64,000 nt of DNA from Amycolatopsis japonica (GTDB lineage: Bacteria > Actinomycetota > Actinomycetes > Mycobacteriales > Pseudonocardiaceae). Made by a program: the position numbers and the translations under genes. Every line of letters starts with the position of its first letter. Position 1 is the stretch's first letter. Positions 1 to 64,000 of this stretch are shown here, in pieces. Under the pieces are notes generated by a model. That model saw only the letters and a program-made list of their open reading frames with translations, did no database searches and was not told where the DNA came from. The DNA is taken from the NCBI RefSeq assembly GCF_000732925.1, contig NZ_CP008953.1, forward strand, positions 6,200,001-6,264,000, given 5' to 3'.

Positions 1-634
1 GGCCGTCGCCGCCGCACTGGCGGCAGGGGTCCGGGATGACCTCGCCGAAGCCGCGGCAGACCGGGCAGGGGCGGGCGGTGACGACCTGGCCGAGGAACGA
101 CCGCTGCACGGACTGGACCTCGCCCGCGCCGCCGCAGGTGTCGCAGGTCTTGGTGCCGGTGCCTTCGGCCGCGCCGGCGCCGCGGCACAGGTCGCAGACG
201 ATGGCGGTGTCGACGGTGATCTCGCGGTCGACGCCGGTGGCGCACTCCTCGAGGGTCAGGCCGAGGCGGATGAGCGCGTCGGAACCGGGCTGCACGCGGC
301 TGCGCGGGCCACGACCGCGGCCGCCGCCACCACCGGCGGCACCGAAGAACGCGTCCATGATGTCGCCGAGGCCGCCGAAGCCCGAGAACGGGTCTCCGCC
401 GCCACCGCGGGCGCCGCCGTCCATCGGGTCTCCGCCGAGGTCGACGACCTTGCGCTTCTGCGGATCCGACAGCACCTCGTACGCGGTGGTCACCTCGCCG
501 AAACGGTGCTGGGCGTCCTCCGACGGGTTGACGTCGGGGTGCAGTTCACGGGCCAGTTTGCGGTACGCGCGCTTGATCTCCTGATCCGTCGCGTTCTTCG
601 CCACCCCGAGAATGCCGTAATAGTCCCTCGCCAC
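1..634 (-). CDS. dnaJ: Chaperone DnaJ (3' end outside window)
   Basis: Hsp40 co-chaperone that delivers substrates to DnaK and stimulates its ATPase in the cytoplasm. The N-terminus ([11 protein letters not shown]) opens a J domain with the HPD motif (ELHPDVNP). A Gly/Phe-rich linker follows, then the CxxCxGxG zinc-finger repeats; the last readable are CPVCRGFG and CRQCGGDG, so this is a class I DnaJ. The C-terminal substrate domain lies beyond the window edge. The start is GTG at 634, behind an AGAAGGAG ribosome site. It lies about 42 bp downstream of hrcA, which matches the hrcA-dnaJ pair typical of actinobacteria (the second, hrcA-linked DnaJ). Confidence 0.95.
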
Positions 635-676
635 CGTCTTCGCCTTCTCCTTCTGACTTCGACCTCACCGTCGCGT

Positions 677-1702
677 TCAGCGACCGGAGAGGATCTGCCC
701 CACGTAGTTCGCCACCGCGCGCACCGCGGCGATGGTGTTCGGGTAGTCCATCCTGGTCGGCCCGACGACGCCCATCCCGCCCAGCAGCAGGTCGTCCATT
801 CCGTAGCCGATGGACACCACCGAGGTGCTGCGCATCTGCTCGTCCTCATTTTCCTCACCGATGCGCACCGTGATCGCACCGGGGTTGCGGGCGGCCGCGA
901 GCAGCTTGAGGACGATGACCTGCTCCTCGAGCGCTTCCAGCACCTGCCGCAGTGATCCGGGGAAGTCCGAGACGTTGCGGGTGAGGTTGGCGGTGCCGCC
1001 GAGCACGAGCCGCTCCTCGGGGTGCTCGACCAGCGATTCCACCAGCACGGTGCACACGCGGGTGAGGTTGTCGCGCAGTTCGCCCGGCGACTTCTCGGGC
1101 AGTTCGGCGACCGCCGCCGCGGCCTCGGAGAGACGACGGCCGGCCAGTGCCCCGTTGAGCACCGTGCGCAGCCTGCTCACGTTCTCCTCGGTGATGACGT
1201 CCCCGAGGTCGACGGTGCGCTGGTCGACGCGGCCGGAATCGGTGATCAGCACGAGCATCAGCCGGGCCGGGGTGAGCGGCACCACTTCCAGGTGACGGAC
1301 GGCCGAGTTGGTCATCATCGGGTACTGGATGACCGCGACCTGCCTGGTCAGCTGCGCGAGCAGCCGGACGGACCGGCGCAGGACGTCGTCGACGTCGGTA
1401 CCGCTGTCGAGGAACGCGGTGATGGCCCGGCGCTCGGCCGCGCTGAGCGGTTTGACCTCGGCGATCCGGTCGACGAACAGCCGGTACCCCTTGTCGGTGG
1501 GGATCCGGCCCGCACTGGTGTGGGGCTGTGTGATGTAGCCGTCTTCTTCCAGCGCCGCCATGTCGTTGCGCACGGTGGCGCTGGACACACCGAGGTTGTG
1601 CCGGTCGACGATCGCCTTGGAGCCGACGGGCTCCTGGTTGGACACGTAATCGGCGACGATCGCGCGCAGCACTTCGAAGCGGCGCTCTTCCGCGTTGGCC
1701 AC
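677..1702 (-). CDS. hrcA: Heat-inducible transcription repressor HrcA
   Basis: Repressor of class I heat-shock genes that binds CIRCE operators and is stabilised by GroEL (family knowledge). The N-terminal winged helix is clear ([15 protein letters not shown], then [20 protein letters not shown] and [15 protein letters not shown]). The rest matches the HrcA dimerisation/inserted domain over the usual length of about 340 residues. I choose GTG at 1702 ([10 protein letters not shown]). The GTG six bases upstream, at 1708, lies inside the GGGAGG ribosome site and would have no spacing. It is followed directly by dnaJ. No complete CIRCE inverted repeat is visible upstream. Confidence 0.95.
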
Positions 1703-1782
1703 CTGCACCTCCCTCGCTCGTCCTCACAACGAGTTTACGGAAGGTGGAGTGCCCGGTGAGCCACCGGACTTCTTCGGGCCCC

Positions 1783-2391
1783 TCAGCCGCGCCCCCGGAA
1801 GGAGCGCCGCCGCGGCTCCAAGGGCCTCCGGATCACCTTCACCGAACCCCACCAGGCGAAACCCGTGACGCGCAGCACCGGCGCGCCCGGCTCCGGACGC
1901 CGTCGCCCGGTCCCGCGGCCGGTGCCGAATCCGCCCATCAGGCCGAGTCCCCGGACGTCGAGGGCGAAGTCCTCGGGCACGACGATCTTGACACCGCCCA
2001 TCACCGCCACCGCCCTGATCGTGCAGGAGCCGGCGGCGATCCGGGCCCGCCGCAGATCGAGGCGCACACTGCCCCAGAACGCGCGGCTGACGTGACGGGA
2101 CGGGAGCGGTCCGTCGAACCGTCGCGTGGTGCCGGACATGACGGCGAACGAGCGTCGTCCGCCTTGCTCCTCATCGCCGGTATGGGACAGGGCGAGCGCC
2201 CCGCCGGGCGACAGATCCGCGACGACGGGTTCGAATTCCGCGAAGGTCTTGGCCGCGTAGACCGCGTCCAGTCTCGTTTCCAGTTCACCGGCGGTGATCC
2301 GCCCCGCGCCCATGGCTTCGTACAGCAGCTGCGCGACGTTCTCACGATCGGAATCGGCCACCCGCATCGCCGACCGCTTCGGTTCTGACAT
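1783..2391 (-). CDS. DUF1707 domain protein
   Basis: A 202-residue protein starting MSEPKRSAMRVADSDREN. Residues about 9-60 match the DUF1707 (SHOCT-like) domain: a short acidic helical unit with a RITAGELETRLDAVYAAKT segment and a conserved downstream Asp-Leu. The remainder (VMGGVKIVVPEDFALDVRGL) looks like the beta-rich cell-wall-active-antibiotic-response-like C-terminal domain often fused to DUF1707. No transmembrane segment is evident. Biochemical function is unknown. The start is set by the family N-terminus and by a TATCGT -10 box seven bases upstream, suggesting a leaderless transcript. An upstream in-frame start would add 49 residues unlike the family. Confidence 0.8.
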   Translation of the reverse strand: MSEPKRSAMRVADSDRENVAQLLYEAMGAGRITAGELETRLDAVYAAKTFAEFEPVVADLSPGGALALSHTGDEEQGGRRSFAVMSGTTRRFDGPLPSRHVSRAFWGSVRLDLRRARIAAGSCTIRAVAVMGGVKIVVPEDFALDVRGLGLMGGFGTGRGTGRRRPEPGAPVLRVTGFAWWGSVKVIRRPLEPRRRSFRGRG

Positions 2392-2398
2392 GACGGCG

Positions 2399-2404
2399 AC
2401 GATA
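2399..2404 (-). promoter_or_regulatory. -10 box of leaderless promoter for DUF1707 gene
   Basis: TATCGT (TANNNT type) ends seven bases before the ATG at 2391 and no Shine-Dalgarno sequence is present. Transcription would therefore start at or next to the start codon, as is common in actinomycetes. Confidence 0.5.
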
Positions 2405-2580
2405 ACCGTGATCGGCGAATTCCGGAAAGCGCACGACCGCCGCACGGAAAGCCATGAGTGAAATCGGTTTCGCCACCCTGACGGGAATGACAATTCGACG
2501 ACCGGCCATTGACCGACCGGTACCGGAAGGTCTTCCATCTAGCTCACTTGCGGAAGTTCCGACTCAGCGTGGAGCGCACT

Positions 2581-3807
2581 ATGACTTCTTCCTTCCGTCA
2601 TGTCCTGATCGCCGCCATGACCGTGACTTTGGTCGCGGTGGGCGCGCCGGCCGCGAGCGCGGACTCCGATTCGGTATACGTTTCCTCTTCACCGCTTCCC
2701 GCCGGCGAGAACGGTGACGTGCTCAAATCGCAGCCCTCGACCTACAACGGGGCGAAATCGACCCGGATCCAATATCTTTCCCGGGACAACAAGGACAAGC
2801 AGGTGGCCGTGAGCGGTACCGTCCTGGTGCCGAACAATCCGTGGAAGGGTCCCGGTGAACGGCCGATCGTGGCCTACGCGCCGTTCACCTTCGGCATGGG
2901 CCCGGACTGCGCTCCCTCGAAAACCCTCGCGGGTGAGGGCTCCTCGGATCTGGTCTCCGGTTTCCAAGGCGGTTTCGTCAACGCGTTGCTGGGCGCCGGA
3001 TTCGCCGTGGCGCAGACCGACTACATCGGACCGTGGGTGGAAGGCAGCGGCGACCACCCGTACGTCGTCCGGCTGTCCGAGGCGCACACCGTGCTCGACG
3101 TCATCCGCGCCGCGCAGCGCCTGCCCGGAACGGGTCTGCCCGCCGACGGCCCGGTCGGTATCGCCGGCTACTCCGAGGGCGGCAGTGCCGCCGCGGCCGC
3201 CGCCGAACTCGCCGCCACCTACGCGCCCGAACTGAACGTCAAGGGCGTCTACTCCGGCGCGGCGCCCGCGGACAAGGCCGCGCTGTCCAAGTCGCTCGAC
3301 GGCGGGATGTACGCCGGGTTCCTCGGTTACGCGCTGATCGGCATCAACCAGGCCTATCCCGAGGCCAGGTTGATGGACCTGGCCAACCCGGCCGGGGCCG
3401 ATCTGTTCCTGAAGGCCCGACAGACCTGCACGCTGAACGCGGTCTTCCAGTTCATGTACAAGCAGACCAGCTCGCTGACGAAGGAGGGCAAGCCGGTGTC
3501 CGCCTACCTGTCCCAGCCGCCGTTCGACACGATCGTGGCGGAGAACCGGATCGGCACCGTCAAGCCCGCGATGCCGGTGCTGGTCGAACACAGCCCGATG
3601 GACGACGTCATCCCGGCGGCCGTCGGCAAGCAGATGGCGAAGGACTGGTGCGGCAAGGGCGCCAACGTCCAGTGGAAGGACCTGCCGACGTTCACGCCGT
3701 TCTTCTCCCACGCGCTGGGCATGACGACCGCGTCGACCGACGCCGCCGAGTGGCTGAAGGGCGCGTTCAACGGCCAAGCGGGCAGCGGCAACTGCGGCCG
3801 GTTCTGA
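2581..3807 (+). CDS. Secreted lipase (LIP family, alpha/beta hydrolase)
   Basis: A 408-residue exported esterase/lipase of the secretory lipase (LIP) type that also occurs in mycobacteria and rhodococci. The signal peptide covers residues 1-27 (hydrophobic core VLIAAMTVTLVAV, AxA cleavage at ASA). The nucleophile elbow is GYSEGG; the acid is probably in HSPMDDVIP and the histidine in FFSHALG, a full triad in order. Cysteine pairs near GPDCAP and the C-terminal GNCGRF suggest an extracellular fold with disulfides. The start at 2581 has GGAG seven bases upstream; an earlier in-frame ATG at 2509 would bury the signal peptide. The gene is followed by a 65-bp perfect palindrome. Substrate not predictable. 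Confidence 0.88.
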   Translation: MTSSFRHVLIAAMTVTLVAVGAPAASADSDSVYVSSSPLPAGENGDVLKSQPSTYNGAKSTRIQYLSRDNKDKQVAVSGTVLVPNNPWKGPGERPIVAYAPFTFGMGPDCAPSKTLAGEGSSDLVSGFQGGFVNALLGAGFAVAQTDYIGPWVEGSGDHPYVVRLSEAHTVLDVIRAAQRLPGTGLPADGPVGIAGYSEGGSAAAAAAELAATYAPELNVKGVYSGAAPADKAALSKSLDGGMYAGFLGYALIGINQAYPEARLMDLANPAGADLFLKARQTCTLNAVFQFMYKQTSSLTKEGKPVSAYLSQPPFDTIVAENRIGTVKPAMPVLVEHSPMDDVIPAAVGKQMAKDWCGKGANVQWKDLPTFTPFFSHALGMTTASTDAAEWLKGAFNGQAGSGNCGRF

Positions 3808-3813
3808 CCCGCG

Positions 3814-3878
3814 CCGAAGTACATGAAGGCCCCCTTCCTTGCGCCTGGCGCAAGGAAGGGGGCCTTCATGTACTTCGG
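3814..3878. terminator. 65-bp perfect palindrome between convergent genes
   Basis: Two 32-base arms, 3814-3845 and 3847-3878, are exact reverse complements around a single central T. Each arm contains the smaller hairpin GAAGG-CCC-CCTTC. It lies between the lipase stop and the convergent mmsA stop, so a bidirectional terminator is the simplest reading. There is no U-tract. It resembles the palindrome at 36052-36091. Confidence 0.75.
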
Positions 3879-3891
3879 GAGCGAGGCGGCG

Positions 3892-5388
3892 TCAGCTGTT
3901 GCGCGGGAACCCGAGGTTCACCCCGCCCTGCGAAGGATCGGGCCACCGCGAGGTGACGACCTTCGTCCGCGTGAAGAAGTGGAACCCTTCCGGCCCGTAG
4001 GCGTGGCTGTCCCCGAACAGCGAGTCCTTCCACCCGCCGAACGAGTAGTAGCCGACCGGCACCGGGATCGGCACGTTCACGCCGACCATCCCGACCTCGA
4101 CCTCGTTCTGGAACCGCCGCGCGGCCCGCCCGTCGTTGGTGAAGATCGCGGTGCCGTTGCCGTAGGGGTTGGCGTTGATCAGCTCCAGCGCCGCGTCGTA
4201 GCCCTCGGCCCGCGCGACCGCCAGCACCGGACCGAAGATCTCGTCGGTGTACACGGACATGTCCGGGGTGACCTGGTCGAACAGTGTCGGGCCGAGCCAG
4301 AACCCGCCGTCCTCGCCGTCGACCTCGATGCCGCGGCCGTCGACGACGAGCCGGGCGCCCGCTTCGACCCCGGCCTCCACATAGGACTCGACGCGTTCGT
4401 GGTGGGCAGCGGTGACGAGCGGCCCCATCTCCGAGGTGGGCCGCATCCCGTCGCCGACGCGCAGCCGCTTGATCCGGTCGGCGATCTTCGCGACCAGTTC
4501 GTCGCCGACCGGGTCGACCGCGACCACGACCGACACCGCCATGCACCGCTCCCCCGCCGAGCCGAAGCCCGCCGAGACGGCCGCGTCGGCGGCGAGGTCG
4601 AGGTCCGCGTCCGGGAGGACGACCATGTGGTTCTTCGCGCCGCCGAGCGCCTGCACGCGTTTCCCTTGCCTGGTCCCGGTTTCGTAGACGTACTTCGCGA
4701 TCGGCGTCGACCCGACGAACGAGATCGCCTTGACGTCACGGTGTTCCAGCAGGCCGTCAACGGCCACCTTGTCGCCGTGCAAGACATTGAGGACGCCGTC
4801 GGGCAGGCCCGCCTCGGCGAACAGTTCCGCGATGAACACGGCCGCGGACGGGTCCTTCTCACTCGGCTTGAGCACGACGGTGTTGCCGCACGCGAGCGCG
4901 TTCGGCACGAACCACAGCGGGACCATCGCCGGGAAGTTGAACGGCGAGATCACGCCGACCACGCCCAGCGGCTGCGAGATCGAGTACACGTCGACACCGG
5001 TCGAGGCGTTCTCGCTGAATCCGCCCTTGAGCATCTGCGCCGCGCCACAGGCGTACTCGACGTTCTCGATCGCGCGGGCGACTTCGCCGGCGGCGTCGGA
5101 TTCGACCTTGCCGTGTTCGCTGGTGACGATCTTCGCCAGTTCGTGACGCCGCGCCGAAAGCAGCTCACGGAAGGCGAACAGCACCCGGGTCCGCCCCGCC
5201 AGCGACGTGCCGCGCCAGCCCGGCAGCGCCCGGGACGCGGCCGCGACTGCGGCGTCGACGTCGTCCTGCGCCGCGAAGGCGACCTTCGCCCGCACCTGGC
5301 CAGTGGCCGGATCGAACACGTCACCCGATCGTTCGCTCACGCCTTCGCACGGTTTGCCGTCGATCCAGTGGTTGATGCGGTCGGTCAC
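3892..5388 (-). CDS. mmsA: Methylmalonate/malonate-semialdehyde dehydrogenase (CoA-acylating)
   Basis: Converts malonate or methylmalonate semialdehyde with CoA and NAD to acetyl-CoA or propionyl-CoA. It serves valine, inositol and beta-alanine catabolism in the cytoplasm. The 498 residues span the full aldehyde dehydrogenase fold. The catalytic cysteine is Cys282 (GERCMA). The GGAKNH segment near 249-254 lacks the general-base Glu of ordinary aldehyde dehydrogenases, which is the hallmark of the CoA-acylating MmsA group; NFPAMVPLWF is also typical. It starts at GTG 5388 behind AAGGCGG and diverges from a PucR regulator. Because PucR proteins control purine and pyrimidine degradation, its likely role here is the last step from beta-alanine-derived malonate semialdehyde. 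Confidence 0.93.
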   Translation of the reverse strand: MTDRINHWIDGKPCEGVSERSGDVFDPATGQVRAKVAFAAQDDVDAAVAAASRALPGWRGTSLAGRTRVLFAFRELLSARRHELAKIVTSEHGKVESDAAGEVARAIENVEYACGAAQMLKGGFSENASTGVDVYSISQPLGVVGVISPFNFPAMVPLWFVPNALACGNTVVLKPSEKDPSAAVFIAELFAEAGLPDGVLNVLHGDKVAVDGLLEHRDVKAISFVGSTPIAKYVYETGTRQGKRVQALGGAKNHMVVLPDADLDLAADAAVSAGFGSAGERCMAVSVVVAVDPVGDELVAKIADRIKRLRVGDGMRPTSEMGPLVTAAHHERVESYVEAGVEAGARLVVDGRGIEVDGEDGGFWLGPTLFDQVTPDMSVYTDEIFGPVLAVARAEGYDAALELINANPYGNGTAIFTNDGRAARRFQNEVEVGMVGVNVPIPVPVGYYSFGGWKDSLFGDSHAYGPEGFHFFTRTKVVTSRWPDPSQGGVNLGFPRNS

Positions 5389-5491
5389 GGGTTCCGCCTT
5401 CCTGGTCCTGATACCTGCTCCCGGTCGAGTCTGGGTGCGCGCGCCACACCGACGCCATCGTCAACGTGTACGGACTCCCGGTCCCGCCCGT

Positions 5492-5499
5492 ACAGTCTG
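5492..5499 (+). promoter_or_regulatory. ACAGTCTG octamer in the mmsA/pucR intergenic region
   Basis: The octamer ACAGTCTG occurs here, 33 bases before the PucR start, and twice more upstream of the NCS1 permease (11201 and 11232). Sharing between two functionally linked promoter regions suggests an operator, perhaps for PucR itself. It may also overlap a -10 box (TACAGT at 5491). Confidence 0.35.
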
Positions 5500-5531
5500 T
5501 CTCCAGCGTTGTCGAACCGGGTGGGAGGCCG

Positions 5532-7154
5532 ATGTACCCGACCGTCGCCGAGGTGCTCGCGCTGCCGGTGCTGCGTCAGGGCAGGCCCCATGTGGTGGCA
5601 GGGGCGGCGGGGCTGGACGCGCCGGTCCGCTGGGCGCACGTCGCCGAGGTCGCGGACATCGCCCCGTTGCTGCGGGGCGGGGAGCTCGTGCTCACCACCG
5701 GGGTCGCGCTGCCCGACGACGGCGCCGCGCTGGCCAGGTACGTCGGTGATCTGGCGGGGATCGGGGTCGCCGGGATCGTCGTGGAGCTGGTCCGGCATTG
5801 GAGCGAGAAGCTGCCGCCCGCGCTGGTCGACGCCGCGGACCGCCACGGTGTCCCGCTGATCACCCTTTCGCGCGAGACGCGTTTCGTGTCGGTCACCGAG
5901 GCGGTGAACGGGCTGATCGTCGACGCCCAGGTCGACGAACTGCGCGCGGCCGAGCGGGTCCACGAGACCTTCACCGCGCTCACGATCGCCGGCGCCGAAC
6001 CGGGCGAAATCCTGCGGGAGGTCGCGAGGCTCACCGAGCATCCCGTCGTGCTGGAGACGCTGTCGCACGAGGTCCTCGCCTACGACACGGCGGGGACCGA
6101 TCCCGGCGAACTGCTGCCCGGCTGGCCGTCCCGGTCGCGCCCGGTGCAGGTCGGCGAGCGGACCGGCTACCACCAGGGCGCGGGCTGGCTGATCACCGTG
6201 GTCGGCGCGCGCGGGCACGACTGGGGACGGCTGGTCGTCGTCTGCGGGGATCAGCCGCCGCACCGGCACGTCGTGGTCGCCGAGCGGGCGGCGTCCGCGC
6301 TCGCGGTGCACCGGCTGGTCGCGAAGGACACCGACAGCCTCGAACGCCAGGCGCACCGCGCGATCCTGACCGAACTGCTGGCGAACCCGGTGCCGCCCGC
6401 CGAACTGACCGCGCGGGCCTCCGCGCTGGGTGTCCCGCTCACCGGGCGGCTGCTGGTCGGGGTCGCCGTGCGGCCCCGGATCACCGTGACCGCCAAGACC
6501 GCGCAGTCCACTCCGGTACTGCTGCGGGAACTCGCCGAGGCGACGGTGCTCGCCGCGCGGCACGCCAAGGTGTCCGCGCTGGTGGCCACCGACGACACGC
6601 AGGTGCGCGCACTGATCGCGCTCTCGCCGGAGGCGGGGGTCGACGCGGTCCTGCGACGGCTGGCCACCGACGTCCACGAGGCCCGTGCCGGCGCGCCCGC
6701 CGTGGTCGCGGTCGGGACCACGGGCAGCGGGCCCGCCGAAGCACGGCGGACGCTCGTCGAAGCCGCGCAGGTCGCCGCCGCGGCGCTCGCCGAGAACGTC
6801 GAACGGGTGCTCCACCGGCTCGACGACGTCCGGTTGCGCGGACTGCTGCATCTGCTGGCCGGCGACGAACGGATCACCGCGTTCGCCGCGCGGGAGCTCG
6901 GCCCGCTGCTGAGCCGGGACGCCGCGCAGGGCAGCAGACTCGTTCAGGCGTTGAGGCATTACTGCGAGCACGGCGGCAACAAGTCCGCGGCGGCCGCCGC
7001 CGCGCACACCTCCCGCACCGCGTACTACCAGCAGCTGGCCCGGATCGAGCAGGTCCTGGGCGTGCGGCTCGAAGATCCGGAGTCGATGCTCTCGCTTTAT
7101 GTCGCTTTGCTCGCCCACGACATTCGAAAAGCGGACGACCACACGTCCGGGTGA
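5532..7154 (+). CDS. PucR-family transcriptional regulator
   Basis: A 540-residue activator of the PucR/CdaR family. The N-terminal PucR_1 purine-catabolism domain (YPTVAEVLALPVLRQG, then LTTGVALP) covers about residues 1-120. A CdaR GGDEF-like middle segment lies around 290-410. The C-terminal helix-turn-helix (GGNKSAAAAAAHTSRTAYYQ, then RLEDPESMLSLYVALLA) spans about 470-535. The start at 5532 is chosen because GGGAGG sits just upstream and the PucR_1 domain begins at once. It diverges from mmsA, and by family it should sense a nitrogen-catabolism intermediate and control the pyrimidine operon at 11.3 kb. That target assignment is inference. Confidence 0.88.
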   Translation: MYPTVAEVLALPVLRQGRPHVVAGAAGLDAPVRWAHVAEVADIAPLLRGGELVLTTGVALPDDGAALARYVGDLAGIGVAGIVVELVRHWSEKLPPALVDAADRHGVPLITLSRETRFVSVTEAVNGLIVDAQVDELRAAERVHETFTALTIAGAEPGEILREVARLTEHPVVLETLSHEVLAYDTAGTDPGELLPGWPSRSRPVQVGERTGYHQGAGWLITVVGARGHDWGRLVVVCGDQPPHRHVVVAERAASALAVHRLVAKDTDSLERQAHRAILTELLANPVPPAELTARASALGVPLTGRLLVGVAVRPRITVTAKTAQSTPVLLRELAEATVLAARHAKVSALVATDDTQVRALIALSPEAGVDAVLRRLATDVHEARAGAPAVVAVGTTGSGPAEARRTLVEAAQVAAAALAENVERVLHRLDDVRLRGLLHLLAGDERITAFAARELGPLLSRDAAQGSRLVQALRHYCEHGGNKSAAAAAAHTSRTAYYQQLARIEQVLGVRLEDPESMLSLYVALLAHDIRKADDHTSG

Positions 7155-7213
7155 GTAAATCTCACCCGAGCGTGGAACACAGTGATCGGGCCACGTCAGC
7201 CGATAGGGTTGAT

Positions 7214-7579
7214 ATGGCTTTCTTCGAACCGATCGGCGCCTGCGTGCTCGCGTTGGCCTGTATGGCCCCGGCGCAACCCGCCGAATCCACGTTTCAGCTG
7301 ACCAGCCACGACACCAGGGGCCGGATCGGCACCGTCTCGCTCACCTGCGGGCCCACCGGGGGTTCCCACCCCTCGCGCGGGAACGCCTGCGGCAAACTGT
7401 CCGAAGTGGACGGAAAGTTCGACAGGCTCCGCCCCGAACCTCGGGCCTGCACCCTCGAATACTCGCCGGTGGACGTCTCCGCGGTCGGCAAGTGGCGCGG
7501 CGAACCGGTCACCTTCCGCACCTCGTACGCCAACCGGTGCGTCGCCGACGCCGAGTCGGCCGGCGTCTTCACCTTCTGA
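7214..7579 (+). CDS. Subtilisin inhibitor-like (SSI family) secreted protein
   Basis: A 121-residue protein with a short signal peptide (core CVLALACMA) followed by the SSI fold: LTCGPTGGSHP, NACGKL, CTLEYSPVDVSAVGKWRG and a C-terminal GVFTF. The four cysteines expected for the two SSI disulfides are present. In SSI proteins the reactive bond follows the residue two after the third cysteine, which here gives Leu at P1 and Glu at P1'. SSI proteins are exported inhibitors of serine proteases and transglutaminase-activating proteases in actinomycetes. There is no strong ribosome site; TAGGGT lies four bases before the ATG. It ends at a hairpin facing the convergent membrane protein gene. Confidence 0.87.
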   Translation: MAFFEPIGACVLALACMAPAQPAESTFQLTSHDTRGRIGTVSLTCGPTGGSHPSRGNACGKLSEVDGKFDRLRPEPRACTLEYSPVDVSAVGKWRGEPVTFRTSYANRCVADAESAGVFTF

Positions 7580-7647
7580 CCGAGGCACTTCCGTCGAGGT
7601 GACCGCCGGACCTCCCCCTCGGTGGCCCGGCGGCGCCGTTCACCGCC

Positions 7648-7686
7648 GCCTTGATCGCCCTCACCCCCAAAGAGGGCGATCAAGGC
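7648..7686. terminator. Hairpin between convergent genes
   Basis: The 15-base arms 7648-7662 and 7672-7686 are exact reverse complements (GCCTTGATCGCCCTC) around a 9-base loop. The hairpin lies between the SSI gene stop and the convergent membrane protein stop. Confidence 0.7.
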
Positions 7687-7699
7687 CGTGGGTCACGGC

Positions 7700-9262
7700 T
7701 CAAGGACGGATCACGTACCGGCAGCCGGTCCCGTCCTTCGCGGTGACGGGGGTCTGACGCGCGAGGGACCGGCTCAGGTTCCATTCGCGCCAATCATCTT
7801 CCGGGATTTCCCGCACGACCGGCCCGAGCACACAGGACCGCAGCGGCTCGGGGAGCCGGTCGGCCGACGGCACCACGTCGGCGGAAAACCGTGACAGGTA
7901 AGTGGTGTCGAGTGTCTTGCCGTGCGCGAGCCGGTCGATGTTGCGATCGGCGATGAACCGTTCCGGATCCAGCACGGCCAACCCCAGCAGTGCCGCGACG
8001 GCCGCTCCGATGGCCGCGCGCGGCAGCCAGGCCGACCGCAGCGGGATCAGGGACGCGAGCACCAGCACGAAGATCAGGCCGATCCAGAGCTCGCAGACCT
8101 CGACCAGCAGCCGCAGCACGGTGAACCCGTACGCCTGCTGGTATGTCCACATGCGACTCAACGCCGACGCGACCAGCACCAGGCTGAGCACGCTCAACGC
8201 GCCGAGCAGTCCGCGCTGCCAGGCGCGATCGGCCACCGAGGTCTTCGGCGCCCAGCGCAGCGCGGCGGCGACCAGCAGCAGCGTCAGCACGGTGATGGCG
8301 GACAGCTGCCAGAACCCGCTCCTGGCGTACTCGGCCGCCGTCAGGCCGCTCGTGGCCAGCAGGTATTCGGTGCCGCCGAACAACACGACCAGGCGGACCA
8401 CGACGAAACTCGTGAACAGCAGTACCAGCACACCCAGCGGCAACGTCCATTCGAGCCGGTGCGCGAGCCGTTTGCGCGGTGCGTCGTCGGCGGCGGGCAG
8501 CGGGGGCGCCGCCAGCAGGTAACACGCCCCGGTGACGGCGAACGCGGCCACCACGAACAGGAAACCCCAGCGCACGAACGTTCCCGGGTTCAGTTCGGGG
8601 ATCACCGCGTCGACGACGCCCGCGAACGCGGCGTCCGCGCCCCGCAACAGCGGGACGAACACCAGCAGCAGCAAGGCACTCGCCAGCACGGGCACGAGGA
8701 ACCTCGGCCGTGTCCGGCCTTCCTGTTTCTTGCCGAGCTTCGTGAGCCCGCGCCCGACCCACGGGATCGAAAGCAGCGCTTCGATGGGGACCGCGAAGAC
8801 GTCGTAGACGATCGTGTTCACGGTGCGTTTCCCGACCACCGCGAGGGATCCCGCGACGAAGGCCGCCAGCACGCACAGCACGTTCAGCCACACCGACGCG
8901 CGGAACATGCCGACCGCGAGCAGTCCGAGGGCGGCCGCCGCCCAGACCGCGTTGACCAGCCCGAAATGCGGTTCGGCGTCGCCGCGGGCGCGCTTGTCGG
9001 CGAAGTAGACGGCGGCCGCGAAGGCGAGCCCCGCCACGAACCAGCCCGCGCCGGGGTCGTCCGGCATGACGAAGGCGGCGACCAGCCCGGCCGCGACCGC
9101 CGCGGGCAGCACGGAGGCGGGCAGCGGGACGATCGCCGACTTCGGCGGTACCCGCGGCCGCATCAGTATCGGCACCTGCGACACCGGCGGGGCGGGCGGC
9201 AGGGTGGTCGTCGCCGAGGGCGGCGACGCGTGCGCCTGCTTCTCCTCTTGCTCTTCGCTCAT
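7700..9262 (-). CDS. DUF4153/DUF4173-like polytopic membrane protein
   Basis: A 520-residue integral membrane protein. A hydrophilic N-terminus rich in Glu, Pro and Ser (about 50 residues) is followed by roughly a dozen hydrophobic segments. The segment VNTIVYDVFAVPIEALLSIP and the following charged loop resemble DUF4153/DUF4173 membrane proteins. A soluble C-terminal part (SADVVPSADRLPEPLRSCVL) probably faces outside. The start at 9262 has a clear GGAGG five bases upstream; a start 30 bases earlier has none. Molecular function is unknown. It lies 70 bp downstream of a histidine kinase on the same strand, so it could be part of that system, but nothing proves this. Confidence 0.75.
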   Translation of the reverse strand: MSEEQEEKQAHASPPSATTTLPPAPPVSQVPILMRPRVPPKSAIVPLPASVLPAAVAAGLVAAFVMPDDPGAGWFVAGLAFAAAVYFADKRARGDAEPHFGLVNAVWAAAALGLLAVGMFRASVWLNVLCVLAAFVAGSLAVVGKRTVNTIVYDVFAVPIEALLSIPWVGRGLTKLGKKQEGRTRPRFLVPVLASALLLLVFVPLLRGADAAFAGVVDAVIPELNPGTFVRWGFLFVVAAFAVTGACYLLAAPPLPAADDAPRKRLAHRLEWTLPLGVLVLLFTSFVVVRLVVLFGGTEYLLATSGLTAAEYARSGFWQLSAITVLTLLLVAAALRWAPKTSVADRAWQRGLLGALSVLSLVLVASALSRMWTYQQAYGFTVLRLLVEVCELWIGLIFVLVLASLIPLRSAWLPRAAIGAAVAALLGLAVLDPERFIADRNIDRLAHGKTLDTTYLSRFSADVVPSADRLPEPLRSCVLGPVVREIPEDDWREWNLSRSLARQTPVTAKDGTGCRYVIRP

Positions 9263-9332
9263 CGAATCCTCCAGTTTGCGAAAGCACATCACGTTGGCCG
9301 TGCGCGGCCGCCCGAAAGCAGCGACCGGGGAA

Positions 9333-10358
9333 CTAGGGAACGGGGATCACGACGCGGATGACACAGCCCGGCCGTCCTTCGGGGGTGACGACGGCGATGC
9401 TGCCGTCGTGCAGGTCCACCACCCACCGCGCGATCGCGAGCCCGAGGCCGGTGCCCCCGCCACCGGCCCGCTCACCGCGGGTGAACCGCTCGAACACGCT
9501 GTCCCGTTCCCCAAGCGGGATCCCGGGGCCTTCGTCCTCGACCTCGATGACGACGTCGGCCTCGCGGGCCTCCGCCCGCACCCGGACCTCTCCCCCGGCG
9601 GGTCCGTGCCGGACGGCGTTGTCGAGCAGGTTGACCACGACTTGGTAGAGCCGGCCGCGGTCGGCGACGGCGGTCGCGCCGGGCGGCTGGACGTCGACGG
9701 AGAACCGCACGCCGCGGCCGGTGACCCCGGCTTCGGTGGCGACCTCCTCCAGCAGCAGTTCGAGATCGAACTCCTCCAGCTGCAACGGAAAGGCGCCCGC
9801 GTCGATCCGGGAGAGGTCCAGCAGTTCCGAGACCAGCCTGCCGAGCCGTTCGGTCTGCTGCAGCGCGGTCTTCAGCGTCGCCGGATCGGGTTCGGCGACC
9901 CCGTCGACCAGGTTCTCCAGTACCCCGTTCAGCGCGGTGATCGGGGTGCGGAGCTCGTGGGAGACGTTCGCGATCAGCTCGCGGCGGCGCTGATCCGAGG
10001 CGTCCAGATCGGCGGCCATCTGGTTGAAGGCGTGCGACAGCTCGCCGACCTCGTCGCGGGCGGTCGCGCGGACCCGCCGGGTGTAGTCGCCCTTGGCCAT
10101 CGCGCGGGCCGCGGCGGTCATCTCCCGCAGCGGCCTGGTCATCCCGTGCGCCAGGATCTGCGAGGTGACCACGGCCAGCACCATGGCGGCGATCGTGGTC
10201 CGCGGCGGCAGCCAGCCGATCTGCCAGTTGAAGAAGGCGAACGCGATCCCGCCCGACGACACCAGCAGGATCGCGAGCTTGAGCTTGATGGAGCGGACCG
10301 GGTCGAGCGGTCTCGGGAGCGCGTCGACCACGCGGCCGAGCAGCGGGCGGAGCTTCAC
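9333..10358 (-). CDS. Two-component sensor histidine kinase
   Basis: A 341-residue sensor kinase. Two transmembrane helices near residues 20-60 are separated by only a few residues, so there is almost no extracellular sensor domain. An HAMP domain (GMTRPLREMTAAARAMAKGD) follows. The dimerisation helix carries the phosphorylated histidine in ANVSHELRTPITAL. The ATPase domain has N box NLLDNAVRHG, DEGPGIP and GTGLGLAIARW. GTG at 10358 overlaps the response-regulator stop by four bases (GTGA), so the pair is translationally coupled. The tiny periplasmic loop suggests membrane-stress sensing or a partner protein as input. Target genes unknown. Confidence 0.92.
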   Translation of the reverse strand: MKLRPLLGRVVDALPRPLDPVRSIKLKLAILLVSSGGIAFAFFNWQIGWLPPRTTIAAMVLAVVTSQILAHGMTRPLREMTAAARAMAKGDYTRRVRATARDEVGELSHAFNQMAADLDASDQRRRELIANVSHELRTPITALNGVLENLVDGVAEPDPATLKTALQQTERLGRLVSELLDLSRIDAGAFPLQLEEFDLELLLEEVATEAGVTGRGVRFSVDVQPPGATAVADRGRLYQVVVNLLDNAVRHGPAGGEVRVRAEAREADVVIEVEDEGPGIPLGERDSVFERFTRGERAGGGGTGLGLAIARWVVDLHDGSIAVVTPEGRPGCVIRVVIPVP

Positions 10359-11059
10359 GATCCCACCTCCAGGGCGTACCCGACGCCGTGCACGGTGCGG
10401 ATGAGGTCGGCGCCCAGTTTGCGGCGCAGCGCCTTGATGTGGCTGTCGACGGCGCGGGTGCCCGAACCGGTACCCGCGACGTCCCAGTCCCAGACCTCGC
10501 TGAGCAGCCGTTCCCTCGGCTGCACCGCCCTCGGGCGTTTCGCGAAGTGGACGAGGAGGTCGAACTCGATCGGCGTCAGCTGGGCCTGGGTGCCCGCCCG
10601 CGTGACCCGCCGCTGGTCGACGTCGATTTCGAGGTCGCCGAGCACGATCTTCGTGCCCGCGTCCTCGCCTTCGGCCCGTGCGGACCGTTCGACGCGGCGC
10701 AGGAGCGCGTGCACCCGCGCCGAGAGCACCCGCATCGAGAACGGTTTGGTGAGGTAGTCGTCCGCGCCGACGCCGAGGCCGATCAGCATGTCCGTCTCGT
10801 CCGAGCGGGCGGTCAGCATGAGCACCGGGACCGGGCGGCGGGCCTGGATCCGGCGGCAGACCTCCAGCCCGTCGAAGCCCGGCAGCATCACGTCGAGCAC
10901 CACCAGGTCCGGCTCCCGCTCGGCGTCCGCCTCGACACCGGAAGGGCCGTCGTGCGCCAGGTCGACCGAGAATCCCTCGGCCCGCAAACGCGCGGCGATG
11001 CTCTCCGCGATGGTCACGTCGTCCTCGACGACCAGCACCCGGCGTCCTCCCAGTTCCAT
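10355..11059 (-). CDS. OmpR-family two-component response regulator
   Basis: A 234-residue regulator. The receiver domain has acidic pocket VEDD, phospho-acceptor aspartate in VVLDVMLPGFDG, conserved Thr/Ala in LMLTARS and Lys in DDYLTKPFS. The C-terminal winged helix is of OmpR/PhoB type (LTPIEFDLLVHFAKRPRAV, then RAVDSHIKALRRKLG, ending RTVHGVGYALE). I choose ATG 11059 because the receiver starts immediately and TACAGT lies seven bases upstream as a leaderless promoter; ATG 11077 would add six residues without a ribosome site. It forms an operon with the kinase downstream. Confidence 0.92.
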   Translation of the reverse strand: MELGGRRVLVVEDDVTIAESIAARLRAEGFSVDLAHDGPSGVEADAEREPDLVVLDVMLPGFDGLEVCRRIQARRPVPVLMLTARSDETDMLIGLGVGADDYLTKPFSMRVLSARVHALLRRVERSARAEGEDAGTKIVLGDLEIDVDQRRVTRAGTQAQLTPIEFDLLVHFAKRPRAVQPRERLLSEVWDWDVAGTGSGTRAVDSHIKALRRKLGADLIRTVHGVGYALEVGS

Positions 11060-11066
11060 GGGGATG

Positions 11067-11072
11067 ACTGTA
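11067..11072 (-). promoter_or_regulatory. -10 box of leaderless promoter for the response regulator
   Basis: TACAGT (TANNNT type) stands seven bases before ATG 11059 with no Shine-Dalgarno sequence, consistent with transcription starting at the start codon. Confidence 0.5.
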
Positions 11073-11189
11073 GGCATCGGCCGTGGAGACCATCCGGGTG
11101 AGCTGTGGAGATCCTGTGGAGATGTTTCGGCCGGTTTGCCGGATCACTACGTCCGTGTGTGTGACGCAGGTCATGCACCAGTGGCCTTC

Positions 11190-11240
11190 GAACGCAATCG
11201 ACAGTCTGCGTTCCGACACCCTCAACAGTGAACAGTCTGC
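11190..11240 (+). promoter_or_regulatory. Candidate operator upstream of the pyrimidine catabolic operon
   Basis: A direct repeat ACAGTCTGC occurs at 11201-11209 and 11232-11240, 31 bp apart, close to three helical turns. The first copy lies within a 7-bp inverted repeat, GAACGCA (11190-11196) and TGCGTTC (11207-11213). The octamer ACAGTCTG recurs in the pucR/mmsA intergenic region. Binding by the PucR regulator is inferred, not shown. Confidence 0.4.
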
Positions 11241-11279
11241 CAGTCCCACCCGCGCGGCGCGGGCGAGCACGATTCCGCA

Positions 11280-12851
11280 ATGGAGCCGACGGCACGCGGT
11301 ACGCAGCACGTGCATCCTGATGGCCGGGTGGAACTCGGCGAGGTCGAGTCCTTGAAGGACAGCCGCTTCTACAACGAAGAACTCGCCCCGGTCCCGGTCG
11401 AAAAGCGGACCTGGACCACGTACACCTACTTCGCGCTGTGGATGGGCATGGCGCACAACATCCCGTCCTACGCGCTCGCGGCCTCGCTGATCGCGCTCGG
11501 CATGGACTGGGTGCAGGCGCTGCTCACCATCACCATCGGCAACCTGATCGTGTTGATCCCGATGCTGCTCAACAGCCACGCCGGGACGAAGTACGGCATC
11601 CCGTTCCCGGTGTTCGCCCGCGCCTTCTTCGGGATGCGCGGCGCGAATCTTGCGGCGTTGCTGCGGGCGTTCATCGCGTGCGGCTGGTTCGGCATCCAGA
11701 CCTGGGTCGGCGGCGAGGCGATCTACATCATCGTCGGGCGGCTGGCCGGTTCCGGCTGGAAGGACTCCGCCGTCGTCCTCGGCCAGCACTGGACACTGTG
11801 GCTTTCGTTCGGCCTCTTCTGGCTGTTCCAGATGCTCATCATCTGGCGCGGGATGGAGGCGGTCCGCCGATTCGAGAACTGGACCGCTCCGCTGGTGTCG
11901 GTCGGCTTCCTGATCCTGCTGGGCTACGTGCTGGTCAAGGCGGGCGGGCTCGGCCCGATCCTGTCCGAACCCGGCAAACTCGGCTGGGGGCCGGACTTCT
12001 GGAAGGTGTTCGCCCCGTCGCTGATGGCGATGATCGCGTTCTGGTCGACGCTTTCGCTGAACATGCCCGACTTCACCCGGTTCGGCGGCAGCCAGGGCAA
12101 GCAGGTCCGCGGCCAGATCCTCGGCCTGCCGACCACGATGACGTTCATCGCGATCGTGGCCATCCTGACCACCTCGGGCGGCAGCGTCCTCTACGGCGAG
12201 CAGATCTGGGATCCGGCGAAACTGGCCGACCGGTTCGACTCCCCGGTCGTCGTGGTGGTCGCGCTGGTCGCGCTGGTGCTGGCGACCGTGTCGGCGAACC
12301 TCGCGGCCAACGTGGTCAGCCCGTCCTACGACTTCTCCAACGCCTTCCCGAAGAAGATCACCTTCGCGGTCGGCGGGCTGATCACGGGCATCATCGGCAT
12401 CGTCATCCAGCCGTGGCGGCTCTACTCCGACCCGAACATCTACATCTTCGCGTGGCTCGGCTTCTACGGTGGCCTGCTCGGCGCCGTCGCCGGGGTGCTG
12501 GTCGCCGGGTACTGGGTGGTCAACCGCACCAAGCTGCGCCTGCGGGATCTGTACACCGAACGCGGCATCTACTGGTTCAACGGCGGCTGGAACTGGCGCG
12601 CGCTCGTCGCGACGCTGGCCGGCGCCGTGCTCGCGGTCGGCGGCGCGTACGGCGGGCCGTTCCCCGCCGACGGGCTGATCCCGTTCCTGAAACCCCTCTA
12701 CGACTACAACTGGGTCGTCGGCCTGGCGGGCGCCTTCGTCGTCTACCTGCTGCTGTCCCTGCCCGAACGCAAGCGCACCACCGATATCGAGGAGGATGCA
12801 AGTGAGCGACGTGGTCCGAGCCGGATTGATCCAGCAGCGGTGGACGGGTGA
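11280..12851 (+). CDS. NCS1-family nucleobase/hydantoin permease
   Basis: A 523-residue transporter of the nucleobase-cation-symport-1 family (Mhp1, allantoin, uracil and thiamine permeases). The hallmark N-terminus LKDSRFYNEELAPVPV is present. After it come WTTYTYFALWMGMAHNIPSY in the first helix, GTKYGIPFPVFARAFFG, and WFGIQTWVGGEA, in total about twelve hydrophobic segments. It should import the substrate for the two amidohydrolases encoded next, such as uracil, dihydrouracil or a hydantoin. The start is uncertain: ATG 11280 has no ribosome site, and GTG near 11310 is also possible. Its end overlaps the amidase gene by 50 bp. The upstream region carries the repeated ACAGTCTG motif. Confidence 0.9.
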   Translation: MEPTARGTQHVHPDGRVELGEVESLKDSRFYNEELAPVPVEKRTWTTYTYFALWMGMAHNIPSYALAASLIALGMDWVQALLTITIGNLIVLIPMLLNSHAGTKYGIPFPVFARAFFGMRGANLAALLRAFIACGWFGIQTWVGGEAIYIIVGRLAGSGWKDSAVVLGQHWTLWLSFGLFWLFQMLIIWRGMEAVRRFENWTAPLVSVGFLILLGYVLVKAGGLGPILSEPGKLGWGPDFWKVFAPSLMAMIAFWSTLSLNMPDFTRFGGSQGKQVRGQILGLPTTMTFIAIVAILTTSGGSVLYGEQIWDPAKLADRFDSPVVVVVALVALVLATVSANLAANVVSPSYDFSNAFPKKITFAVGGLITGIIGIVIQPWRLYSDPNIYIFAWLGFYGGLLGAVAGVLVAGYWVVNRTKLRLRDLYTERGIYWFNGGWNWRALVATLAGAVLAVGGAYGGPFPADGLIPFLKPLYDYNWVVGLAGAFVVYLLLSLPERKRTTDIEEDASERRGPSRIDPAAVDG

Positions 12852-13644
12852 CAAGGAGTCCATGATCGCGAACGCGGTCGAAGCCATCGGCAAGGCCGCT
12901 TCGCAGGGCGCGCAGGTCGTCTGCCTGCAGGAATTGTTCTACGGCCCGTACTTCTGCCAGGTGCAGGACACCGACTACTACTCCTACACCGAAGGCATCC
13001 CCGACGGGCCGACGACGAAGCTCATGCAGGAGGTCGCCGAACGGCACGGTGTCGTGCTGGTCGTGCCGATGTACGAGGTCGAGCAGCCCGGCGTGTACTA
13101 CAACACCGCCGCGGTGATCGACGCCGACGGCACCTACCTCGGCAAGCACCGCAAGAACCACATCCCGCAGGTGAAGGGCTTCTGGGAGAAGTTCTACTTC
13201 CGGCCCGGGAACATGGGCTACCCGGTGTTCGACACCGCCGTCGGCCGCATCGGCGTCTACATCTGTTACGAGCGGCATTTCCCGGAGGGCTGGCGCGCGC
13301 TGGGCCTGGCCGGGGCGAAGATCGTGTTCAACCCGTCGGCGACCAGCCGGGGTCTTTCGGAGTACCTGTGGCGGCTGGAGCAGCCCGCGGCCGCCGTCGC
13401 GAACGAGTACTACGTCGGCACGATCAACCGCGTCGGGGTGGAACCCTTGGGCGACAACGACTTCTACGGCCAGTCGTATTTCGCCGACCCGCGCGGCCAG
13501 CTCGTCGGCGAAGCCGCGTCCGATACCGAGGAGGAGATCGTCGTCCGCGATCTCGACATGGGCAAGCTCGCCGAAGTACGGGATCTGTGGGCCTTCTACC
13601 GGGACCGGCGTCCCGACAGCTACGGACCCCTCGCGGAGGCGTGA
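12802..13644 (+). CDS. N-carbamoyl-beta-alanine amidohydrolase (beta-ureidopropionase-like, nitrilase superfamily)
   Basis: A 280-residue C-N hydrolase that should release ammonia and CO2 from N-carbamoyl-beta-alanine (or another N-carbamoyl amino acid). The nitrilase triad is visible: Glu44 (LQELFYG), Lys118 (GKHRKNHIP) and Cys155 (YICYERHFPEGWR). Tight similarity to plant and bacterial N-carbamoylputrescine/beta-alanine amidases is suggested by NPSATSRGLSEYLW. GTG 12802 is preferred because GGAGG lies six bases upstream; the ATG at 12796 directly abuts it. It starts inside the permease gene, and its stop overlaps the next start by one base (TGATG), so the operon is translationally coupled. 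Confidence 0.88.
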   Translation: MSDVVRAGLIQQRWTGDKESMIANAVEAIGKAASQGAQVVCLQELFYGPYFCQVQDTDYYSYTEGIPDGPTTKLMQEVAERHGVVLVVPMYEVEQPGVYYNTAAVIDADGTYLGKHRKNHIPQVKGFWEKFYFRPGNMGYPVFDTAVGRIGVYICYERHFPEGWRALGLAGAKIVFNPSATSRGLSEYLWRLEQPAAAVANEYYVGTINRVGVEPLGDNDFYGQSYFADPRGQLVGEAASDTEEEIVVRDLDMGKLAEVRDLWAFYRDRRPDSYGPLAEA

Positions 13645-15029
13645 TGACCACCCTCATCAGCGGCGGGCGGGTGCTGTCCACGGCGGGCGCCTCGGCGGCG
13701 GACGTCCTCGTCGACGGCGAGACGATCTCGGCCGTCGGCGCCCCCGGCACGCTCGGGCCCGCCGACTCGGTGATCGACGCCACCGGGAAGTACGTCATGC
13801 CCGGCGGGATCGACGCGCACACCCATATGGAGATGCCGTTCGGCGGGACGCATTCCGTCGACACCTTCGGCACCGGGACGACGGCGGCGGCGTGGGGCGG
13901 GACGACCACGATCATCGACTTCGCCGTCCAGGCCAAGGGCACCTCACTGCTGTCCACTATGGACAAATGGCACGAGAAGGCCGACGGCAACTGCGCCATC
14001 GACTACGGCTTCCACATGATCGTCTCCGACGTCAACGACTCGTCGTTGAAGGAGATGCAGTCCTGCGTCGATGGCGGGGTCGGCAGCTTCAAGATGTTCA
14101 TGGCGTATCCGGGGGTGTTCTACTCCACGGACGGCGAGATCCTGCTGGCCATGCAGAAGGCGCGCGAGATCGGCGCGACGATCATGATGCACGCGGAGAA
14201 CGGCATCGCGATCGACCAGCTGGCCGCGCAGGCGTTCGCGGCCGGGAAGATCGACCCGGTGCAGCACGGGCTCACCCGGCCGCCGGAGCTGGAGGGCGAG
14301 GCGACCTCGCGCGCGATCCAGCTGGCCAAGGTGACCGGGGCGCCGCTGTACATCGTGCATCTCTCGGCGTCGCAGGCGCTGGCGGCGGTCGCGGAAGCAC
14401 GGAACGAGGGGCAGAACGTCTTCGCGGAGACGTGTCCTCAGTATCTGTATCTGTCCATCGAGGACTTGGCGAAACCCGATTTCGAGGGCTCGAAGTACGT
14501 CGCCTCTCCCCCGCTGCGCGAGAAGTCGCATCAGGCGGATCTGTGGCGAGGGCTGCGGACCAACGATCTTTCAGTGGTGTCGACGGACCATTGTCCCTTC
14601 TGTTTCAAGGACCAGAAGGAACTCGGCCGCGGCGACTTCCGCGCTATCCCCAACGGGATCCCCGGCGTCGAGCACCGGATGGACCTGCTGCACCAAGGGG
14701 TCGTGGCGGGCGAGCTCACGCTCGGACGCTGGGTCGAGACCTGTTCGACCACCCCGGCGCGCATGTTCGGGCTGTACCCGCGCAAGGGGGTGATCGCGGC
14801 GGGTTCGGACGCGGACATCGTCGTCTACGACCCGGCGGCGAAGCAGACCCTGTCGGTCGAGACGCATCACATGAACGTGGACTACTCGGCCTACGAGGGC
14901 ATGGAGATCACCGGTAAGGTCGACACCGTGCTCTCGCGAGGGCGCGTGGTGGTGTCGCCGTCCGGTTTCTCGGGCAGCACGACGCACGGGAAATTCCTCT
15001 CGCGCGACCTGAACCAGTACCTGAACTGA
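13644..15029 (+). CDS. hydA: Dihydropyrimidinase / D-hydantoinase
   Basis: A 461-residue cyclic amidohydrolase that opens dihydrouracil, dihydrothymine or 5-substituted hydantoins to N-carbamoyl amino acids. The two-metal site is complete: His59 and His61 (DAHTHMEMP), carboxylated Lys150 (GSFKMFMAYPG), His183 (MMHAEN), His239 (IVHLSAS) and Asp315 (STDHCPF). Length and C-terminal composite beta domain are normal for the family. It lies between the carbamoyl amidase that takes its product and an LLM oxidoreductase. Whether the natural substrate is dihydropyrimidine or hydantoin cannot be told from sequence; the MmsA/PucR link favours dihydropyrimidine. Confidence 0.93.
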   Translation: MTTLISGGRVLSTAGASAADVLVDGETISAVGAPGTLGPADSVIDATGKYVMPGGIDAHTHMEMPFGGTHSVDTFGTGTTAAAWGGTTTIIDFAVQAKGTSLLSTMDKWHEKADGNCAIDYGFHMIVSDVNDSSLKEMQSCVDGGVGSFKMFMAYPGVFYSTDGEILLAMQKAREIGATIMMHAENGIAIDQLAAQAFAAGKIDPVQHGLTRPPELEGEATSRAIQLAKVTGAPLYIVHLSASQALAAVAEARNEGQNVFAETCPQYLYLSIEDLAKPDFEGSKYVASPPLREKSHQADLWRGLRTNDLSVVSTDHCPFCFKDQKELGRGDFRAIPNGIPGVEHRMDLLHQGVVAGELTLGRWVETCSTTPARMFGLYPRKGVIAAGSDADIVVYDPAAKQTLSVETHHMNVDYSAYEGMEITGKVDTVLSRGRVVVSPSGFSGSTTHGKFLSRDLNQYLN

Positions 15030-15039
15030 GGCGGTGGCC

Positions 15040-16029
15040 ATGGACTTCGGGATAGTTCTCCAGACCGATCCGCCCGCGCGCGACCTCGTGCGGCTGATGA
15101 AGGCGGCAGAGGACCAGGGTTTCCGCTACGGCTGGACGTTCGACTCGTGCGTGCTGTGGCAGGAACCGTTCGTCATCTACTCGCAGATCCTCGCGGCGAC
15201 GTCGTCGATGATCGTGGGCCCGATGGTGACCAGCCCGGCCACGCGGGACTGGTCGGTGATGGCGTCGACCTTCGCCACGCTCAACGACATGTACGGCAAC
15301 CGGACGGTGTGCGGGATCGGCCGCGGCGACTCGGCGCACCGGGTGGTCGGCATGCCACCGTCCACTTTGGCCACCGTGCGCGAGTGCATGCACGTGGTCA
15401 AGGAACTGGCCGAAGGACGTGAGGTCCTGCTGCGGGACAAGCCGGTGCAGATCCCGTGGATCCGCAACGGCAGGCTTGAGATGTGGATGGCGGGATACGG
15501 GCCGAAGGCGCTGAAGACCGTCGGTGAACACGCTGACGGCTTCATCCTGCAGTGCGCCGATCCCGCGATCGCCCGGTGGACCATCGGTTCCGTCCGCGAG
15601 GCCGCACGCGCGGCGGGACGGGATCCGGCCGGGATCACGATCTGCCTCGCGGCCCCGGCGTATGTCGGCGACGATCTGGCGCATCAGCGCGAGCAGCTGC
15701 GCTGGTTCGGCGGGATGGTCGGCAACCACGTCGCGGATCTCGTGGCGCGGTACGGCGATTCCGGGCCGGTTCCGCACGAGCTCACCGACTACATCCGTGA
15801 GCGGCAGGGCTACGACTACTCGCACCACGGGCGGGCGGGGAATCCGTCGACCGACTTCGTCCCGGACGAGATCGTGGACCGGTTCTGCCTGCTCGGGCCG
15901 TCGTCGGCGCACGTCGAACGGCTGGAGGAGCTGGCTTCGCTCGGTGTCGACCAGTTCTCGCTGTACCTCATGCACGACCAGCGCGAGGAAACCCTGAAGC
16001 GGTACGGCTCGGAGGTCATCAACCGCTGA
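15040..16029 (+). CDS. LLM-class (luciferase-like) flavin/F420-dependent oxidoreductase
   Basis: A 329-residue TIM-barrel oxidoreductase of the bacterial luciferase/F420 superfamily. It begins MDFGIVLQTDPPARDLVRLM; conserved parts include FDSCVLWQEPF, ATRDWSVMASTFATLNDMYG and GIGRGDSAHRV. It resembles the subgroup known as TIGR03842 that is found beside dihydropyrimidinases. The cofactor (F420 or FMN) is not proven. ATG 15040 is preferred over GTG 15034 because AGGCGG is spaced correctly. It is the last gene of the catabolic operon, which contains no classical dihydropyrimidine dehydrogenase, so it is a candidate for the missing first step. That role is inference. Confidence 0.82.
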   Translation: MDFGIVLQTDPPARDLVRLMKAAEDQGFRYGWTFDSCVLWQEPFVIYSQILAATSSMIVGPMVTSPATRDWSVMASTFATLNDMYGNRTVCGIGRGDSAHRVVGMPPSTLATVRECMHVVKELAEGREVLLRDKPVQIPWIRNGRLEMWMAGYGPKALKTVGEHADGFILQCADPAIARWTIGSVREAARAAGRDPAGITICLAAPAYVGDDLAHQREQLRWFGGMVGNHVADLVARYGDSGPVPHELTDYIRERQGYDYSHHGRAGNPSTDFVPDEIVDRFCLLGPSSAHVERLEELASLGVDQFSLYLMHDQREETLKRYGSEVINR

Positions 16030-16033
16030 CACC

Positions 16034-16083
16034 CGCATTTCGTCCTCTGAATGCGTTCTTCCGCATTCAGAGGACGAAATGCG
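16034..16083. terminator. Long palindrome between convergent genes
   Basis: The 22-base arms 16034-16055 and 16062-16083 are exact reverse complements around loop TTCTTC. Each arm can itself fold (CGCATT and AATGCG at its ends). It lies between the LLM gene stop and the convergent monooxygenase stop and probably terminates both. No U-tract. Confidence 0.75.
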
Positions 16084-16088
16084 TGGGG

Positions 16089-17579
16089 TCAGGCGCCGAA
16101 CCAGGTGGCGAGGGACTCACGCAGGCCCTCGGCGTCGTCGCCCGCCCAGGCGACGTAGCCGTCCGGGCGGATCAGGAGGACGTCGGCGGGCCTGTCCTCG
16201 GCCTTCGCGGTGTGGACGTCGGCGCGGCCTTGCGCGAGTTCACGCAGATCGGGCCTGCCCGCGAGGTCGAGCAGCACCGGCCGCGCTCCACGCAGCAGCT
16301 CGGCGACGCTGGTCGCGCCGTCGTCGGTCTGCAGCGCGAGATCCGGGACGAACATGCCGGCGAGCGCGTGCGGGGAACCCGGCATCGGGTAGCGCGTGTC
16401 GGTCCCGGCGACGTGGGAGGCCAGCCGTCGCGCGGCCTGCTCGTCGTCCAGCAGTTCCTGGAAGACCGCGCGGAGCGCTTCGGCGGCTTCGTCGTGTCCA
16501 CGCCGCAACCCCACCTGCGCCCGGGACTGCAGCAGCGCACGCGCACCGGCGGCGTGCCGTTCCGCGTGATAGGTGTCCAGCAGCCCCTCCGGTGCCCGGC
16601 CCTGGATCTCGGCGGCCAGCTTCCAGGCGAGGTTGACCGAGTCGGACATGCCGACGTTGATCGCCGTGCCGGTGGAGGGCAGCAGGTGGGCCGCGTCGCC
16701 CGCCAGCAGGATCCGGCCTTCGCGGTAGCGCTCCGCCTGGCGGGCGGAGAACTGGTAGCGCGAGAGGCGGACCGGCTCGCCCAGCGGGACGTCCCCGCCG
16801 AGCACCCGGCGGATGCTGTCCCCGAGTTCGGCCAGGGTCATCGGCACGTCGTCGTCGATCTCGCCGGGATCGTCCTCCGTGGTCTGGATGAACACGATCC
16901 CCGGCGTCAGCGATCCGAGCGCGAACACGCCGGTGTCGGTGCGGGTGAAGCCCGCCTTGATCCGGCCCAGCTCCGGCGTCTCGATGTCGCCGTTGTCGTG
17001 CACGGTCAGTCCCTCGGGGATCTTGACCTGCCCGATCCGGTTCACCTCGGGATAGGTGGTGCCGGGGAAGCCGATCCCCGCCATCGACCGGACGGGACTG
17101 CGCCCGCCGTCGCACCCCACCAGATACGGGGCGGTGATCTCGTACGTCCCGTCCGGGCCGCGCACCTCGGCGGTCACCGACACGTCGTCCTGACGCAGTC
17201 CGACGACCTCGTGCCCGCGGCGCACTTCCGCGCCGAGTCCTGTGGCGTGCTCCTCCAGCAGCCGCTCCAGCGACTGCTGCCGGACCGAAAGCGCCTTCAG
17301 CGGCGGCTCGTCGAACCGGGTGAGGTCGACGTGGACCCCGCCGAAGGGAAAGCGGTGCGGCGGCACGGGGTCGGTGACGAGCCCCCGCACCTGCTCCAGC
17401 AGGCCGCGATGGTGCAGCAGGTCCAGGATCTGCCCGCTGAGGCCGTGGGCCTTCGGAGTCTTCCCCTGTTCCGGCCGCCGTTCCAGGACCAGCGGGCGCG
17501 CACCGGCCAGCCGCAGTTCGGCGGCCAGCATCAGACCGGTCGGGCCGGCACCCACGATGATCACGTCGACGTCCGTCAA
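16089..17579 (-). CDS. FAD-dependent aromatic monooxygenase (PheA/TfdB, RIFMO-like group A)
   Basis: A 496-residue class A flavoprotein hydroxylase. It shows the N-terminal dinucleotide fold VGAGPTGLMLAAE (residues 9-21), the DG motif in LVGCDGGRSPVRSMAGIGF, and the GD motif in RILLAGDAAHLLPSTGTA. A thioredoxin-like C-terminal domain (ARPVLLDLAGRPDLRELA to the end) places it with the phenol hydroxylase, polyketide hydroxylase and rifampicin monooxygenase group. Substrate cannot be inferred; no polyketide genes are adjacent. The start is TTG at 17579 with AGGAG eight bases upstream. It is divergent from a secreted peptidase, with 174 bp between. Confidence 0.85.
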   Translation of the reverse strand: MTDVDVIIVGAGPTGLMLAAELRLAGARPLVLERRPEQGKTPKAHGLSGQILDLLHHRGLLEQVRGLVTDPVPPHRFPFGGVHVDLTRFDEPPLKALSVRQQSLERLLEEHATGLGAEVRRGHEVVGLRQDDVSVTAEVRGPDGTYEITAPYLVGCDGGRSPVRSMAGIGFPGTTYPEVNRIGQVKIPEGLTVHDNGDIETPELGRIKAGFTRTDTGVFALGSLTPGIVFIQTTEDDPGEIDDDVPMTLAELGDSIRRVLGGDVPLGEPVRLSRYQFSARQAERYREGRILLAGDAAHLLPSTGTAINVGMSDSVNLAWKLAAEIQGRAPEGLLDTYHAERHAAGARALLQSRAQVGLRRGHDEAAEALRAVFQELLDDEQAARRLASHVAGTDTRYPMPGSPHALAGMFVPDLALQTDDGATSVAELLRGARPVLLDLAGRPDLRELAQGRADVHTAKAEDRPADVLLIRPDGYVAWAGDDAEGLRESLATWFGA

Positions 17580-17753
17580 ATCTTCACTCCTGTTCGGCCT
17601 GTTCTGGCTACGGCCGAGGATTCTGCGGTACCACCGGGGTCTTGCCGCAAGCCCCCCGGTGCGCTATATGTTGAACATGGAGGGGCGTACCCCACCATCT
17701 TTCCGGGTACGAGCACCAGGGTTCGCGCGCCCGCGAGGCGAGACGCTGGCCCG

Positions 17754-19217
17754 GTGACGAGAATCCGCATCGCCGCCGCACTCACTCTTTCCGCACTCGC
17801 CGCCCTCACGATCACGCCCGCGGTTTCGGCCGCGCCGAGAGGTCTCGCCTGGGGCGCCTGTCCGTCCGGCTCGCCACCGGGCTACGACTGCGCCGAGATC
17901 GAGGTCCCGTTGTCCTATCAGGACCCTGACGGACCGCGGATCACCCTCGCGCTCGGCCGTCTCCCGGCGACGGACCGGAAGCACAAACGCGGCACCCTCT
18001 TCACCAACCCCGGCGGCCCCGGGAACCACGGCCGCTTCAGCAAGTTCCAGACCCCGTCCCTGCACCGGCAATTCGACATCGTCGGCTTCGACCCGCGCGG
18101 CGTCGGCGCCAGCACACCGGTCCGGTGCTTCACCAGCGACGCGGAAACCGCTCCCCTCAAACGAATCCTGGGCACCTTCCCGATCACCGCCGAGCAGGAG
18201 ACCCGGCATTTCGCCGACGCCCGCGAGGTCACCGCCTCCTGCGGCCGCAACGCCGGGCCGCTGCTGAACCACCTGTCGACGGCGAACGTCGCCAGGGACC
18301 TGGACAGGATGCGCCAAGCCGTCGGCGAGCCGCGTCTGCGTTACTACGGGCTTTCCTACGGCACCTACGTCGGCGAGGTGTACGCCAACCTGTTCCCGCA
18401 TCGGGTCGGCGCGTTGGCACTGGACGCCGTCGACGATCCGATCGCCTGGTCCACCGGGCACCGCCCGGAGGACGCGAACGTCCCGTTCAGCACCAGGCTC
18501 GGCGGTTTCCGGGACGCGGACCGCGCTCTGCAGGCCTTCCTCGACACGTGCGCGGCCGACGTCCGGTGCGCGTTCCGCGAACCGGGGGCGGATCTGCGGG
18601 CCAAGTACGACGCGCTCCTCGACCGGCTCGAAGCCACACCGGGACCGATCAGCTACCAGGAGGTCGTCCGGCGTACCCACAACGCCCTGACCGACGAGGC
18701 CAACTCCCCAGCGCTGGCGGCATTCCTCCAGTCCGCGACGAAACCCGTCGCGGCGAAGGCCGTCCCGACACCGTTCGATTCCGCGATGGGTGGCGGCGGG
18801 ACGATCTGCGCGGACACCGCGAATCCGCGTGACCCGGCCGCCTGGCCCCGTGCCGCCCGCGCGGCCGACCGGGAAGGCCGCGGTTTCGGTTCGTACGACA
18901 CGTATCTCTCCCTGCCGTGCGCCTTCTGGCCCGCTACCGACAACGCGCGGTACACGGGTCCGTGGAACCGGTCGACCGCGCCGATCCTGTTGCTGGCCAA
19001 CGGCAAAGGCGATCCGGAAACGCCGTACGCCGGGGCGAAACGCACCGAACGCATCCTCGGCAACGCCCGGCTCCTGACGCTGGACGCCTGGGGACACGGC
19101 GCGTTGAACCGCAGTGCCTGTGTCGACGCGGCCGTCGATGCCTACCTGACCCACGGACGCCTACCGGCACGCGGCACCGTCTGCGCCCCGGATCACGCGC
19201 CTTTCGACGCCAGGTAG
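17754..19217 (+). CDS. Secreted alpha/beta hydrolase, tripeptidyl aminopeptidase (TAP) type
   Basis: A 487-residue exported serine hydrolase. The signal peptide covers residues 1-26 (AAALTLSALAALTI, cleavage near VSA-AP). The oxyanion loop is TNPGGPGNHG; Ser201 lies in GLSYGTYVG; a C-terminal TAP-like domain supplies Asp near NGKGDPETPYAGA and His in DAWGHGAL. Streptomyces relatives remove N-terminal tripeptides from secreted proteins. Several cysteine pairs fit an extracellular enzyme. The GTG start 17754 is chosen because the signal peptide begins there. It ends 13 bp before the convergent serine hydrolase, with no obvious hairpin between. Confidence 0.87.
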   Translation: MTRIRIAAALTLSALAALTITPAVSAAPRGLAWGACPSGSPPGYDCAEIEVPLSYQDPDGPRITLALGRLPATDRKHKRGTLFTNPGGPGNHGRFSKFQTPSLHRQFDIVGFDPRGVGASTPVRCFTSDAETAPLKRILGTFPITAEQETRHFADAREVTASCGRNAGPLLNHLSTANVARDLDRMRQAVGEPRLRYYGLSYGTYVGEVYANLFPHRVGALALDAVDDPIAWSTGHRPEDANVPFSTRLGGFRDADRALQAFLDTCAADVRCAFREPGADLRAKYDALLDRLEATPGPISYQEVVRRTHNALTDEANSPALAAFLQSATKPVAAKAVPTPFDSAMGGGGTICADTANPRDPAAWPRAARAADREGRGFGSYDTYLSLPCAFWPATDNARYTGPWNRSTAPILLLANGKGDPETPYAGAKRTERILGNARLLTLDAWGHGALNRSACVDAAVDAYLTHGRLPARGTVCAPDHAPFDAR

Positions 19218-19229
19218 GCGGGCTTCCCC

Positions 19230-20465
19230 TCAGTCGATCAAGGCCTGATACACCAGGTTCCTCAATTCGACGCGGATCGGGTAGGTCGACGACGGCAGCA
19301 ATTGGGTGAAGAACAGGACAGTGATGTCCTCGTCCGGATCGACCCAGAACGCGGTGCTCGCCGCGCCGCCCCAGGCGAACTCGCCCGCACTGGCGAGGGT
19401 CTTGGCCTTCACCGGGTCGTCGAGGACGGAGAAACCGAGCCCGAAGCCGAAACCGTCGTACGGCGCCTCGGAGAACCCGGTCCGTCCGCAGGTCTCCAGA
19501 TCCACGCCGCCGGGCAGATGGTTGGTCGCCATGAGCCGGAGCGTGCGCGGGCCGAGCAGGCGGACGCCGTCGAGTTCGCCGCCACGCACCAGCATCTGGG
19601 CGAACCGGTGGAAGTCGCCCGCCGTGGAGACCAGCCCTCCGCCTCCTGAGAAACACGTGGGCGCGACTCGGCCGAGGGCGCCCATCTCGTCGTGACGGAA
19701 CGGCTCCTTGGTGACCGGATGCGGCACGTAGAGCGCGGCCAGCCGGTCGAGATCGCCGGTGGCGGACTGGAACCCCGTCTCGTGCATGCCGAGCGGCGTG
19801 AAGATCCGCTCGGCGAAGAAGACGTCGAGCGGCTGACCGGAGACGACCTCGATCAGCCTGCCGAGGATGTCCGTCGCGACCGAATAGTTCCATTCCGAAC
19901 CCGGCTGGAACAGCAGCGGCAGCCGCGCGATCGCCTCGGAGACACCGGCCAGGTCGAGCCCTGGCGCGGTGCCGAAGTCGAAGCCGGCGTCGCGGTAGGC
20001 CGCGTCGACCGGATGCGTGCGGTGGAACCCGTAGGTGAGCCCCGCGGTGTGGGTGAGCAGATGCCAGAGGCGGATCGGTTCGGTGGCGGGCACGGTCGCC
20101 TGCTTCACCGACGAGCCTCCGGCGAAGACGCGCGGCTCCGAGAACTCCGGCAGCCAGCGGGAGATCGGATCCTTGAGGTCGATCAGTCCCGCTTCGACGA
20201 GCATCATCGCGGCGACCGACGTGACCGGCTTGGTCATCGAGTAGATACGCCAGATCGTGTCGGTCTCGACCGGCAGCCCGGCCTCGATGTCGCGCTGCCC
20301 GTTCGCCGCGAGATGCGCGACCTTCCCGTTCCTGGTCACCACGGCCAGATACCCGGGAAGCCGGTTTCGCTCCAGGTATCCGTCGAAGTGCTTGTCGATC
20401 CGGCGCAGCCGCTCCGCGTCGAAACCCACCTCGGCCGGGTCGACGTCCACCTTCAGCTCGATCAT
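19230..20465 (-). CDS. Serine hydrolase of the beta-lactamase/PBP4* class
   Basis: A 411-residue class C beta-lactamase-like protein (esterase EstB, D-aminopeptidase or lipase-esterase type). The SxxK nucleophile motif is in YSMTKPVTS, the Tyr motif in WNYSVATDILGRLIEV, and the C-terminal His/Gly region in EFAWGGAASTAFWVDP. No signal peptide or membrane segment, so it is probably cytoplasmic. It lies 10 bp downstream of the siderophore-interacting protein gene. TAGCCT seven bases before its ATG may give it a separate leaderless promoter. Activity could be esterase rather than antibiotic resistance; true beta-lactamase action is unlikely for this group. Confidence 0.85.
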   Translation of the reverse strand: MIELKVDVDPAEVGFDAERLRRIDKHFDGYLERNRLPGYLAVVTRNGKVAHLAANGQRDIEAGLPVETDTIWRIYSMTKPVTSVAAMMLVEAGLIDLKDPISRWLPEFSEPRVFAGGSSVKQATVPATEPIRLWHLLTHTAGLTYGFHRTHPVDAAYRDAGFDFGTAPGLDLAGVSEAIARLPLLFQPGSEWNYSVATDILGRLIEVVSGQPLDVFFAERIFTPLGMHETGFQSATGDLDRLAALYVPHPVTKEPFRHDEMGALGRVAPTCFSGGGGLVSTAGDFHRFAQMLVRGGELDGVRLLGPRTLRLMATNHLPGGVDLETCGRTGFSEAPYDGFGFGLGFSVLDDPVKAKTLASAGEFAWGGAASTAFWVDPDEDITVLFFTQLLPSSTYPIRVELRNLVYQALID

Positions 20466-20472
20466 GCGACCG

Positions 20473-20478
20473 AGGCTA
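20473..20478 (-). promoter_or_regulatory. -10 box of possible leaderless promoter for the serine hydrolase
   Basis: TAGCCT stands seven bases before ATG 20465; its first three bases are the stop codon of the upstream gene. The hydrolase could thus be made both from the operon and from its own leaderless start. Confidence 0.4.
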
Positions 20479-21276
20479 CGCGTTCCGTTCGGCTTGTTTC
20501 TCCAGCCGCCACGCCTCGTCGGTCTTCCCGATCCGCCAGTATCCGGAGATCGACAGCAGGTCGCGCCGCATCCCCCGGTCGTCCAGCAGATGGCGCCGCA
20601 GATCCCGGACGAACCCGGCCTCGCCGTGGACGAACGCCTGCACGACACCATCGCGCCAGTCGAGCGCGCGGACGGCGGCCGCGAGGTCGTCGCCCCGGCT
20701 CCGGTGCAGCCAGGTGATCCGCGCGTCGCCCTTGGTGGTCAGCGACTGCTCTTCGGCCGAGTCCTCCACGAGGATCAACGCGTGCACGGGAACACCCGCC
20801 GGCATCGCCTCGAGGGAGGCGGCGATCGCCGGCAGGGCGCTCTCGTCACCGGCGAGCAGATGCCAGTCCGCCTCCTCGCCCGGCGCGTACGCCCCGCCGG
20901 GTCCGGAGATCAGCAGCTCGTCGCCGGGTTGCGCGGCGGCGGCCCACGGTCCGGCGACACCCTCGTCACCGTGGTGGACGAAGTCGAGCACCAGTTCGCC
21001 GAGATTCGGGTCGAACGCCCGGACGGTGTAGGAGCGCATCCGCGGCCACTGCTCACGCGGCAGCTCTTCGCGGATCCGCGCCAGGTCGAACGGCTCGGGA
21101 TAGGTGACGCCGGGCACCCGGAAGTGCACCTTGACGTAGGCGTCGGTGAAGTCGTTGGGCTGGAACGACGCGACCCCTTCGCCCCCGGCGACGATCCTGA
21201 CCATGTGCGGGGTGATCCGCTCGGTGCGCAGCACCCGCAACCGGGTCGTCGACACCGCTCTCCGCGCCTCGGCCAT
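20476..21276 (-). CDS. Siderophore-interacting protein (FAD-dependent ferric-siderophore reductase)
   Basis: A 266-residue SIP/ViuB-family flavoreductase that frees iron from imported ferric siderophores in the cytoplasm. The FAD-binding barrel holds MRSYTVRAFDPNLGELVLDF; the following GPGGAYAP and the C-terminal reductase half (AFVHGEAGFVRDLRRHLLDD) fit the family. Length is typical. ATG 21276 is preferred to GTG 21282 because GGGAG is five bases upstream of it. An iron-box sequence lies about 20 bp upstream, so the gene should be derepressed under iron limitation by an IdeR/DtxR regulator. No siderophore synthesis or uptake genes are in this window. Confidence 0.9.
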   Translation of the reverse strand: MAEARRAVSTTRLRVLRTERITPHMVRIVAGGEGVASFQPNDFTDAYVKVHFRVPGVTYPEPFDLARIREELPREQWPRMRSYTVRAFDPNLGELVLDFVHHGDEGVAGPWAAAAQPGDELLISGPGGAYAPGEEADWHLLAGDESALPAIAASLEAMPAGVPVHALILVEDSAEEQSLTTKGDARITWLHRSRGDDLAAAVRALDWRDGVVQAFVHGEAGFVRDLRRHLLDDRGMRRDLLSISGYWRIGKTDEAWRLEKQAERNA

Positions 21277-21296
21277 CCACACTCCCTTTTTGTGAC

Positions 21297-21315
21297 TTAG
21301 GTGAACCTAACCGAG
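21297..21315 (-). promoter_or_regulatory. IdeR/DtxR-type iron box
   Basis: TTAGGTGAACCTAACCGAG matches the 19-bp DtxR/IdeR consensus TTAGGTTAGGCTAACCTAA at 14 of 19 positions, with perfect TTAGGT/ACCTAA arms in the first 14 bases. It lies just upstream of the siderophore-interacting protein gene and overlaps the stop codon of the preceding gene. Confidence 0.7.
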
Positions 21316-21747
21316 CGTACGCCTCTCCCCGCCCGCCGGGGCGCCCGCGGCCGGATCGCTGACCCGGGTGTTCTGGAAGGACGCGACCCGCCAGCCGCCG
21401 GGCTCCTCGACGAGGACGTACGTCAGCGTCGATTCCCGGCCCGGCTCGGGTGCCCCGCCCGAGAGCGACGATCCGCCGCCGGACACGACGATCGCGACGT
21501 CCGGCCGGACGAACCGGACCTTCGGCTCCCCGCCGCCCGAGACCAGTTTCGATCCTCGGAGCGGTCCCTCGAACAGGGCACGGTGCGCGCTTTCGATGAT
21601 GGCGCGGCCCGGCATGTTCATCCCGAAGAAGGTCACGTAGTCGGCGTCTTCGGTGAAGTGCGAGGCGTACGCGGCCGCGTCGCCCGCGTTCCACGCGTCG
21701 GCGAGCTCGCCCAGCACGGCCAGTACTTCGTTCTGTCGTTCGGTCAT
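21307..21747 (-). CDS. SnoaL-like / SgcJ-EcaC family protein (NTF2 fold)
   Basis: A 146-residue protein of the NTF2-like fold, resembling the SgcJ/EcaC group (LAVLGELADAWNAGDAAAYASHFTEDADYVTFFG, then ESTLTYVLVEEPGGWRVASFQNT). Members include enzymes and unassigned accessory proteins, so the reaction is unknown. The ATG at 21747 follows a good GGAGG. It is divergent from a TetR regulator, and three palindromic operators lie in the 112-bp intergenic region, so it is the probable target of that repressor. Its stop codon lies in the iron box of the next gene. Confidence 0.82.
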   Translation of the reverse strand: MTERQNEVLAVLGELADAWNAGDAAAYASHFTEDADYVTFFGMNMPGRAIIESAHRALFEGPLRGSKLVSGGGEPKVRFVRPDVAIVVSGGGSSLSGGAPEPGRESTLTYVLVEEPGGWRVASFQNTRVSDPAAGAPAGGERRTLG

Positions 21748-21763
21748 GGCTTCCTCCAGTTAG

Positions 21764-21814
21764 ACGAACACCGTTCGTTTGACGAACACTGTTCTACAGA
21801 CGAACGGCGTTCGC
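21764..21814. promoter_or_regulatory. Three phased TetR-type operators
   Basis: Three 15-bp sites of form ACGAAC-NNN-GTTCGT occur at 21764-21778 (perfect palindrome), 21782-21796 (ending GTTCTA) and 21800-21814 (ending GTTCGC). Their centres are exactly 18 bp apart. They lie between the divergent SnoaL-like and TetR genes and should bind the TetR product cooperatively. Confidence 0.75.
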
Positions 21815-21859
21815 GTCAAGTAGAGTTCCCGGCGAACCCCGGATCAGGAGGCGAACGAA

Positions 21860-22534
21860 GTGAGCAGGCCCCGGCGTCGCGCCGAGAAACCCGTGCTGTC
21901 CCAGGAGCTCGTGGTGAAGACGGCACTGGACCTCCTCGCCCGCGAAGGGCTGGAGGCGGTGAGCATGCGGTGTGTGGCCAAGGCGCTGGAGACCGGTCCG
22001 GCGTCGCTCTACGCCCATGTGGCGAACAAGGAGGAGCTCCACGAGCTGATGGTCGACCACGTCCTCGCCTTCGGCCCGTTCCCCGAGCCCGACCCCGATC
22101 GCTGGGTCGAACAGGCGAAGGATCTGCTGCGCGACAACGTGCGCGCGCTGACGTCGGTCCCGGGGATCGCCAAGATCGCCTGGGCCATCCCCGTCCCGGT
22201 CGGCGCGAACGCCCTGCAGCAGGCCGAAGCGATGCTCGCGGTCCTGCGCGCGGGCGGCCTCGATCTCAAGCGGGCCCTGTTCGCCGCCGACGCTTTATGG
22301 CTCTACGCCAAGGCTTTCGCCTACGAAGGCGCCGGCTGGCAACACGGCGACATCGACCTCGCCGAGCAGGAACAGCGCGGCAGGCGGATGGTCGAGTACA
22401 TGACGTCGTTCCCGCCCGGTGCCTTCCCGAACCTGCTGGGCGCGGGCGAGTACTTCACCGCGGAGACCGCGCAGGAGCGGTTCGAGTTCGCGATCGACCT
22501 CTTCCTGCGCGGCTTGGCCTCCGCCGCCGCGTGA
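21860..22534 (+). CDS. TetR-family repressor (TetR_C-type)
   Basis: A 224-residue regulator. The N-terminal helix-turn-helix is clear (VVKTALDLLAREGLEAVSMR, then CVAKALETGPASLYAHVANK). The long C-terminal domain with FPNLLGAGEYFTAETAQERFEFAIDLFLRGL resembles the TetR_C (tetracycline repressor class) ligand domain. GTG start at 21860 behind AGGAGG with nine-base spacing. It probably represses its own gene and the divergent SnoaL-like gene through the three 18-bp-phased operators. It ends three bases before the convergent acyltransferase gene. Confidence 0.9.
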   Translation: MSRPRRRAEKPVLSQELVVKTALDLLAREGLEAVSMRCVAKALETGPASLYAHVANKEELHELMVDHVLAFGPFPEPDPDRWVEQAKDLLRDNVRALTSVPGIAKIAWAIPVPVGANALQQAEAMLAVLRAGGLDLKRALFAADALWLYAKAFAYEGAGWQHGDIDLAEQEQRGRRMVEYMTSFPPGAFPNLLGAGEYFTAETAQERFEFAIDLFLRGLASAAA

Positions 22535-22537
22535 GGC

Positions 22538-23560
22538 TCAGAGCAGCGCGACCGCGGCCGCGTACTGCGGCACCAGACGCGCCCCCAGCGAGGCCTTCAT
22601 CTCGGACATCTTCTTGCCGAACACCACCTGCGGCCGCCCGGCTTCGAGCGCCCAGCGCACGGCTTCGCCATAGAAGTGGAAGTAGAGATCGGGCCGTCCG
22701 CCGAGTTCCCGCGGCAGCGCCGCCCAGTGCCGGGCGACCGGCAGCGTCGGGTGGTCGAGCAGGGTCGCGACAGCGACCGCCCGGCCGGTGGCGGTCTCGC
22801 GGTACTCGATGACCTGCACGTCCGGTTGCCGCAGCAGCCTGCCGAGATAGCCCACGAACGCCGGCAGCGGCACGATCGGCACGTCGTGATGTTTGGTTTC
22901 GTTGTACCGCAGCAGTTCCGCGATCTCGACGGAATCGGCCTCGGCGCCCGGGCGCACGCGCACCTCGAGCGACGGATCGGCGTCGAAGGTGCGGAAGATC
23001 TTGCGCAGGTTCTGTTTGCGTTTCCTGGCCAGCGAGTGCATCCAGTCGTCCCGGCTCGAGAACGGCGTGACGTCGAGGACGGCGACGTCCTCCGTGCGGC
23101 GCACCATCTTCGGCCCGCCGCGGACACTGTCCACTCCGGACTCGCCGACCTGGCGCACCAGCAGCGCGCGCAGGCCGAACCCGAGTTCCTCGCGCATGGC
23201 GGGGACGAAGGTGTCCAGCAGCCTGCCGACGCCGCCGTCGTCGTCCTCGCCGTCGAACCACCAGCCCGGCAACGCTCCCGAGCCCGGGGAGCGGACGTCG
23301 AGCCCGCCGAGCCGCCCCCGCCCCGCCGTGCGGGCGAACCGGTGCCGCCGGGTGAGCCCGGTGACCCACGCGGAACTGACCACGCCACGCGGTTCGCCGT
23401 CTTCGAGCAGGACCGTGACCGGCTGTTCGGTGCGCGCTGCCCACGCCTGGGCGGTGAGCACCTCCCAGCTCCAGTCCGCGCGCAGTCCCGCCTTGCCCCG
23501 CAACGACTTCCAGTACACGGGCTCCGGGTCACGGCGGGGGTCCAGCACCTCGATCACCAT
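22538..23560 (-). CDS. FemAB/GNAT-like acyltransferase, paralogue 1
   Basis: A 340-residue cytoplasmic protein, last gene of a five-gene minus-strand operon with three relatives upstream. It opens VIEVLDPRRDPEPVYW, the cluster-wide DPRxDPxPxxW signature. The second half is a GNAT/FemAB-like domain: RKRKQNLRKIFRTF basic patch, LLRYNETKHHDVPIVPLPAF, and YFHFYGEAVRWALEAGRPQV. It resembles the Acetyltransf_6/BioF2-like families that use acyl-CoA or aminoacyl-tRNA. It is the most diverged of the four, missing the C-terminal PRPV motif. Its ATG overlaps the previous stop by seven bases. The acyl donor and acceptor are unknown. Confidence 0.72.
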   Translation of the reverse strand: MVIEVLDPRRDPEPVYWKSLRGKAGLRADWSWEVLTAQAWAARTEQPVTVLLEDGEPRGVVSSAWVTGLTRRHRFARTAGRGRLGGLDVRSPGSGALPGWWFDGEDDDGGVGRLLDTFVPAMREELGFGLRALLVRQVGESGVDSVRGGPKMVRRTEDVAVLDVTPFSSRDDWMHSLARKRKQNLRKIFRTFDADPSLEVRVRPGAEADSVEIAELLRYNETKHHDVPIVPLPAFVGYLGRLLRQPDVQVIEYRETATGRAVAVATLLDHPTLPVARHWAALPRELGGRPDLYFHFYGEAVRWALEAGRPQVVFGKKMSEMKASLGARLVPQYAAAVALL

Positions 23561-24597
23561 CGCGTCACCGGTCTCGGCACGATGACCCCGAGCAGCGGGA
23601 CCGGCTGGAAACCGAGCGTCGCCTTGAGGTCGGTCAGGCCCCGGCCCATCGACAGGGATTTCCGGTTGCCCTCGATCATGTAGCGCACGTTACGGACGAC
23701 CGCCTCGAAGTAGAGGTGCTTCGGGCGTCCCTCCTCCGGGGCGAGCGCGGCCCAATGCTGGTGCAGCGGCGCGACGGGGTGGTCGAGCACGTTGGTGAAC
23801 GCGAGCAGCCTGCCTTCGCCGTCGTGGTAGGTCGAAGTGATGACATCCGGCCTGCGCACGAGTTCACCGAGGTATTCGGCGGTGACCGGACCGCGCCGGT
23901 CGAATTTCACCGGCCCCATCCGCTCGCGGTGCTCCCGCAGCATGGTGGCCAGTTCCAGCGCGTCGAGGTCGGTGCGGCCGGCTTCGGTGCGGACCACGAC
24001 ATCCGGGTCGGCGGCGATCTTCTTCGACTGGCCGCGCAGGCTCAGCCGCCTGCTGCGGCGCAGGGACGCCAGCCAGCCGTCGACGTCGACGAACCGGTTC
24101 TCCAGCACCGACGTCGGCATCGTGTCGCGAACGGGCCTGCCCCGTCCGGCCAGCATGTCGAGCGACTCCGGCGGGACGGTGCGGTAGACGACGCCGAGGC
24201 AGCCCGGCCCGGTGAAGCGGCCGACGGCCCGCTCGAACCGGCGCATGATCTCCCGCCGGTCGGCCGCGTCGAGGCCGTCGGCGAACAACCACGGCGGGTA
24301 TCCGGAAAGCCACGCGTGCTGCACCTCGACCCAGCGCGGACCCAGCCGCGCCATACCGCGCACGGCACCGGGACCTGACGGGGAGATCGGGGCGCACAGC
24401 ATCGCCAGCACCGCGGCGACGATCTCGCCGCCGTCGCTGATCACGGTGAGCGCGGTGGGGCTGGGCGAAAACCGGGATTCCACCCGCAGCAAACCGTAGT
24501 CCCACGGGACCGGGGCCTGCTGCGCGTCGAGGAATCCGGACCAGCCCTCGGGTTCCGGATCGGTCCGCGGGTCGAGCACCCGCACGTCCCAGGTCAT
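23554..24597 (-). CDS. FemAB/GNAT-like acyltransferase, paralogue 2
   Basis: A 347-residue relative of the adjacent genes: opening VLDPRTDPEPEGWSGF, middle LSGYPPWLFADGLDAADRRE, RRSRRLSLRGQSKKI basic patch, and ending GVIVPRPVTRW. The region ELATMLREHRERMG to KATLGFQPVP has the layout of FemAB/BioF2-like acyltransferases, with the donor-binding half at the C-terminus. The start ATG overlaps the stop of paralogue 3 (ATGA). No signal peptide or membrane helix. Its similarity to neighbours on both sides implies local duplication followed by divergence. Substrates unknown. Confidence 0.72.
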   Translation of the reverse strand: MTWDVRVLDPRTDPEPEGWSGFLDAQQAPVPWDYGLLRVESRFSPSPTALTVISDGGEIVAAVLAMLCAPISPSGPGAVRGMARLGPRWVEVQHAWLSGYPPWLFADGLDAADRREIMRRFERAVGRFTGPGCLGVVYRTVPPESLDMLAGRGRPVRDTMPTSVLENRFVDVDGWLASLRRSRRLSLRGQSKKIAADPDVVVRTEAGRTDLDALELATMLREHRERMGPVKFDRRGPVTAEYLGELVRRPDVITSTYHDGEGRLLAFTNVLDHPVAPLHQHWAALAPEEGRPKHLYFEAVVRNVRYMIEGNRKSLSMGRGLTDLKATLGFQPVPLLGVIVPRPVTRW

Positions 24598-25697
24598 CGG
24601 CCCAGCACCGGTCTCGGTACGGCGACCGACACCAGGGACCTGGTGCCGAAGCCGAGCGGGGTCTTGTTCTCCAGCATCGCCCGGCCTGCGGTCAGTTCGG
24701 GGCGCCGATGCGTGATCATGTGTTCCACTCCCCTGGCGTAGAAGTCGACATAGAGCCCTTTCCGTCCGCCTGCCGCGCTCGGCAGCGCGGCCCACTGGTG
24801 CAGCGCGCATCCGTCGTCGGCGTCGAACAGCGTGCCGAAACCCAGCAGCCGTCCGGATCCGTCACGGTAGGTACGGGTGACGACGTCCGGGCGACGGATC
24901 AACGCGTCCAGATAGGACGGTGCGATCGGGCTCCGGGTGTCCATGTGCAGCCCGCCGAACCGCGACCGCTGCCCGCCCGCCCAGGCCCGGTCGTCCTGCC
25001 TGCTCCGGTGGGCGTTGAGCAGGACGGCGAGTTCGTGGCAGTCCAGGTCCCGGCGGGCGGTGGCCGCCTCGGTGCGCAGGTCCCCGTCTTCCCGCAGCTC
25101 GTGCAGTGTCTTCCGGGGCTCGTCGCCGAGCACCCGTTCCCAATCGTCCACAGTGGAGTACTCGTTGATCAGCACGGCGGCCGGGTCGATCTCCCGGGAC
25201 ATCCGGCCCCGGCCTTCCAGCGCCGGGAGGAGCTCCGGGTTCATCGCCCGATAGATCAAGCCCAGCAGTCCCGGACCGAGGTGGGCGCATAAAGCCCGTT
25301 CGAACCGGCGCACCACCTCCCGCCGCTCGGCCTCGTCGAGCCGCTCGTCGAGCACCCCGGCGGGATAGCCGCTGAGCTGCCAGAGGTAGGCCTCGGCCCA
25401 GCGCGGGCGGAACCGTCCACCGAGGACGGACAACGGTGCGAAGTCGCCCGCGCGCCAGCTCCGGCACACCATCACGGTGAACGCGCCGACGATCGTCCCG
25501 TTCCGGCGCAGCACCGCGAGCACCGCGGGGTTCTTCGCCATCCAGGCTTCCCGGCGCAGGACGTCGTACTCCCAGACCGGCCACAGCTTCGCCCGCCGCT
25601 GGAAGCCGCTCCAGCCCTCGGGTTCGGCCGCGGTCCTCGGATCGAGCACCTCGGCCTCGAACACGGTGTTCCTCGCCGCCACCTTCATCGTCACCAT
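24594..25697 (-). CDS. FemAB/GNAT-like acyltransferase, paralogue 3
   Basis: A 367-residue family member: VLDPRTAAEPEGWSGF near residue 17, LSGYPAGVLDERLDEAERRE, GPGLLGLIYRAMNPELL, and C-terminal SVAVPRPVLGR. The acyltransferase half runs from DCHELAVLLNAHRSRQDD to NKTPLGFGTRS. It carries a longer insert around RAWAGGQRSRFGGLHMDTRS than its relatives. The start is uncertain: ATG 25697 overlaps the previous TGGTGA in the way seen between paralogues 2 and 1, and GTG 25694 is the alternative. Function unknown beyond the family. Confidence 0.7.
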   Translation of the reverse strand: MVTMKVAARNTVFEAEVLDPRTAAEPEGWSGFQRRAKLWPVWEYDVLRREAWMAKNPAVLAVLRRNGTIVGAFTVMVCRSWRAGDFAPLSVLGGRFRPRWAEAYLWQLSGYPAGVLDERLDEAERREVVRRFERALCAHLGPGLLGLIYRAMNPELLPALEGRGRMSREIDPAAVLINEYSTVDDWERVLGDEPRKTLHELREDGDLRTEAATARRDLDCHELAVLLNAHRSRQDDRAWAGGQRSRFGGLHMDTRSPIAPSYLDALIRRPDVVTRTYRDGSGRLLGFGTLFDADDGCALHQWAALPSAAGGRKGLYVDFYARGVEHMITHRRPELTAGRAMLENKTPLGFGTRSLVSVAVPRPVLGR

Positions 25698-26728
25698 CCC
25701 AGTACCGGTCTCGGCACGGCCGCGGCGTACACGGGGCGCGCCCGGAAACCCAGCGTGGCCTTGAGTTCGGGCAGCCCGCGCCCGGCGGTGAGCTCCTTGA
25801 CCCCGCGCCGCGTCGCGTACCGCATGGCGTGGATGTAGGAGTCGAACAGCAGTCCCTGCCGCCCGCCTTCGTCCACCGGCAGGGTGCCCCAATGCTGTTT
25901 CGCCGGGCTGTCCGGATGATCGAGCAACGTGTTCACCGCGAGCAGCCTGCCGTCCGCGCCGGTGTAGGTCAGCGTGTGCACGTCCGGCCGCCGGAGGAAC
26001 CGGTGCAGGAACGCGGCGGAAGGCGGCGTCCTGGTGTCGAGCGGGAGCTTGCCGTGCCGGTCGCGATGCCCCTGGATGAGGGTCGCGACCTCGGCGCTGT
26101 CGAGGTCCTCCCGGCCGGCACCACCGACGACTACCACACCCGGATCGTCGGCGATCCGGCGCCGCTGCCGTCGCAGCCCGCCCCGCCGCGACTTGGGCAG
26201 CGAGGCGATCCATTCGTCTTCCGAAGCGAAACGGTTTTCCAGCACCGCCACGGAATCGACGGCCTTCACCAGCCGCCCACGGCCCTGGAGGTCCTGCGCG
26301 AAATCCTGCCCCAACGCCCGGTACAGCACTCCGAGCAGGCCGGGGCCGAACCTCCGGCGCAGGGACCGTTCGAAGTCCCGGATCAGCGGACGACGATCGG
26401 CGGCGGCGACCTCCGGCGCGAACGCGAGCCCCGGGTAGCCGCTAAGCCAGGGCTGGCACACCTCGGCCCAGAACGGGCGCAGCAACCGGTGTCCCGGTGT
26501 CGGCGCGAAGCGGTATCGCAGCCGTGGACGGCACACCAGCACCGAAAACGCCGCGAGGATCTTGGCACCGTCCGAGACGGTGGCGAGCACCGGCGGGTTC
26601 CGCGCGGTCCAGGCGTCGAGCCCCATCAGGTCGTAGTCCCACACCGGATGCAGGCGGGCGGCGCGGAAGAACTCCGGCCAGCCGACGGGAACGGGATCGG
26701 TGCGGGGATCGTGGAAACCCGTCTTCAC
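25691..26728 (-). CDS. FemAB/GNAT-like acyltransferase, paralogue 4
   Basis: A 345-residue family member: GFHDPRTDPVPVGWPEF at the N-terminus, LSGYPGLAFAPEVAAADRRP, GPGLLGVLYRALGQDF, a very basic PKSRRGGLRRQRRRI segment, and ending AAAVPRPVLGW. The conserved Glu/His-rich turn VATLIQGHRDRHGK and KATLGFRARP place it with the other three. GTG 26728 overlaps the upstream stop by four bases (GTGA), so the operon is tightly coupled. The repeated basic patch suggests binding of a phosphorylated or RNA-linked donor; that is inference. Confidence 0.72.
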   Translation of the reverse strand: MKTGFHDPRTDPVPVGWPEFFRAARLHPVWDYDLMGLDAWTARNPPVLATVSDGAKILAAFSVLVCRPRLRYRFAPTPGHRLLRPFWAEVCQPWLSGYPGLAFAPEVAAADRRPLIRDFERSLRRRFGPGLLGVLYRALGQDFAQDLQGRGRLVKAVDSVAVLENRFASEDEWIASLPKSRRGGLRRQRRRIADDPGVVVVGGAGREDLDSAEVATLIQGHRDRHGKLPLDTRTPPSAAFLHRFLRRPDVHTLTYTGADGRLLAVNTLLDHPDSPAKQHWGTLPVDEGGRQGLLFDSYIHAMRYATRRGVKELTAGRGLPELKATLGFRARPVYAAAVPRPVLGW

Positions 26729-27501
26729 GTGAGCACGACCGGCGTCCCGTGTCGCGGGCACGGCGCGATCTCACCACGGACGCCGCCTGCCGGGAGCACG
26801 TCCACGAACCGCGGGGAATCCTGGCGCAGCAGCGTGAACGCGAGTCCGCCGGTCGTCGGGCGCGCGTAGACACGCTGCCAGTCGAGGTGCCAGCGGCCGC
26901 ATTCCTCGATCGCGCCCAGATACCCCAGCGCCGGATCGTGGAGCACCCCGTACGGGCCGGTGTCCATTGTGTCCAGTTCCCGTCGCGGTACGGATTCGAC
27001 CCGGTACGCACGGTCTTCAGGCAAGGCGGCAGTGAAGACGGCCAGCTGCTTGTCGTCGCCGACCGCGAGCACGCGACGGCCGCGGCGAAGCGCGGAGGAC
27101 ACTTCCGCCAGCACGCTCGGCGCCGGGACGTCGGGATCCACCACACAGCAACGAACTCCGCGCGGCAGGTCCGACGGCGGCCGCGTCCCGTCCCCGCCGA
27201 GCACGACGACCAGCGCGTCCCCGCTCACCGAACGTGCCTTACGCAGCACGGGGCCCAGGCCCCGGCTCGGCTCGATCCGTTGCGCCCCACCGGCGAGCGG
27301 TACCAGATCGACGATCTTGTGCACCGCGTCGGCCAGTGGCGCCGCACCCGAATCCGTCCCGGTGCGACCGGGCACCAGCACGGGATCCGTTCTGCCGTCC
27401 AGAGCCCAGCGTTCCCGGTAGAACGGCACCGTCGCGAAGGCCGACCGCACCGACCGCCGATAGGCGGCCCGCCAGGCAGCATTCACCCCCACAGTCCACA
27501 T
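26725..27501 (-). CDS. CapK/PaaK-like adenylate-forming protein (reduced)
   Basis: A roughly 258-residue protein of uncertain family. The start region RSVRSAFATVPFYRERWAL closely resembles the N-terminus of phenylacetate-CoA ligase/CapK/F390-synthetase proteins (arginine-rich helix then PFYR). The end VRGEIAPCPRHGTPVVLT fits their C-terminal GE...CxxxG region. It is much shorter than usual PaaK (about 430), and I cannot find the ATP-binding P-loop, so it may be a degenerate or carrier-type relative. ATG 27501 is the best start, with no ribosome site seen. It is the first gene of the minus-strand operon, divergent from the glycosyltransferase operon. Confidence 0.5.
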   Translation of the reverse strand: MWTVGVNAAWRAAYRRSVRSAFATVPFYRERWALDGRTDPVLVPGRTGTDSGAAPLADAVHKIVDLVPLAGGAQRIEPSRGLGPVLRKARSVSGDALVVVLGGDGTRPPSDLPRGVRCCVVDPDVPAPSVLAEVSSALRRGRRVLAVGDDKQLAVFTAALPEDRAYRVESVPRRELDTMDTGPYGVLHDPALGYLGAIEECGRWHLDWQRVYARPTTGGLAFTLLRQDSPRFVDVLPAGGVRGEIAPCPRHGTPVVLT

Positions 27502-27616
27502 GGCGCGCAAGCCTGCGTCATCGCCGGCGGTTTGGGAATACCCCGCGTCGGATTCATCCGGTTTTCGCCCGACTTCCCACCTTTTCGACTGAGCTGAAAG
27601 GACGAACTTGCGGATT

Positions 27617-27626
27617 CCGCTAGCGG
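27617..27626. promoter_or_regulatory. Palindrome in the shared promoter region of the divergent locus
   Basis: A perfect 10-bp palindrome CCGCTAGCGG lies mid-way in the 271-bp gap (27502-27772) between the two divergent operons. This gap must contain both promoters. I see no other strong signal in it and no gene. Confidence 0.3.
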
Positions 27627-27772
27627 CAGCAAAGCGAGTCTGCCTATAACACGGGAACTTTCGAGCCGGCACGACCTGCCGGACGCCTGGGGCCAAGGGG
27701 ACTCATGAACCGTGAAAACACAACGCGTGACGCTACGAACACAATAGCGCACTCACCGCAGGGATTCGACAG

Positions 27773-30007
27773 ATGAACCGGTCGACCCCCGGACCGGTGG
27801 AAAGTGGACTCACCGTAGTCGTCCCGTGCTTCAACGAAGTCGACAACGTCGAGCCCTCCTACCGGGAGATCGTCGCCGAGTTGGGAAATCTCCCCCTCGA
27901 ACTGCTCTATGTGGACGATGGGAGCACGGACGGGACCCTGGACGTCATCCGGGCGCTCGCGCACACCGACCCCCGGGTGCGCTACCTGTCCTTCACCCGG
28001 AACTTCGGGTTCGAAGCGGCCTTTTCCGCCGGTTATCGGTACGCCGGGAAACCGTGGCTCCTGCACATGGACGCCGATCAACAGTTCCCGGCCTCCGAGG
28101 TCGAGAAATTGATCATGGCCGCCGAGGCGGGCAACGACGCTGTTTTCGGTGTACGCACCAATAGGCAAGATCCCTTACTAAGACGGTGGGGAACCGCCGC
28201 GTTCCATTTCGTCGGCCGCCGCGTCCTGCGCATCGAAATCCCGCCCGGCGCGACGGCGTTCCGCCTGGTGCGCACGGAGCTCGCGCGCAAGATCGTCGAT
28301 CTCCGGCTGGGCACCCCGTACTTCCTCGCCACCGTGCCGAGGCTGACCAGCCGCTACACCACCGTCCAGGTGGCACACCGGGCCCGCGAACGCGGTGAGT
28401 CCAAAGTGGGCTTCGGCTTCCTTTCCTCGCACGCCATCGAGTTGTTCGTCGGCTTCACCCGGCGGCTGACGACGATGGCCTCGACCACGGCGGTGCTGAC
28501 CGCCGGGCTCTCGGTGCTCGCCGGGATCGCGGCCGCCACCGGGCTGCTCGGGCTCACCGCCGCGTCGACGCTGACGTTCGTCATGTTCTCCGTGCTGCTG
28601 ACCGTGCTCGCGTTGTCCGTCCGCTACCTGGTCGTGGTCGGCGCGGGGCAGGCGCGGCCACGGCAGTTCTACATCAGGGAAGCCAATTTCCCGGTCGACG
28701 AGGACGACCGGCTCTACGCCTCGGCCATGGCCGAGATCCATCCTGGGGAAAGGCAAGCGGGAGTGAAGAACACCGAAGACACGGCGGCGGTACGGAGCCT
28801 GGTGATCCTGGGCGGCGCCGACGGTTCGGTCAGCACGTATCACCGGGCGCGGGAGCTCGGTTTCCGCACCATCTGCGTGGACGTCCGCGCGAGCGCGCCC
28901 GCGGTGGCGCTGGCCGACGAGTTCGTCCAGGTCAGCGTCCGCGCGCCGGAGCAGATCGCGGCGGCGCTCGAGGGACGGGACGACATCGCCGGGGTGCTCT
29001 GCCCGGCCAGCGACGTCGGGCTGCCCGCGCTCGCCTGGCTCACCCGGCACTGGAACCTGCCCGACCCGTTGCCCGAAGCCGCCGTCGCCGCGTCCGTCGA
29101 CAAGTCCGTCTTCCGCGAACTCTGCGACCGGCTGCGTCTGCCGACCTACCGCAGCGTCGGCGGGAAGCCCGGCCCGGACCTCGCGCTCGCCGCGCAGCAA
29201 CTGCGGTTCCCGACGCTGGTGAAACCGGTCGACTCCTCCGGCAGCCGCGGTGTCGTCTCCTGCGCGAGCCCCGGCGGCCTCACCACCGCGTTCTCCGACT
29301 CCCTCGCGTTCTCACCGTCCGGCAAGCTGGTCGTCGAGGAACACCTCGACGGCTCGCACTACACGATCGAAGCACTCGCGGTCGACGGCCGGATCGTGTT
29401 CCACGCGGTCACCCGGCGCACGTTGACACCGCCGCCGTTCTTCGTGACGGCGTCGCACCTGCTGCCCGCCGGACTGCCGCCGGCCCTCGACCGCGCGTTG
29501 CCGGTGATGCTGGCCGCGTTGTGCGCCGAACTCGGTTACCGCACCGGACCGCTCACCCTCGACGCCGTCCTGGGCCGGGACGGGAAGTTCTATCTCATCG
29601 AGATGGGCGCCCGGATGGGCGGGAACGGCCTGGCCGAGGCGATCGAGCACAGCACCGGCGTCGACCTGATCGCCGCGGGGATCGCCGCCGCGACCGGCGG
29701 CGAGGTCGTGCTCTCCCCGCGCGACCCGCGGCCGACGCTCATCCACATCCTCGCCTCCGACCGCGGCGGCCGGATCGTGCGCATCGAGGGCGTCGACGAG
29801 GTCCGCGCCATGCCCGCGGTGCACAACCTGGAACTGTTCGCGGAGGAGGACTCCTACGTCAAACCGTACGAGCAGGCCGGCTACAAGATGGGGTACGCCG
29901 TGCTTTCGGCGCCGACCGTGCCCGACGTGCTCGCGGCGGAGGACGAACTGCGCGGCACGCTGAAGTTCCTGCTCGACGAGCAGGGTGCGGCGGTACCGCT
30001 CCCTTGA
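27773..30007 (+). CDS. GT2 glycosyltransferase fused to an ATP-grasp ligase
   Basis: A 744-residue two-enzyme protein. Residues about 1-230 are a family-2 glycosyltransferase of the polyprenyl-phosphate sugar type (TVVVPCFNEVDNV, LLYVDDGSTDGTL, DxD in LHMDADQQFP). Two membrane helices follow at about 235-290. From about 331 there is an ATP-grasp domain: LVILGGADGSVSTYH, ATP loop TLVKPVDSSGSRGV, VEEHLDGSHYTIEAL and metal-binding FYLIEMGARMGGNGL. Such domains form amide or peptide bonds by an acyl-phosphate. The frame is open throughout, and the only internal GTG (28763) lacks a spaced ribosome site, so a real fusion is likely. It is the first gene of the operon; its end overlaps the next start by four bases. 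Confidence 0.82.
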   Translation: MNRSTPGPVESGLTVVVPCFNEVDNVEPSYREIVAELGNLPLELLYVDDGSTDGTLDVIRALAHTDPRVRYLSFTRNFGFEAAFSAGYRYAGKPWLLHMDADQQFPASEVEKLIMAAEAGNDAVFGVRTNRQDPLLRRWGTAAFHFVGRRVLRIEIPPGATAFRLVRTELARKIVDLRLGTPYFLATVPRLTSRYTTVQVAHRARERGESKVGFGFLSSHAIELFVGFTRRLTTMASTTAVLTAGLSVLAGIAAATGLLGLTAASTLTFVMFSVLLTVLALSVRYLVVVGAGQARPRQFYIREANFPVDEDDRLYASAMAEIHPGERQAGVKNTEDTAAVRSLVILGGADGSVSTYHRARELGFRTICVDVRASAPAVALADEFVQVSVRAPEQIAAALEGRDDIAGVLCPASDVGLPALAWLTRHWNLPDPLPEAAVAASVDKSVFRELCDRLRLPTYRSVGGKPGPDLALAAQQLRFPTLVKPVDSSGSRGVVSCASPGGLTTAFSDSLAFSPSGKLVVEEHLDGSHYTIEALAVDGRIVFHAVTRRTLTPPPFFVTASHLLPAGLPPALDRALPVMLAALCAELGYRTGPLTLDAVLGRDGKFYLIEMGARMGGNGLAEAIEHSTGVDLIAAGIAAATGGEVVLSPRDPRPTLIHILASDRGGRIVRIEGVDEVRAMPAVHNLELFAEEDSYVKPYEQAGYKMGYAVLSAPTVPDVLAAEDELRGTLKFLLDEQGAAVPLP

Positions 30008-31281
30008 CCGGCACTTCGCTCACCGGCGCCGGCACCGCGTCCATCGCGGCGCCGAAGCCGTCGATGGTCCTTCGCCTGCTCGCCGGGCGGGGCGTGTTCC
30101 GGCTGGCGATCCAGGCGATGGGCCTGGTGCTGGTCACCGCGTGGGGCGCGCACGACTACGGCCGGTTCGCCACCGCGCTCGGGCTGATGACGTGGCTCAA
30201 CTTCGTGCCGTCGGCGGCGGAGAAGTCGGCGTTGAAATGCCTGCCGCGCCTGCGGATGACGCGGGACGCGGTCGCGGCGCTGGCCGTCCGCGTCGCCGTC
30301 GTCCCGGTGCTGGTGGTACTGGCGGCGATGGCGGTCGCGCTGATCGTCGCGCCGGATTCGGACGCCGCGCTGTACCTGACGGCCGCGGGCTGGTCGATCT
30401 CCGGCGGCCTGTTGATGACCGTGTCGGGCCTGCATCGGTTCACTGGAAAGTCCACTTTGGACGCTCTGGCGTTCACCGCGGGCGCGCTGGTGGTCGGTGC
30501 GGTGACGACGGGGACCTGGTTCGTCCGCTGGTCGCCGTTGACGCATCTCGGCCTGTTGCTCGGCGGGATCCTGCTCATCCTCGGCGTCTCCGCGGCGCTG
30601 CTGCCGAAGAAATGGCTGCGGGTGGAGAGGGTCGACGGGCACCGGCTCCTGCCCGCCTTCGGCCGGACCACCGTGCTGCTCGGGCTGACCGAGGTGCTGG
30701 ACGTCCTCGCGACGTCGACGGTGTTCGGCGTGCTGGCGCTGGCCGGGCGGACCGTCGACAGTGGACCGTTCTACGTCGCCTTGCTGGCCAGCAGCGCGTT
30801 CTGCTCGCTGCTGTTCTATCAGCTTCGCGTGCACCAGCCGGCGATTTCGGCGCGGCTGCGCGGTGGCGGGGCGGCGGCGGGCCGGTCCCGTGCGGTCGAA
30901 CTGCTGAAACTGGTCGAACGGGGCGCGCTCGCGTTCCTCGTCCTGGTGGGGATCGCCCTCGCGATCCCGGCGGCCCGCGCGGTGCTGACCGCCGAAGACA
31001 CCGTCGGCGCGTACGTGGTCCTCGGCGTCTTCGTCCTGGTCGAAACGGTGCTGTTCGCCGTCCGGCTCTACGCGGGCTTCCTGATCGAAAACACCAACAG
31101 CAAGGTCCTCACGCTCACAGCGTCGGCCTCGATCGCCGGGCTGGTCGCCACCCCATTGGCCGCCGCCGCGCTCGTCCCGGCGATGGGACCGGTCGGCGGA
31201 TTCGCCGCCCTCGTCTTCGCCATCGGTGTCCGGGCGACCGTCCTCCGTCGGCTGCTGCGCCGCCACCACCCCGAACTCTGA
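30004..31281 (+). CDS. Flippase-like polysaccharide/lipid-linked exporter (MOP-like)
   Basis: A 425-residue membrane protein with about ten to twelve hydrophobic segments, for example AVRVAVVPVLVVLAAMAVAL and LAFLVLVGIALAIPAARAVL. Layout and the N-terminal GRGVFRLAIQAMGLVLVTAWGAHDYGRFATA resemble Wzx/MATE-like O-antigen or lipid-linked oligosaccharide flippases, in which an early AxxxGxF segment is common. It would move a lipid-linked product made by the preceding GT2 enzyme across the membrane. TTG 30004 overlaps the previous stop (TTGA); ATG 30064 is the alternative start. Substrate unknown. Confidence 0.68.
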   Translation: MTGTSLTGAGTASIAAPKPSMVLRLLAGRGVFRLAIQAMGLVLVTAWGAHDYGRFATALGLMTWLNFVPSAAEKSALKCLPRLRMTRDAVAALAVRVAVVPVLVVLAAMAVALIVAPDSDAALYLTAAGWSISGGLLMTVSGLHRFTGKSTLDALAFTAGALVVGAVTTGTWFVRWSPLTHLGLLLGGILLILGVSAALLPKKWLRVERVDGHRLLPAFGRTTVLLGLTEVLDVLATSTVFGVLALAGRTVDSGPFYVALLASSAFCSLLFYQLRVHQPAISARLRGGGAAAGRSRAVELLKLVERGALAFLVLVGIALAIPAARAVLTAEDTVGAYVVLGVFVLVETVLFAVRLYAGFLIENTNSKVLTLTASASIAGLVATPLAAAALVPAMGPVGGFAALVFAIGVRATVLRRLLRRHHPEL

Positions 31282-31302
31282 ACGTCGCACTGGAGAAGGA
31301 AC

Positions 31303-33105
31303 ATGTACGTACTGGGAATCAGCAGGGTCCACGACTCGGCGGCCGCGCTCGTGCGCGACGGCGAGATCATCGCTTTCGCCGAAGAGGAACGCTTCACCCG
31401 CAAGAAGCACGACGGGGACTTCCCCGCGGAGGCGATCAAGTTCTGCCTGGAGCGCGGCGGGATCACCCTCGCCGACGTCGACCACGTCGCCTACTACTGG
31501 CAGCGCTGGCGTGAGGGCATCCACGCGGCGAAGGTGTTCGCGAAGTACTTCCCGGCCACGCTGGAGGTGTTCCGCAACCAGAACGGCGACGAGGGCGGCT
31601 CGTCGGCGGGCATGGTGGAGACGTTCAAAACCGGTGGCGGCAAAGGGGTCGACGACTACCACGTCGGCGGCGCCGTGCTCGCGCACATCAAGCGGTCCTT
31701 CACCCTCGAACGCGACGTGAAGGAGGCCGTGGGCTGGACCGGCCCGACGAAGTTCAAGACGCATCTGGTCGACCACCACAAGGCGCACGCCGCCAGCGGC
31801 TACTTCATCTCGCCGTGGGAAGAGTCGGCGGTGCTCACCTTCGACGGCATCGGCAGCGACGGCACCGCGACCTATCTGGGGCACGGCAAGGGAAACCGGA
31901 TCATCGACATCCGGCGGATCAAGTTCCCGCATTCGCTCGGCGCGATGTACGCGGGCGTCACCGGCTATCTGGGCTTCTACCCCACCCGTGACGAAGGCAA
32001 GATCATGGGGCTGGCCCCGCTCGGCAACGACACCTACGTCGACGCGTTCAAGCAGCTGATCCACCTCGACGACGACGGCGGGTACGAGCTCGATCTGAGC
32101 TTCTTCGGGCACCACCGCACCGGCAAGCACGTGATGGCGAAGAAGTTCACCGACCTGTTCGGTCCGGCGCGGCCCAAGACCCGGGTCACCGCGGAGAACC
32201 CGGTGCCGCAGCACTACTGCGACATCGCCTACGCGCTGCAGGTCACCCTGGAAGAGGCCGGGCTGCACATCGCGCGCTGGCTGCAGCGGGAGACCGGGTC
32301 GCGGCGGCTGTCCGTCGCGGGCGGCGTCGCGCTGAACAGCGTGATGAACGGGCGGATCCTGCTGGAAACCCCGTTCGAGGACTTCTTCGCCCAGCCCGCG
32401 GCGGCCGACGACGGCTGCGCGCTCGGTTCGGCGCTGGAGGTGTCGGTCGGCAAGTACGGCAAGCCCCGTCCTCGCGACGGCTACACCTACACCGGCCCCG
32501 ACTACACCGAGGCGGAGATGGAGCTCGCGCTGCAGGACGCCGGGGTCCGCTACACCAAGGTCGACGACATCGCCGCGCACACGGCGAAGAAGATCTCCGA
32601 GGGCAAGATCATCGGCTGGGTGCAGGGCCGGATGGAATGCGGGCCGCGCGCGCTCGGCAACCGTTCGCTGGTGGCCGACCCGCGCGACCCCGACTCGAAG
32701 ACGCGGATGAACGAGAAGGTCAAGCACCGCGAGGCTTTCCGGCCGTTCGCGCCGTCGTGCCTGGCGGAACGCGCGGGCGACTGGTTCGTCAGCGACTACC
32801 CGTCGCCGGTCATGCTGCTGGTGTTCGACGTCCTGCCGGACAAACGCGACGAGGTCCCGGCCATCACGCACGTCGACGGCACGGCCCGCGTGCAGACGGT
32901 GACCGAAACGGACAACCCGTTGTACTACCGGATGATCAGCGAGTTCGAGAAGCTCACCGGCGTGCCGATGGTGGTCAACACCTCGTTCAACGACAACAAC
33001 GAACCGATCGTCGCCAGCCCGGCCGACGCGGTGGCCTGCTACCTGAAGACCGACGTCGACGCCCTCGCCCTCGGGCCGTTCTGGGCAGAGAAGGACGACC
33101 TGTGA
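31303..33105 (+). CDS. Carbamoyltransferase (NodU/CmcH/TobZ family)
   Basis: A 600-residue O-carbamoyltransferase that uses carbamoyl phosphate and ATP to carbamoylate a hydroxyl of a small molecule or sugar. The N-terminal Kae1-like half has GISRVHDSAAALV, EEERFTRKKHDG, VDHHKAHAASGYF and FDGIGSDGT. The C-terminal YrdC-like half has GWVQGRMECGPRALGNRS, RMNEKVKHREAFRPFAPS and VNTSFNDNNEPIV. All blocks expected in the family are present and length is normal. It starts after GGAGAAGGA. Being inside a sugar-transfer and export operon, it probably decorates the glycan or glycolipid. Confidence 0.92.
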   Translation: MYVLGISRVHDSAAALVRDGEIIAFAEEERFTRKKHDGDFPAEAIKFCLERGGITLADVDHVAYYWQRWREGIHAAKVFAKYFPATLEVFRNQNGDEGGSSAGMVETFKTGGGKGVDDYHVGGAVLAHIKRSFTLERDVKEAVGWTGPTKFKTHLVDHHKAHAASGYFISPWEESAVLTFDGIGSDGTATYLGHGKGNRIIDIRRIKFPHSLGAMYAGVTGYLGFYPTRDEGKIMGLAPLGNDTYVDAFKQLIHLDDDGGYELDLSFFGHHRTGKHVMAKKFTDLFGPARPKTRVTAENPVPQHYCDIAYALQVTLEEAGLHIARWLQRETGSRRLSVAGGVALNSVMNGRILLETPFEDFFAQPAAADDGCALGSALEVSVGKYGKPRPRDGYTYTGPDYTEAEMELALQDAGVRYTKVDDIAAHTAKKISEGKIIGWVQGRMECGPRALGNRSLVADPRDPDSKTRMNEKVKHREAFRPFAPSCLAERAGDWFVSDYPSPVMLLVFDVLPDKRDEVPAITHVDGTARVQTVTETDNPLYYRMISEFEKLTGVPMVVNTSFNDNNEPIVASPADAVACYLKTDVDALALGPFWAEKDDL

Positions 33106-33812
33106 CCGCCACCCTGCCCGAAACCGACGGCTGGATCCCCGCGCTCTACCGGCGGCGCAAATGGCTGTGGCTGGTGGCCGCCGTCCCGGCCGTGGTGACC
33201 GCACTGCTGATCATGGTGATCCTGCCGCCGGACCAGACACTGGACAACGTCGCGGACTGGGCGTTCAAGCTGTGCCCGTTCGTCTTCGCGGTCGTCACGG
33301 TGGCGCTCTTCCCCCGCACCAAAGGGGGTCCGGCGCTGATCGTGCTCGCGGTATTCGTCTACATGTCCTATTTGGACACCGAGCTGATCATGCGGATCCA
33401 GGCGTTCGCCAGGAACGCAGCCACCGACGAGGACGCCTTCCAGCCGGTGTACCAGTTCGAGCTGTTCATCGTGACGTTCATCGTCCTGTTCGGACTGATG
33501 GCGTACCGGCTGGGCGGCGGGCGGACGGCGAACGTGCTCAAGGCCGGTGTCGCGTCGATCCTCGTGGTGATCTCGGGCGCGAACGACCTGACGTTCTGGG
33601 CGCTCAACGACGTCTGGTCCGCCGGGACGAAACCGACCGAGCTCAAATGGGCCTCGCATATGATCGTGTTCCTCGGCGGGCCGCCGAGTGTCCCGGTCGC
33701 GGTGCTGTTCATGCTGGTGCATCTGGCGCTGGCGGCGGTCGTGGTGGCGCTGCCGGTGGGCCGATGGGTCGACCGGGCGCTGGGGCTCGCTTCCCCCTCG
33801 CGCGAGGCATAA
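33102..33812 (+). CDS. Integral membrane protein of unknown function
   Basis: A 236-residue protein with about six hydrophobic segments (LWLVAAVPAVVTALLIMVIL, FVFAVVTVALFP, ALIVLAVFVYMSYL, FIVTFIVLFGLMAY, VLFMLVHLALAAVVVAL). The loop after the third helix, LDTELIMRIQAFARNAATDED, is conspicuously polar. I recognise no family. GTG 33102 overlaps the carbamoyltransferase stop by four bases, so it belongs to that operon and probably acts with it in the membrane. Its TAA stop codon is the target-site duplication of the adjacent IS element, and the protein was not truncated by the insertion. Confidence 0.75.
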   Translation: MTATLPETDGWIPALYRRRKWLWLVAAVPAVVTALLIMVILPPDQTLDNVADWAFKLCPFVFAVVTVALFPRTKGGPALIVLAVFVYMSYLDTELIMRIQAFARNAATDEDAFQPVYQFELFIVTFIVLFGLMAYRLGGGRTANVLKAGVASILVVISGANDLTFWALNDVWSAGTKPTELKWASHMIVFLGGPPSVPVAVLFMLVHLALAAVVVALPVGRWVDRALGLASPSREA

Positions 33813-33818
33813 GGGGTC

Positions 33819-34232
33819 CTAACAGATTGAGTGGGCTTTGAGTCTGCGCCAGCAGATGATGGCGCAGCCGAGGGTGAGGAAGGCTTCGTGGATGTCGTCG
33901 CGGATCTCCCAGCGGATGCGTAGCCGCCGGAACCAGTGCAGCAGGGCGAAGGCGCCCTCGACGACCCAGCGGTGGACGCCGAGGCCGGAGCCGTGTTCCT
34001 GGCCTCGGCGGGCGATGAGAGGTGTGATTCCCGCGGCGCGGACAAGCTTGCGGTACTTGTCGTGGTCGTAGGCGCGGTCGGCGTAGAGCCGTTGTGGCCG
34101 CCGGCGGGGCCGTCCACGGCGGCCCCGCACGGCTGGGATCGCGTGGATCAGCGGCATCAGCTGGGTGACGTCGTGCCGGTTCCCGCCGGTCAGGGTGGCC
34201 GCCAAAGGAATACCGGTTCCGTCGGTGATCAC
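33819..34232 (-). CDS. IS5-family transposase, C-terminal frame
   Basis: The second part of the DDE transposase: VITDGTGIPLAATLTGGNRH, the second aspartate in RLYADRAYDH, and the glutamate in VVEGAFALLHWFRRL. It continues in frame upstream of 34232 (VGSKHHVITD) to the slippery run near 34290, so it is translated only after a -1 frameshift from the first frame. The coordinates given run from an internal GTG and understate the fused product. Active-site residues are all present, so the element may still be mobile. Confidence 0.85.
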   Translation of the reverse strand: MITDGTGIPLAATLTGGNRHDVTQLMPLIHAIPAVRGRRGRPRRRPQRLYADRAYDHDKYRKLVRAAGITPLIARRGQEHGSGLGVHRWVVEGAFALLHWFRRLRIRWEIRDDIHEAFLTLGCAIICWRRLKAHSIC

Positions 34233-34654
34233 ATGGTGTTTCGACCCGACACGGGCTCGATCGACCGGGCTGGGGCCGGTTTTCGGCCCCCTTTTAACGC
34301 CCGCACATGCGATCCATCAACGGCTGCCCGTGACCAGTCCAGCTGGCCCGCCGCGTGCAGCTCCGCCAGCAGCAGCTCGTGCAACCGCTGCCACACCCCG
34401 GCCTCGGTCCAATCCCGCAACCGACGCCAGCACGTCATACCCGACCCATAACCCAGCTCTTGGGGCAGGAACTCCCACGGGATCGCGGTATAGAGCACGA
34501 ACATGATCCCGCACAACGCCTTGCGGTCGTCCAACCGCTTACGCCCCGGATGCCTGAACCGACGCTCCACCTTCGGCAACAACGGCTCGATCCGTTCCCA
34601 CAGACCGTCATCGACCTCCCACGGACGCCGCTGTCCCACCAGCCCACCCCTCAC
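34229..34654 (-). CDS. IS5-family transposase, N-terminal frame
   Basis: The first 141 codons of the transposase: DNA-binding region RRPWEVDDGLWERIEPLLPK, then PWEFLPQELGYGSGMTCWRR, and the first catalytic aspartate in AAVDGSHVRALKGG. It ends shortly after the slippery run TTAAAAGGGGG (about 34287-34297). A -1 shift there would read ALK-RGPKTGPSPVDRAR and continue into the second frame. Start GTG at 34654; a later GTG is possible. Such a frameshift is the normal way these elements produce full-length transposase, so this is probably not a broken gene. Confidence 0.85.
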   Translation of the reverse strand: MRGGLVGQRRPWEVDDGLWERIEPLLPKVERRFRHPGRKRLDDRKALCGIMFVLYTAIPWEFLPQELGYGSGMTCWRRLRDWTEAGVWQRLHELLLAELHAAGQLDWSRAAVDGSHVRALKGGRKPAPARSIEPVSGRNTM

Positions 34655-34732
34655 AGACGATCACCGAGACACGGCATCAAACCACACCCCAAGATCATTC
34701 TGTTACGACCCCTAAGTCGGCCGGCACGTGTC

Positions 34733-34779
34733 GCGAAAGCCACTTTCGCAACCTTCAACGTTGCGAAAGTGGCTTTCGC
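34733..34779. terminator. Nested palindrome downstream of hemW
   Basis: The 20-base arms 34733-34752 and 34760-34779 are exact reverse complements. Each arm is itself a hairpin (GCGAAAG-CCA-CTTTCGC and GCGAAAG-TGG-CTTTCGC). It lies after the hemW stop and, before the IS inserted, would have lain about 20 bp after the convergent membrane protein gene. Confidence 0.7.
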
Positions 34780-34818
34780 AACGCACTCTCCCACTCCAGG
34801 CCGACCGAGCCCTGGGGC

Positions 34819-36033
34819 TCAGGTGAGCCGGCGCACCAGACCGTCGGCCAGCAACCGCCCGCGGTCGGTCAGCACCGCACGGCCCTGACCGTCCAAAGCG
34901 GACTGATCCAGCAATCCCTCGGCGGCGGCGGCACGGGCTTCGGCCCGGCCGTCGTCGTCGAGCGCGTCGAGCGGGAGCCCTTCGGACAACCGGAGTTCCA
35001 GCATCACGCGTTCCAGATGCCGGTCTTCGTCGGTGAGCAATTCACGGCCCGCGGCCGGTGATTTACCGGCCGCGAGGGACGCGGCGTAGCGGGCCGGATG
35101 CTTGACGTTCCACCAGCGGACGCCGCCGACGTGGCTGTGCGCGCCCGGCCCGGCGCCCCACCAGTCGCCGCCGCGCCAGTACCCGATGTTGTGCCGGCAG
35201 CGGGCTTCCTCCGAAGTCGACCAGTTGGACACCTCGTACCAGCGCAACCCCGCCGAGGCGAGGACGCGGTCGATCATCTCGTAATCGGCGGCCAGGACGT
35301 CGTCGTCCGGCGCGGGCAGTTCGCCGCGGCGGATGCGGCGGGCGAGCGCGGTGCCTTCTTCGACGATCAGCGCGTACGCCGAGACGTGGTCGACACCGGC
35401 GGCCAGCACCGCGTCCAGTGAAGCCTGGAGATCTTCGGTCCGCTCCCCCGGCGTGCCGTAGATGACGTCGAGGTTGACGTGGTCGAATCCGGCGGCGCGC
35501 GCCTCCTCGGCTGCCGCGACCGGACGGCCGGCGGTGTGCACGCGGTCGAGGATCTTCAGCACATGCCGCGCGGCCGACTGCATCCCGAGGGAGATCCGGT
35601 TGTATCCGGCGTCACGGATGCCCGCGAAGAACTCGGGCGAGGTGGACTCCGGATTGGACTCGGTCGTCACCTCCGCGTCCGGCGCGAGCCCGAAGGTGTC
35701 GCGAACGGCGTCGAGAACGCTTCGGAGCCCGTCTGCGCCGAGAAGAGACGGAGTGCCGCCGCCGACGAAGACGGTGTCGACCGCGGGCGGCGCCTTCAGC
35801 ACACGCGCGGCCAGGTCGAACTCGCGCTTGAGGCCTTCGAGCCACGACTGCGGCGACGAATCGCTGTCCAGCTCTCCGGCGGTGTAGGTGTTGAAGTCGC
35901 AGTAGCCGCACCGGGTCGCGCAGAACGGGACGTGCACGTAGACGCCGAACGGTCGCGTGCCGAGCCCCTCCAGCGCGCTCTCGGGAAGCGCGGATTCGAC
36001 GGGCGTGGTGGTTTCGGGCAGCAACGCGGGCAC
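34819..36033 (-). CDS. hemW: HemW, radical SAM heme chaperone
   Basis: A 404-residue HemN-like radical SAM protein that, in the HemW group, binds and transfers heme rather than oxidising coproporphyrinogen. The iron-sulfur motif is Cys38-x3-Cys42-x2-Cys45 (FCATRCGYCDF). Other blocks are VFVGGGTPSLL, RISLGMQSAARHVL, LDVIYGTPGERTEDL, and a C-terminal HemN domain with RCRHNIGYWRGGDWWGAGPGAHS. It starts at GTG 36033 with no good ribosome site. On the chromosome it normally lies between lepA and hrcA, and it keeps the same strand and order here. Confidence 0.93.
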   Translation of the reverse strand: MPALLPETTTPVESALPESALEGLGTRPFGVYVHVPFCATRCGYCDFNTYTAGELDSDSSPQSWLEGLKREFDLAARVLKAPPAVDTVFVGGGTPSLLGADGLRSVLDAVRDTFGLAPDAEVTTESNPESTSPEFFAGIRDAGYNRISLGMQSAARHVLKILDRVHTAGRPVAAAEEARAAGFDHVNLDVIYGTPGERTEDLQASLDAVLAAGVDHVSAYALIVEEGTALARRIRRGELPAPDDDVLAADYEMIDRVLASAGLRWYEVSNWSTSEEARCRHNIGYWRGGDWWGAGPGAHSHVGGVRWWNVKHPARYAASLAAGKSPAAGRELLTDEDRHLERVMLELRLSEGLPLDALDDDGRAEARAAAAEGLLDQSALDGQGRAVLTDRGRLLADGLVRRLT

Positions 36034-36051
36034 ACCCCAGTGTCCCCCACG

Positions 36052-36091
36052 CCGTGAAGGCCTCCTTCCCGGGGGAAAGAGGCCTTCACGG
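36052..36091. terminator. Palindrome between two minus-strand genes
   Basis: The 19-base arms 36052-36070 and 36073-36091 pair with one mismatch. The left arm holds the inner hairpin GAAGG-CCT-CCTTC. The motif GTGAAGGCC is close to that of the palindrome at 3814. It lies just after the small secreted protein gene and upstream of hemW. Confidence 0.7.
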
Positions 36092-36097
36092 AACGCG

Positions 36098-36454
36098 TCA
36101 TCGGTCGGCGATGCGCACCTTGACCGAGGTCGACCGGGTGCCGTCGTCGAACCGCACCCAGACGAGGGTCTCCATGTTCAGCGAGTAGTCGTTGACCACG
36201 TGGTCGACCGACCAGTCGCCGTGCTCGTCCGCGACGGCGTCGCGGCTCATGGCGACCTCGACCAGCACCGTATGGGACAGGTGTCCCCGGGCGCCCGGCG
36301 AACAGCCGACCGCCTCGAACCGGTACGAGTCGCCCTTGTGCAGCACTGCCCCTTCCTCGGGCGAGACCAGCCTGCAGCCCTGCTGAGCCCCGGAAGCGGT
36401 ACCCGGGATCAGCAGGGACGCCAGCACCATCGCGGCGACCACCCATCGGCGCAT
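36098..36454 (-). CDS. Small secreted protein, unknown
   Basis: A 118-residue protein with a signal peptide (RRWVVAAMVLASLLIPGTAS, cleavage near ASG-AQ). The mature part has two cysteines (QGCRLVSPEEGA and AVGCSPGARG), probably one disulfide, and ends with a beta-like WVRFDDGTRSTSVKVRIADR. I recognise no family; it looks like a small beta-sandwich. ATG 36454 is chosen because GGAGGAG lies six bases upstream; TTG 36460 is closer than allowed. Single gene upstream of a palindrome. Confidence 0.72.
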   Translation of the reverse strand: MRRWVVAAMVLASLLIPGTASGAQQGCRLVSPEEGAVLHKGDSYRFEAVGCSPGARGHLSHTVLVEVAMSRDAVADEHGDWSVDHVVNDYSLNMETLVWVRFDDGTRSTSVKVRIADR

Positions 36455-36539
36455 GCGCAACTCCTCCGTCCTCTGTGGATCGGAGACCGAAGCTAGCGGC
36501 GACGGCGGCCCCGCGCGGCCCCACTCACCCGAAGCGGTA

Positions 36540-36953
36540 TTAAGCCAGCCCGTTAGCGGCCAGCCACTCCGCGGACGGCGGGATGGCCTCGATGATGTCG
36601 ATCAGGAAGCCGTTCAGGTCCTCGACGTAGAAGTGCCGCTGGCCGAATTCCTCGTCCACGAGTTCCGTCACGATCTTGACCCCCTCCACGCGCAGGCGCT
36701 CGTACTCGCCCGCGGCGTCTTCGACCATGAACCCGACCATCGATCCGGCGGCTTCCTGCGCCCGCCACGGCGCCGGCGTGGCCTTGTGACCGCGCTTCAC
36801 GAAGCTCATCTCGTAACCCGGCACTCCGGCGTTGAGGCTGGAGAACCAGTCCAGCTCGATCGTCACCGTCAATTGCAGGTGCCGCTTCCACCAGGCGGTG
36901 GTCTCGGCGATGTCCTCGACGACCACACAGGCGCCGAAACCGTTGAGTTGCAT
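36540..36953 (-). CDS. VOC (glyoxalase/dioxygenase superfamily) protein
   Basis: A 137-residue vicinal-oxygen-chelate protein: FGACVVVEDIAETTAWWKRH opens the first beta-alpha-beta-beta-beta unit, and GFMVEDAAGEYERLRVEGVK with QRHFYVEDLNGFLIDIIE forms the second. A metal-type Glu in VDEEFGQRHFYVED suggests enzyme activity, but antibiotic-binding (bleomycin-resistance-like) members look similar. The ATG follows GGGAGG. It diverges from a TetR gene with operator-like repeats between, so the TetR product probably controls it. Confidence 0.82.
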   Translation of the reverse strand: MQLNGFGACVVVEDIAETTAWWKRHLQLTVTIELDWFSSLNAGVPGYEMSFVKRGHKATPAPWRAQEAAGSMVGFMVEDAAGEYERLRVEGVKIVTELVDEEFGQRHFYVEDLNGFLIDIIEAIPPSAEWLAANGLA

Positions 36954-36974
36954 CCGGTGTTCCTCCCAGTTCGA

Positions 36975-37010
36975 ACCACTTGATGCGTAGTACTATAGAC
37001 ATAGTGGTTT
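36975..37010. promoter_or_regulatory. Operator-like repeats between the VOC and TetR genes
   Basis: AACCACT at 36975-36981 pairs with AGTGGTT at 37004-37010. An inner palindrome ACTAT-AGAC-ATAGT lies at 36993-37006. Their position between divergent genes fits a TetR operator that overlaps both promoters. Confidence 0.5.
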
Positions 37011-37034
37011 GACTGAGGCAAGGAGAATGTCCCG

Positions 37035-37607
37035 ATGCGACAGAACCCGGAGCGCCGGACCGCGCTCACCGACGCCGCCATCACCGTCCTCGCCCGCGAG
37101 GGCGCACGCGGCCTCACCTACCGCGCCGTGGACGTCGAGGCGGACGTGCCGCCGGGAACGACGTCGAACTACTTCCGCAATCGGGACCAGCTGCTCGGCG
37201 AGGTCGGCGTCCGGGTACAGGAGCGGCTGTCGGCGCCGGCCGAGGTGATGGCGAATCCGCAGGCCGAGTCGCCGTCCCACGACCGGGTCGGGGTCCTGCT
37301 CGGCGAGCTCATGGGACGGCTGACCGGCCATCGGGAGCCCTACCTCGCCTTGCTCGAGCTCCGGCTCGAAGCCACCCGGCGCCCGGATCTCTCGGCCGCA
37401 CTGACCAAGACCGTCCGTGAAGGCATCGACATGAGCGTCGACTGGCACGTTGCGGCGGGAATGCCGGGCGGGCGGGCCGAAGTGCTGCTGATGTACCTCG
37501 CGCTGACCGGGCTCACCGTCGAACGGCTCACCCTTCCGGAGGTGCTCGCGGACGTCACCGACGAGGAGGTCATCCGGATCATCGTGGACCGCGTACTGCC
37601 CTCGTGA
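37035..37607 (+). CDS. TetR-family transcriptional regulator
   Basis: A 190-residue regulator with the usual N-terminal helix-turn-helix (DAAITVLAREGARGLTYRAV, then PPGTTSNYFRNRDQL) and a helical ligand domain. The C-terminal region (GLTVERLTLPEVLADVTDEEVIRIIV) is like the actinobacterial TetR group that controls adjacent metabolic genes. The start is ATG 37035; AAGGAGAAT lies about 10 bases before it. It diverges from the VOC gene and presumably represses both. Ligand unknown. Confidence 0.88.
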   Translation: MRQNPERRTALTDAAITVLAREGARGLTYRAVDVEADVPPGTTSNYFRNRDQLLGEVGVRVQERLSAPAEVMANPQAESPSHDRVGVLLGELMGRLTGHREPYLALLELRLEATRRPDLSAALTKTVREGIDMSVDWHVAAGMPGGRAEVLLMYLALTGLTVERLTLPEVLADVTDEEVIRIIVDRVLPS

Positions 37608-37760
37608 GCCGCGCGCGTTCTGCGTCACAATGCCGGGCCGCGAACCCGGGATTGACCCGCGAAGCATGCCCTTGACCAGGGAAAACAGTCGCCTTCGGAC
37701 ACTGTTCCCAGTATTCGGACCGGCCTAGACCACATAGTGGGCGCGTGGCACGCTGAATGA

Positions 37761-37847
37761 ATGACCCGCGCCGGAATCAGCCTCGTGGCACGCCGCCACG
37801 TGGACCTCCGTCGTGTGGCGAGCGCGCTCTGTGCGACGAACCGCTGA
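37761..37847 (+). CDS. Sulfur-operon leader peptide
   Basis: A 28-codon reading frame, MTRAGISLVARRHVDLRRVA then SALCATNR, 36 bp before the sulfite reductase gene. The RRHVDLxRVxSALC core is the actinobacterial putative leader peptide found ahead of sulfur and cysteine genes. Its cysteine codon near the end is suited to attenuation: ribosome stalling when charged Cys-tRNA is low would alter downstream translation or transcription. No long terminator hairpin is seen after it. Too short for ordinary gene calling but convincing by pattern and position. Confidence 0.83.
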   Translation: MTRAGISLVARRHVDLRRVASALCATNR

Positions 37848-37883
37848 CTCCCCGCCACCACCACGATCAGCCGGAGGATTCCC

Positions 37884-39578
37884 ATGTCGTCGCCCACGCG
37901 CGAGACCCCTGCCCGTACGCCCCGGGTCAAACAGAAACGGGGTGAGGGACAGTGGGCACTGGGGTATCGCGAGCCGTTGAACCCCAACGAGCGGTCCAAG
38001 AAGGACGACAACCCGCTCAACGTCCGGGCGCGGATCGAGAACATCTACGCCCGCGGCGGTTTCGATTCGATCGACCCGGGTGACCTCCGCGGCCGGTTCC
38101 GCTGGTTCGGTCTCTACACCCAGCGCAAGCCGGGGATCGACGGCGGCCGTACCGCGACGCTGGAGCCCGAAGAGCTCGACGACCGCTACTTCATGCTGCG
38201 GGTGCGGCTCGACGGCGGCGCGCTGACCACCGAGCAGCTGGCCGTGCTCGCCGAGATCTCGCAGACCCACGCCCGCGACACCGCCGACATCACCGACCGG
38301 CAGAACATCCAGTACCACTGGATCCAGATCGAGGACGTCCCCACGATCTGGTCGAAGCTCGAGAACGCCGGGATGACCACGATGGAGGCGTGCGGCGACA
38401 GCCCGCGCGTCATCCTGGGCTCCCCCGTCGCCGGTATCGCCGCCGACGAGATCATCGACGGCACCCCCGCCATCGACGAGATCAAACGCCGCTACATCGG
38501 CGACCCCCGCTACTCGAACCTGCCGCGCAAGTTCAAGACCGCGGTCTCCGGGCAGCAGGACGTCGCGCACGAGATCAACGACGTCGCCTTCGTCGGCGTG
38601 AACCACCCCGAACACGGCCCGGGCTTCGACGTCTGGGTCGGCGGCGGCCTGTCCACCAACCCGATGATCGGGCAGCGCCTCGGCGCGTGGGTCTCGCTCG
38701 ACGAGGTCCCGGACGTCTGGGAAGGCGTGATCAGCGTCTTCCGCGACTACGGCTACCGGCGGCTGCGCGCCCGTGCGCGGATCAAGTTCCTGGTGAAGGA
38801 CTGGGGCGCCGCGAAGTTCCGTCAGGTGCTGGAAGACGAGTACCTCAAGCGCAAGCTGACCGACGGCCCGGCTCCCGAGGTGCCCGCCACCCAGATCGAC
38901 CACGTCGGCGTGCACCCGCAGATCGACGGCAAGTTCTACGTCGGCGCCGCGCCGGTCGCGGGCCGCGTCTCCGGTGCCACCCTGCTGGCGGTCGCCAAGG
39001 CCGCCGAGCGGGCCGGGTCGAACCGCGTCCGCCTCACCCCGCACCAGAAGCTCGTGGTCCTCGACGTCCCCGAGGCCGAGGTGAACGGGCTGAAAACCGA
39101 ACTGGCCGAGCTCGGCCTGCAGACCGAGCCTTCGCCGTGGCGGCGCGGGATCATGGCCTGCACCGGCCTGGAGTTCTGCAAACTCGCCATCGTCGAGACG
39201 AAGGCCCGCGCGATAGAACTGGTCACCGACCTGGAGAAACGTCTCGCCGACATCCAGGCCGAGATCGAGAACCCGGTGACCGTGCACCTCAATGGCTGCC
39301 CCAACTCCTGCGCCCGGGTCCAGACCGCCGACATCGGGCTCAAGGGCCAGATCGTCACCGACGAGGACGGCAAGCAGGTCGAGGGCTTCCAGGTGCACCT
39401 CGGCGGCGGGCTCGGCCTGGACGCCGGGTTCGGCCGGAAACTGCGCGGCCACAAGGTGACCGCCTCGGACCTGACCGCGTACGTCGAGCGGGTCGTGCGG
39501 GCGTACATCGCCGGCCGCGAACCCGGCGAGCGGTTCGCCCAGTGGGTCCTGCGGGCCGACGAAGGCGTCTTGCAATGA
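37884..39578 (+). CDS. sir: Ferredoxin-dependent sulfite reductase (SirA/NirA type)
   Basis: A 564-residue siroheme/[4Fe-4S] enzyme that reduces sulfite to sulfide with six electrons from ferredoxin. The two ferredoxin-like halves show WFGLYTQRKPGIDGG and SNLPRKFKTAVSG. The cluster cysteines lie in ACTGLEFCKLA (about 426 and 432) and HLNGCPNSCARVQ (about 471 and 475), the last bridging the siroheme. Sulfite rather than nitrite reductase is supported by the operon. The ATG follows CCGGAGGATTCCC. It is first in a tight operon and downstream of a leader peptide. Confidence 0.93.
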   Translation: MSSPTRETPARTPRVKQKRGEGQWALGYREPLNPNERSKKDDNPLNVRARIENIYARGGFDSIDPGDLRGRFRWFGLYTQRKPGIDGGRTATLEPEELDDRYFMLRVRLDGGALTTEQLAVLAEISQTHARDTADITDRQNIQYHWIQIEDVPTIWSKLENAGMTTMEACGDSPRVILGSPVAGIAADEIIDGTPAIDEIKRRYIGDPRYSNLPRKFKTAVSGQQDVAHEINDVAFVGVNHPEHGPGFDVWVGGGLSTNPMIGQRLGAWVSLDEVPDVWEGVISVFRDYGYRRLRARARIKFLVKDWGAAKFRQVLEDEYLKRKLTDGPAPEVPATQIDHVGVHPQIDGKFYVGAAPVAGRVSGATLLAVAKAAERAGSNRVRLTPHQKLVVLDVPEAEVNGLKTELAELGLQTEPSPWRRGIMACTGLEFCKLAIVETKARAIELVTDLEKRLADIQAEIENPVTVHLNGCPNSCARVQTADIGLKGQIVTDEDGKQVEGFQVHLGGGLGLDAGFGRKLRGHKVTASDLTAYVERVVRAYIAGREPGERFAQWVLRADEGVLQ

Positions 39579-39727
39579 CCGAACGCGCGACCCCGTACTA
39601 CTGCCCTTTCTGTGGCGATGAAGACCTCCGGCCGGAGGAAGGCGGCTCATGGCTGTGCTCGGGCTGCCGCCGGGTCTTCACCGTGAAGTTCCTCGGACTG
39701 TCCTTTCCGGAGGTGTCGCAAGGATGA
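39575..39727 (+). CDS. Small zinc-ribbon protein of the sulfite reductase operon
   Basis: A 50-residue protein with CPFCGDED and WLCSGCRRVF, a two-CxxC zinc ribbon (or iron-sulfur) motif. Its start overlaps the sir stop (ATGA), and its stop overlaps the cysH start in the same way, so it is produced with both. A small gene at this place is also seen in Streptomyces sulfur operons; its role is unknown, perhaps in metal or cluster delivery. Easily missed because of its length. Confidence 0.82.
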   Translation: MTERATPYYCPFCGDEDLRPEEGGSWLCSGCRRVFTVKFLGLSFPEVSQG

Positions 39728-40419
39728 CCGCCACTGCCGACTACAAGACACTCGCCGAACGAGCCTCGAAGGAGCTCGCGGAGGCGACCGCGACCGAGGC
39801 CCTGCGCTGGACCGCGGAGACCTTCGGCGACGACTTCATCGTCGCGTCGAACATGCAGGACGCCGTCCTGATCGATCTGGCCACCCAGGTCAAACCCGAC
39901 GTCGACGTGCTGTTCCTGCAGACCGGCTACCACTTCCCGGAGACCATCGGCACCCGCGACGCGGTGCAGGCGGTGTACCCGGGCGTGCGGATCGTCAACG
40001 CCGAAGCCGAACAGAGCGTCGCCGAACAGGACGCGGACTACGGCCCGAAACTGCACGAACGCGACCCGAACCAGTGCTGCCACCTCCGCAAGGTCGTGCC
40101 ACTGCGGAACACGCTCGCGAAGTACTCGGCGTGGGTGACCGGCGTCCGCCGCGTCGACGCGCCGACCCGCGCGAACACCCCCATCGTCACCTGGGACGAC
40201 CGCAACGGGCTGGTGAAGATCAACCCGATCGCGCCGTGGTCCGACGACGAGTTCAACGGCTACATCAGCGAACACGGGATCCTCGAGAACCCGTTGGTGT
40301 CCATCGGTTATCTGTCGATCGGCTGCGCGCCGTGCACCGCGAAGGTCGCTCCGGGCCAGGACCCGCGCAGCGGCCGCTGGGCCGGGCAGGGCAAGACCGA
40401 ATGCGGCCTGCACGGGTGA
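39724..40419 (+). CDS. cysH: Adenosine 5'-phosphosulfate reductase (CysH)
   Basis: A 231-residue thioredoxin-dependent reductase that turns APS into sulfite and AMP. The four-cysteine cluster signature is present: Cys118-Cys119 (NQCCHLRK) and Cys201/Cys204 (GCAPCTAKV), so it is an APS reductase with [4Fe-4S] rather than a PAPS reductase. The active-site cysteine is Cys227 in KTECGLH. The ATG overlaps the zinc-ribbon stop, and the length is normal. Because the enzyme uses APS directly, no APS kinase is needed in the operon, and none is present. Confidence 0.94.
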   Translation: MTATADYKTLAERASKELAEATATEALRWTAETFGDDFIVASNMQDAVLIDLATQVKPDVDVLFLQTGYHFPETIGTRDAVQAVYPGVRIVNAEAEQSVAEQDADYGPKLHERDPNQCCHLRKVVPLRNTLAKYSAWVTGVRRVDAPTRANTPIVTWDDRNGLVKINPIAPWSDDEFNGYISEHGILENPLVSIGYLSIGCAPCTAKVAPGQDPRSGRWAGQGKTECGLHG

Positions 40420-40430
40420 GAAGGGACGAA

Positions 40431-41351
40431 ATGACCACGCTCGAACCGGCCGCTGACGCCGCCCAGGACAATCTGGCGGCGCTGGAATCCGAGGCCATCC
40501 ACATCTTCCGCGAGGTGGCGGGTGAGTTCGACCGGCCGGTGATCCTCTTCTCCGGCGGCAAGGACTCCACGCTCCTGCTGCACCTGGCGATCAAGGCCTT
40601 CTGGCCGGCCCCGGTGCCGTTCCCGTTGCTGCACGTCGACACCGGGCACAACTTCGACGAGGTCATCGACTTCCGCGACCGCGTGGTCGAGCAGCACGGG
40701 CTCCGGCTGGTCGTGGCGAAGGTCCAGGACTGGATCGACGACGGCAGGCTCGAAGAGCGCGCCGACGGGATGCGCAACCCGCTGCAGACCACGCCGCTGC
40801 TCGACACGATCGCCGAGAACAAGTTCGACGCGGTCTTCGGCGGCGGGCGCCGCGACGAGGAACGCGCCCGCGCCAAGGAGCGGATCTTCAGCCTGCGCAA
40901 CGCTTTCGGCCAGTGGGAGCCACGTCGGCAGCGACCGGAACTGTGGAACCTCTACAACGGCCGTCACCGCCCTGGCGAGCAGGTCCGCGTCTTCCCGCTG
41001 TCCAACTGGACCGAGGCGGACGTCTGGAACTACATCGCGCGGGAGAAGGTCGAAATGCCGTCGATCTACTACGCGCACCGGCGCGAGGTCTACCAGCGCG
41101 ACGGCATGTGGCTGGCCGAAGGTCCGTGGGGCGGGCCGCGGCCGGACGAGGTCGTCCGGGAACTGACCGTGCGCTACCGGACCGTCGGCGACGGTTCGTG
41201 CACGGGCGCCATCGAATCGACCGCCGCCACGGTGGACGAGGTCATCGCCGAGGTCTCGGCCTCCCGGCTCACCGAACGCGGCGCCACCCGTGCCGACGAC
41301 CGGATGTCGGAGGCGGCGATGGAAGACCGCAAGCGGGAAGGGTACTTCTGA
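40431..41351 (+). CDS. cysD: Sulfate adenylyltransferase subunit 2
   Basis: A 306-residue ATP-pyrophosphatase subunit of ATP sulfurylase that makes APS from ATP and sulfate. The PP-loop is LFSGGKDSTLLLHL. GGGRRDEERARAKERIFS and FPLSNWTEADVWNYI are typical of CysD. It is 11 bp downstream of cysH, and its stop overlaps the cysN start by one base (TGATG). It works as a heterodimer with CysN. Confidence 0.94.
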   Translation: MTTLEPAADAAQDNLAALESEAIHIFREVAGEFDRPVILFSGGKDSTLLLHLAIKAFWPAPVPFPLLHVDTGHNFDEVIDFRDRVVEQHGLRLVVAKVQDWIDDGRLEERADGMRNPLQTTPLLDTIAENKFDAVFGGGRRDEERARAKERIFSLRNAFGQWEPRRQRPELWNLYNGRHRPGEQVRVFPLSNWTEADVWNYIAREKVEMPSIYYAHRREVYQRDGMWLAEGPWGGPRPDEVVRELTVRYRTVGDGSCTGAIESTAATVDEVIAEVSASRLTERGATRADDRMSEAAMEDRKREGYF

Positions 41352-42613
41352 TGTCCAGCCTCCTCAGGCTCGCGACCGCGGGCAGTGTGGACGACGGGAA
41401 GTCGACCCTGGTCGGGCGGCTCCTGTACGACACCAAATCCGTCCTCGCCGACCAGCTGGACGCGGTCACCCGCGCCAGTGTCGACAAAGGACTGTCCACT
41501 CCGGACCTCTCGCTGCTCGTGGACGGCCTGCGCTCGGAACGCGAGCAGGGCATCACGATCGACGTGGCGTACCGGTACTTCGCGACGCCGAAGCGCAGTT
41601 TCGTGCTCGCGGACACGCCGGGCCACGTGCAGTACACGCGGAACACGGTGACCGGGGCGTCCACCGCGCAGCTGGCCGTACTGCTGGTCGACGCGCGCAA
41701 GGGCGTCATCGAGCAGACCCGCCGCCACGCCGCGGTGCTCGCGCTGCTGGGCGTGCCGAACCTGGTGCTGGCGGTGAACAAGATCGACCTCGTCGGCTAC
41801 GACGAAGCGACGTTCACCGTGATCGCCGAAGAGTTCGCCGAGCACGCCGCGTCCCTGGGCTACGAACGGGGTTCCGTGCTCGCGGTGCCGGTTTCGGCGC
41901 TGGTGGGCGACAACGTGGCCGAGAAGTCGGACAAGACACCGTGGTACTCCGGCCCGACCCTGCTGGAGCATCTGGAAACCGTTCCGGTGGCGCCGGATCC
42001 GCACGATTCGGCGTTCCGCTTCCCGGTGCAGTACGTGATCCGGCCGCGCACGGCGGACCATCCCGACTACCGCGGGTACGCCGGGCAGATCGCGGCGGGC
42101 ACCGTGCGGCCGGGTGACGAGATCGTCGTGCTCCCGCAAGGGATCCGCAGCCGGGTCGAGGCCATCGACACCGCCGACGGGCCGCTCGCCGAAGCCGGCG
42201 CGGGCACCTCGGTGACCCTGTTGCTCGCCGACGACGTCGACATCTCGCGCGGTGACCTGATCGCCGCCGCCGACCGGCAGCCGACGGTGACCGACGAGAT
42301 CACCGCGACCCTGTGCTGGCTCTCGGCCAAGGCGCTCAAACCGGGCGCACGGGTGCTGGTGAAGCACGGAACGCGGACGGTGCAGGCCCTGGTCGGCGAA
42401 CTCCACGCCCGTTTCGACGAGCAGACGTTGTCCAGTGTGGACGATCCGGCGACCTTGGAGCTCAACGACATCGGCCGGGTGACGTTGCGCCTGGCCGAAG
42501 AGATCGGCGTGGACGACTACGGCGTCAGCCCGCGGACGGGCGCGTTCCTGGTCATCGACCCGAAGGACGGCGACACCCTCGCCGCCGGACTCGTCGGCGA
42601 AAGGTTCGCATGA
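41351..42613 (+). CDS. cysN: Sulfate adenylyltransferase subunit 1 (GTPase)
   Basis: A 420-residue EF-Tu-like GTPase subunit that couples GTP hydrolysis to APS formation. G1 is GSVDDGKSTLVGRL, G3 is ADTPGHVQYTRN, G4 is AVNKIDLVG; beta-barrel domains follow. There is no C-terminal APS kinase (CysC) fusion, consistent with the APS reductase pathway. The start is ATG 41351; its stop overlaps the start of the chelatase gene. Confidence 0.94.
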   Translation: MSSLLRLATAGSVDDGKSTLVGRLLYDTKSVLADQLDAVTRASVDKGLSTPDLSLLVDGLRSEREQGITIDVAYRYFATPKRSFVLADTPGHVQYTRNTVTGASTAQLAVLLVDARKGVIEQTRRHAAVLALLGVPNLVLAVNKIDLVGYDEATFTVIAEEFAEHAASLGYERGSVLAVPVSALVGDNVAEKSDKTPWYSGPTLLEHLETVPVAPDPHDSAFRFPVQYVIRPRTADHPDYRGYAGQIAAGTVRPGDEIVVLPQGIRSRVEAIDTADGPLAEAGAGTSVTLLLADDVDISRGDLIAAADRQPTVTDEITATLCWLSAKALKPGARVLVKHGTRTVQALVGELHARFDEQTLSSVDDPATLELNDIGRVTLRLAEEIGVDDYGVSPRTGAFLVIDPKDGDTLAAGLVGERFA

Positions 42614-43347
42614 CGCCACCCCTTCTCGCCGTCGCCCACGGCAGCCGCGATCCGCGGTCCGCCGCGACCATCCGCGCCCTGCTCGACGTCTCCCGCGGGC
42701 TGGCACCGGGCCTCGACATCCGCGAGTCCTTTTTGGATCTTTCGGAGCCGCTGCTCACCGATGCCCTTCGCGGCCTGTACGCCGAGGGGCACCGCGAGGT
42801 CGTCGTGGTGCCCCTCCTGCTCGGCGTGGCCTACCACGCCCGGGTCGATCTGCCCGCGCTCGTCGCCGAGGCGACCGCGGACTGCCCGGGCCTCGACGTG
42901 CGGGTTTCCGGGGTACTGGGCATCGACCCGCTCATCGAGACGGTCGCGCTGGATAGGCTCACCGACGCGGGCGCCGATCTGGACGACCCGGGCCTCGGTG
43001 TCCTGCTGGCCGGTGTCGGCTCGTCGAACGTGGCGGCGAACGACGCCGTCGCCGGGATCACCACCCGCTGGCATCTGCGGCGCGGACTGCTCGCGACACC
43101 CGCCTTCGCCAGTGCCGCGCAGCCGGACGTGCCGGCCGCCATCGCGCGGTTGCGGCTCAACGGCGCACAGCGGCTCGCGGTCGCGGGCTGGTTCCTCGCG
43201 CCGGGGCTGCTGCCGGACCGGATCGCGCGCCTGGCCCGCGAAGCCGACCCGTCGGTGATCGTCGCCGGGCCGCTGGGACCGGATCCGCGGATCGCCGGGC
43301 TCGTCCTGGACCGCTACGACGTCGCCGCCGCCCGGCTCGCCGCCTGA
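42610..43347 (+). CDS. Sirohydrochlorin ferrochelatase (CbiX/SirB type)
   Basis: A 245-residue class II chelatase that inserts iron (or cobalt) into sirohydrochlorin. The N-terminal LLAVAHGSRDPRSA holds the catalytic histidine at position 10, and GHREVVVVPLLLGVAYHARVDL the second metal-binding histidine. The duplicated half (LAGVGSSNVAAND to AVAGWFLAPGLLPDRI) makes the long two-domain form. Coupled to cysN by a 4-bp overlap, it should supply siroheme to the sulfite reductase made by the same operon. Confidence 0.88.
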   Translation: MTPPLLAVAHGSRDPRSAATIRALLDVSRGLAPGLDIRESFLDLSEPLLTDALRGLYAEGHREVVVVPLLLGVAYHARVDLPALVAEATADCPGLDVRVSGVLGIDPLIETVALDRLTDAGADLDDPGLGVLLAGVGSSNVAANDAVAGITTRWHLRRGLLATPAFASAAQPDVPAAIARLRLNGAQRLAVAGWFLAPGLLPDRIARLAREADPSVIVAGPLGPDPRIAGLVLDRYDVAAARLAA

Positions 43348-43447
43348 GTAGCACGACCCGTCCCGTACGGGCGCTTGATGCCGATTTTCGGTGGGTTCCG
43401 TTCCCAGTTCCGTGACGCCCCGCGTATGGGAACGGAGATTTCTTGAC

Positions 43448-43472
43448 GAGTTACTTAACTTGCCGGTAACTC
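43448..43472 (+). promoter_or_regulatory. Inverted repeat upstream of the secreted protein gene
   Basis: GAGTTAC (43448-43454) pairs with GTAACTC (43466-43472) across an 11-base spacer rich in TAACTTGCC. It lies 55 bp before the secreted protein start and could be an operator or a 5' leader hairpin. I cannot assign a regulator. Confidence 0.35.
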
Positions 43473-43526
43473 TCTAAACGCTGCGCAGCTCCCTTTCTCC
43501 CCATCGAACCCCCAGGTAGGTGGAAC

Positions 43527-44150
43527 ATGAAGGCTGCCATCCGTGCCCTCGTCTGCGCTTCGGCCGTACTCGTCCCGATCGCCGGTCTGGCCGCGCCGGC
43601 TTCCGCGGCGACCACCGTCGTCTTCGACTGCGAGGCGAAGCCGCCGCTCGTCGGCAACAAGTACCTCAAGCTGAACCAGGACGCGGACGTCACCGCCCCG
43701 GCCACGGTCGCCCCCGGTGCCGCGCTCGACATCGTCATCGACCCGGCGCCCAACACCGTCCCGGCCGAGGTCAGCGGCTACCAGGTCAAGAACATCAAGG
43801 ACTTCTCCCTGAAGATCCCGATCCCGGCGAACTCGACCTGGGTGAGCGCCGACCTCGCCGGCGGCTCCGGCATCGGCTCGACCCCGCCGAAGATCACCGT
43901 GTCCGGCAGCGTCGCGACGCTGAGCTTCCCCGGCCCGATCGCGGGTGGCTCGACGTTCGAACTGCCGACCGTGACCGCGCATCTCACCGCGGGCTCGTCC
44001 GGCACCATCGAGACGAAACTGGGCGGTTCCAGCTACAGCGACCCGGGTCTGACGTTCACCGCCGTGGTCAGCGCCGGTTTCGACGTCTCCGCCCCGACGG
44101 CGTGTTTCCCGAACCCGAGCCCGACGTTCACCACGACGACGATCGGCTGA
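43527..44150 (+). CDS. Secreted protein of unknown function
   Basis: A 207-residue protein with a signal peptide (RALVCASAVLVPIAGLAAPASA, cleavage near residue 28). The mature part is beta-rich, with VVFDCEAKPPLVGNKYLKLN and VSAPTACFPNP, so the two cysteines could form a disulfide linking the ends. It resembles Pseudonocardiaceae and mycobacterial secreted proteins of no known function. The ATG follows AGGTGG. It ends at a hairpin at 44157. Composition is rich in Thr, Pro and Gly at the C-terminus. Confidence 0.78.
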   Translation: MKAAIRALVCASAVLVPIAGLAAPASAATTVVFDCEAKPPLVGNKYLKLNQDADVTAPATVAPGAALDIVIDPAPNTVPAEVSGYQVKNIKDFSLKIPIPANSTWVSADLAGGSGIGSTPPKITVSGSVATLSFPGPIAGGSTFELPTVTAHLTAGSSGTIETKLGGSSYSDPGLTFTAVVSAGFDVSAPTACFPNPSPTFTTTTIG

Positions 44151-44156
44151 CCCGTG

Positions 44157-44189
44157 CCTGCGCCACCGTCGTGACGATGGTGGCGCAGG
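44157..44189. terminator. Hairpin after the secreted protein gene
   Basis: The 16-base arms 44157-44172 and 44174-44189 pair with one mismatch around a single base (CCTGCGCCACCGTCGT and its complement). It sits seven bases after the stop codon and is not followed by a clear T-run. Confidence 0.6.
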
Positions 44190-44228
44190 CCACTGCCCGG
44201 CCCGACTTCGCCCGTGCGAAGGTGGGGC

Positions 44229-45002
44229 ATGGCTGACGAACTGGTGCACTACGACGTGGTGGGCGGCACCGCCACGATCACCTTGGACTCCCCGCACAAC
44301 CGCAACGCGCTCTCCGCCCAGCTGCGGCGTGAACTGAGCGAATCGCTGGACAAGGCACAGGCGGACGACGCGGTGCGGGTCATCGTGCTCACCCACACCG
44401 GTCCGGTGTTCTGCGCGGGTATGGATCTCAAGGAGGCCCGCGGCGCCGGTGCGGGCGCCCAGGGCGTGAACGAGTTCCCGAAGATCCTCGAGCAGCTGTG
44501 GACCAGTCCCAAGCCCGTCGTGGCGAGGCTCGCGGGCCCCGCACGGGCCGGCGGGATCGGCATGGTCGCAGCGACCGACATCGCCGTCGCCGTACCCGAA
44601 GCGACCTTCGCCTTCTCCGAGGTGCGGATCGGCGTCGTCCCCGCCGTCATCTCGCTCACCGTGCTGCCGCGGCTCAACGCCCGCGCCGCGCACGAGCTGT
44701 TCCTGACCGGTGACACCTTCGACGCGAAGCGCGCCGTCGAGATCGGCCTGCTGAACTCGGCCGTCCCCGCCGACGAACTCGACGACGAGGTCGCCCGCTA
44801 CGTCAAGGCGCTCGCGCTCGGCGGCCCGAAGGCGCTCGCGGCGACGAAGGAACTGCTCAGCAAGCCGCGCCCGGCGACACCCGCCGAAGGCTTCGAAGCC
44901 ATGAACAAGCTGTCCGCCGGGTTCTTCGCGAGCGAAGAAGGCCAGGAGGGCATCACGGCCTTCGCGCAGAAGCGCAAGCCGAACTGGGTGCCGGAGGCAT
45001 AG
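44229..45002 (+). CDS. Enoyl-CoA hydratase/isomerase family protein
   Basis: A 257-residue crotonase-fold protein. It shows ITLDSPHNRNALSAQLRREL, the oxyanion-hole loop GPVFCAGMDLKEA, and RLAGPARAGGIGMVAATDIA. In place of the usual catalytic Glu pair it has FSEVRIGVVPAVIS, where one Glu is kept, so hydratase activity is uncertain and an isomerase or lyase role is possible. ATG 44229 follows GGTGGGG; the upstream in-frame ATG at 44214 is less likely. It has no operon partners: the next gene is convergent. Confidence 0.87.
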   Translation: MADELVHYDVVGGTATITLDSPHNRNALSAQLRRELSESLDKAQADDAVRVIVLTHTGPVFCAGMDLKEARGAGAGAQGVNEFPKILEQLWTSPKPVVARLAGPARAGGIGMVAATDIAVAVPEATFAFSEVRIGVVPAVISLTVLPRLNARAAHELFLTGDTFDAKRAVEIGLLNSAVPADELDDEVARYVKALALGGPKALAATKELLSKPRPATPAEGFEAMNKLSAGFFASEEGQEGITAFAQKRKPNWVPEA

Positions 45003-45010
45003 GCCGTGTC

Positions 45011-45367
45011 CTAGTCCGGCAGGACGACGGTGAGGCGCCGGGAGTCCGTCCGATCGCCGGACGGCCCCAGCGCCCGCTGCGCGTCGGAAAGCACGCTGCG
45101 GACGGCCAGGTACGCCTTCGGATCACGCTCCCGGAGCCCCGAGGAACCGGCCCAGATCAGGACGTGCTCGCCGGGCGGGAGCCAGGACAGGTCGGTGAGG
45201 CAGTCGTAGAGCGCGTCGAGGTTCTTCCCGAAGTAGTCCGGGAACGACAGCGCCTCCGCGATCGCGTCGAGCGCCGAGTCCTTGTCGACCGTCCGCGCGC
45301 CGTCGATCAGGTGCGGATACGCGCCGCGGGCGAACGCCTTGTCCGCCGCGTCCTTGCCCGCGCTCAT
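45011..45367 (-). CDS. Barstar-family ribonuclease inhibitor
   Basis: A 118-residue protein matching barstar: DSALDAIAEALSFPDYFGKN, LDALYDCLTDLSWLP, and a beta-strand end LTVVLPD. Barstar proteins bind and block barnase-type ribonucleases in the cytoplasm. Its ATG overlaps the stop of the upstream RNase gene (ATGA at 45364-45367), so toxin and inhibitor are made together. The acidic patch on helix 2 (Asp in FPDYF and DCLTD) is what contacts the RNase active site in the known complex. Confidence 0.88.
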   Translation of the reverse strand: MSAGKDAADKAFARGAYPHLIDGARTVDKDSALDAIAEALSFPDYFGKNLDALYDCLTDLSWLPPGEHVLIWAGSSGLRERDPKAYLAVRSVLSDAQRALGPSGDRTDSRRLTVVLPD

Positions 45368-45834
45368 CGGCTGGGGTCCACTACGACGAAGGACTTGTAG
45401 TGGTCCTCGGTGTAGTACAGCTCCTTGCCGCTCCCGGTCACGAGCCGCCTCGCCCCGCGATCCTGGCTGCCCGGCGTCTTCACCGTGTACTCCCGGTAGT
45501 AGCCGGAACCCTTGGCGGGCAAGACCTTCTCCCGGTTCTGGAAAGTGACGTCGTCATTGCGCGGGTACGGGTACGGCCCGCCCGCTTGGATGAGCTTCCA
45601 GGTGTCGGACGCCTGCGAAGGAAGCTTCGTCAGCGGCTTGACCGGGAGACCCGAATCCTCACCCGCGACCTTGCCCTTCGCCGCGGCGTCGCCCGACGGC
45701 GCGGCCGAAGCGGACGAACTCGCCGGAGCGCTCTTCGTGTCGTCACCGCTGATGCCGTCCTTGACGAACCAGCCTGCGAGCACCAGCACGATCAGGCCGA
45801 TCAGGGCGGCGGTGATCCGCCTACGGTTGAACAT
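45364..45834 (-). CDS. Barnase/RNase Sa-like guanyl-specific ribonuclease, membrane-anchored
   Basis: A 156-residue protein. A single N-terminal helix (TAALIGLIVLVLAGWFV) and a Ser/Ala/Pro linker precede a microbial ribonuclease N1/T1 domain. The catalytic residues of RNase Sa are kept: Glu115 (GYYREYTV), Arg129/130 (RGARRLV) and His145 (TEDHYKSF); the VTFQNREKVLP signature is also present. The helix could be an uncleaved anchor or a signal peptide. It forms a pair with the overlapping barstar gene, and a small membrane protein gene lies 11 bp upstream. Confidence 0.9.
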   Translation of the reverse strand: MFNRRRITAALIGLIVLVLAGWFVKDGISGDDTKSAPASSSASAAPSGDAAAKGKVAGEDSGLPVKPLTKLPSQASDTWKLIQAGGPYPYPRNDDVTFQNREKVLPAKGSGYYREYTVKTPGSQDRGARRLVTGSGKELYYTEDHYKSFVVVDPSR

Positions 45835-45845
45835 GGTGTGCCAGC

Positions 45846-46049
45846 TTAGGACGGCCGGTCGGAGTCGTTCGCATCGCGGGCGGTGCCGAAGCGCCGGGCG
45901 ACCTTTCCGAAGACCGTGTCGAGCACCCAGGCCGCGACCAGGCACAGCGGCACCACGACCGCCATGACCAGCACGAACTGCACGGGGAACGGGGCCTGCG
46001 CGAGCCACAGTTCGACGCCGTCCCACCAGTCCGCAAGCCCGTTGAACAC
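45846..46049 (-). CDS. Small single-pass membrane protein
   Basis: A 67-residue protein with one long hydrophobic helix (VQFVLVMAVVVPLCLVAAWVL), a Trp-rich N-terminus (LADWWDGVELWLAQ) and a charged C-terminal tail (GKVARRFGTARDANDSDR). I recognise no family. It has a leaderless TAGGCT promoter six bases before its GTG and is followed 11 bp later by the RNase gene, so it is first in a three-gene operon. A role in targeting or holding the RNase at the membrane is conceivable but unproven. Confidence 0.65.
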   Translation of the reverse strand: MFNGLADWWDGVELWLAQAPFPVQFVLVMAVVVPLCLVAAWVLDTVFGKVARRFGTARDANDSDRPS

Positions 46050-46055
46050 AGTGTG

Positions 46056-46061
46056 AGCCTA
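46056..46061 (-). promoter_or_regulatory. -10 box of leaderless promoter for the RNase operon
   Basis: TAGGCT stands six bases before GTG 46049 with no Shine-Dalgarno sequence. The opposite-strand gene at 46109 has the same arrangement 40 bp away, so the two promoters are back-to-back. Confidence 0.5.
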
Positions 46062-46096
46062 CGCTCGCATCCAGTGCCGTCACCCGTCAGGCCATG

Positions 46097-46102
46097 TAAG
46101 TT
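46097..46102 (+). promoter_or_regulatory. -10 box of leaderless promoter for the MDR oxidoreductase gene
   Basis: TAAGTT (TANNNT type) stands six bases before ATG 46109 and no ribosome site is visible, consistent with a leaderless transcript. Confidence 0.5.
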
Positions 46103-46108
46103 GCTGCC

Positions 46109-47074
46109 ATGTTCGCCGTTTACGCTTCCGAACCCAACGCCGAAAAGCCGCTGGACTCGCTGGTGATCGGCGAGCGGCCCGAACCCGAGGTCCCCGAAGG
46201 CTGGGTGCGGGTCAACGTCAAGGCCGCCAGCCTCAACATGCACGACCTGTGGACGTTGCGCGGCGTCGGCATCAAACCCGAGCAGTTCCCGATGATCCTG
46301 GGCTGTGACGGCGCGGGCACCCTCGACGACGGCACCGAGGTCGTCGTCCATTCGGTGATCAACGCCCCGGGCTGGCAGGGCGACGACACCCTCGACCCCA
46401 AGCGCACCCTGCTCACCGAGAAGCACCAGGGCACCTTCGCCGAGCAGGTCGTGGTCCCCGCACGCAATGTCGTTCCGAAGCCGTCGAGCCTGAGCTTCGC
46501 GGAAGCCGCGACGATGGGCACGGCATGGCTGACCGCGTACCGGATGCTGTTCGTGAAGTCCGGGCTGCGGCCTGGACAGACGATGCTCGTCCAGGGCGCC
46601 TCCGGCGGCGTCTCGACCGCGCTGATCCAGCTCGGGCGTGCGGCCGGATTCCGGGTCTGGGTCACCGGGCGTAGCGAAGAGAAGCGTGCGCTCGCCGAGA
46701 ATCTGGGCGCACATCAGACCTTTGAGTCCGGCGCGCGGCTGCCGGAGCGGGTCGACGCGGTCTTCGAAACCGTCGGCAAGGCGACCTGGTCCCATTCGGT
46801 GAAGTCGCTGAAGCCGGGCGGCATCATCGTCGTCTCGGGTTCGACCAGCGGCCCCGACGCTCACGCGGAGTTGCAGCGCGTGTTCTTTCTGCAACTACGC
46901 ATCGCGGGTTCGACCATGGGGACCAGGGACGAACTGAACGATCTCCTCGCCTACCTGGAGCTCACCGGGGTCCGCCCGCAGATCGGTGCCGAACTGCCGT
47001 TCGCGGAAGCCGAAACCGGGTTTAAGAACATGCTCGACGGGGAAACCTCCGGCAAGGTGGTCTTCACGCATTGA
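46109..47074 (+). CDS. MDR zinc-type alcohol dehydrogenase/quinone reductase-like protein
   Basis: A 321-residue medium-chain dehydrogenase. The GroES-like N-terminal half has AASLNMHDLWTLRG and ILGCDGAGTLDDG. The NAD(P) domain holds MLVQGASGGVSTALIQLGRA. The structural zinc cysteine loop is missing, so it falls nearer to the quinone oxidoreductase or zinc-free reductase branch (NADPH-dependent). The start is ATG 46109, seemingly leaderless. It is a single gene with a weak terminator at 47078. Substrate unknown. Confidence 0.87.
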   Translation: MFAVYASEPNAEKPLDSLVIGERPEPEVPEGWVRVNVKAASLNMHDLWTLRGVGIKPEQFPMILGCDGAGTLDDGTEVVVHSVINAPGWQGDDTLDPKRTLLTEKHQGTFAEQVVVPARNVVPKPSSLSFAEAATMGTAWLTAYRMLFVKSGLRPGQTMLVQGASGGVSTALIQLGRAAGFRVWVTGRSEEKRALAENLGAHQTFESGARLPERVDAVFETVGKATWSHSVKSLKPGGIIVVSGSTSGPDAHAELQRVFFLQLRIAGSTMGTRDELNDLLAYLELTGVRPQIGAELPFAEAETGFKNMLDGETSGKVVFTH

Positions 47075-47077
47075 TCG

Positions 47078-47098
47078 GAGGGGTGGGTTCGCCCCCTC
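47078..47098 (+). terminator. Weak hairpin after the MDR gene
   Basis: GAGGGG (47078-47083) pairs with CCCCTC (47093-47098) over a short loop, directly after the stop codon. It is short and lacks a T-run. Confidence 0.4.
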
Positions 47099-47245
47099 GT
47101 CGTGATCAAGCGCGCACACAAGCGCACGTCCGCGCGTTCCGCGCAGGTCAAACAGCCATTTCGCGGTCTTGTCAAGTGTCAAGAACGTTATGACTTGGCG
47201 AGCTTCTTACGACCAAAGTTCGACCAAAATCCGACCTCTCGCGGT

Positions 47246-47251
47246 TAGCCT
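47246..47251 (+). promoter_or_regulatory. -10 box of leaderless promoter for the alpha/beta hydrolase gene
   Basis: TAGCCT stands six bases before ATG 47258 with no Shine-Dalgarno sequence, as for other leaderless starts in this window. Confidence 0.5.
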
Positions 47252-47257
47252 GGAACC

Positions 47258-48301
47258 ATGACCGCATCGCAGCGGCCCGAACCGGCGGACCCGGGGGGCC
47301 GGACCACCACCGACACCGACCCGATCCGCGTCTCGTTCCGGCGCTACGCCGGTGTCCGCACCAGAGTGCTCGAAGTCGGGCCGCAGCCGGTGGAATCCAC
47401 CGACCGCACCCCTCGGCGGATGCTCGGCAAACGGGCCACGGCGCGCGGGCAGGTCAAGCCGACCGCGCCGAGGCTGGTGCTGCTGCACGGCTACTGCGAC
47501 AGCGCCGACACCTGGCGCCCGGTTCTGGAGCTGCTCGCGGCCGCCGGTGTTCCGGCGGTCGCGGTCGATCTGCCCGGATTCGGTGACGCTCAGCCACTGC
47601 GGCCGGGCCCGATGCTGCCGCAGCTGGACGCGTTCACCGCGGCCGTGGTCAAGGAGCAGGCCGTACTCGGCACGGTGGTCCTCGCCGGCAACTCGCTCGG
47701 CGGCACGATGAGCCTGCGTGCCGCGGAGAACCACCGGCTGCCGGTCGCCGGCGTGGTGTCGATCGCCGCGCCCGGTTTCGTGGACAGCTGGCTCATCCGC
47801 ACCGTGGCCCGGTACCCGCTGCCGCTGCGGATGTACTCGGCCCTGCCGCTGCCGATCCCCGGCTTCCTCGTGCGTGCCGTCGCCGAGCAGGTCGTCCCCC
47901 GGCTCCTGTACGCCGACTCGGCCGCCGCCGACGCCGACCAGGTACGCCGGTTCACCTCGCTTTTCCCGGACTACCGCTCCACCACCACCAGGCTCGAACA
48001 GGCGAGGCAGCTCGTCGAAGAGCTGGCGAACGCGTACCGCCTCGAAGAAATCCGTGTCCCGCTCCTGGTGGTCGTCTGCGGCAAGGACAAGCTGGTCAGC
48101 GCCGCCTCCGGACGGCAGTTGCACGCGCTGGTCCCGCACAGCAGGCTGATGGTGCGCGAGGACTGGGGCCATTGCCCGCAGCTGGACGACCCCGTCGAGA
48201 TCTCGGAGCTGCTCACCTACTTCTCCGCCGGCGCCTCCAGGCCGTCGAAGATCGCCGCTCGCGTGGCCGCCGAAGTGAGCGAGGACACCGTCGCCGGATA
48301 G
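47258..48301 (+). CDS. Alpha/beta hydrolase
   Basis: A 347-residue cytoplasmic hydrolase. The oxyanion strand is LVLLHGYCDSADTWRPV, the nucleophile elbow is VLAGNSLGGTMSLR, the acid is in VVCGKDKLVSAAS and the histidine in EDWGHCPQLDDP. A 40-residue N-terminal segment (PADPGGRTTTDTDP) is disordered and unlike the family. No signal peptide. Its substrate cannot be inferred; haloperoxidase-like and ester hydrolase members share the pattern. It ends 79 bp before the amino-acid permease. Confidence 0.85.
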   Translation: MTASQRPEPADPGGRTTTDTDPIRVSFRRYAGVRTRVLEVGPQPVESTDRTPRRMLGKRATARGQVKPTAPRLVLLHGYCDSADTWRPVLELLAAAGVPAVAVDLPGFGDAQPLRPGPMLPQLDAFTAAVVKEQAVLGTVVLAGNSLGGTMSLRAAENHRLPVAGVVSIAAPGFVDSWLIRTVARYPLPLRMYSALPLPIPGFLVRAVAEQVVPRLLYADSAAADADQVRRFTSLFPDYRSTTTRLEQARQLVEELANAYRLEEIRVPLLVVVCGKDKLVSAASGRQLHALVPHSRLMVREDWGHCPQLDDPVEISELLTYFSAGASRPSKIAARVAAEVSEDTVAG

Positions 48302-48380
48302 GTGCGAAGTCCCGACTCCCGCTACGGTGCCCTTCGGACTGTGACCCAGTCCGAAGGGCACAACCTGTTGGGAGACGACG

Positions 48381-49856
48381 ATGTCCGCACCGCGCAGCCT
48401 GGGCTCGGGATCCGGGATATTCCGCCGCAAACCGATCGATCAGATCCAAGAACTCAGTGGAGGCGGAGGGCTCCAACGCACGCTGGGCCTGCGGCAGCTG
48501 ACCGCGATCGGCGTCGGCGGCATCATCGGCGCGGGGATCTTCTCGCTGGCCGGCGCGGTCGCGAACAAGACGGCGGGCCCGGCCGTGCTCATCTCGTTCC
48601 TCATCGCGGGTATCGCCAGCGCCGCCGCCGCGTTCTCCTACGCCGAGTTCGCCGGGCTGATCCCCCGCGCCGGGTCGGCCTACACCTACGGCTACACCGT
48701 GCTGGGCGAGATCGTCGGCTGGTTCATCGGCTGGGACCTCCTGCTGGAGTACACCGCGATCGTGGCGGTGGTCGCGATCGGCATCTCCGGTTACTTCAAC
48801 GAGCTACTGGGTTACCTGAACATCGAGCTGCCGACCTGGATGCTGGGTGCTCCGGGCACCGAAAAAGCCGGTGTCGAACCGGGCTCCTACAAGATCAACC
48901 TGTTCGCCGTGCTGCTGTGCCTGCTGATCGCCTTCATCCTCAACCAGGGCATGAAGAACGCGGCCCGGTTCGAAACGCTGCTGGTCTACCTGAAGGTCGG
49001 CCTGGTCCTGCTGGTGATCGTCGTCGGTGTCTTCCACATCAACACCGACAACTACTCGAACTTCTTCCCGTTCGGCCTCAGCGGCGCGTTCACCGGAGCG
49101 GCGACGGTGTTCTTCGCGGTCTTCGGATACGACGCCATGTCCACCGCGGCCGAGGAATCGACCGACTCCCAGAAGCACATGCCGAAGGCGATCATCTACT
49201 CGCTCGCCATCTCGATGGTGCTCTACGTGCTGGCCTGCCTGGTCCTGACCGGCATGGTCAACTACAAGGACATCGACAGCGAGGCCGCCTTCTCCAGCGC
49301 CTTCGCGGGCCTCGGGATGAAGTGGCTCGGCCTGATCATCGCCGTGGGCGCGATCATCGGTATCACCACGGTGCTGTTCACCTTCCTCATGGGCGCGAGC
49401 CGCGTCGGCTACTCGATGAGCCGCGACGGCCTGCTGCCCAAGTGGTTCGGCAAGACCCACCCGGTGCGCAAGGTGCCGAGCCGGATGACCTGGGTGCTCG
49501 GTATCGCGTCGGCGGTCATCGCCGGTCTGCTGCCCATCGGTGAGGCCGCGGAACTGACGAACATCGGCATCCTGCTCGCGTTCGTCGTCGTCTGCATCGC
49601 GGTGATCGTGCTGCGCTACAAGCAGCCGGACCTGCCGCGCACGTTCAAGACGCCGGGCATGCCGATCGTGCCGATCATCGGTGTCGTCTTCTCGATCTGG
49701 CTGATCACGTTCCTGAACCCGGAGACCTGGCTGCGGTTCGCGGTCTGGTTCGGCATCGGCCTGATCATCTACTTCGCCTACAGCCGCCGTCACTCGGTGA
49801 TGAACGCGAACAACGGCGACGCGAAGCAGGTCAGCGGAGACGACTCAACCGCGTAG
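48381..49856 (+). CDS. APC-family amino-acid permease (cationic amino-acid transporter type)
   Basis: A 491-residue transporter with about twelve to thirteen helices. It shows the APC start LRQLTAIGVGGIIGAGIFSLAG, YAEFAGLIPRAGSAYTYGY, and FFAVFGYDAMSTAAEEST, the last characteristic of the CAT/YfnA branch. It probably imports amino acids by proton symport. The start ATG follows GGGAG. The gene end overlaps the convergent nitronate monooxygenase gene by 26 bp, so the two messages share complementary 3' ends. TACGGT near 48324 could be its -10 box. Confidence 0.88.
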   Translation: MSAPRSLGSGSGIFRRKPIDQIQELSGGGGLQRTLGLRQLTAIGVGGIIGAGIFSLAGAVANKTAGPAVLISFLIAGIASAAAAFSYAEFAGLIPRAGSAYTYGYTVLGEIVGWFIGWDLLLEYTAIVAVVAIGISGYFNELLGYLNIELPTWMLGAPGTEKAGVEPGSYKINLFAVLLCLLIAFILNQGMKNAARFETLLVYLKVGLVLLVIVVGVFHINTDNYSNFFPFGLSGAFTGAATVFFAVFGYDAMSTAAEESTDSQKHMPKAIIYSLAISMVLYVLACLVLTGMVNYKDIDSEAAFSSAFAGLGMKWLGLIIAVGAIIGITTVLFTFLMGASRVGYSMSRDGLLPKWFGKTHPVRKVPSRMTWVLGIASAVIAGLLPIGEAAELTNIGILLAFVVVCIAVIVLRYKQPDLPRTFKTPGMPIVPIIGVVFSIWLITFLNPETWLRFAVWFGIGLIIYFAYSRRHSVMNANNGDAKQVSGDDSTA

Positions 49857-50883
49857 CGGCTTCGCGGGCTTCGGTCTGGAGGCGTTCGACTATCGACGCC
49901 GCCGGGCCGGAGCCCGCGAGTTCATAGGTCTGCCCCGCGTAGAGGGACATGATCTCGGGGTCGCCCGCCTTGCCCGCCGCCGCCCGGATCGGCTTGGTCA
50001 GGTTGTTGACCTCCGGATACGCCGACGGCGCGGTGGCCGAGAAATCCGCGACCGCGCGATTGACCAGTGACCGGGCGGGACGTCCGCTGAACGCCCGGGT
50101 GAACGCCGTCGGCCTGCCCCCGTCCGCCAGCGCCTGACGATGCGCGGGCTGGGTCCCGGCCTCGTCCGCCCGCAGGAACGCGGTGCCCAGCTGTGCCGCG
50201 ACGGCCCCCGCCGCCAGCACCGCCGCGATGTCGGCGCCGTGCACAAGCCCGCCGGTCGCGACGAGCGGCAGATCCGTCCGCGCCGAGACCAGCCTGAGCA
50301 GGCTCAGGACCCCATACTGCGCACCCCCGCCTTCGGCTCCGGGCTCGTCGGCGAAAAGCCCTCGATGCGCTCCGGCCTCGAATCCCTGGACCACGAGCGC
50401 GTCCGCGCCGACGGCCACGGCCCGATCGGCCTCCGCCGGGCTGGTGACCGTAACGGCCACCTTGCTCCCGTTGGCGTGCAAGCGTTCGACGTCCTCGGCC
50501 GAAGGCGTGCCGAAGGTGAAGGAAACGACCGGCACCTTCCGCGCCAAGACGACCTCGAGCTTCGCGGCATAGGCGTCGTCGTCCCAGCGCGGCTCGCCGG
50601 GCTCGACGCCGAGGCGCTCGGCCTCCGCGCGCCAGCGCTCGATGTGCGCACCGAGTTCCACGTCGGCGGCGGAGCCACCCGATACGAAGAGGTTCACGCC
50701 GAACGGTTCAGCGGTCAGCTCGGCCGTCTTGGCGATCCGGTCCGAGAGGGCGTCGGCGCTCAGATAGCCCCCGGCCAGGAAGCCGAATCCACCCGCCGCG
50801 GTCACCGCGGCCACGAGCTCGGGAGTGGTCGGCCCGCCCGCCATCGGGGCCGCGATCAGGGGGAAACGCAGGTCTTCGAACAC
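49831..50883 (-). CDS. Nitronate monooxygenase (2-nitropropane dioxygenase-like)
   Basis: A 350-residue FMN-dependent TIM-barrel enzyme that oxidises alkyl nitronates. It begins FEDLRFPLIAAPMAGGPTTPELV. The FMN-contact blocks are GADALVVQGFEAGAHRG, LVATGGLVHGADIAAVLAAG and AAQLGTAFLRADEAG; the catalytic histidine is in AGAHRG. Length matches class I enzymes. GTG 50883 is preceded by TATCGT at seven bases with no ribosome site. The 3' end overlaps the convergent permease by 26 bp. Physiological role probably detoxification of nitroalkanes. Confidence 0.87.
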   Translation of the reverse strand: MFEDLRFPLIAAPMAGGPTTPELVAAVTAAGGFGFLAGGYLSADALSDRIAKTAELTAEPFGVNLFVSGGSAADVELGAHIERWRAEAERLGVEPGEPRWDDDAYAAKLEVVLARKVPVVSFTFGTPSAEDVERLHANGSKVAVTVTSPAEADRAVAVGADALVVQGFEAGAHRGLFADEPGAEGGGAQYGVLSLLRLVSARTDLPLVATGGLVHGADIAAVLAAGAVAAQLGTAFLRADEAGTQPAHRQALADGGRPTAFTRAFSGRPARSLVNRAVADFSATAPSAYPEVNNLTKPIRAAAGKAGDPEIMSLYAGQTYELAGSGPAASIVERLQTEAREAATRLSRLR

Positions 50884-50890
50884 GTTTCCG

Positions 50891-50896
50891 ACGATA
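50891..50896 (-). promoter_or_regulatory. -10 box of leaderless promoter for nitronate monooxygenase
   Basis: TATCGT stands seven bases before GTG 50883 with no Shine-Dalgarno sequence. The same hexamer and spacing precede the DUF1707 gene at 2391. Confidence 0.5.
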
Positions 50897-50951
50897 GTCC
50901 CCTCGTGGTGACACGCATTGTGACGTTCAAGTCACTCCAAGGTTCGCTCGT

Positions 50952-50967
50952 GGTGGTCTAGACCTTT
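50952..50967 (+). promoter_or_regulatory. DasR-responsive element (dre-like)
   Basis: The 10-bp palindrome GGTCTAGACC (50955-50964) lies within GGTGGTCTAGACCTTT. This is the core of the DasR operator consensus (ACTGGTCTAGACCACT) known from Streptomyces. It is 84 bp before the chitobiase start, where the GntR-type GlcNAc regulator would repress it. Confidence 0.75.
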
Positions 50968-51035
50968 AACGGCGAAAATGCGACGATCGGACGGCCGTGA
51001 CGCGCGTCACGCCCTCGTCCCCCTTGGAGGCCCCG

Positions 51036-52799
51036 GTGAAGACCTTGAGAGCGCGGCTCGGTCGCGCCTTCGTGGGGGTGGCGCTGCTCGCCGGCGCCAC
51101 CACCGCTGCCGCCCCGGTCGCCGACGCGGCCACCCCGCCGCTGCAGGCGATCGTCCCGGTCCCGGTCTCGGCCCAAGCGGTCACCGGCGCCGACCACGCC
51201 TTGACCGCGAACACCAAGATCTACACCCAGGCCGGGTCGGCGCAGGCCAAGGCCGTCGGCGAGTACCTCGCCGGGATCTTCCGCACGTCCACCGGCTTCC
51301 CCCTGCCCATCGCCGACGCTCCGTCGGGCACACCGGCCGACGGCATCTCGCTCCTCCTGTCCGGTGCGGACACTCGCGTCGGCGACCAGGGCTACCAGCT
51401 GAACTCCACGTCCGCGTCGGTCATCCTGCGCGCGACGACGGCACAAGGCCTCTTCGGCGGCGTCCAGACGCTGCGCCAGCTGCTGCCCGGCAAGATCGAA
51501 AGCCCCACGGTGCAGCAAGGTCCTTGGACGATCCCGGGCGCGAACATCCTGGACTACCCCCGCTTCGGCTACCGGGGCGCGATGCTCGACGTCGCCCGGC
51601 ACTTCCACCCGGTCGCCACGGTCAAGCGGTACATCGACCAGCTGGCCCAGTACAAGATCAACAACCTGCACCTGCACCTCGCCGACGACCAGGGCTGGCG
51701 CATCCAAATCGACAGCTGGCCGCGGCTGACCACCTACGGCGGCAGCACCCAGGTCGGTGGCGGCGCCGGCGGCTACTACACCAAGGCGCAGTACACGGAG
51801 ATCGTGAACTACGCGGCCTCGCGGTTCATCACGGTCATCCCGGAGATCGACATGCCGGGCCACACCAACGCCGCCTTGGCGTCGTACGCCGAGCTGAACT
51901 GCAACAACACCGCCCCTCCCCTGCGCACCGACACCGCCGTCGGCTACAGCTCGCTCTGCATCTCGAAGGACATCACGTACACCTTCGTCAACGACGTCAT
52001 CCGTGAGGTCGCCGCGCTGACGCCCGGACCGTACTTCCACCTCGGCGGAGACGAGGCCCAGGCCACCAGCGACGCGGACTACCGCACGTTCATGAACCGG
52101 GTGCTGCCGATGGTGGCCACCGCGGGCAAGCAGGTCGTCGGCTGGCACGAGATCGGCAAAGCCACCCTGCCGGCCACCGCGACCCCGCAGTTCTGGGGCA
52201 CGACGACGTCCAGCACGGAGGTCTCCAACGCCGTCGCCCGCGGCAGCAAGGTGATCCTGTCTCCGGCGAACAAGGCGTACCTGGACATGAAGTACAACTC
52301 CAGCACGCCGATCGGGCTCTCGTGGGCGGGCTACATCGAGGTCCAGGACGCCTACAACTGGAACCCGGGCGCGTACCTCTCCGGTGTGCCCGAATCCGCC
52401 GTCCGCGGCGTCGAATCCCCGCTGTGGACCGAAACCGTGGTGACCCCGGCGAACATCGACTACCTCGCCTTCCCCCGGCTCCCGGCGCACGCCGAACTCG
52501 GCTGGTCGCCGTGGTCGACGCACGACTGGAACACCTTCCGGGTGCGCCTCGGCGCGCAGGCGCCACGCTGGCAGGCGCAGGGCCTCGACTACTACAAGTC
52601 GAGCCAGGTGCCTTGGGAAACCGGATCCGGCAACCCCGGCACCTGCACGCTGCCCGCGTGGGACCGTGCTTCGGTCTACACCGGTGGAGCGACCGTCTCC
52701 CACAACGGCCACAAGTGGACGGCCCAGTGGTGGACGCAAGGCGAAGAACCCGGAACGACCGGCCAATGGGGTGTCTGGCGCGACAACGGCACCTGCTGA
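51036..52799 (+). CDS. Secreted beta-N-acetylhexosaminidase (GH20) with chitin-binding domain
   Basis: A 587-residue exported enzyme that releases GlcNAc from chitooligosaccharides. The signal peptide covers residues 1-31 (GVALLAGATTAAAPVADA). An N-terminal GH20b domain precedes the catalytic barrel, which has GYRGAMLDVARHFHP and the Asp339-Glu340 pair in FHLGGDEAQ. The C-terminal 50 residues (AWDRASVYTGGATVSHNGHK, then WTAQWWTQGEEPG) are a CBM5/12 chitin-binding module. GTG 51036 is chosen because GGAGG is five to six bases upstream and the signal peptide begins there. A DasR-like site upstream points to control by GlcNAc-6-phosphate. Confidence 0.92.
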   Translation: MKTLRARLGRAFVGVALLAGATTAAAPVADAATPPLQAIVPVPVSAQAVTGADHALTANTKIYTQAGSAQAKAVGEYLAGIFRTSTGFPLPIADAPSGTPADGISLLLSGADTRVGDQGYQLNSTSASVILRATTAQGLFGGVQTLRQLLPGKIESPTVQQGPWTIPGANILDYPRFGYRGAMLDVARHFHPVATVKRYIDQLAQYKINNLHLHLADDQGWRIQIDSWPRLTTYGGSTQVGGGAGGYYTKAQYTEIVNYAASRFITVIPEIDMPGHTNAALASYAELNCNNTAPPLRTDTAVGYSSLCISKDITYTFVNDVIREVAALTPGPYFHLGGDEAQATSDADYRTFMNRVLPMVATAGKQVVGWHEIGKATLPATATPQFWGTTTSSTEVSNAVARGSKVILSPANKAYLDMKYNSSTPIGLSWAGYIEVQDAYNWNPGAYLSGVPESAVRGVESPLWTETVVTPANIDYLAFPRLPAHAELGWSPWSTHDWNTFRVRLGAQAPRWQAQGLDYYKSSQVPWETGSGNPGTCTLPAWDRASVYTGGATVSHNGHKWTAQWWTQGEEPGTTGQWGVWRDNGTC

Positions 52800-52806
52800 C
52801 CCCGCC

Positions 52807-52850
52807 CCGTAGTCCCGCTCGGCCCCTTCACCGACCGAGCGGGACTACGG
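52807..52850. terminator. Hairpin after the chitobiase gene
   Basis: The 16-base arms 52807-52822 and 52835-52850 are exact reverse complements (CCGTAGTCCCGCTCGG). The next gene on the same strand starts only eight bases later, and its -10 box lies inside the right arm, so the hairpin may also affect that promoter. Confidence 0.65.
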
Positions 52851-52851
52851 T
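52846..52851 (+). promoter_or_regulatory. -10 box of leaderless promoter for the PPOX-type gene
   Basis: TACGGT stands six bases before ATG 52858, without a ribosome site. It overlaps the right arm of the preceding palindrome. Confidence 0.45.
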
Positions 52852-52857
52852 GGTCCC

Positions 52858-53304
52858 ATGGCCGCAGACCTCGAACTCGTCCGCACTCTTTCCTTGCGTG
52901 AAAACGGACTCGCTACCGTCTCAACGGTCCGGGCGGACGGCACCGTCCACTCCTCGGTGGTGAACGCCGGGGTCTTCGAAGACCCGGTCACCAAGGCACC
53001 GGGAGTCGCCTTCGTGGCGATGGGCGGGGTGAAGAAACTCGACCTGTTCCGCCGGGCGGGCCACGCCACGATCACCTTCCGGCATGGCTGGGAGTGGGCG
53101 GCGGTCCAGGGAAGCACTCATCTCATCGGCCCGGACGACCCGGACCCGGACTTCGACCCCACCGGTCTCCCCAAGCTGCTGCGCGAGGTTTTCATCGCGG
53201 CGACGGGGACCCACGACGATTGGGACGAGTACGACCGTGTGATGGCCGCCGAACGCCGTGTCGCCGTCTTCGTCACCGCGAACCGGGTCTCCGGAAACCG
53301 TTGA
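52858..53304 (+). CDS. Pyridoxamine-5'-phosphate-oxidase-like (PPOX/F420-type) split-barrel protein
   Basis: A 148-residue split beta-barrel protein of the flavin or F420-binding PPOX superfamily: ENGLATVSTVRADGTVHSSV, FVAMGGVKKLDLFRRAGHAT, and WAAVQGSTHLIGPDDPDPD. Actinomycetes have many such proteins, acting as F420H2-dependent reductases or flavin binders; the cofactor cannot be told here. The ATG is set by the family N-terminus and a leaderless -10 box. It is followed by a bidirectional terminator before lepA. Confidence 0.82.
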   Translation: MAADLELVRTLSLRENGLATVSTVRADGTVHSSVVNAGVFEDPVTKAPGVAFVAMGGVKKLDLFRRAGHATITFRHGWEWAAVQGSTHLIGPDDPDPDFDPTGLPKLLREVFIAATGTHDDWDEYDRVMAAERRVAVFVTANRVSGNR

Positions 53305-53313
53305 TACGAAAAA

Positions 53314-53339
53314 GCCGCCCGGACGGTGATCCGGGCGGC
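53314..53339. terminator. Bidirectional rho-independent terminator
   Basis: GCCGCCCGGA (53314-53323) pairs with TCCGGGCGGC (53330-53339). It is preceded by AAAAA and followed by CTTT, so it can act for the PPOX gene and for lepA on the other strand. Confidence 0.8.
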
Positions 53340-53355
53340 CTTTCGCGAGTATCGG

Positions 53356-55197
53356 TTACTTCTTCTTGCTGCCGGCGTCCTCGGTGGACAGAGCCGCGAC
53401 GAAGGCCTCCTGCGGGACCTCGACCCTGCCGACGGTCTTCATCCGCTTCTTGCCTTCCTTCTGCTTTTCCAGCAGCTTGCGCTTACGCGAGATGTCACCG
53501 CCGTAACACTTCGCGAGCACGTCCTTGCGGATCGCGCGGATGGTCTCGCGGGCGATGATCCGCGACCCGACGGCCGCCTGGATCGGCACTTCGAACTGCT
53601 GCCGCGGGATCAGCTCGCGCAGCCGCGTCGCCATCCGGTTTCCGTAGCCGTACGCGGCGTCCTTGTGCACGATCGCCGAGAAGGCGTCGACGGTCTCCCC
53701 CTGCAGCAGGATGTCGACCTTGACCAGATCCGCGACCTGGTCGCCGCCCTCTTCGTAGTCGAGCGACGCGTAGCCGCGCGTACGCGACTTCAGCGTGTCG
53801 AAGAAGTCGAAGATGATCTCCGCGAGCGGGATGTTGTACCGCAGCTCGACGCGGTCCTCGGAGAGGTAGTCCATCCCCAGCAGCGTGCCGCGTTTGGCCT
53901 GGCACAGCTCCATGATCGTGCCGACGAACTCCGACGGCGCCAGGATGCTCACCTTGGAAACCGGCTCGTGGACCTCGGAGATCTTCATCCCGGACGGCCA
54001 GTCCGAGGGGTTCGTCACCACGACCTCGCTCTTGTCCTCGAGCACGACGTTGTAGATGACGTTCGGCGCGGTCGAGATCAGGTCGAGGCCGAATTCGCGC
54101 TCGAGCCGGTCTCGCGTGATCTCCAGGTGCAGCAGGCCGAGGAAGCCGCAGCGGAACCCGAACCCGAGCGCCACGGAGGTCTCCGGCTCGTAGGCGAGCG
54201 CGGCGTCGTTGAGCTGAAGCTTGTCCAGTGCCTCGCGCAGTTCGGGGTAGTCCGAGCCGTCGACCGGGTAGAGGCCGGAGTAGACCATGGGCTTCGGCTC
54301 GCGGTAGCCCGCGAGCGGCTGCTCGGCGCCCTTGCGCTCGGAGGTGACGGTGTCGCCGACCTTCGACTGACGGACGTCCTTCACCCCGGTGATGAGGTAT
54401 CCCACCTCGCCGACCCCGAGCCCCTTGCTCGCCTTGGGCTCCGGCGAGATGATCCCGACCTCGAGGAGTTCGTGGGTGGCGCCGGTGGACATCATCTTGA
54501 TCCGCTCGCGCGGCGTGATCTTGCCGTCGACGACCCTGATGTAGGTCACGACGCCCCGGTAGGTGTCGTAGACCGAGTCGAAGATCATCGCGCGAGCGGG
54601 CGCGTCCGCGTCACCGACCGGCGGTGGCACCTGTTTGACGCATTCGTCCAGCAGCTCGGTCACGCCCATGCCGGTCTTCGCCGACACGCGGAGCACGTCC
54701 GAAGGCTCGCAGCCGATGATGTGCGCCAGCTCGGCCGCGTACTTGTCCGGATCGGCCGACGGCAGGTCGATCTTGTTCAGCACCGGGATGATGTGCAGGT
54801 TCTTCTCGAGCGCCAGGTAGAGGTTCGCCAGCGTCTGCGCCTCGATCCCCTGCGCGGCGTCGACCAGCAGAATCGCCCCTTCACAGGCCTCCAAGGCCCG
54901 GGAGACCTCGTAGGTGAAGTCCACGTGGCCGGGGGTGTCGATCAGGTGCAGGACGTGGTCCTGGCCGTCGACCTTCCACGGCAGGCGCACGTTCTGCGCC
55001 TTGATGGTGATCCCGCGTTCCCGTTCGATGTCCATGCGGTCGAGGTACTGAGCGCGCATGGCCCGCTCCTCGACCACGCCGGTGAGCTGCAGCATGCGGT
55101 CGGCCAGGGTCGACTTGCCGTGGTCGATGTGCGCGATGATGCAGAAGTTCCGGATGAGCTCCGGGGGCGTGAAGGTCGTGTCGGCGAACGTCGTCAA
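53356..55197 (-). CDS. lepA: Elongation factor 4 (LepA)
   Basis: A 613-residue ribosome-associated GTPase that back-translocates or helps initiation and 30S assembly under stress. G1 is [17 protein letters not shown]3 is [18 protein letters not shown], and G4 is [11 protein letters not shown]; the EF4-specific C-terminal domain includes [15 protein letters not shown] and [20 protein letters not shown]. The start is TTG 55197 with GAGGAAA upstream. In related genomes it is followed closely by hemW; here about 17 kb of other genes lies between. Confidence 0.96.
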
Positions 55198-55310
55198 CGG
55201 GTTTCCTCGCGAAGGTCGGGGTGTGCCACCTCTATGGTCCCATGCCGCTCCGGGTGCGAGTGGGGGTCATCCCCGATGCGGCCCGTGATGAGCTGTGGTG
55301 CCCTCGAAGT

Positions 55311-55898
55311 ATGAGTACTTCACTGTCCCAAATGCTCGACCGAACGTTCGGCCATCCCCGCGGACTGCTCGGCCGGTTCGGTGGGCGGGCGATGGCGCAC
55401 GGCAATGCCGCCACCGAGCTTCGGGTCGTCGAGCTGGCGTCGATCGAGTCCGGCGAGACCGCCCTGGTCGTGGGCCCCGGCCCGGGAATCGGCCTGCAGG
55501 CCACGGCCGAACGCGCGGGCCGGGCGATCGGCGTCGACCCCTCGCAGGAGATGCTCGCCCGCTCTCGCCGCCGCTGCGGCGACAAGGTGGAGCTGCGACA
55601 GGGCACCGCGGACGCCACCGGTGAGCCCGACGGCAGCGTCGACGTGGTCCTGAGCGTCAACAACGTGCAGCTGTGGGACGACCGGGCGGCCGGGTTCGCC
55701 GAACTGTTCCGGGTGCTGCGCCCCGGCGGCAGGCTGCTGCTTTCGTCGCACGAGAAGTGGTTGCCGGTGTCCCGGCACGAACTGGCCGACGAAGCGGCCG
55801 CCGCCGGCTTCGTCGATCTGCAGACCTGGACCTGGGACCCCCCGGGCTTCGGCGCCTCCCTCGCCGCTCAGCTGCGCGCGATCAAGCCCCTCGCCTAG
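55311..55898 (+). CDS. SAM-dependent methyltransferase (class I)
   Basis: A 195-residue Rossmann-fold methyltransferase. Motif I is TALVVGPGPGIGLQATAE, with GxGxG, then IGVDPSQEMLARSRRRC, and VDVVLSVNNVQLWDD (motif II). The tail RVLRPGGRLLLSSHEKW is usual for the Methyltransf_11 group. The substrate is unknown. I choose ATG 55311 because the family begins there (STSLSQMLDRTFGHP); an in-frame ATG at 55221 would add a Cys/Pro-rich leader with no counterpart. It is divergent from lepA and overlaps the convergent VOC gene by four bases. Confidence 0.82.
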   Translation: MSTSLSQMLDRTFGHPRGLLGRFGGRAMAHGNAATELRVVELASIESGETALVVGPGPGIGLQATAERAGRAIGVDPSQEMLARSRRRCGDKVELRQGTADATGEPDGSVDVVLSVNNVQLWDDRAAGFAELFRVLRPGGRLLLSSHEKWLPVSRHELADEAAAAGFVDLQTWTWDPPGFGASLAAQLRAIKPLA

Positions 55899-56269
55899 CG
55901 CGGATCAGTGCGCAGCGGGTGCTCACGCGGCACTTCGACCAGCACGATCCTGGTGCCGTCCGGGTCGGCGATCCACGCCTCGTCCAGCCCCCAGGGCTCG
56001 CGCCGCGCGCCGCGAACCGGCTCCAAGCCCTTCTCCGCGAGTTCCTGGAGCGCCGCGGCCAGGTCCCGGACCTGGAGCCACAAGGCGACGTCAGGGGTCG
56101 GGCCGGTCTCTCCGGTACCGACGATCTCGATCGACCCGTTCCCGGCGAAGAACACCGTCCCGCCGGGGAACTCCTTGTCGATGGCCAGGCCCAGGGTGTC
56201 CCGATAGAACGCCGTCGACACGTCGAGGTCCTTCGGGTGGATCAGCACCCTGCTGCTCAGCACGTCCAT
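55895..56269 (-). CDS. VOC-family (glyoxalase-like) protein
   Basis: A 124-residue VOC protein: SSRVLIHPKDLDVSTAFYRD, GLAIDKEFPGGTVFFAGNGS, and EAWIADPDGTRIVLVEVP. The usual metal ligands His and Glu are present at the strand positions, so it may be an enzyme, but function is open. It ends within four bases of the convergent methyltransferase gene and lies 23 bp downstream of an EamA transporter on the same strand. Confidence 0.8.
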   Translation of the reverse strand: MDVLSSRVLIHPKDLDVSTAFYRDTLGLAIDKEFPGGTVFFAGNGSIEIVGTGETGPTPDVALWLQVRDLAAALQELAEKGLEPVRGARREPWGLDEAWIADPDGTRIVLVEVPREHPLRTDPR

Positions 56270-56292
56270 GGCTCAATCCCTACCGGATGGGT

Positions 56293-57171
56293 TCAGGCCA
56301 TCGCAATCGCGGCGATACCCGCCAGCACCACCACCGACCCGGCCAGCCGGCGGACGGCGTTCGCCTCCCCCAGGACCAGCCAGGCGGCGACGCCGCCCAA
56401 GACGATGCTCAGCTCCCTCGCGGGCGCGACGAGGCTCACTGGGGCGACCTGGAGGGCGTAGAGCACCAGGAGGTAGGCGACGGGTGAGAACACGCCGACG
56501 ATGACGACCTCACGCTTGTGCTCGCGCCAGAGCCACGAGATCTCCTCGCGGTCCTTCAGCGCGTACGGCGCCATCAGCAGGCTCTGCACGATCGCGCCGG
56601 TTCCGAAGTACACGATCGGCGGGACACCGAGACCGGTGACCGAATGCGCGTCCCACAGCGTGTAGGCGGCGATCGTGAGACCGGTCAGCAGGCCGTAGAA
56701 CAGGCCTTTGCGGCGAGCGACACGGTCGGCGGCGTCGGCGTGGGCCGGCGCCCGCCCGGTCCCGATCACCAGCACACCGGCGACCACGAGGAACGCGCCC
56801 ACCAGGCCGAGGATTCCGGGCCGCTCGCCGAGCAGCAGGACGGCGGCGAGTACCGAGATCAGCGGCCCGGTACCGCGGGCGACGGGATAGACGACGGACA
56901 GATCGCCGACGGCGTATCCCCGTTGGAGGACGATGCCGTACGTGACGTGGAACACCGCGGTGACCACGGCGGCGAACAGCCAGGTCCACTGTGGACGTTG
57001 TGGTTCCACGGCCAGCGAGACCGCCATGACGGGGACGAGCAGGATCGCGGAAAGGCTGTAGTACGCCCAGACGAACCTGGCTCCGCCGCGGCGGATCCGC
57101 TTGGCGGCGAGGTTCCAGCCCGCGTGGATGACGGCGGCGATGACGACGAAGGACAGAGCGGTGGCGTTCAC
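56293..57171 (-). CDS. EamA/DMT-family transporter
   Basis: A 292-residue drug/metabolite transporter with ten hydrophobic segments arranged as two EamA repeats. Repeat one includes GWNLAAKRIRRGGARFVWAY and VYPVARGTGPLISVLAAVLL (with GERPG after it); repeat two ends with LVAPARELSIVLGGVAAWLV and LGEANAVRRLAGSVVVLAGI. Such proteins export or import metabolites; substrate unknown. GTG 57171 is preceded by AAAGG at six bases; a start further upstream would add a charged leader (MRGKRERSA). Confidence 0.85.
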   Translation of the reverse strand: MNATALSFVVIAAVIHAGWNLAAKRIRRGGARFVWAYYSLSAILLVPVMAVSLAVEPQRPQWTWLFAAVVTAVFHVTYGIVLQRGYAVGDLSVVYPVARGTGPLISVLAAVLLLGERPGILGLVGAFLVVAGVLVIGTGRAPAHADAADRVARRKGLFYGLLTGLTIAAYTLWDAHSVTGLGVPPIVYFGTGAIVQSLLMAPYALKDREEISWLWREHKREVVIVGVFSPVAYLLVLYALQVAPVSLVAPARELSIVLGGVAAWLVLGEANAVRRLAGSVVVLAGIAAIAMA

Positions 57172-57530
57172 AGCGGACCTTTCACGTTTTCCGCGCATGC
57201 GGAAAACCCGGTCCTCCAGGCTTTTGTCCCGTCAGATGAACGGCGGTGCTTCCGGCTCCGCCGATGGTGCCGCTCGGACCGGTCCCGTCTGCCCTGATTG
57301 TGTGTTTCGCTGAACGGGCAGGCGGCGGAACCCTAGGCACTACGATCTTCACCGTACCGCAAGCAGCCCGCCCGAGGCTGGCGCGAGCCGCGCCGGGACG
57401 GCTGTTAAGCTTGCGCTTCACCGTCGTGTGGCATTCCGTCATGGAGGAAACCCGCGCCGCTCTCACGAGCACGCAGGGCCGGTCACAGCGCGGCGGTGAA
57501 ACCACCGAGAGATTCAAGAGGAGCGCCCCC
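57172..57530. other. Gene-free stretch upstream of rpsT
   Basis: This 359-bp interval separates the divergent EamA and rpsT genes. I see no RNA gene. A -10-like TACGAT lies near 57339 and probably serves rpsT. An in-frame ATG at 57441 could extend S20 by 30 residues but the extension is not conserved-looking. Nothing else is evident. Confidence 0.5.
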
Positions 57531-57791
57531 GTGGCCAACATCAAGTCGCAGATCAAGCGCATCACCACCAACGAGAAGGCGCGTCAGCGCAACCAGGCGA
57601 TCCGGTCCTCGGTGAAGACCGCGATCCGCAAGTTCCGCGAGGCCGCCGACGCCGGTGACAAGGCCAAGGCCCTGGAGCTGCAGAAGGACGCGGCCAAGAA
57701 GCTGGACAAGGCCGTGACCAAGGGCGTCATCCACGCCAACCAGGCCGCCAACAAGAAGTCCGCGCTCGCGAAGCGCGCGAACTCTCTCTGA
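57531..57791 (+). CDS. rpsT: 30S ribosomal protein S20
   Basis: An 86-residue basic protein of the 30S subunit that binds 16S r[23 protein letters not shown], then [20 protein letters not shown] and a C-terminal [17 protein letters not shown]. The start is GTG 57531 after AAGAGGAG. It is convergent with holA, as in many actinomycetes, with a strong hairpin between. Confidence 0.97.
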
Positions 57792-57800
57792 TCGGCTTTC

Positions 57801-57837
57801 GAAGGGCCCCGGCCGACTCACGTCGCCGGGGCCCTTC
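57801..57837. terminator. Strong hairpin between rpsT and holA
   Basis: GAAGGGCCCCGGC (57801-57813) pairs exactly with GCCGGGGCCCTTC (57825-57837) around an 11-base loop. It lies between the convergent rpsT and holA stops and probably serves both. Confidence 0.75.
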
Positions 57838-57844
57838 GCCGTTC

Positions 57845-58828
57845 TCAGCGGCTTGTGCCGTGGGCGTCGACGACCTCCAGGACAGCCCGCTCCAAGGCGT
57901 ACTCCGGATTGGCCGCCACCCCCTTGACCTCGGCGTTGAGCCTGGCGACCACCCTCATCGCGGTGGCCAGACCGTCCTGCCCCCAGCCGCGGGCCTGCCC
58001 CTGCGCCTTGCGCACCTTCCATGGCGGCATCCCCAGCTCGCCCGCCATCTGATTCGGGTTCCCGCGACCGGCGCCGGACACCCGCGCGATCGTGCGGACG
58101 GCGTCGGCGAGCGCGTCCGCGACCAGCACATGCGGTACGCCCAGCTGCATCGCCCAGCGCAGCGACTCCAGCGCCGCCGCCTTGTCACCGGCGACGGCCT
58201 TCTCGGCGACGGCGAAACCGTTCACGTCCGCGCGGCCACGGTGGTAGCGCCGGACGGCCTGCTCGTCGACCGCCCCGCCGGCGTCCGCGACGAGCTGGGT
58301 CGCCGCCGACGACAGCTCGCGCAGATCCGAGCCGACGGCGTCGATCAACGCCAGCACGGCCGCACCGTCGATCTTCCCGCCGACCCGGCGGACCTCGTTG
58401 CGGACAAAGGATTCCCGCTCGGCGGCCTTGGTCAGCTTCGGGCACTCGACTACCTCCGCGCCCGCCTTCTTCAAGGCGGCTGGAAGCCCTTTCGCGGCCT
58501 TGCTCCGGCCGCCTCCGCTGTGCACGACGACGAGCACGATGCCGTCGGCGGGCGCCTTGACGTAGGCCATCACCCCGTCGGCGAGTTCCTGCGAGATGTC
58601 GTGCGCGGATTCGAGGACGATCACCCTGCCCTCGGCGAACAGCGAGGGGCTGACCATTTCCGCGAGCGCCGGGACTGTGAGGTCCGACACCCGGATCCGG
58701 GTGAGATCCGCCGTCGGGTCGGCCGCTTTGGCCGCGTCCGAAGCACTGCGGACCGCACGTTCGATCAGCAGCTCTTCCTCACCGAGAACCAGGACCAGCG
58801 GCGATGGGGCGGAAGCTTGCGTCGTCAC
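57845..58828 (-). CDS. holA: DNA polymerase III subunit delta
   Basis: A 327-residue subunit of the clamp loader that opens the beta clamp during replication. The start region SPLVLVLGEEELLIERAVRS matches HolA. DLRELSSAATQLVADAGG and FAVAEKAVAGDKAAALESLR lie in the middle domains, and VRKAQGQARGWGQDG in the C-terminal collar domain. I choose GTG 58828 because AGGA is nearby and the family starts there; an upstream start would add a 27-residue leader unlike HolA. Convergent with rpsT. Confidence 0.92.
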   Translation of the reverse strand: MTTQASAPSPLVLVLGEEELLIERAVRSASDAAKAADPTADLTRIRVSDLTVPALAEMVSPSLFAEGRVIVLESAHDISQELADGVMAYVKAPADGIVLVVVHSGGGRSKAAKGLPAALKKAGAEVVECPKLTKAAERESFVRNEVRRVGGKIDGAAVLALIDAVGSDLRELSSAATQLVADAGGAVDEQAVRRYHRGRADVNGFAVAEKAVAGDKAAALESLRWAMQLGVPHVLVADALADAVRTIARVSGAGRGNPNQMAGELGMPPWKVRKAQGQARGWGQDGLATAMRVVARLNAEVKGVAANPEYALERAVLEVVDAHGTSR

Positions 58829-58965
58829 GGTGACGATCCTGCCACTCCTCCTCTCGTGTGCTTTGTCCGGTGATGTGTTCCGGGCACGGTGGCCCCACCT
58901 GAGGCTCATGTCGTACGGTGTTGGCGAGGCGACGCGATGACACGCGTGCCGACAATCGAATACCG

Positions 58966-59095
58966 CTCATCCAGAGGGGCAGAGGGAACGGCCCGATGAA
59001 GCCCCGGCAACCGGCGTCAGCCTGTCATCCCGCGATCGCGGGATAGCTGACGAACACGGTGCCAATTCCGGCCCGCCACCGGCGGGGCAGATGAG
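58966..59095 (+). ncRNA. SAM-I (S-box) riboswitch ahead of thrC
   Basis: The leader has the conserved SAM-I core: CTCATCCAGAGGGGCAGAGG, ACGGCCCGATGAAGCCCCGG, then CAACC, and the P3/P4 junction GGTGCCAATTCC. P1 pairs CTCAT (58966-58970) with ATGAG (59091-59095). P3 is the long ATCCCGCGATCGCGGGAT stem near 59023 and P4 is CCCGCC-ACC-GGCGGG. It ends 15 bp before the thrC start, so it probably controls translation initiation in response to S-adenosylmethionine. Confidence 0.92.
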
Positions 59096-59110
59096 GAAAG
59101 GAACCTCGCG

Positions 59111-60376
59111 ATGACCGCAACCCTCGGCACGACCTCCACCACCAAGACCCCGGATCTCGGACCGGCCGTCGAACTGGTGTCGAAGGAAGAGGGACACCGG
59201 CAGCCGCTCGCCCCCGAATTCGTTTCCGCCGAGGACTTCTCGCCGCTCGAGGTCGCCTACGACTTCGGCCGCGTGCGCCGCGAGGACATCGAAGCCGGGC
59301 CGAAGAACATCTGGCGCTACAAGAAGCTCCTTCCCGTTCCGTCGAACGTCGAAGAGATCCCCAACACCGAACCCGGCGCCACCCGGCTCATCCAGGCCGA
59401 CAGGCTCGCGAAAGCCTTGGGCGTCAAGAAGGTCTGGGTCAAGGACGACACCGGGAACCCCACCCACTCGTTCAAGGACCGCGTGGTCGCCGTCGCGCTG
59501 GCCGCCGCCCGCGAATTCGGGTTCGACGTGCTGGCCTGTCCGTCGACCGGCAACCTGGCCAACGCCGTCGCCGCCGCGGCGGCCCGCGCGGGCTGGCGGT
59601 CGGTCGTCCTGATCCCGAAGACCCTCGAACGCGCCAAGATCCTCACCACCGCCGTGTACGACGGTGACCTGATCGCGGTCGACGGCAACTACGACGACGT
59701 GAACCGGCTCGCCACCCAGCTCGCCGCCGAGCAGGAGAGCTGGGCGTTCGTCAATGTGAACGTCCGGCCCTACTACTCGGAAGGTTCCAAGACGCTGGCC
59801 TTCGAGGTCGCCGAACAGCTCGGCTGGCGGCTTCCCTCCCAGATCGTGGTGCCGATCGCCTCCGGTTCCCAGCTCACCAAGGTGGACAAGGGTTTCCGCG
59901 AGTTCGGTCAGCTCGGCCTCGTCGACGAGACGCCGTACAAGGTGTTCGGCGCGCAGGCCACCGGCTGCTCCCCCGTCTCGGCGGCCTTCCGCGCCGGGCA
60001 CGACGTCGTCCAGCCGGTCAAGCCGGACACGATCGCCCGGTCGCTGGCGATCGGGAACCCCGCAGACGGTCCCTACGTCCTCGACGTGGTCAACCGCACC
60101 GGTGGCGCGATCGAAGACGTCACTGACGAAGAGGTCGTCGAGGGCATTCGGCTGCTCGCCCGCACCGAGGGCATCTTCACCGAGACCGCGGGCGGCGTGA
60201 CCGTCGCGACGGCCAAGAAGCTCATCGAGACCGGCAAGCTCAACCCGGACGAGGAGATCGTCCTGCTGATCACCGGCGACGGCCTCAAGACCCTCGACGC
60301 CGTCGAGGACAAGATCGGCCCGAAGGCCACCGTCAGCGCCTCGGCCGACGCGGTCCGCGAAGCTCTGGGTATCTAA
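59111..60376 (+). CDS. thrC: Threonine synthase
   Basis: A 421-residue PLP enzyme that converts O-phosphohomoserine to threonine. The Schiff-base lysine is Lys122 in NPTHSFKDRVVAVALA. PSTGNLANAVAAAAARAG and PIASGSQLTKVDKGFREFG match the long-form (plant-like and bacterial) threonine synthases. The ATG follows AGGAAAGGAACCTCGCG. The SAM-I riboswitch just upstream couples its output to methionine/SAM status, sensible because both enzymes of the methionine branch compete for homoserine derivatives. It stands alone, convergent with comEC. Confidence 0.95.
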   Translation: MTATLGTTSTTKTPDLGPAVELVSKEEGHRQPLAPEFVSAEDFSPLEVAYDFGRVRREDIEAGPKNIWRYKKLLPVPSNVEEIPNTEPGATRLIQADRLAKALGVKKVWVKDDTGNPTHSFKDRVVAVALAAAREFGFDVLACPSTGNLANAVAAAAARAGWRSVVLIPKTLERAKILTTAVYDGDLIAVDGNYDDVNRLATQLAAEQESWAFVNVNVRPYYSEGSKTLAFEVAEQLGWRLPSQIVVPIASGSQLTKVDKGFREFGQLGLVDETPYKVFGAQATGCSPVSAAFRAGHDVVQPVKPDTIARSLAIGNPADGPYVLDVVNRTGGAIEDVTDEEVVEGIRLLARTEGIFTETAGGVTVATAKKLIETGKLNPDEEIVLLITGDGLKTLDAVEDKIGPKATVSASADAVREALGI

Positions 60377-60398
60377 AAGCTCGGGCATCTGAGTTTCG

Positions 60399-60430
60399 CG
60401 CGGCCCGCCTCAGGAACGAGGCGGGCCGCG
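60399..60430. terminator. Hairpin between thrC and comEC
   Basis: CGCGGCCCGCCTC (60399-60411) pairs exactly with GAGGCGGGCCGCG (60418-60430) around a six-base loop. It begins 22 bp after the thrC stop and runs into the end of comEC. Confidence 0.7.
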
Positions 60431-62815
60431 GGGCTCACCCCGGCGTACCAGGGCGAGGCCTCGCCCGTCCGCGACCACCGCGGTGTCGCCGTCCGTGTCC
60501 GTCCTGGCGACCGCCGCGCCGACGGCCACCAGACTGTCCAAAGTGGACTTGTTCGGATGACCGTAGGTGTTTCCGGCACCGACGCTCACCAATGCGGCCC
60601 GCGGTGCGACGGCGTTGAGGAAATCCGGTGCCGTGTAACGACTTCCGTGATGCGGGACCTTCAAGATCTCGGCACGCAGATCGGCACCCTCGGCCATCAG
60701 GTCGGACTGCGCGGCGAGCTCGATGTCGCCTGTCAGCAGCAACCGGCCCGCCGGGGTCCCGGCGCGCAGGACGACCGAACCGTTGTTGATCACCGTGCCA
60801 TCCTGTTCACGGACCGAGCGCCGGGTGACATAGCGCGGCCCCAGCACGTCGAGTGACAACGCCTGCCATTCCAGCCGTTGTCCGATCTCCAGCTCCAGCA
60901 AGGGAATTCCGCGCCGCGCCGTCTCGTCCGCGACCTGCTGCCACGCCCAGGCCGGGGCCCGTCCCGGGCCGACGGCGACCGCTCCGATCGACCGGCCCTC
61001 GAAGACGGATCCGAGACCGCCGATGTGGTCGGCGTGCAGATGACTCAGCACGATCAGCGGCACGCGGTCCACGCCGAGCCTGCTCAGGCATTCGTCCACC
61101 GGTCCCGGTTCCGGCCCGGTGTCGACCAGGACCGCCCTGCCCTGCTCACCTGTGGCGAGGACGACGGCATCGCCCTGTCCGACGTCACAGGCGACGGCGT
61201 TCCATGCCGGCGGTGGCCACGCCGGTGCCAGCACCCGCACCGGTACGAAGACGACCAGCCCGGTGGCCAACGCGATCGCCAGCAGGATCCGGCCGTGCCG
61301 CAACCGGATGACGACGAGCAGCACGGCGAGCAGTCCGGCCGCCAAAAGCCCGCCCCACCAGCCATCCGGCCAGTCCACGACGGCTCCCGGGGCCCGGGCG
61401 CCGTGGCGGGCCACGGTGATGAGCCAGCTCGCCTCGGGTTCGGTCAACCGGACCAGCAGCCGGCCCGCCGACGGCCACCACGGTCCGACGGCGGTGGCGA
61501 GCACGCCGAACACGGTGGCCGGGGCGACCACCGGTGCGGCGAGCACGTTGGTCAGCACCGAGACGAGACTGACCGATCCCGCCATGCCCGCGATGACCGG
61601 CGCCGTCATCACGAACGCGGCCAGCGGGATGGCCAGGCCCTCGGCGTAGCCGGCCGGAACACCGCGTCCGACCAGCCACTCCGCCCATTTCGGCGCCAGC
61701 AGTACGAGCCCGGCCGTGGCGAGCACCGAAAGCGCGAACCCGAAGTCGGCGGCCATCGCCGGATCCGCCACCACGAGCCCGGCCACCGCGAACGCCAGCG
61801 CGGGCAGCGCCGAACCCCTGCGCCCCAGTGCCAGCGCCAGCAGCCCGACCGCCCCCATCACCCCGGCGCGGAGCACGCTGGGCGCGGGCCCGGCGAGGAC
61901 CACGAACCCGGCCAGCCCCACGGCGGCCGCGGTGGCGGAAGTCCGCGGCCCGACCCGGAGCACTCTCAGCAGCAGGAGGATCGAGCCGCAGACGATCGCC
62001 ACGTTCCCACCGCTCACGGCCATCAGGTGGGACATGCCGGAGTCGGTGAACTCGTGTTCCACCCTCGGGGAGAGCGTGCTCGTGTCCCCCACGACCAGTC
62101 CGGGCACGAGACCGGCCTCTTCCTCCGGGAGGACGGCGCAAAGCTCCCGGAGCCCGGTGCGCAGCGATTCCGCGGCTCGCTGCCACCAGGGCGCCGGTCC
62201 GGCGTCCGACGGCGGGCCTCGCACCGAGAGGACCGCGACAGTCAATTCGGCCCCCTTCGCCGGCGCGAGCCGCCCGGAGGCGGTGACCTGCTGCCCGGGC
62301 AGCAGGTCCTTCCACCCCTCGGCGGGAGCGAGCAGGAGGATCCGGCCGGCCGAATCCACCGCCCGCTCACCCGTCACCGCGGCGTCCACCGTCGCGGCGA
62401 CGACCACCAGGCGGGTGCCCGCCCGGCGATCGGCGTATCCGGCACCGCGGACCGGACGTGGCCGCTCGGTGACCACCACCCTCGTGGTGGCGTCGCTCCC
62501 CCGTGCGGCGGCGGCACGGAGGTCGTCGTGCTCGGCGGCCCGGATCCGCAGCGCCACCGGGCCGGCGGTGAGCACGCCGAGGACCGCCAGGGCACCCAGG
62601 CCCGCCACCCACCGGGACGCCGTCCGGCGGGCACGGACACCGGCGACGATCGCGAGCACCACGGCGGCCGCACCGCAGAGCATCGTGATCCACCAGCCGG
62701 CGAGAAGTCCGGAAAGAGTGCCGAGCCAGGCCGTCGCCGCGGCCGGTAACAGCCGCAGGTCCTGGCCTCGCCACGACGCGGTGTCCACTTCGGACGGATC
62801 GGCGGACGGGTTCAT
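60410..62815 (-). CDS. comEC: ComEC/Rec2-family DNA-uptake membrane protein
   Basis: An 801-residue polytopic protein that in competent bacteria forms the DNA-import channel. The N-terminal part (about 10 helices, WWITMLCGAAAVVLAIVAGV onward) holds the DUF4131 region, then the Competence domain with PGLVVGDTSTLSPRVEHEF, SGMSHLMAVSGGNVAI and APSVLRAGVMGAVGLLAL. The C-terminal metallo-beta-lactamase-like domain has the intact SHLHADHIGG motif and KVPHHGSRY. The start ATG overlaps the comEA stop by four bases. Competence is not known for most actinomycetes, so its role in this organism is open. Confidence 0.93.
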   Translation of the reverse strand: MNPSADPSEVDTASWRGQDLRLLPAAATAWLGTLSGLLAGWWITMLCGAAAVVLAIVAGVRARRTASRWVAGLGALAVLGVLTAGPVALRIRAAEHDDLRAAAARGSDATTRVVVTERPRPVRGAGYADRRAGTRLVVVAATVDAAVTGERAVDSAGRILLLAPAEGWKDLLPGQQVTASGRLAPAKGAELTVAVLSVRGPPSDAGPAPWWQRAAESLRTGLRELCAVLPEEEAGLVPGLVVGDTSTLSPRVEHEFTDSGMSHLMAVSGGNVAIVCGSILLLLRVLRVGPRTSATAAAVGLAGFVVLAGPAPSVLRAGVMGAVGLLALALGRRGSALPALAFAVAGLVVADPAMAADFGFALSVLATAGLVLLAPKWAEWLVGRGVPAGYAEGLAIPLAAFVMTAPVIAGMAGSVSLVSVLTNVLAAPVVAPATVFGVLATAVGPWWPSAGRLLVRLTEPEASWLITVARHGARAPGAVVDWPDGWWGGLLAAGLLAVLLVVIRLRHGRILLAIALATGLVVFVPVRVLAPAWPPPAWNAVACDVGQGDAVVLATGEQGRAVLVDTGPEPGPVDECLSRLGVDRVPLIVLSHLHADHIGGLGSVFEGRSIGAVAVGPGRAPAWAWQQVADETARRGIPLLELEIGQRLEWQALSLDVLGPRYVTRRSVREQDGTVINNGSVVLRAGTPAGRLLLTGDIELAAQSDLMAEGADLRAEILKVPHHGSRYTAPDFLNAVAPRAALVSVGAGNTYGHPNKSTLDSLVAVGAAVARTDTDGDTAVVADGRGLALVRRGEPRGPPRS

Positions 62816-63534
62816 CCGACGGACACCAATTCCCGGAATTTTCGATACTTGCTTTCGCCGATCCCTTCTACGTCACGGAGTTGCTCGACGGTGGTGAACC
62901 CGCCGTGCCCGGACCGCCAGTCGATGATGCGTTTCGCCATCACCTCGCCGACCCCGGGCAGCGTGTCGAGTTGCTCGGCCGTGGCCGTGTTCAGGTCGAG
63001 CTTCCCCGCCGGTGCCGCCGTTCCGGCCGCGGCCGGAACGGCGACACCGACGGCCACCTGCTCACCGTCGGTGAGCCGCCGGGCCAGATTCACTCCGGTC
63101 AGATCCGTTCCGGGCTGTGCCCCACCGGCCGCCGTGAGAGCATCGGCGACCCGTGCACCCGGAGGGATCGTGACCAGGCCGGGTCTGAGTACCCGGCCGA
63201 CGACGCTGACCACCAGAGGCGCCTTGCCCGCCGCGGCGGGGACGTCTCCGGCGGCCTTCGCCGACGGCAGGGGCGGCACGGTCTCCGCCCCTGGCCGGTG
63301 TCCGAACAAGGCGATCGCTCCGGCCACGATCACGGCCACCGCGATCAGCACGGCCACCACGGCGAACCACCGCCGGTTCACCGGAATCCCGTCCGCCGTG
63401 AACCGGGCTGGCACCCAGCGGCGTACGAGCCTGCCCGCGGGCGGGCCCTGGGTGGGCGACGACAGCTGCGCGGCCAGCCACGCCAGCCTGGCGTTGACGG
63501 AGGGACCCGGTGACCGGGCGGTTTGGTCGAACAC
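62812..63534 (-). CDS. comEA: ComEA-family DNA-binding protein
   Basis: A 240-residue membrane-anchored protein. A single helix (WFAVVAVLIAVAVIVAGAIA) is at about residue 56. An SLBB domain lies at about 105-160 (GRVLRPGLVTIPPGARVADA). A C-terminal helix-hairpin-helix is made of KLDLNTATAEQLDTLPGVGE and FTTVEQLRDVEGIGESKYRK. It should bind double-stranded DNA at the outer face and pass it to ComEC. GTG 63534 is preceded by a TAGCGT box at seven bases, so it is probably leaderless. It overlaps comEC and is cotranscribed with it. Confidence 0.92.
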   Translation of the reverse strand: MFDQTARSPGPSVNARLAWLAAQLSSPTQGPPAGRLVRRWVPARFTADGIPVNRRWFAVVAVLIAVAVIVAGAIALFGHRPGAETVPPLPSAKAAGDVPAAAGKAPLVVSVVGRVLRPGLVTIPPGARVADALTAAGGAQPGTDLTGVNLARRLTDGEQVAVGVAVPAAAGTAAPAGKLDLNTATAEQLDTLPGVGEVMAKRIIDWRSGHGGFTTVEQLRDVEGIGESKYRKFRELVSVG

Positions 63535-63541
63535 GTGAACG

Positions 63542-63547
63542 ACGCTA
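63542..63547 (-). promoter_or_regulatory. -10 box of leaderless promoter for comEA
   Basis: TAGCGT stands seven bases before GTG 63534 with no Shine-Dalgarno sequence. The gap 63535-63680 holds no gene. Confidence 0.45.
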
Positions 63548-63680
63548 CGGAGCGGGGACGGCGGGCGGCAGTGGAGAATCCCGAGGCTGTGGACAAGTGG
63601 GGTGTTGTGGACAACTCGGCCGCGGCCGAGGCCGGATCACCGTTTTCCGTCGGGACCGTATGGGACGCTGGCGGGTTTCC

Positions 63681-64000
63681 CTAACCCGCTCGCTGGATCA
63701 CCACACCGAGCACACCGGGTCCGGTGTGGGCCCCGATGACGGCGCCGATTTCCGAGACCACGCACCCTTCCGGGCAGTCGATCGACTCCTCGAGCCGGTT
63801 GGCCAGCTCGACGGCGCGCTCGGGCGAAGCCAGGTGGTGGACGGCGATGTCGGCGAGCCCGCCTTCGGCCGCCTTGACGGCGAGTTCGACCAGCCGCGCC
63901 ACCGCGCGATTCATCGTCCGCACCTTTTCCAGAGGCTGGATCCGGCCTTCGGACATGTGGAGTACCGGTTTCACCGCGAGCGCCGTGCCGAGCAGGGCGG
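63681..64000 (-). CDS. DegV-family fatty-acid-binding protein (5' end outside window)
   Basis: The C-terminal 106 codons of a DegV-family protein; the start lies beyond the window. Readable parts are ALAVKPVLHMSEGRIQPLEK, VRTMNRAVARLVELAVKAAE and the ending IGAVIGAHTGPGVLGVVIQR, which is the family's usual C-terminus. DegV proteins bind fatty acids and, in some Gram-positives, supply FakA kinase to form acyl phosphates. It lies downstream of no visible partner here; comEA follows 147 bp later on the same strand. Confidence 0.9.
   Translation of the reverse strand, partial: ALLGTALAVKPVLHMSEGRIQPLEKVRTMNRAVARLVELAVKAAEGGLADIAVHHLASPERAVELANRLEESIDCPEGCVVSEIGAVIGAHTGPGVLGVVIQRAG

Follow-up and report, generated by a model that had tools for sequence, protein, structure and literature searches.

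A conserved divergent locus in Amycolatopsis japonica combines FemX-like transferases with genes for a candidate pathway to an exported, lipid-linked sugar

The window, a stretch of 64,000 nucleotides of Amycolatopsis japonica DNA (contig NZ_CP008953.1), contains a locus of nine genes in two divergent arms, five on the minus strand and four on the plus strand; their open reading frame coordinates match those of an earlier sequence-only reading, which had miscounted the locus as ten genes. The minus arm encodes four FemX-like transferases, A1 (22538..23560; 340 aa), A2 (23554..24597; 347 aa), A3 (24594..25697; 367 aa), and A4 (25691..26761; 356 aa), and C, a reduced protein of the CapK/PaaK fold (26725..27501; 258 aa). 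The plus arm encodes a fusion, GT-AG (27773..30007), of a GT2 domain (residues ~1-320) and an ATP-grasp, amino-acid-ligase-like domain (~339-744), followed by the hydrophobic membrane protein FL, a supposed flippase (30004..31281; 425 aa), the O-carbamoyltransferase CT (31303..33105; 600 aa), and a second hydrophobic membrane protein, M (33102..33812; 236 aa). Almost every junction had been described as overlapping by 4-7 bases, and five do so: A1/A2 and A3/A4 by 7 bp, and A2/A3, GT-AG/FL, and CT/M by 4 bp. The exceptions are FL/CT, which has a 21-bp gap, and A4/C, where the overlap is 37 bp for an A4 start at GTG 26761 and 4 bp for one at GTG 26728. The latter may be the true start, giving a protein of 345 aa, because A4 matches in several other loci begin at query residue 18.

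The shared divergent region (27502..27772) measures 271 bp, the size previously given for the promoter gap, and its length is conserved: it is 259-278 bp in 23 of 24 divergent regions (the window and 23 related loci) and 215 bp at the remaining one, L054. It contains a TATAAC (27645-27650) within a partly conserved block, and a 23-codon leader reading frame on the plus strand (27705..27776); its stop codon and the GT start share an ATGA in 22 of the 28 loci compared. We weighed a graspetide-type RiPP, given the pairing of ATP-grasp with GNAT, but do not regard the leader frame as a precursor because its amino acid sequence is not conserved between groups. Neighboring genes named by eye as hemW, TetR, and SIP have homologs at 9, 7, and 8 of 32 loci searched, all in close Amycolatopsis apart from hemW and SIP at L049, and are therefore not part of the system.

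A single scan yielded the 23 related loci accepted here, which come from Amycolatopsis, Prauserella, Saccharomonospora, and one MAG. All have the same divergent layout of GT, AG, FL, CT, M, C, and A1, so the arrangement is not due to chance. A1 is present in every locus of this type (the L040 copy is cut by a contig end), and the other transferases are each absent from some, with A2 and A3 each found at 21 loci and A4 at 19; among the four loci lacking A4, L037 has a 40-residue remnant. We also assembled 43 clusters of at least two families, 42 recruited by GT-AG or AG and one (G704) by C, such that the presence of GT and AG, or of C in G704, follows from the search itself. Most of the set is found together in these clusters with gene order rearranged: M in 43, FL in 41 (absent from G045_C230 and G1227), A proteins in 41 (absent from G1256 and G1227), and reduced C or full CapK in 43. 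CT is encoded in 31 clusters and the remaining 12 carry a sugar epimerase, so that one or the other is present in 43/43. In an order-wide sample, C was detected in 16 of 298 genomes, 15 of them in the window's family and 14 of these with GT-AG; distribution within the family is patchy (26 of 200 genomes, including the A. japonica genome). The set is conserved together in several groups of soil actinobacteria.

Because the two arms stay together even where gene order is rearranged, they are one system. The sequence-only reading had taken them for one unit and proposed a co-occurrence search, and that search found both arms together in relatives, at 23/23 loci and in rearranged clusters. That two unrelated operons lie side by side by chance would accord with their divergent orientation, but it is hardly credible when the arms occur together in 41 of 43 clusters as judged by A and in 43 as judged by C or CapK, and we rejected it on their joint presence in rearranged clusters.

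The predicted structure of A4 (pLDDT 94) has a double-GNAT fold. Its closest folds include FemX (Z 19.9), FemA (19.4), and the streptothricin tRNA-dependent peptide synthases Sba18/Sbb17 (18.9-19.4); L-PGS/MprF match at Z about 17.5-19, and lower matches are tandem GNATs (about 15) and N-myristoyltransferases (about 14). Structure prediction, which the earlier reading had put forward as a check, thus places A4 nearest to FemX-type aminoacyl-tRNA users, and every row at Z ≥18 is either an aminoacyl-tRNA user or a protein annotated as related to one. By sequence, only A4 among the four passes a Pfam cut-off (PF13480, GNAT family; 28 vs. 22 bits), and 27 of the 58 A proteins match PF13480 at E ≤1. 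The A4 match to PF04339 (FemAB_like) is below the family cut-off, PF02388 (Pfam FemAB) matches none of A1-A4 at E 1 and nothing in the A. japonica genome at E 1e-10, and a PDB sequence search with the A profile gave no match at E 1. No A copy beyond the four was detected in the genome at E 0.001. Lys334 is invariant in 58/58 aligned A proteins and is located near the C-terminus, as is FemX Lys305; a profile alignment puts Lys334 on the FemAB lysine with near-zero confidence, and the match to Lys305 is otherwise positional. A role for FemX Lys305 and DhpH Lys329 is reported (PMC12945691). In a phylogenetic tree, A1, A2, and A3 form one clade each, and fold, profile, and tree comparisons together bear out the description of the four as FemAB/GNAT-like paralogs.

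A link to lysyl-tRNA synthetase (LysRS) is found in a sister clade of the A proteins. A class I LysRS gene overlaps the sister A copy in three clusters of a second family, each with a gene for a lysine-halogenase-like protein (HalD) nearby, and in five other clusters A is directly followed by a core-less LysRS, which lacks the catalytic core and consists of a zinc-ribbon-like part and a C-terminal part. The A proteins of these eight clusters form one clade (support 100/99). Core-less LysRS was detected in 4 of 200 family genomes, once in each and within the cluster, these being the same four genomes that built the query; in G704, an ordinary class II LysRS is present as well. Clusters of the window's type, 29 in all, contain neither LysRS nor core-less LysRS, and the pairing in the sister clade argues by analogy for aminoacyl-tRNA use by the window's A proteins. 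Taken together with the A4 fold, it makes dependence on aminoacyl-tRNA more likely than dependence on acyl-CoA, which sharpens the earlier label "acyl/aminoacyl-transferase-like".

The same evidence bears on a reading of the A proteins as acyl-CoA- or acyl-adenylate-dependent N-acyltransferases, with CapK relatives supplying the activated acyl group for an acylated glycoconjugate. The PF13480 matches, the tandem GNATs and N-myristoyltransferases in the A4 fold list, and the presence in 9 of 43 clusters of full CapKs with a P-loop speak for it; we nevertheless consider it unlikely, given the aminoacyl-tRNA users among the top folds, the pairing of both LysRS forms with one A clade, and a window cluster that has only reduced C. 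The latter form is found in 38/43 clusters. The model of C has the fold of the PaaK/CapK N-terminal domain (Z 16.1 over 238 residues), aligning to residues 13-323 of the 425 of PaaK1, and the C-terminal lid domain is missing. The P-loop pattern is present in 0/26 reduced C proteins versus 16/16 full CapKs of the clusters; RYxxGD is found in 0/26 and YGxTE in 1/26, patterns that also miss 10 and 9 of the 16 full CapKs, respectively. Cys201, His205, Cys248, and His251 are invariant. C has no Pfam match at E ≤1 and no NCBIfam match over cut-off, and a PDB sequence search with its profile returned weak, unrelated rows only (best E 0.2). The "reduced CapK/PaaK-like" assignment therefore agrees with the fold, and profile comparison with full CapKs is weak (E 0.018, probability 2.5%).

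GT-AG matches GT2 (104.9 bits), ATP-grasp_4 (40.8 bits), and LAL_C2 (47.1 bits) in Pfam. The closest match of the GT2 domain is ArnC (E 6e-23), which places the GT2 called earlier in the polyprenyl-phosphate kind, and hydrophobic segments are present at its C-terminal end. The ATP-grasp core and LAL_C2, features of L-amino-acid ligases, are both present, consistent with the ligase call. The two parts form a single protein in the window, L036-L043, and L068 but not in the remaining clusters scored; that this occurs in two cluster types suggests a common substrate. CT matches both carbamoyltransferase domains (PF02543 and PF16861; N-terminal 202 bits, C-terminal 239 bits), retains HHxAHA when aligned with NovN/GdmN, and also matches TobZ. 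It thus has the two domains and the HxxxH motif expected of an O-carbamoyltransferase, as first proposed; in these enzymes the motif has a metal role.

Pfam gives no match for FL or M at E ≤1, NCBIfam nothing over cut-off, and a PDB search with their profiles nothing at E 5. The earlier naming of FL as a flippase found no family to rest on: MOP is not among the Pfam hits of 22 FL members, and hhalign comparison with an alignment of 15 proteins recruited by PF13440 gave a probability of 1.1% (controls: reversed FL 0.07%, M and C 0.2%). Among 396 sampled phylum genomes FL was detected at E 1e-8 in the A. japonica genome only, and it is therefore no housekeeping flippase. M has invariant Asp162, His186, and His207 and is also found near a GT2 in an unrelated, polysaccharide-like context (CofD, GT4, and a Polysacc_synt protein).

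Lipid-linked sugars are donors in envelope modification: 4-amino-4-deoxyarabinose is passed to lipid A and galactosamine to mycobacterial arabinogalactan. That the locus similarly passes a lipid-linked sugar to a wall polymer would fit the ArnC-like GT2, its weak PpgS match far below cut-off, and the second context of M. We judge it quite unlikely, since Pfam recognized no GT-C-like transferase among the nine genes and the variable tailoring genes point to a metabolite. A diffusible, antibiotic-like metabolite made by the same chemistry, with a GT2 not directed to polyprenyl phosphate or with the lipid a mere carrier, and FL and M as exporters, would account for that variation (HalD, tryptophan dioxygenase, UDP-galactopyranose mutase, epimerase or CT, depending on the cluster), for LuxR-type regulators close to several clusters, for the patchy distribution, and for streptothricin enzymes among the closest folds. 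It too seems rather unlikely, against a GT2 nearest ArnC with hydrophobic C-terminal segments and the retention of both membrane proteins in nearly all clusters.

We place at about an even chance a single pathway assembling and exporting a polyprenyl-linked, carbamoylated, sequentially aminoacylated sugar. From its family and hydrophobic segments, the GT2 would load a sugar on polyprenyl phosphate at the cytoplasmic side; the ATP-grasp domain would couple an amine of this substrate to a carboxylate, probably that of an amino acid; and CT, with its retained motif, would carbamoylate a hydroxyl. A1-A4 would then add aminoacyl residues from aminoacyl-tRNA in sequence, in the manner of FemX/FemA/FemB, which act one after another on the peptidoglycan precursor. 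C, with an adenylating-enzyme fold and neither ATP loop nor lid domain, may act with the A proteins as a partner that does not adenylate, and FL and M would carry the product across the membrane. No extracytoplasmic transferase was recognized among the nine genes. More broadly, and only tentatively, FemX-like assembly lines may build tRNA-derived aminoacyl chains on lipid-carried sugars with gutted adenylating enzymes (core-less LysRS, reduced CapK) as partners, which would serve the transferases by holding tRNA or substrate and not by activating anything.

If true, the pathway would bring together cell-wall-type tRNA-dependent aminoacylation and natural-product tailoring on a single lipid-linked molecule that is exported, and give context to three orphan protein families, C, FL, and M. 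Core-less LysRS, reduced CapK, and M could serve as markers for further unassigned biosynthetic clusters, and the HalD homolog beside a dedicated class I LysRS in relatives predicts a tRNA-loaded halogenated lysine transferred to a sugar. The sequence-only reading knew of no described system with this gene set, and we likewise found none in the open-licence literature searched, as judged by titles and abstract openings among the matches listed.

The closest parallels are partial. FemX/FemA/FemB branch synthesis shares the double-GNAT fold, paralogs that form separate orthologous groups, and a supposed sugar-lipid acceptor; it differs in that the locus supplies its own GT2, ATP-grasp ligase, carbamoyltransferase, and membrane proteins, that some relatives add a core-less LysRS partner, and that A1-A4 have no Pfam FemAB match. 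The tRNA-dependent natural-product transferases VlmA, DhpH, PacB, Orf11 of BD-12, and Sba18/Sbb17 share the fold (PMC12945691), and VlmA is paired with a dedicated aminoacyl-tRNA synthetase, VlmL (PMC2922099), as in some relative clusters; the clusters described here differ in encoding several paralogs apiece and a GT2 of the polyprenyl-phosphate type. ArnC and other polyprenyl-phosphate sugar synthases resemble the GT2 domain, which here is fused or coupled to an ATP-grasp ligase, with no ArnT-like gene recognized. C has the N-terminal domain fold of the PaaK/CapK adenylating enzymes but not their P-loop or C-terminal domain, and CT has both domains and the motifs of TobZ/NovN/GdmN in a different gene setting. 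The saskemycin pathway, for which glycosyl-, acetyl-, and carbamoyltransferase genes are reported (PMC12637814, a preprint), yields an O-carbamoyl sugar with a poly-agmatine acyl tail, and in these features, rather than gene by gene, it resembles the proposed product.

The locus at 22538-33812, in a genome of 9.05 Mb, comprises nine genes in two divergent arms separated by 271 bp. On the minus strand, the reduced CapK/PaaK-fold protein C (27501-26725) is transcribed first, followed by the FemX-like transferases A4, A3, A2, and A1, ending at 22538; on the plus strand, the GT2–ATP-grasp fusion protein GT-AG (27773-30007) is followed by the membrane protein FL, the O-carbamoyltransferase CT, and the membrane protein M, ending at 33812. 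Adjacent genes of an arm overlap by 4-7 bases, the exceptions being FL/CT (gap of 21) and A4/C, where the overlap is 37 with the longer start and 4 with a start at 26728. A 23-codon reading frame (27705-27776) follows a purine-rich stretch that resembles a ribosome site, and its stop overlaps the start of GT as ATGA. This overlap was seen in 22 of 28 loci examined, with differing amino acids, and the short frame is possibly involved in translational coupling to GT. TATAAC at 27645-27650 in the divergent region belongs to a block that most alignment rows share (as TATAA), the row of locus L058 being different. Immediately 3′ of M, two frames (33819-34654) resemble by eye a split IS transposase, and a SAM riboswitch (78.7 bits) was detected at 58964-59097 of the window.

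A contig scan with the fused GT-AG protein gave 24 loci, 23 of which were accepted (16 from Amycolatopsis, four from Prauserella, two from Saccharomonospora, and one from a MAG); L059, from a Leptospiraceae MAG, matched part of the query at 22% identity and was left out. GT, AG, FL, CT, M, C, and A1 are present in the identical divergent layout in all 23, A1 being cut by the contig end in L040, and A2, A3, and A4 are present in 21, 21, and 19 of them, respectively. On a tree of 108 A proteins, A1 (99/90), A2 (96/87), and A3 (100/99) each form one clade and A4 maps as two changes; separate transferase lines have therefore been kept while these genera diverged. The GT-AG protein was matched (E 1e-40) in 26 of 200 family genomes, including the A. 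japonica genome itself and several genomes of the named loci. C was found in 16 of 298 genomes of the order, 15 of them within the family, and GT-AG is also present in 14 of those 15. One accessory arrangement was seen in L061 (10887-15089), where an extra arm after M contains a second AG, a second C, A3, and A4; A1, A2, and the other C copy are not part of this arm. In L058, ~840 bases (~8068-8911) separate A4 and C, which overlap or are separated by a short gap in the other A4-bearing loci.

The window, these 23 loci, and more distant fetched clusters were profile scored together as 43 clusters. GT-AG or AG had served to recruit 42 of them, and C the remaining one (genome G704). Some of the family loci supplied the sequences for the profiles and so match them by construction; none of the nine second-family clusters contributed. 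CapK, epimerase, LysRS, and HalD were searched with the proteins of G704. M was detected in 43 clusters, FL and A in 41 each, reduced C in 38, and full CapK in nine; all five clusters without reduced C carry full CapK, as do all nine second-family clusters. CT is encoded in 31 clusters and an NAD-dependent epimerase in the other 12, with an additional weak epimerase match (26%) in the CT cluster of G066. Gene order varies among the clusters while the gene set remains together, and the two arms are therefore not separable, bearing out the sequence-only reading that they form one unit. One genome, G045, holds both cluster types (L113 and L068), which are therefore likely to be separate pathways; cluster profile scoring did not find FL in L113.

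Sequence matches link the GT2 part to ArnC (6e-23) and the ATP-grasp part, also compared at residue level, to the L-amino-acid ligase BL00235 (5e-17). The two are fused in the window, in L036-L043, and in L068, which is of the other cluster type. CT matches NovN, GdmN, and TobZ with E values as low as 1e-100, and the HHxAHA motif is retained in the NovN and GdmN alignments. FL and M are both hydrophobic, and family searches gave no convincing family for either. M accompanies GT2 in 8/8 fetched loci (L103-L110, from seven genomes; 8 of the 11 places where M was found) from a third actinobacterial family with a different gene setting, which links M to GT2 action. In L110, the two are accompanied by CofD-like, HAD, NTP-transferase, GT4, and Polysacc_synt proteins. 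The presence of invariant Asp162, His186, and His207 suggests that this small membrane protein, M, has an active site and is more than a mere anchor.

The structural model of C (pLDDT 90.5) aligns with residues 13-323 of the 425 in PaaK1 (Z 16.1, 238 residues). A P-loop pattern is present in 16/16 full CapKs vs 0/26 C proteins; RYxxGD is likewise found in 0/26, but its absence counts for little because the same pattern misses 10/16 full CapKs. Profile comparison of C with the full CapKs of the clusters was weak (E 0.018, 2.5%), and the proposed kinship rests on the predicted fold. Invariant Cys201, His205, Cys248, and His251 of C could bind zinc. A lone C-like protein is encoded at 9084-9743 of L111 (G136), with no other cluster genes within the 20 kb fetched.

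For the transferases, an A4 model from 58 aligned sequences (pLDDT 94) gave FemX as the top Foldseek row, then LysPG synthases and MprF, with a clavulanate-pathway tandem GNAT and the peptide synthases Sba18/Sbb17 among further top rows. VIA-align Z scores were 19.9 for FemX, 19.4 for FemA, 18.9-19.4 for Sba18/Sbb17, and about 17.5-19 for L-PGS/MprF, followed by tandem GNATs (about 15) and N-myristoyltransferases (about 14). Lys334 is invariant in all 58 rows; a review calls FemX Lys305 catalytic and DhpH-C Lys329 essential (PMC12945691). Against 29 actinobacterial FemAB proteins, the A profile scored E 3.5e-4 with a probability of 37%; this comparison placed Lys334 on the FemAB lysine with near-zero confidence, a placement that global alignment did not reproduce.

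The A family is probably aminoacyl-tRNA dependent, the tRNA evidence coming from sister clades. In G704, an A gene overlaps by 11 bases (as called) a gene for class I LysRS (PF01921, 2.8e-46) with HIGN and KISGS motifs. An ordinary class II LysRS above the curated cut-off is also encoded in that genome, so the cluster copy is an extra one. A HalD-family gene (PF23169, 5e-100; HWG motif) adjoins GT in G704, and the A/LysRS pair and HalD recur in G1195 and G1300. Relatives of HalD chlorinate lysine. A gene for a core-less LysRS (E 5e-23 to 3e-29) overlaps A by 4 bases in four clusters from the window's own family. Its product consists of a zinc-ribbon-like region (profile 187-249) and a C-terminal part (~339-390 to 527), lacks the HIGN- and KISGS-bearing regions, and contains a long insertion in G078. 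The frame immediately 3′ of A in G1221 is also a core-less LysRS (remnant profile E 2e-39; LysRS profile 1.4e-13). A proteins labelled for pairing with LysRS or its remnant (nine rows from seven clusters, two of which are each represented by a pair of overlapping pieces) group in a single clade (100/99), the labels having been set after the pairing was seen; the G1221 copy, unlabelled in that test, groups beside the remnant-paired proteins. Among 200 family genomes, core-less LysRS was found in four, the sources of the query, as one copy each within the cluster. Profile scoring found neither LysRS form in 29/29 clusters of the window's type, nor was either found in the G100 cluster of the other type.

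Tailoring genes differ among clusters: HalD in three, a tryptophan dioxygenase next to GT in G1256, a UDP-galactopyranose mutase in G1226, and an epimerase or CT in every one. Such variation looks more like a set of related products than a single, fixed component of the envelope. The most likely whole pathway, to which we give about an even chance, is the predicted assembly and export of a lipid-carried, carbamoylated, aminoacylated sugar. Among the matches listed in searches of open-licence literature, no paper dealt with this gene set. A paper on synthetase relatives in peptide synthesis (PMC2922099) describes other systems; a 2009 amidoligase survey from the group behind that paper may list related neighborhoods.
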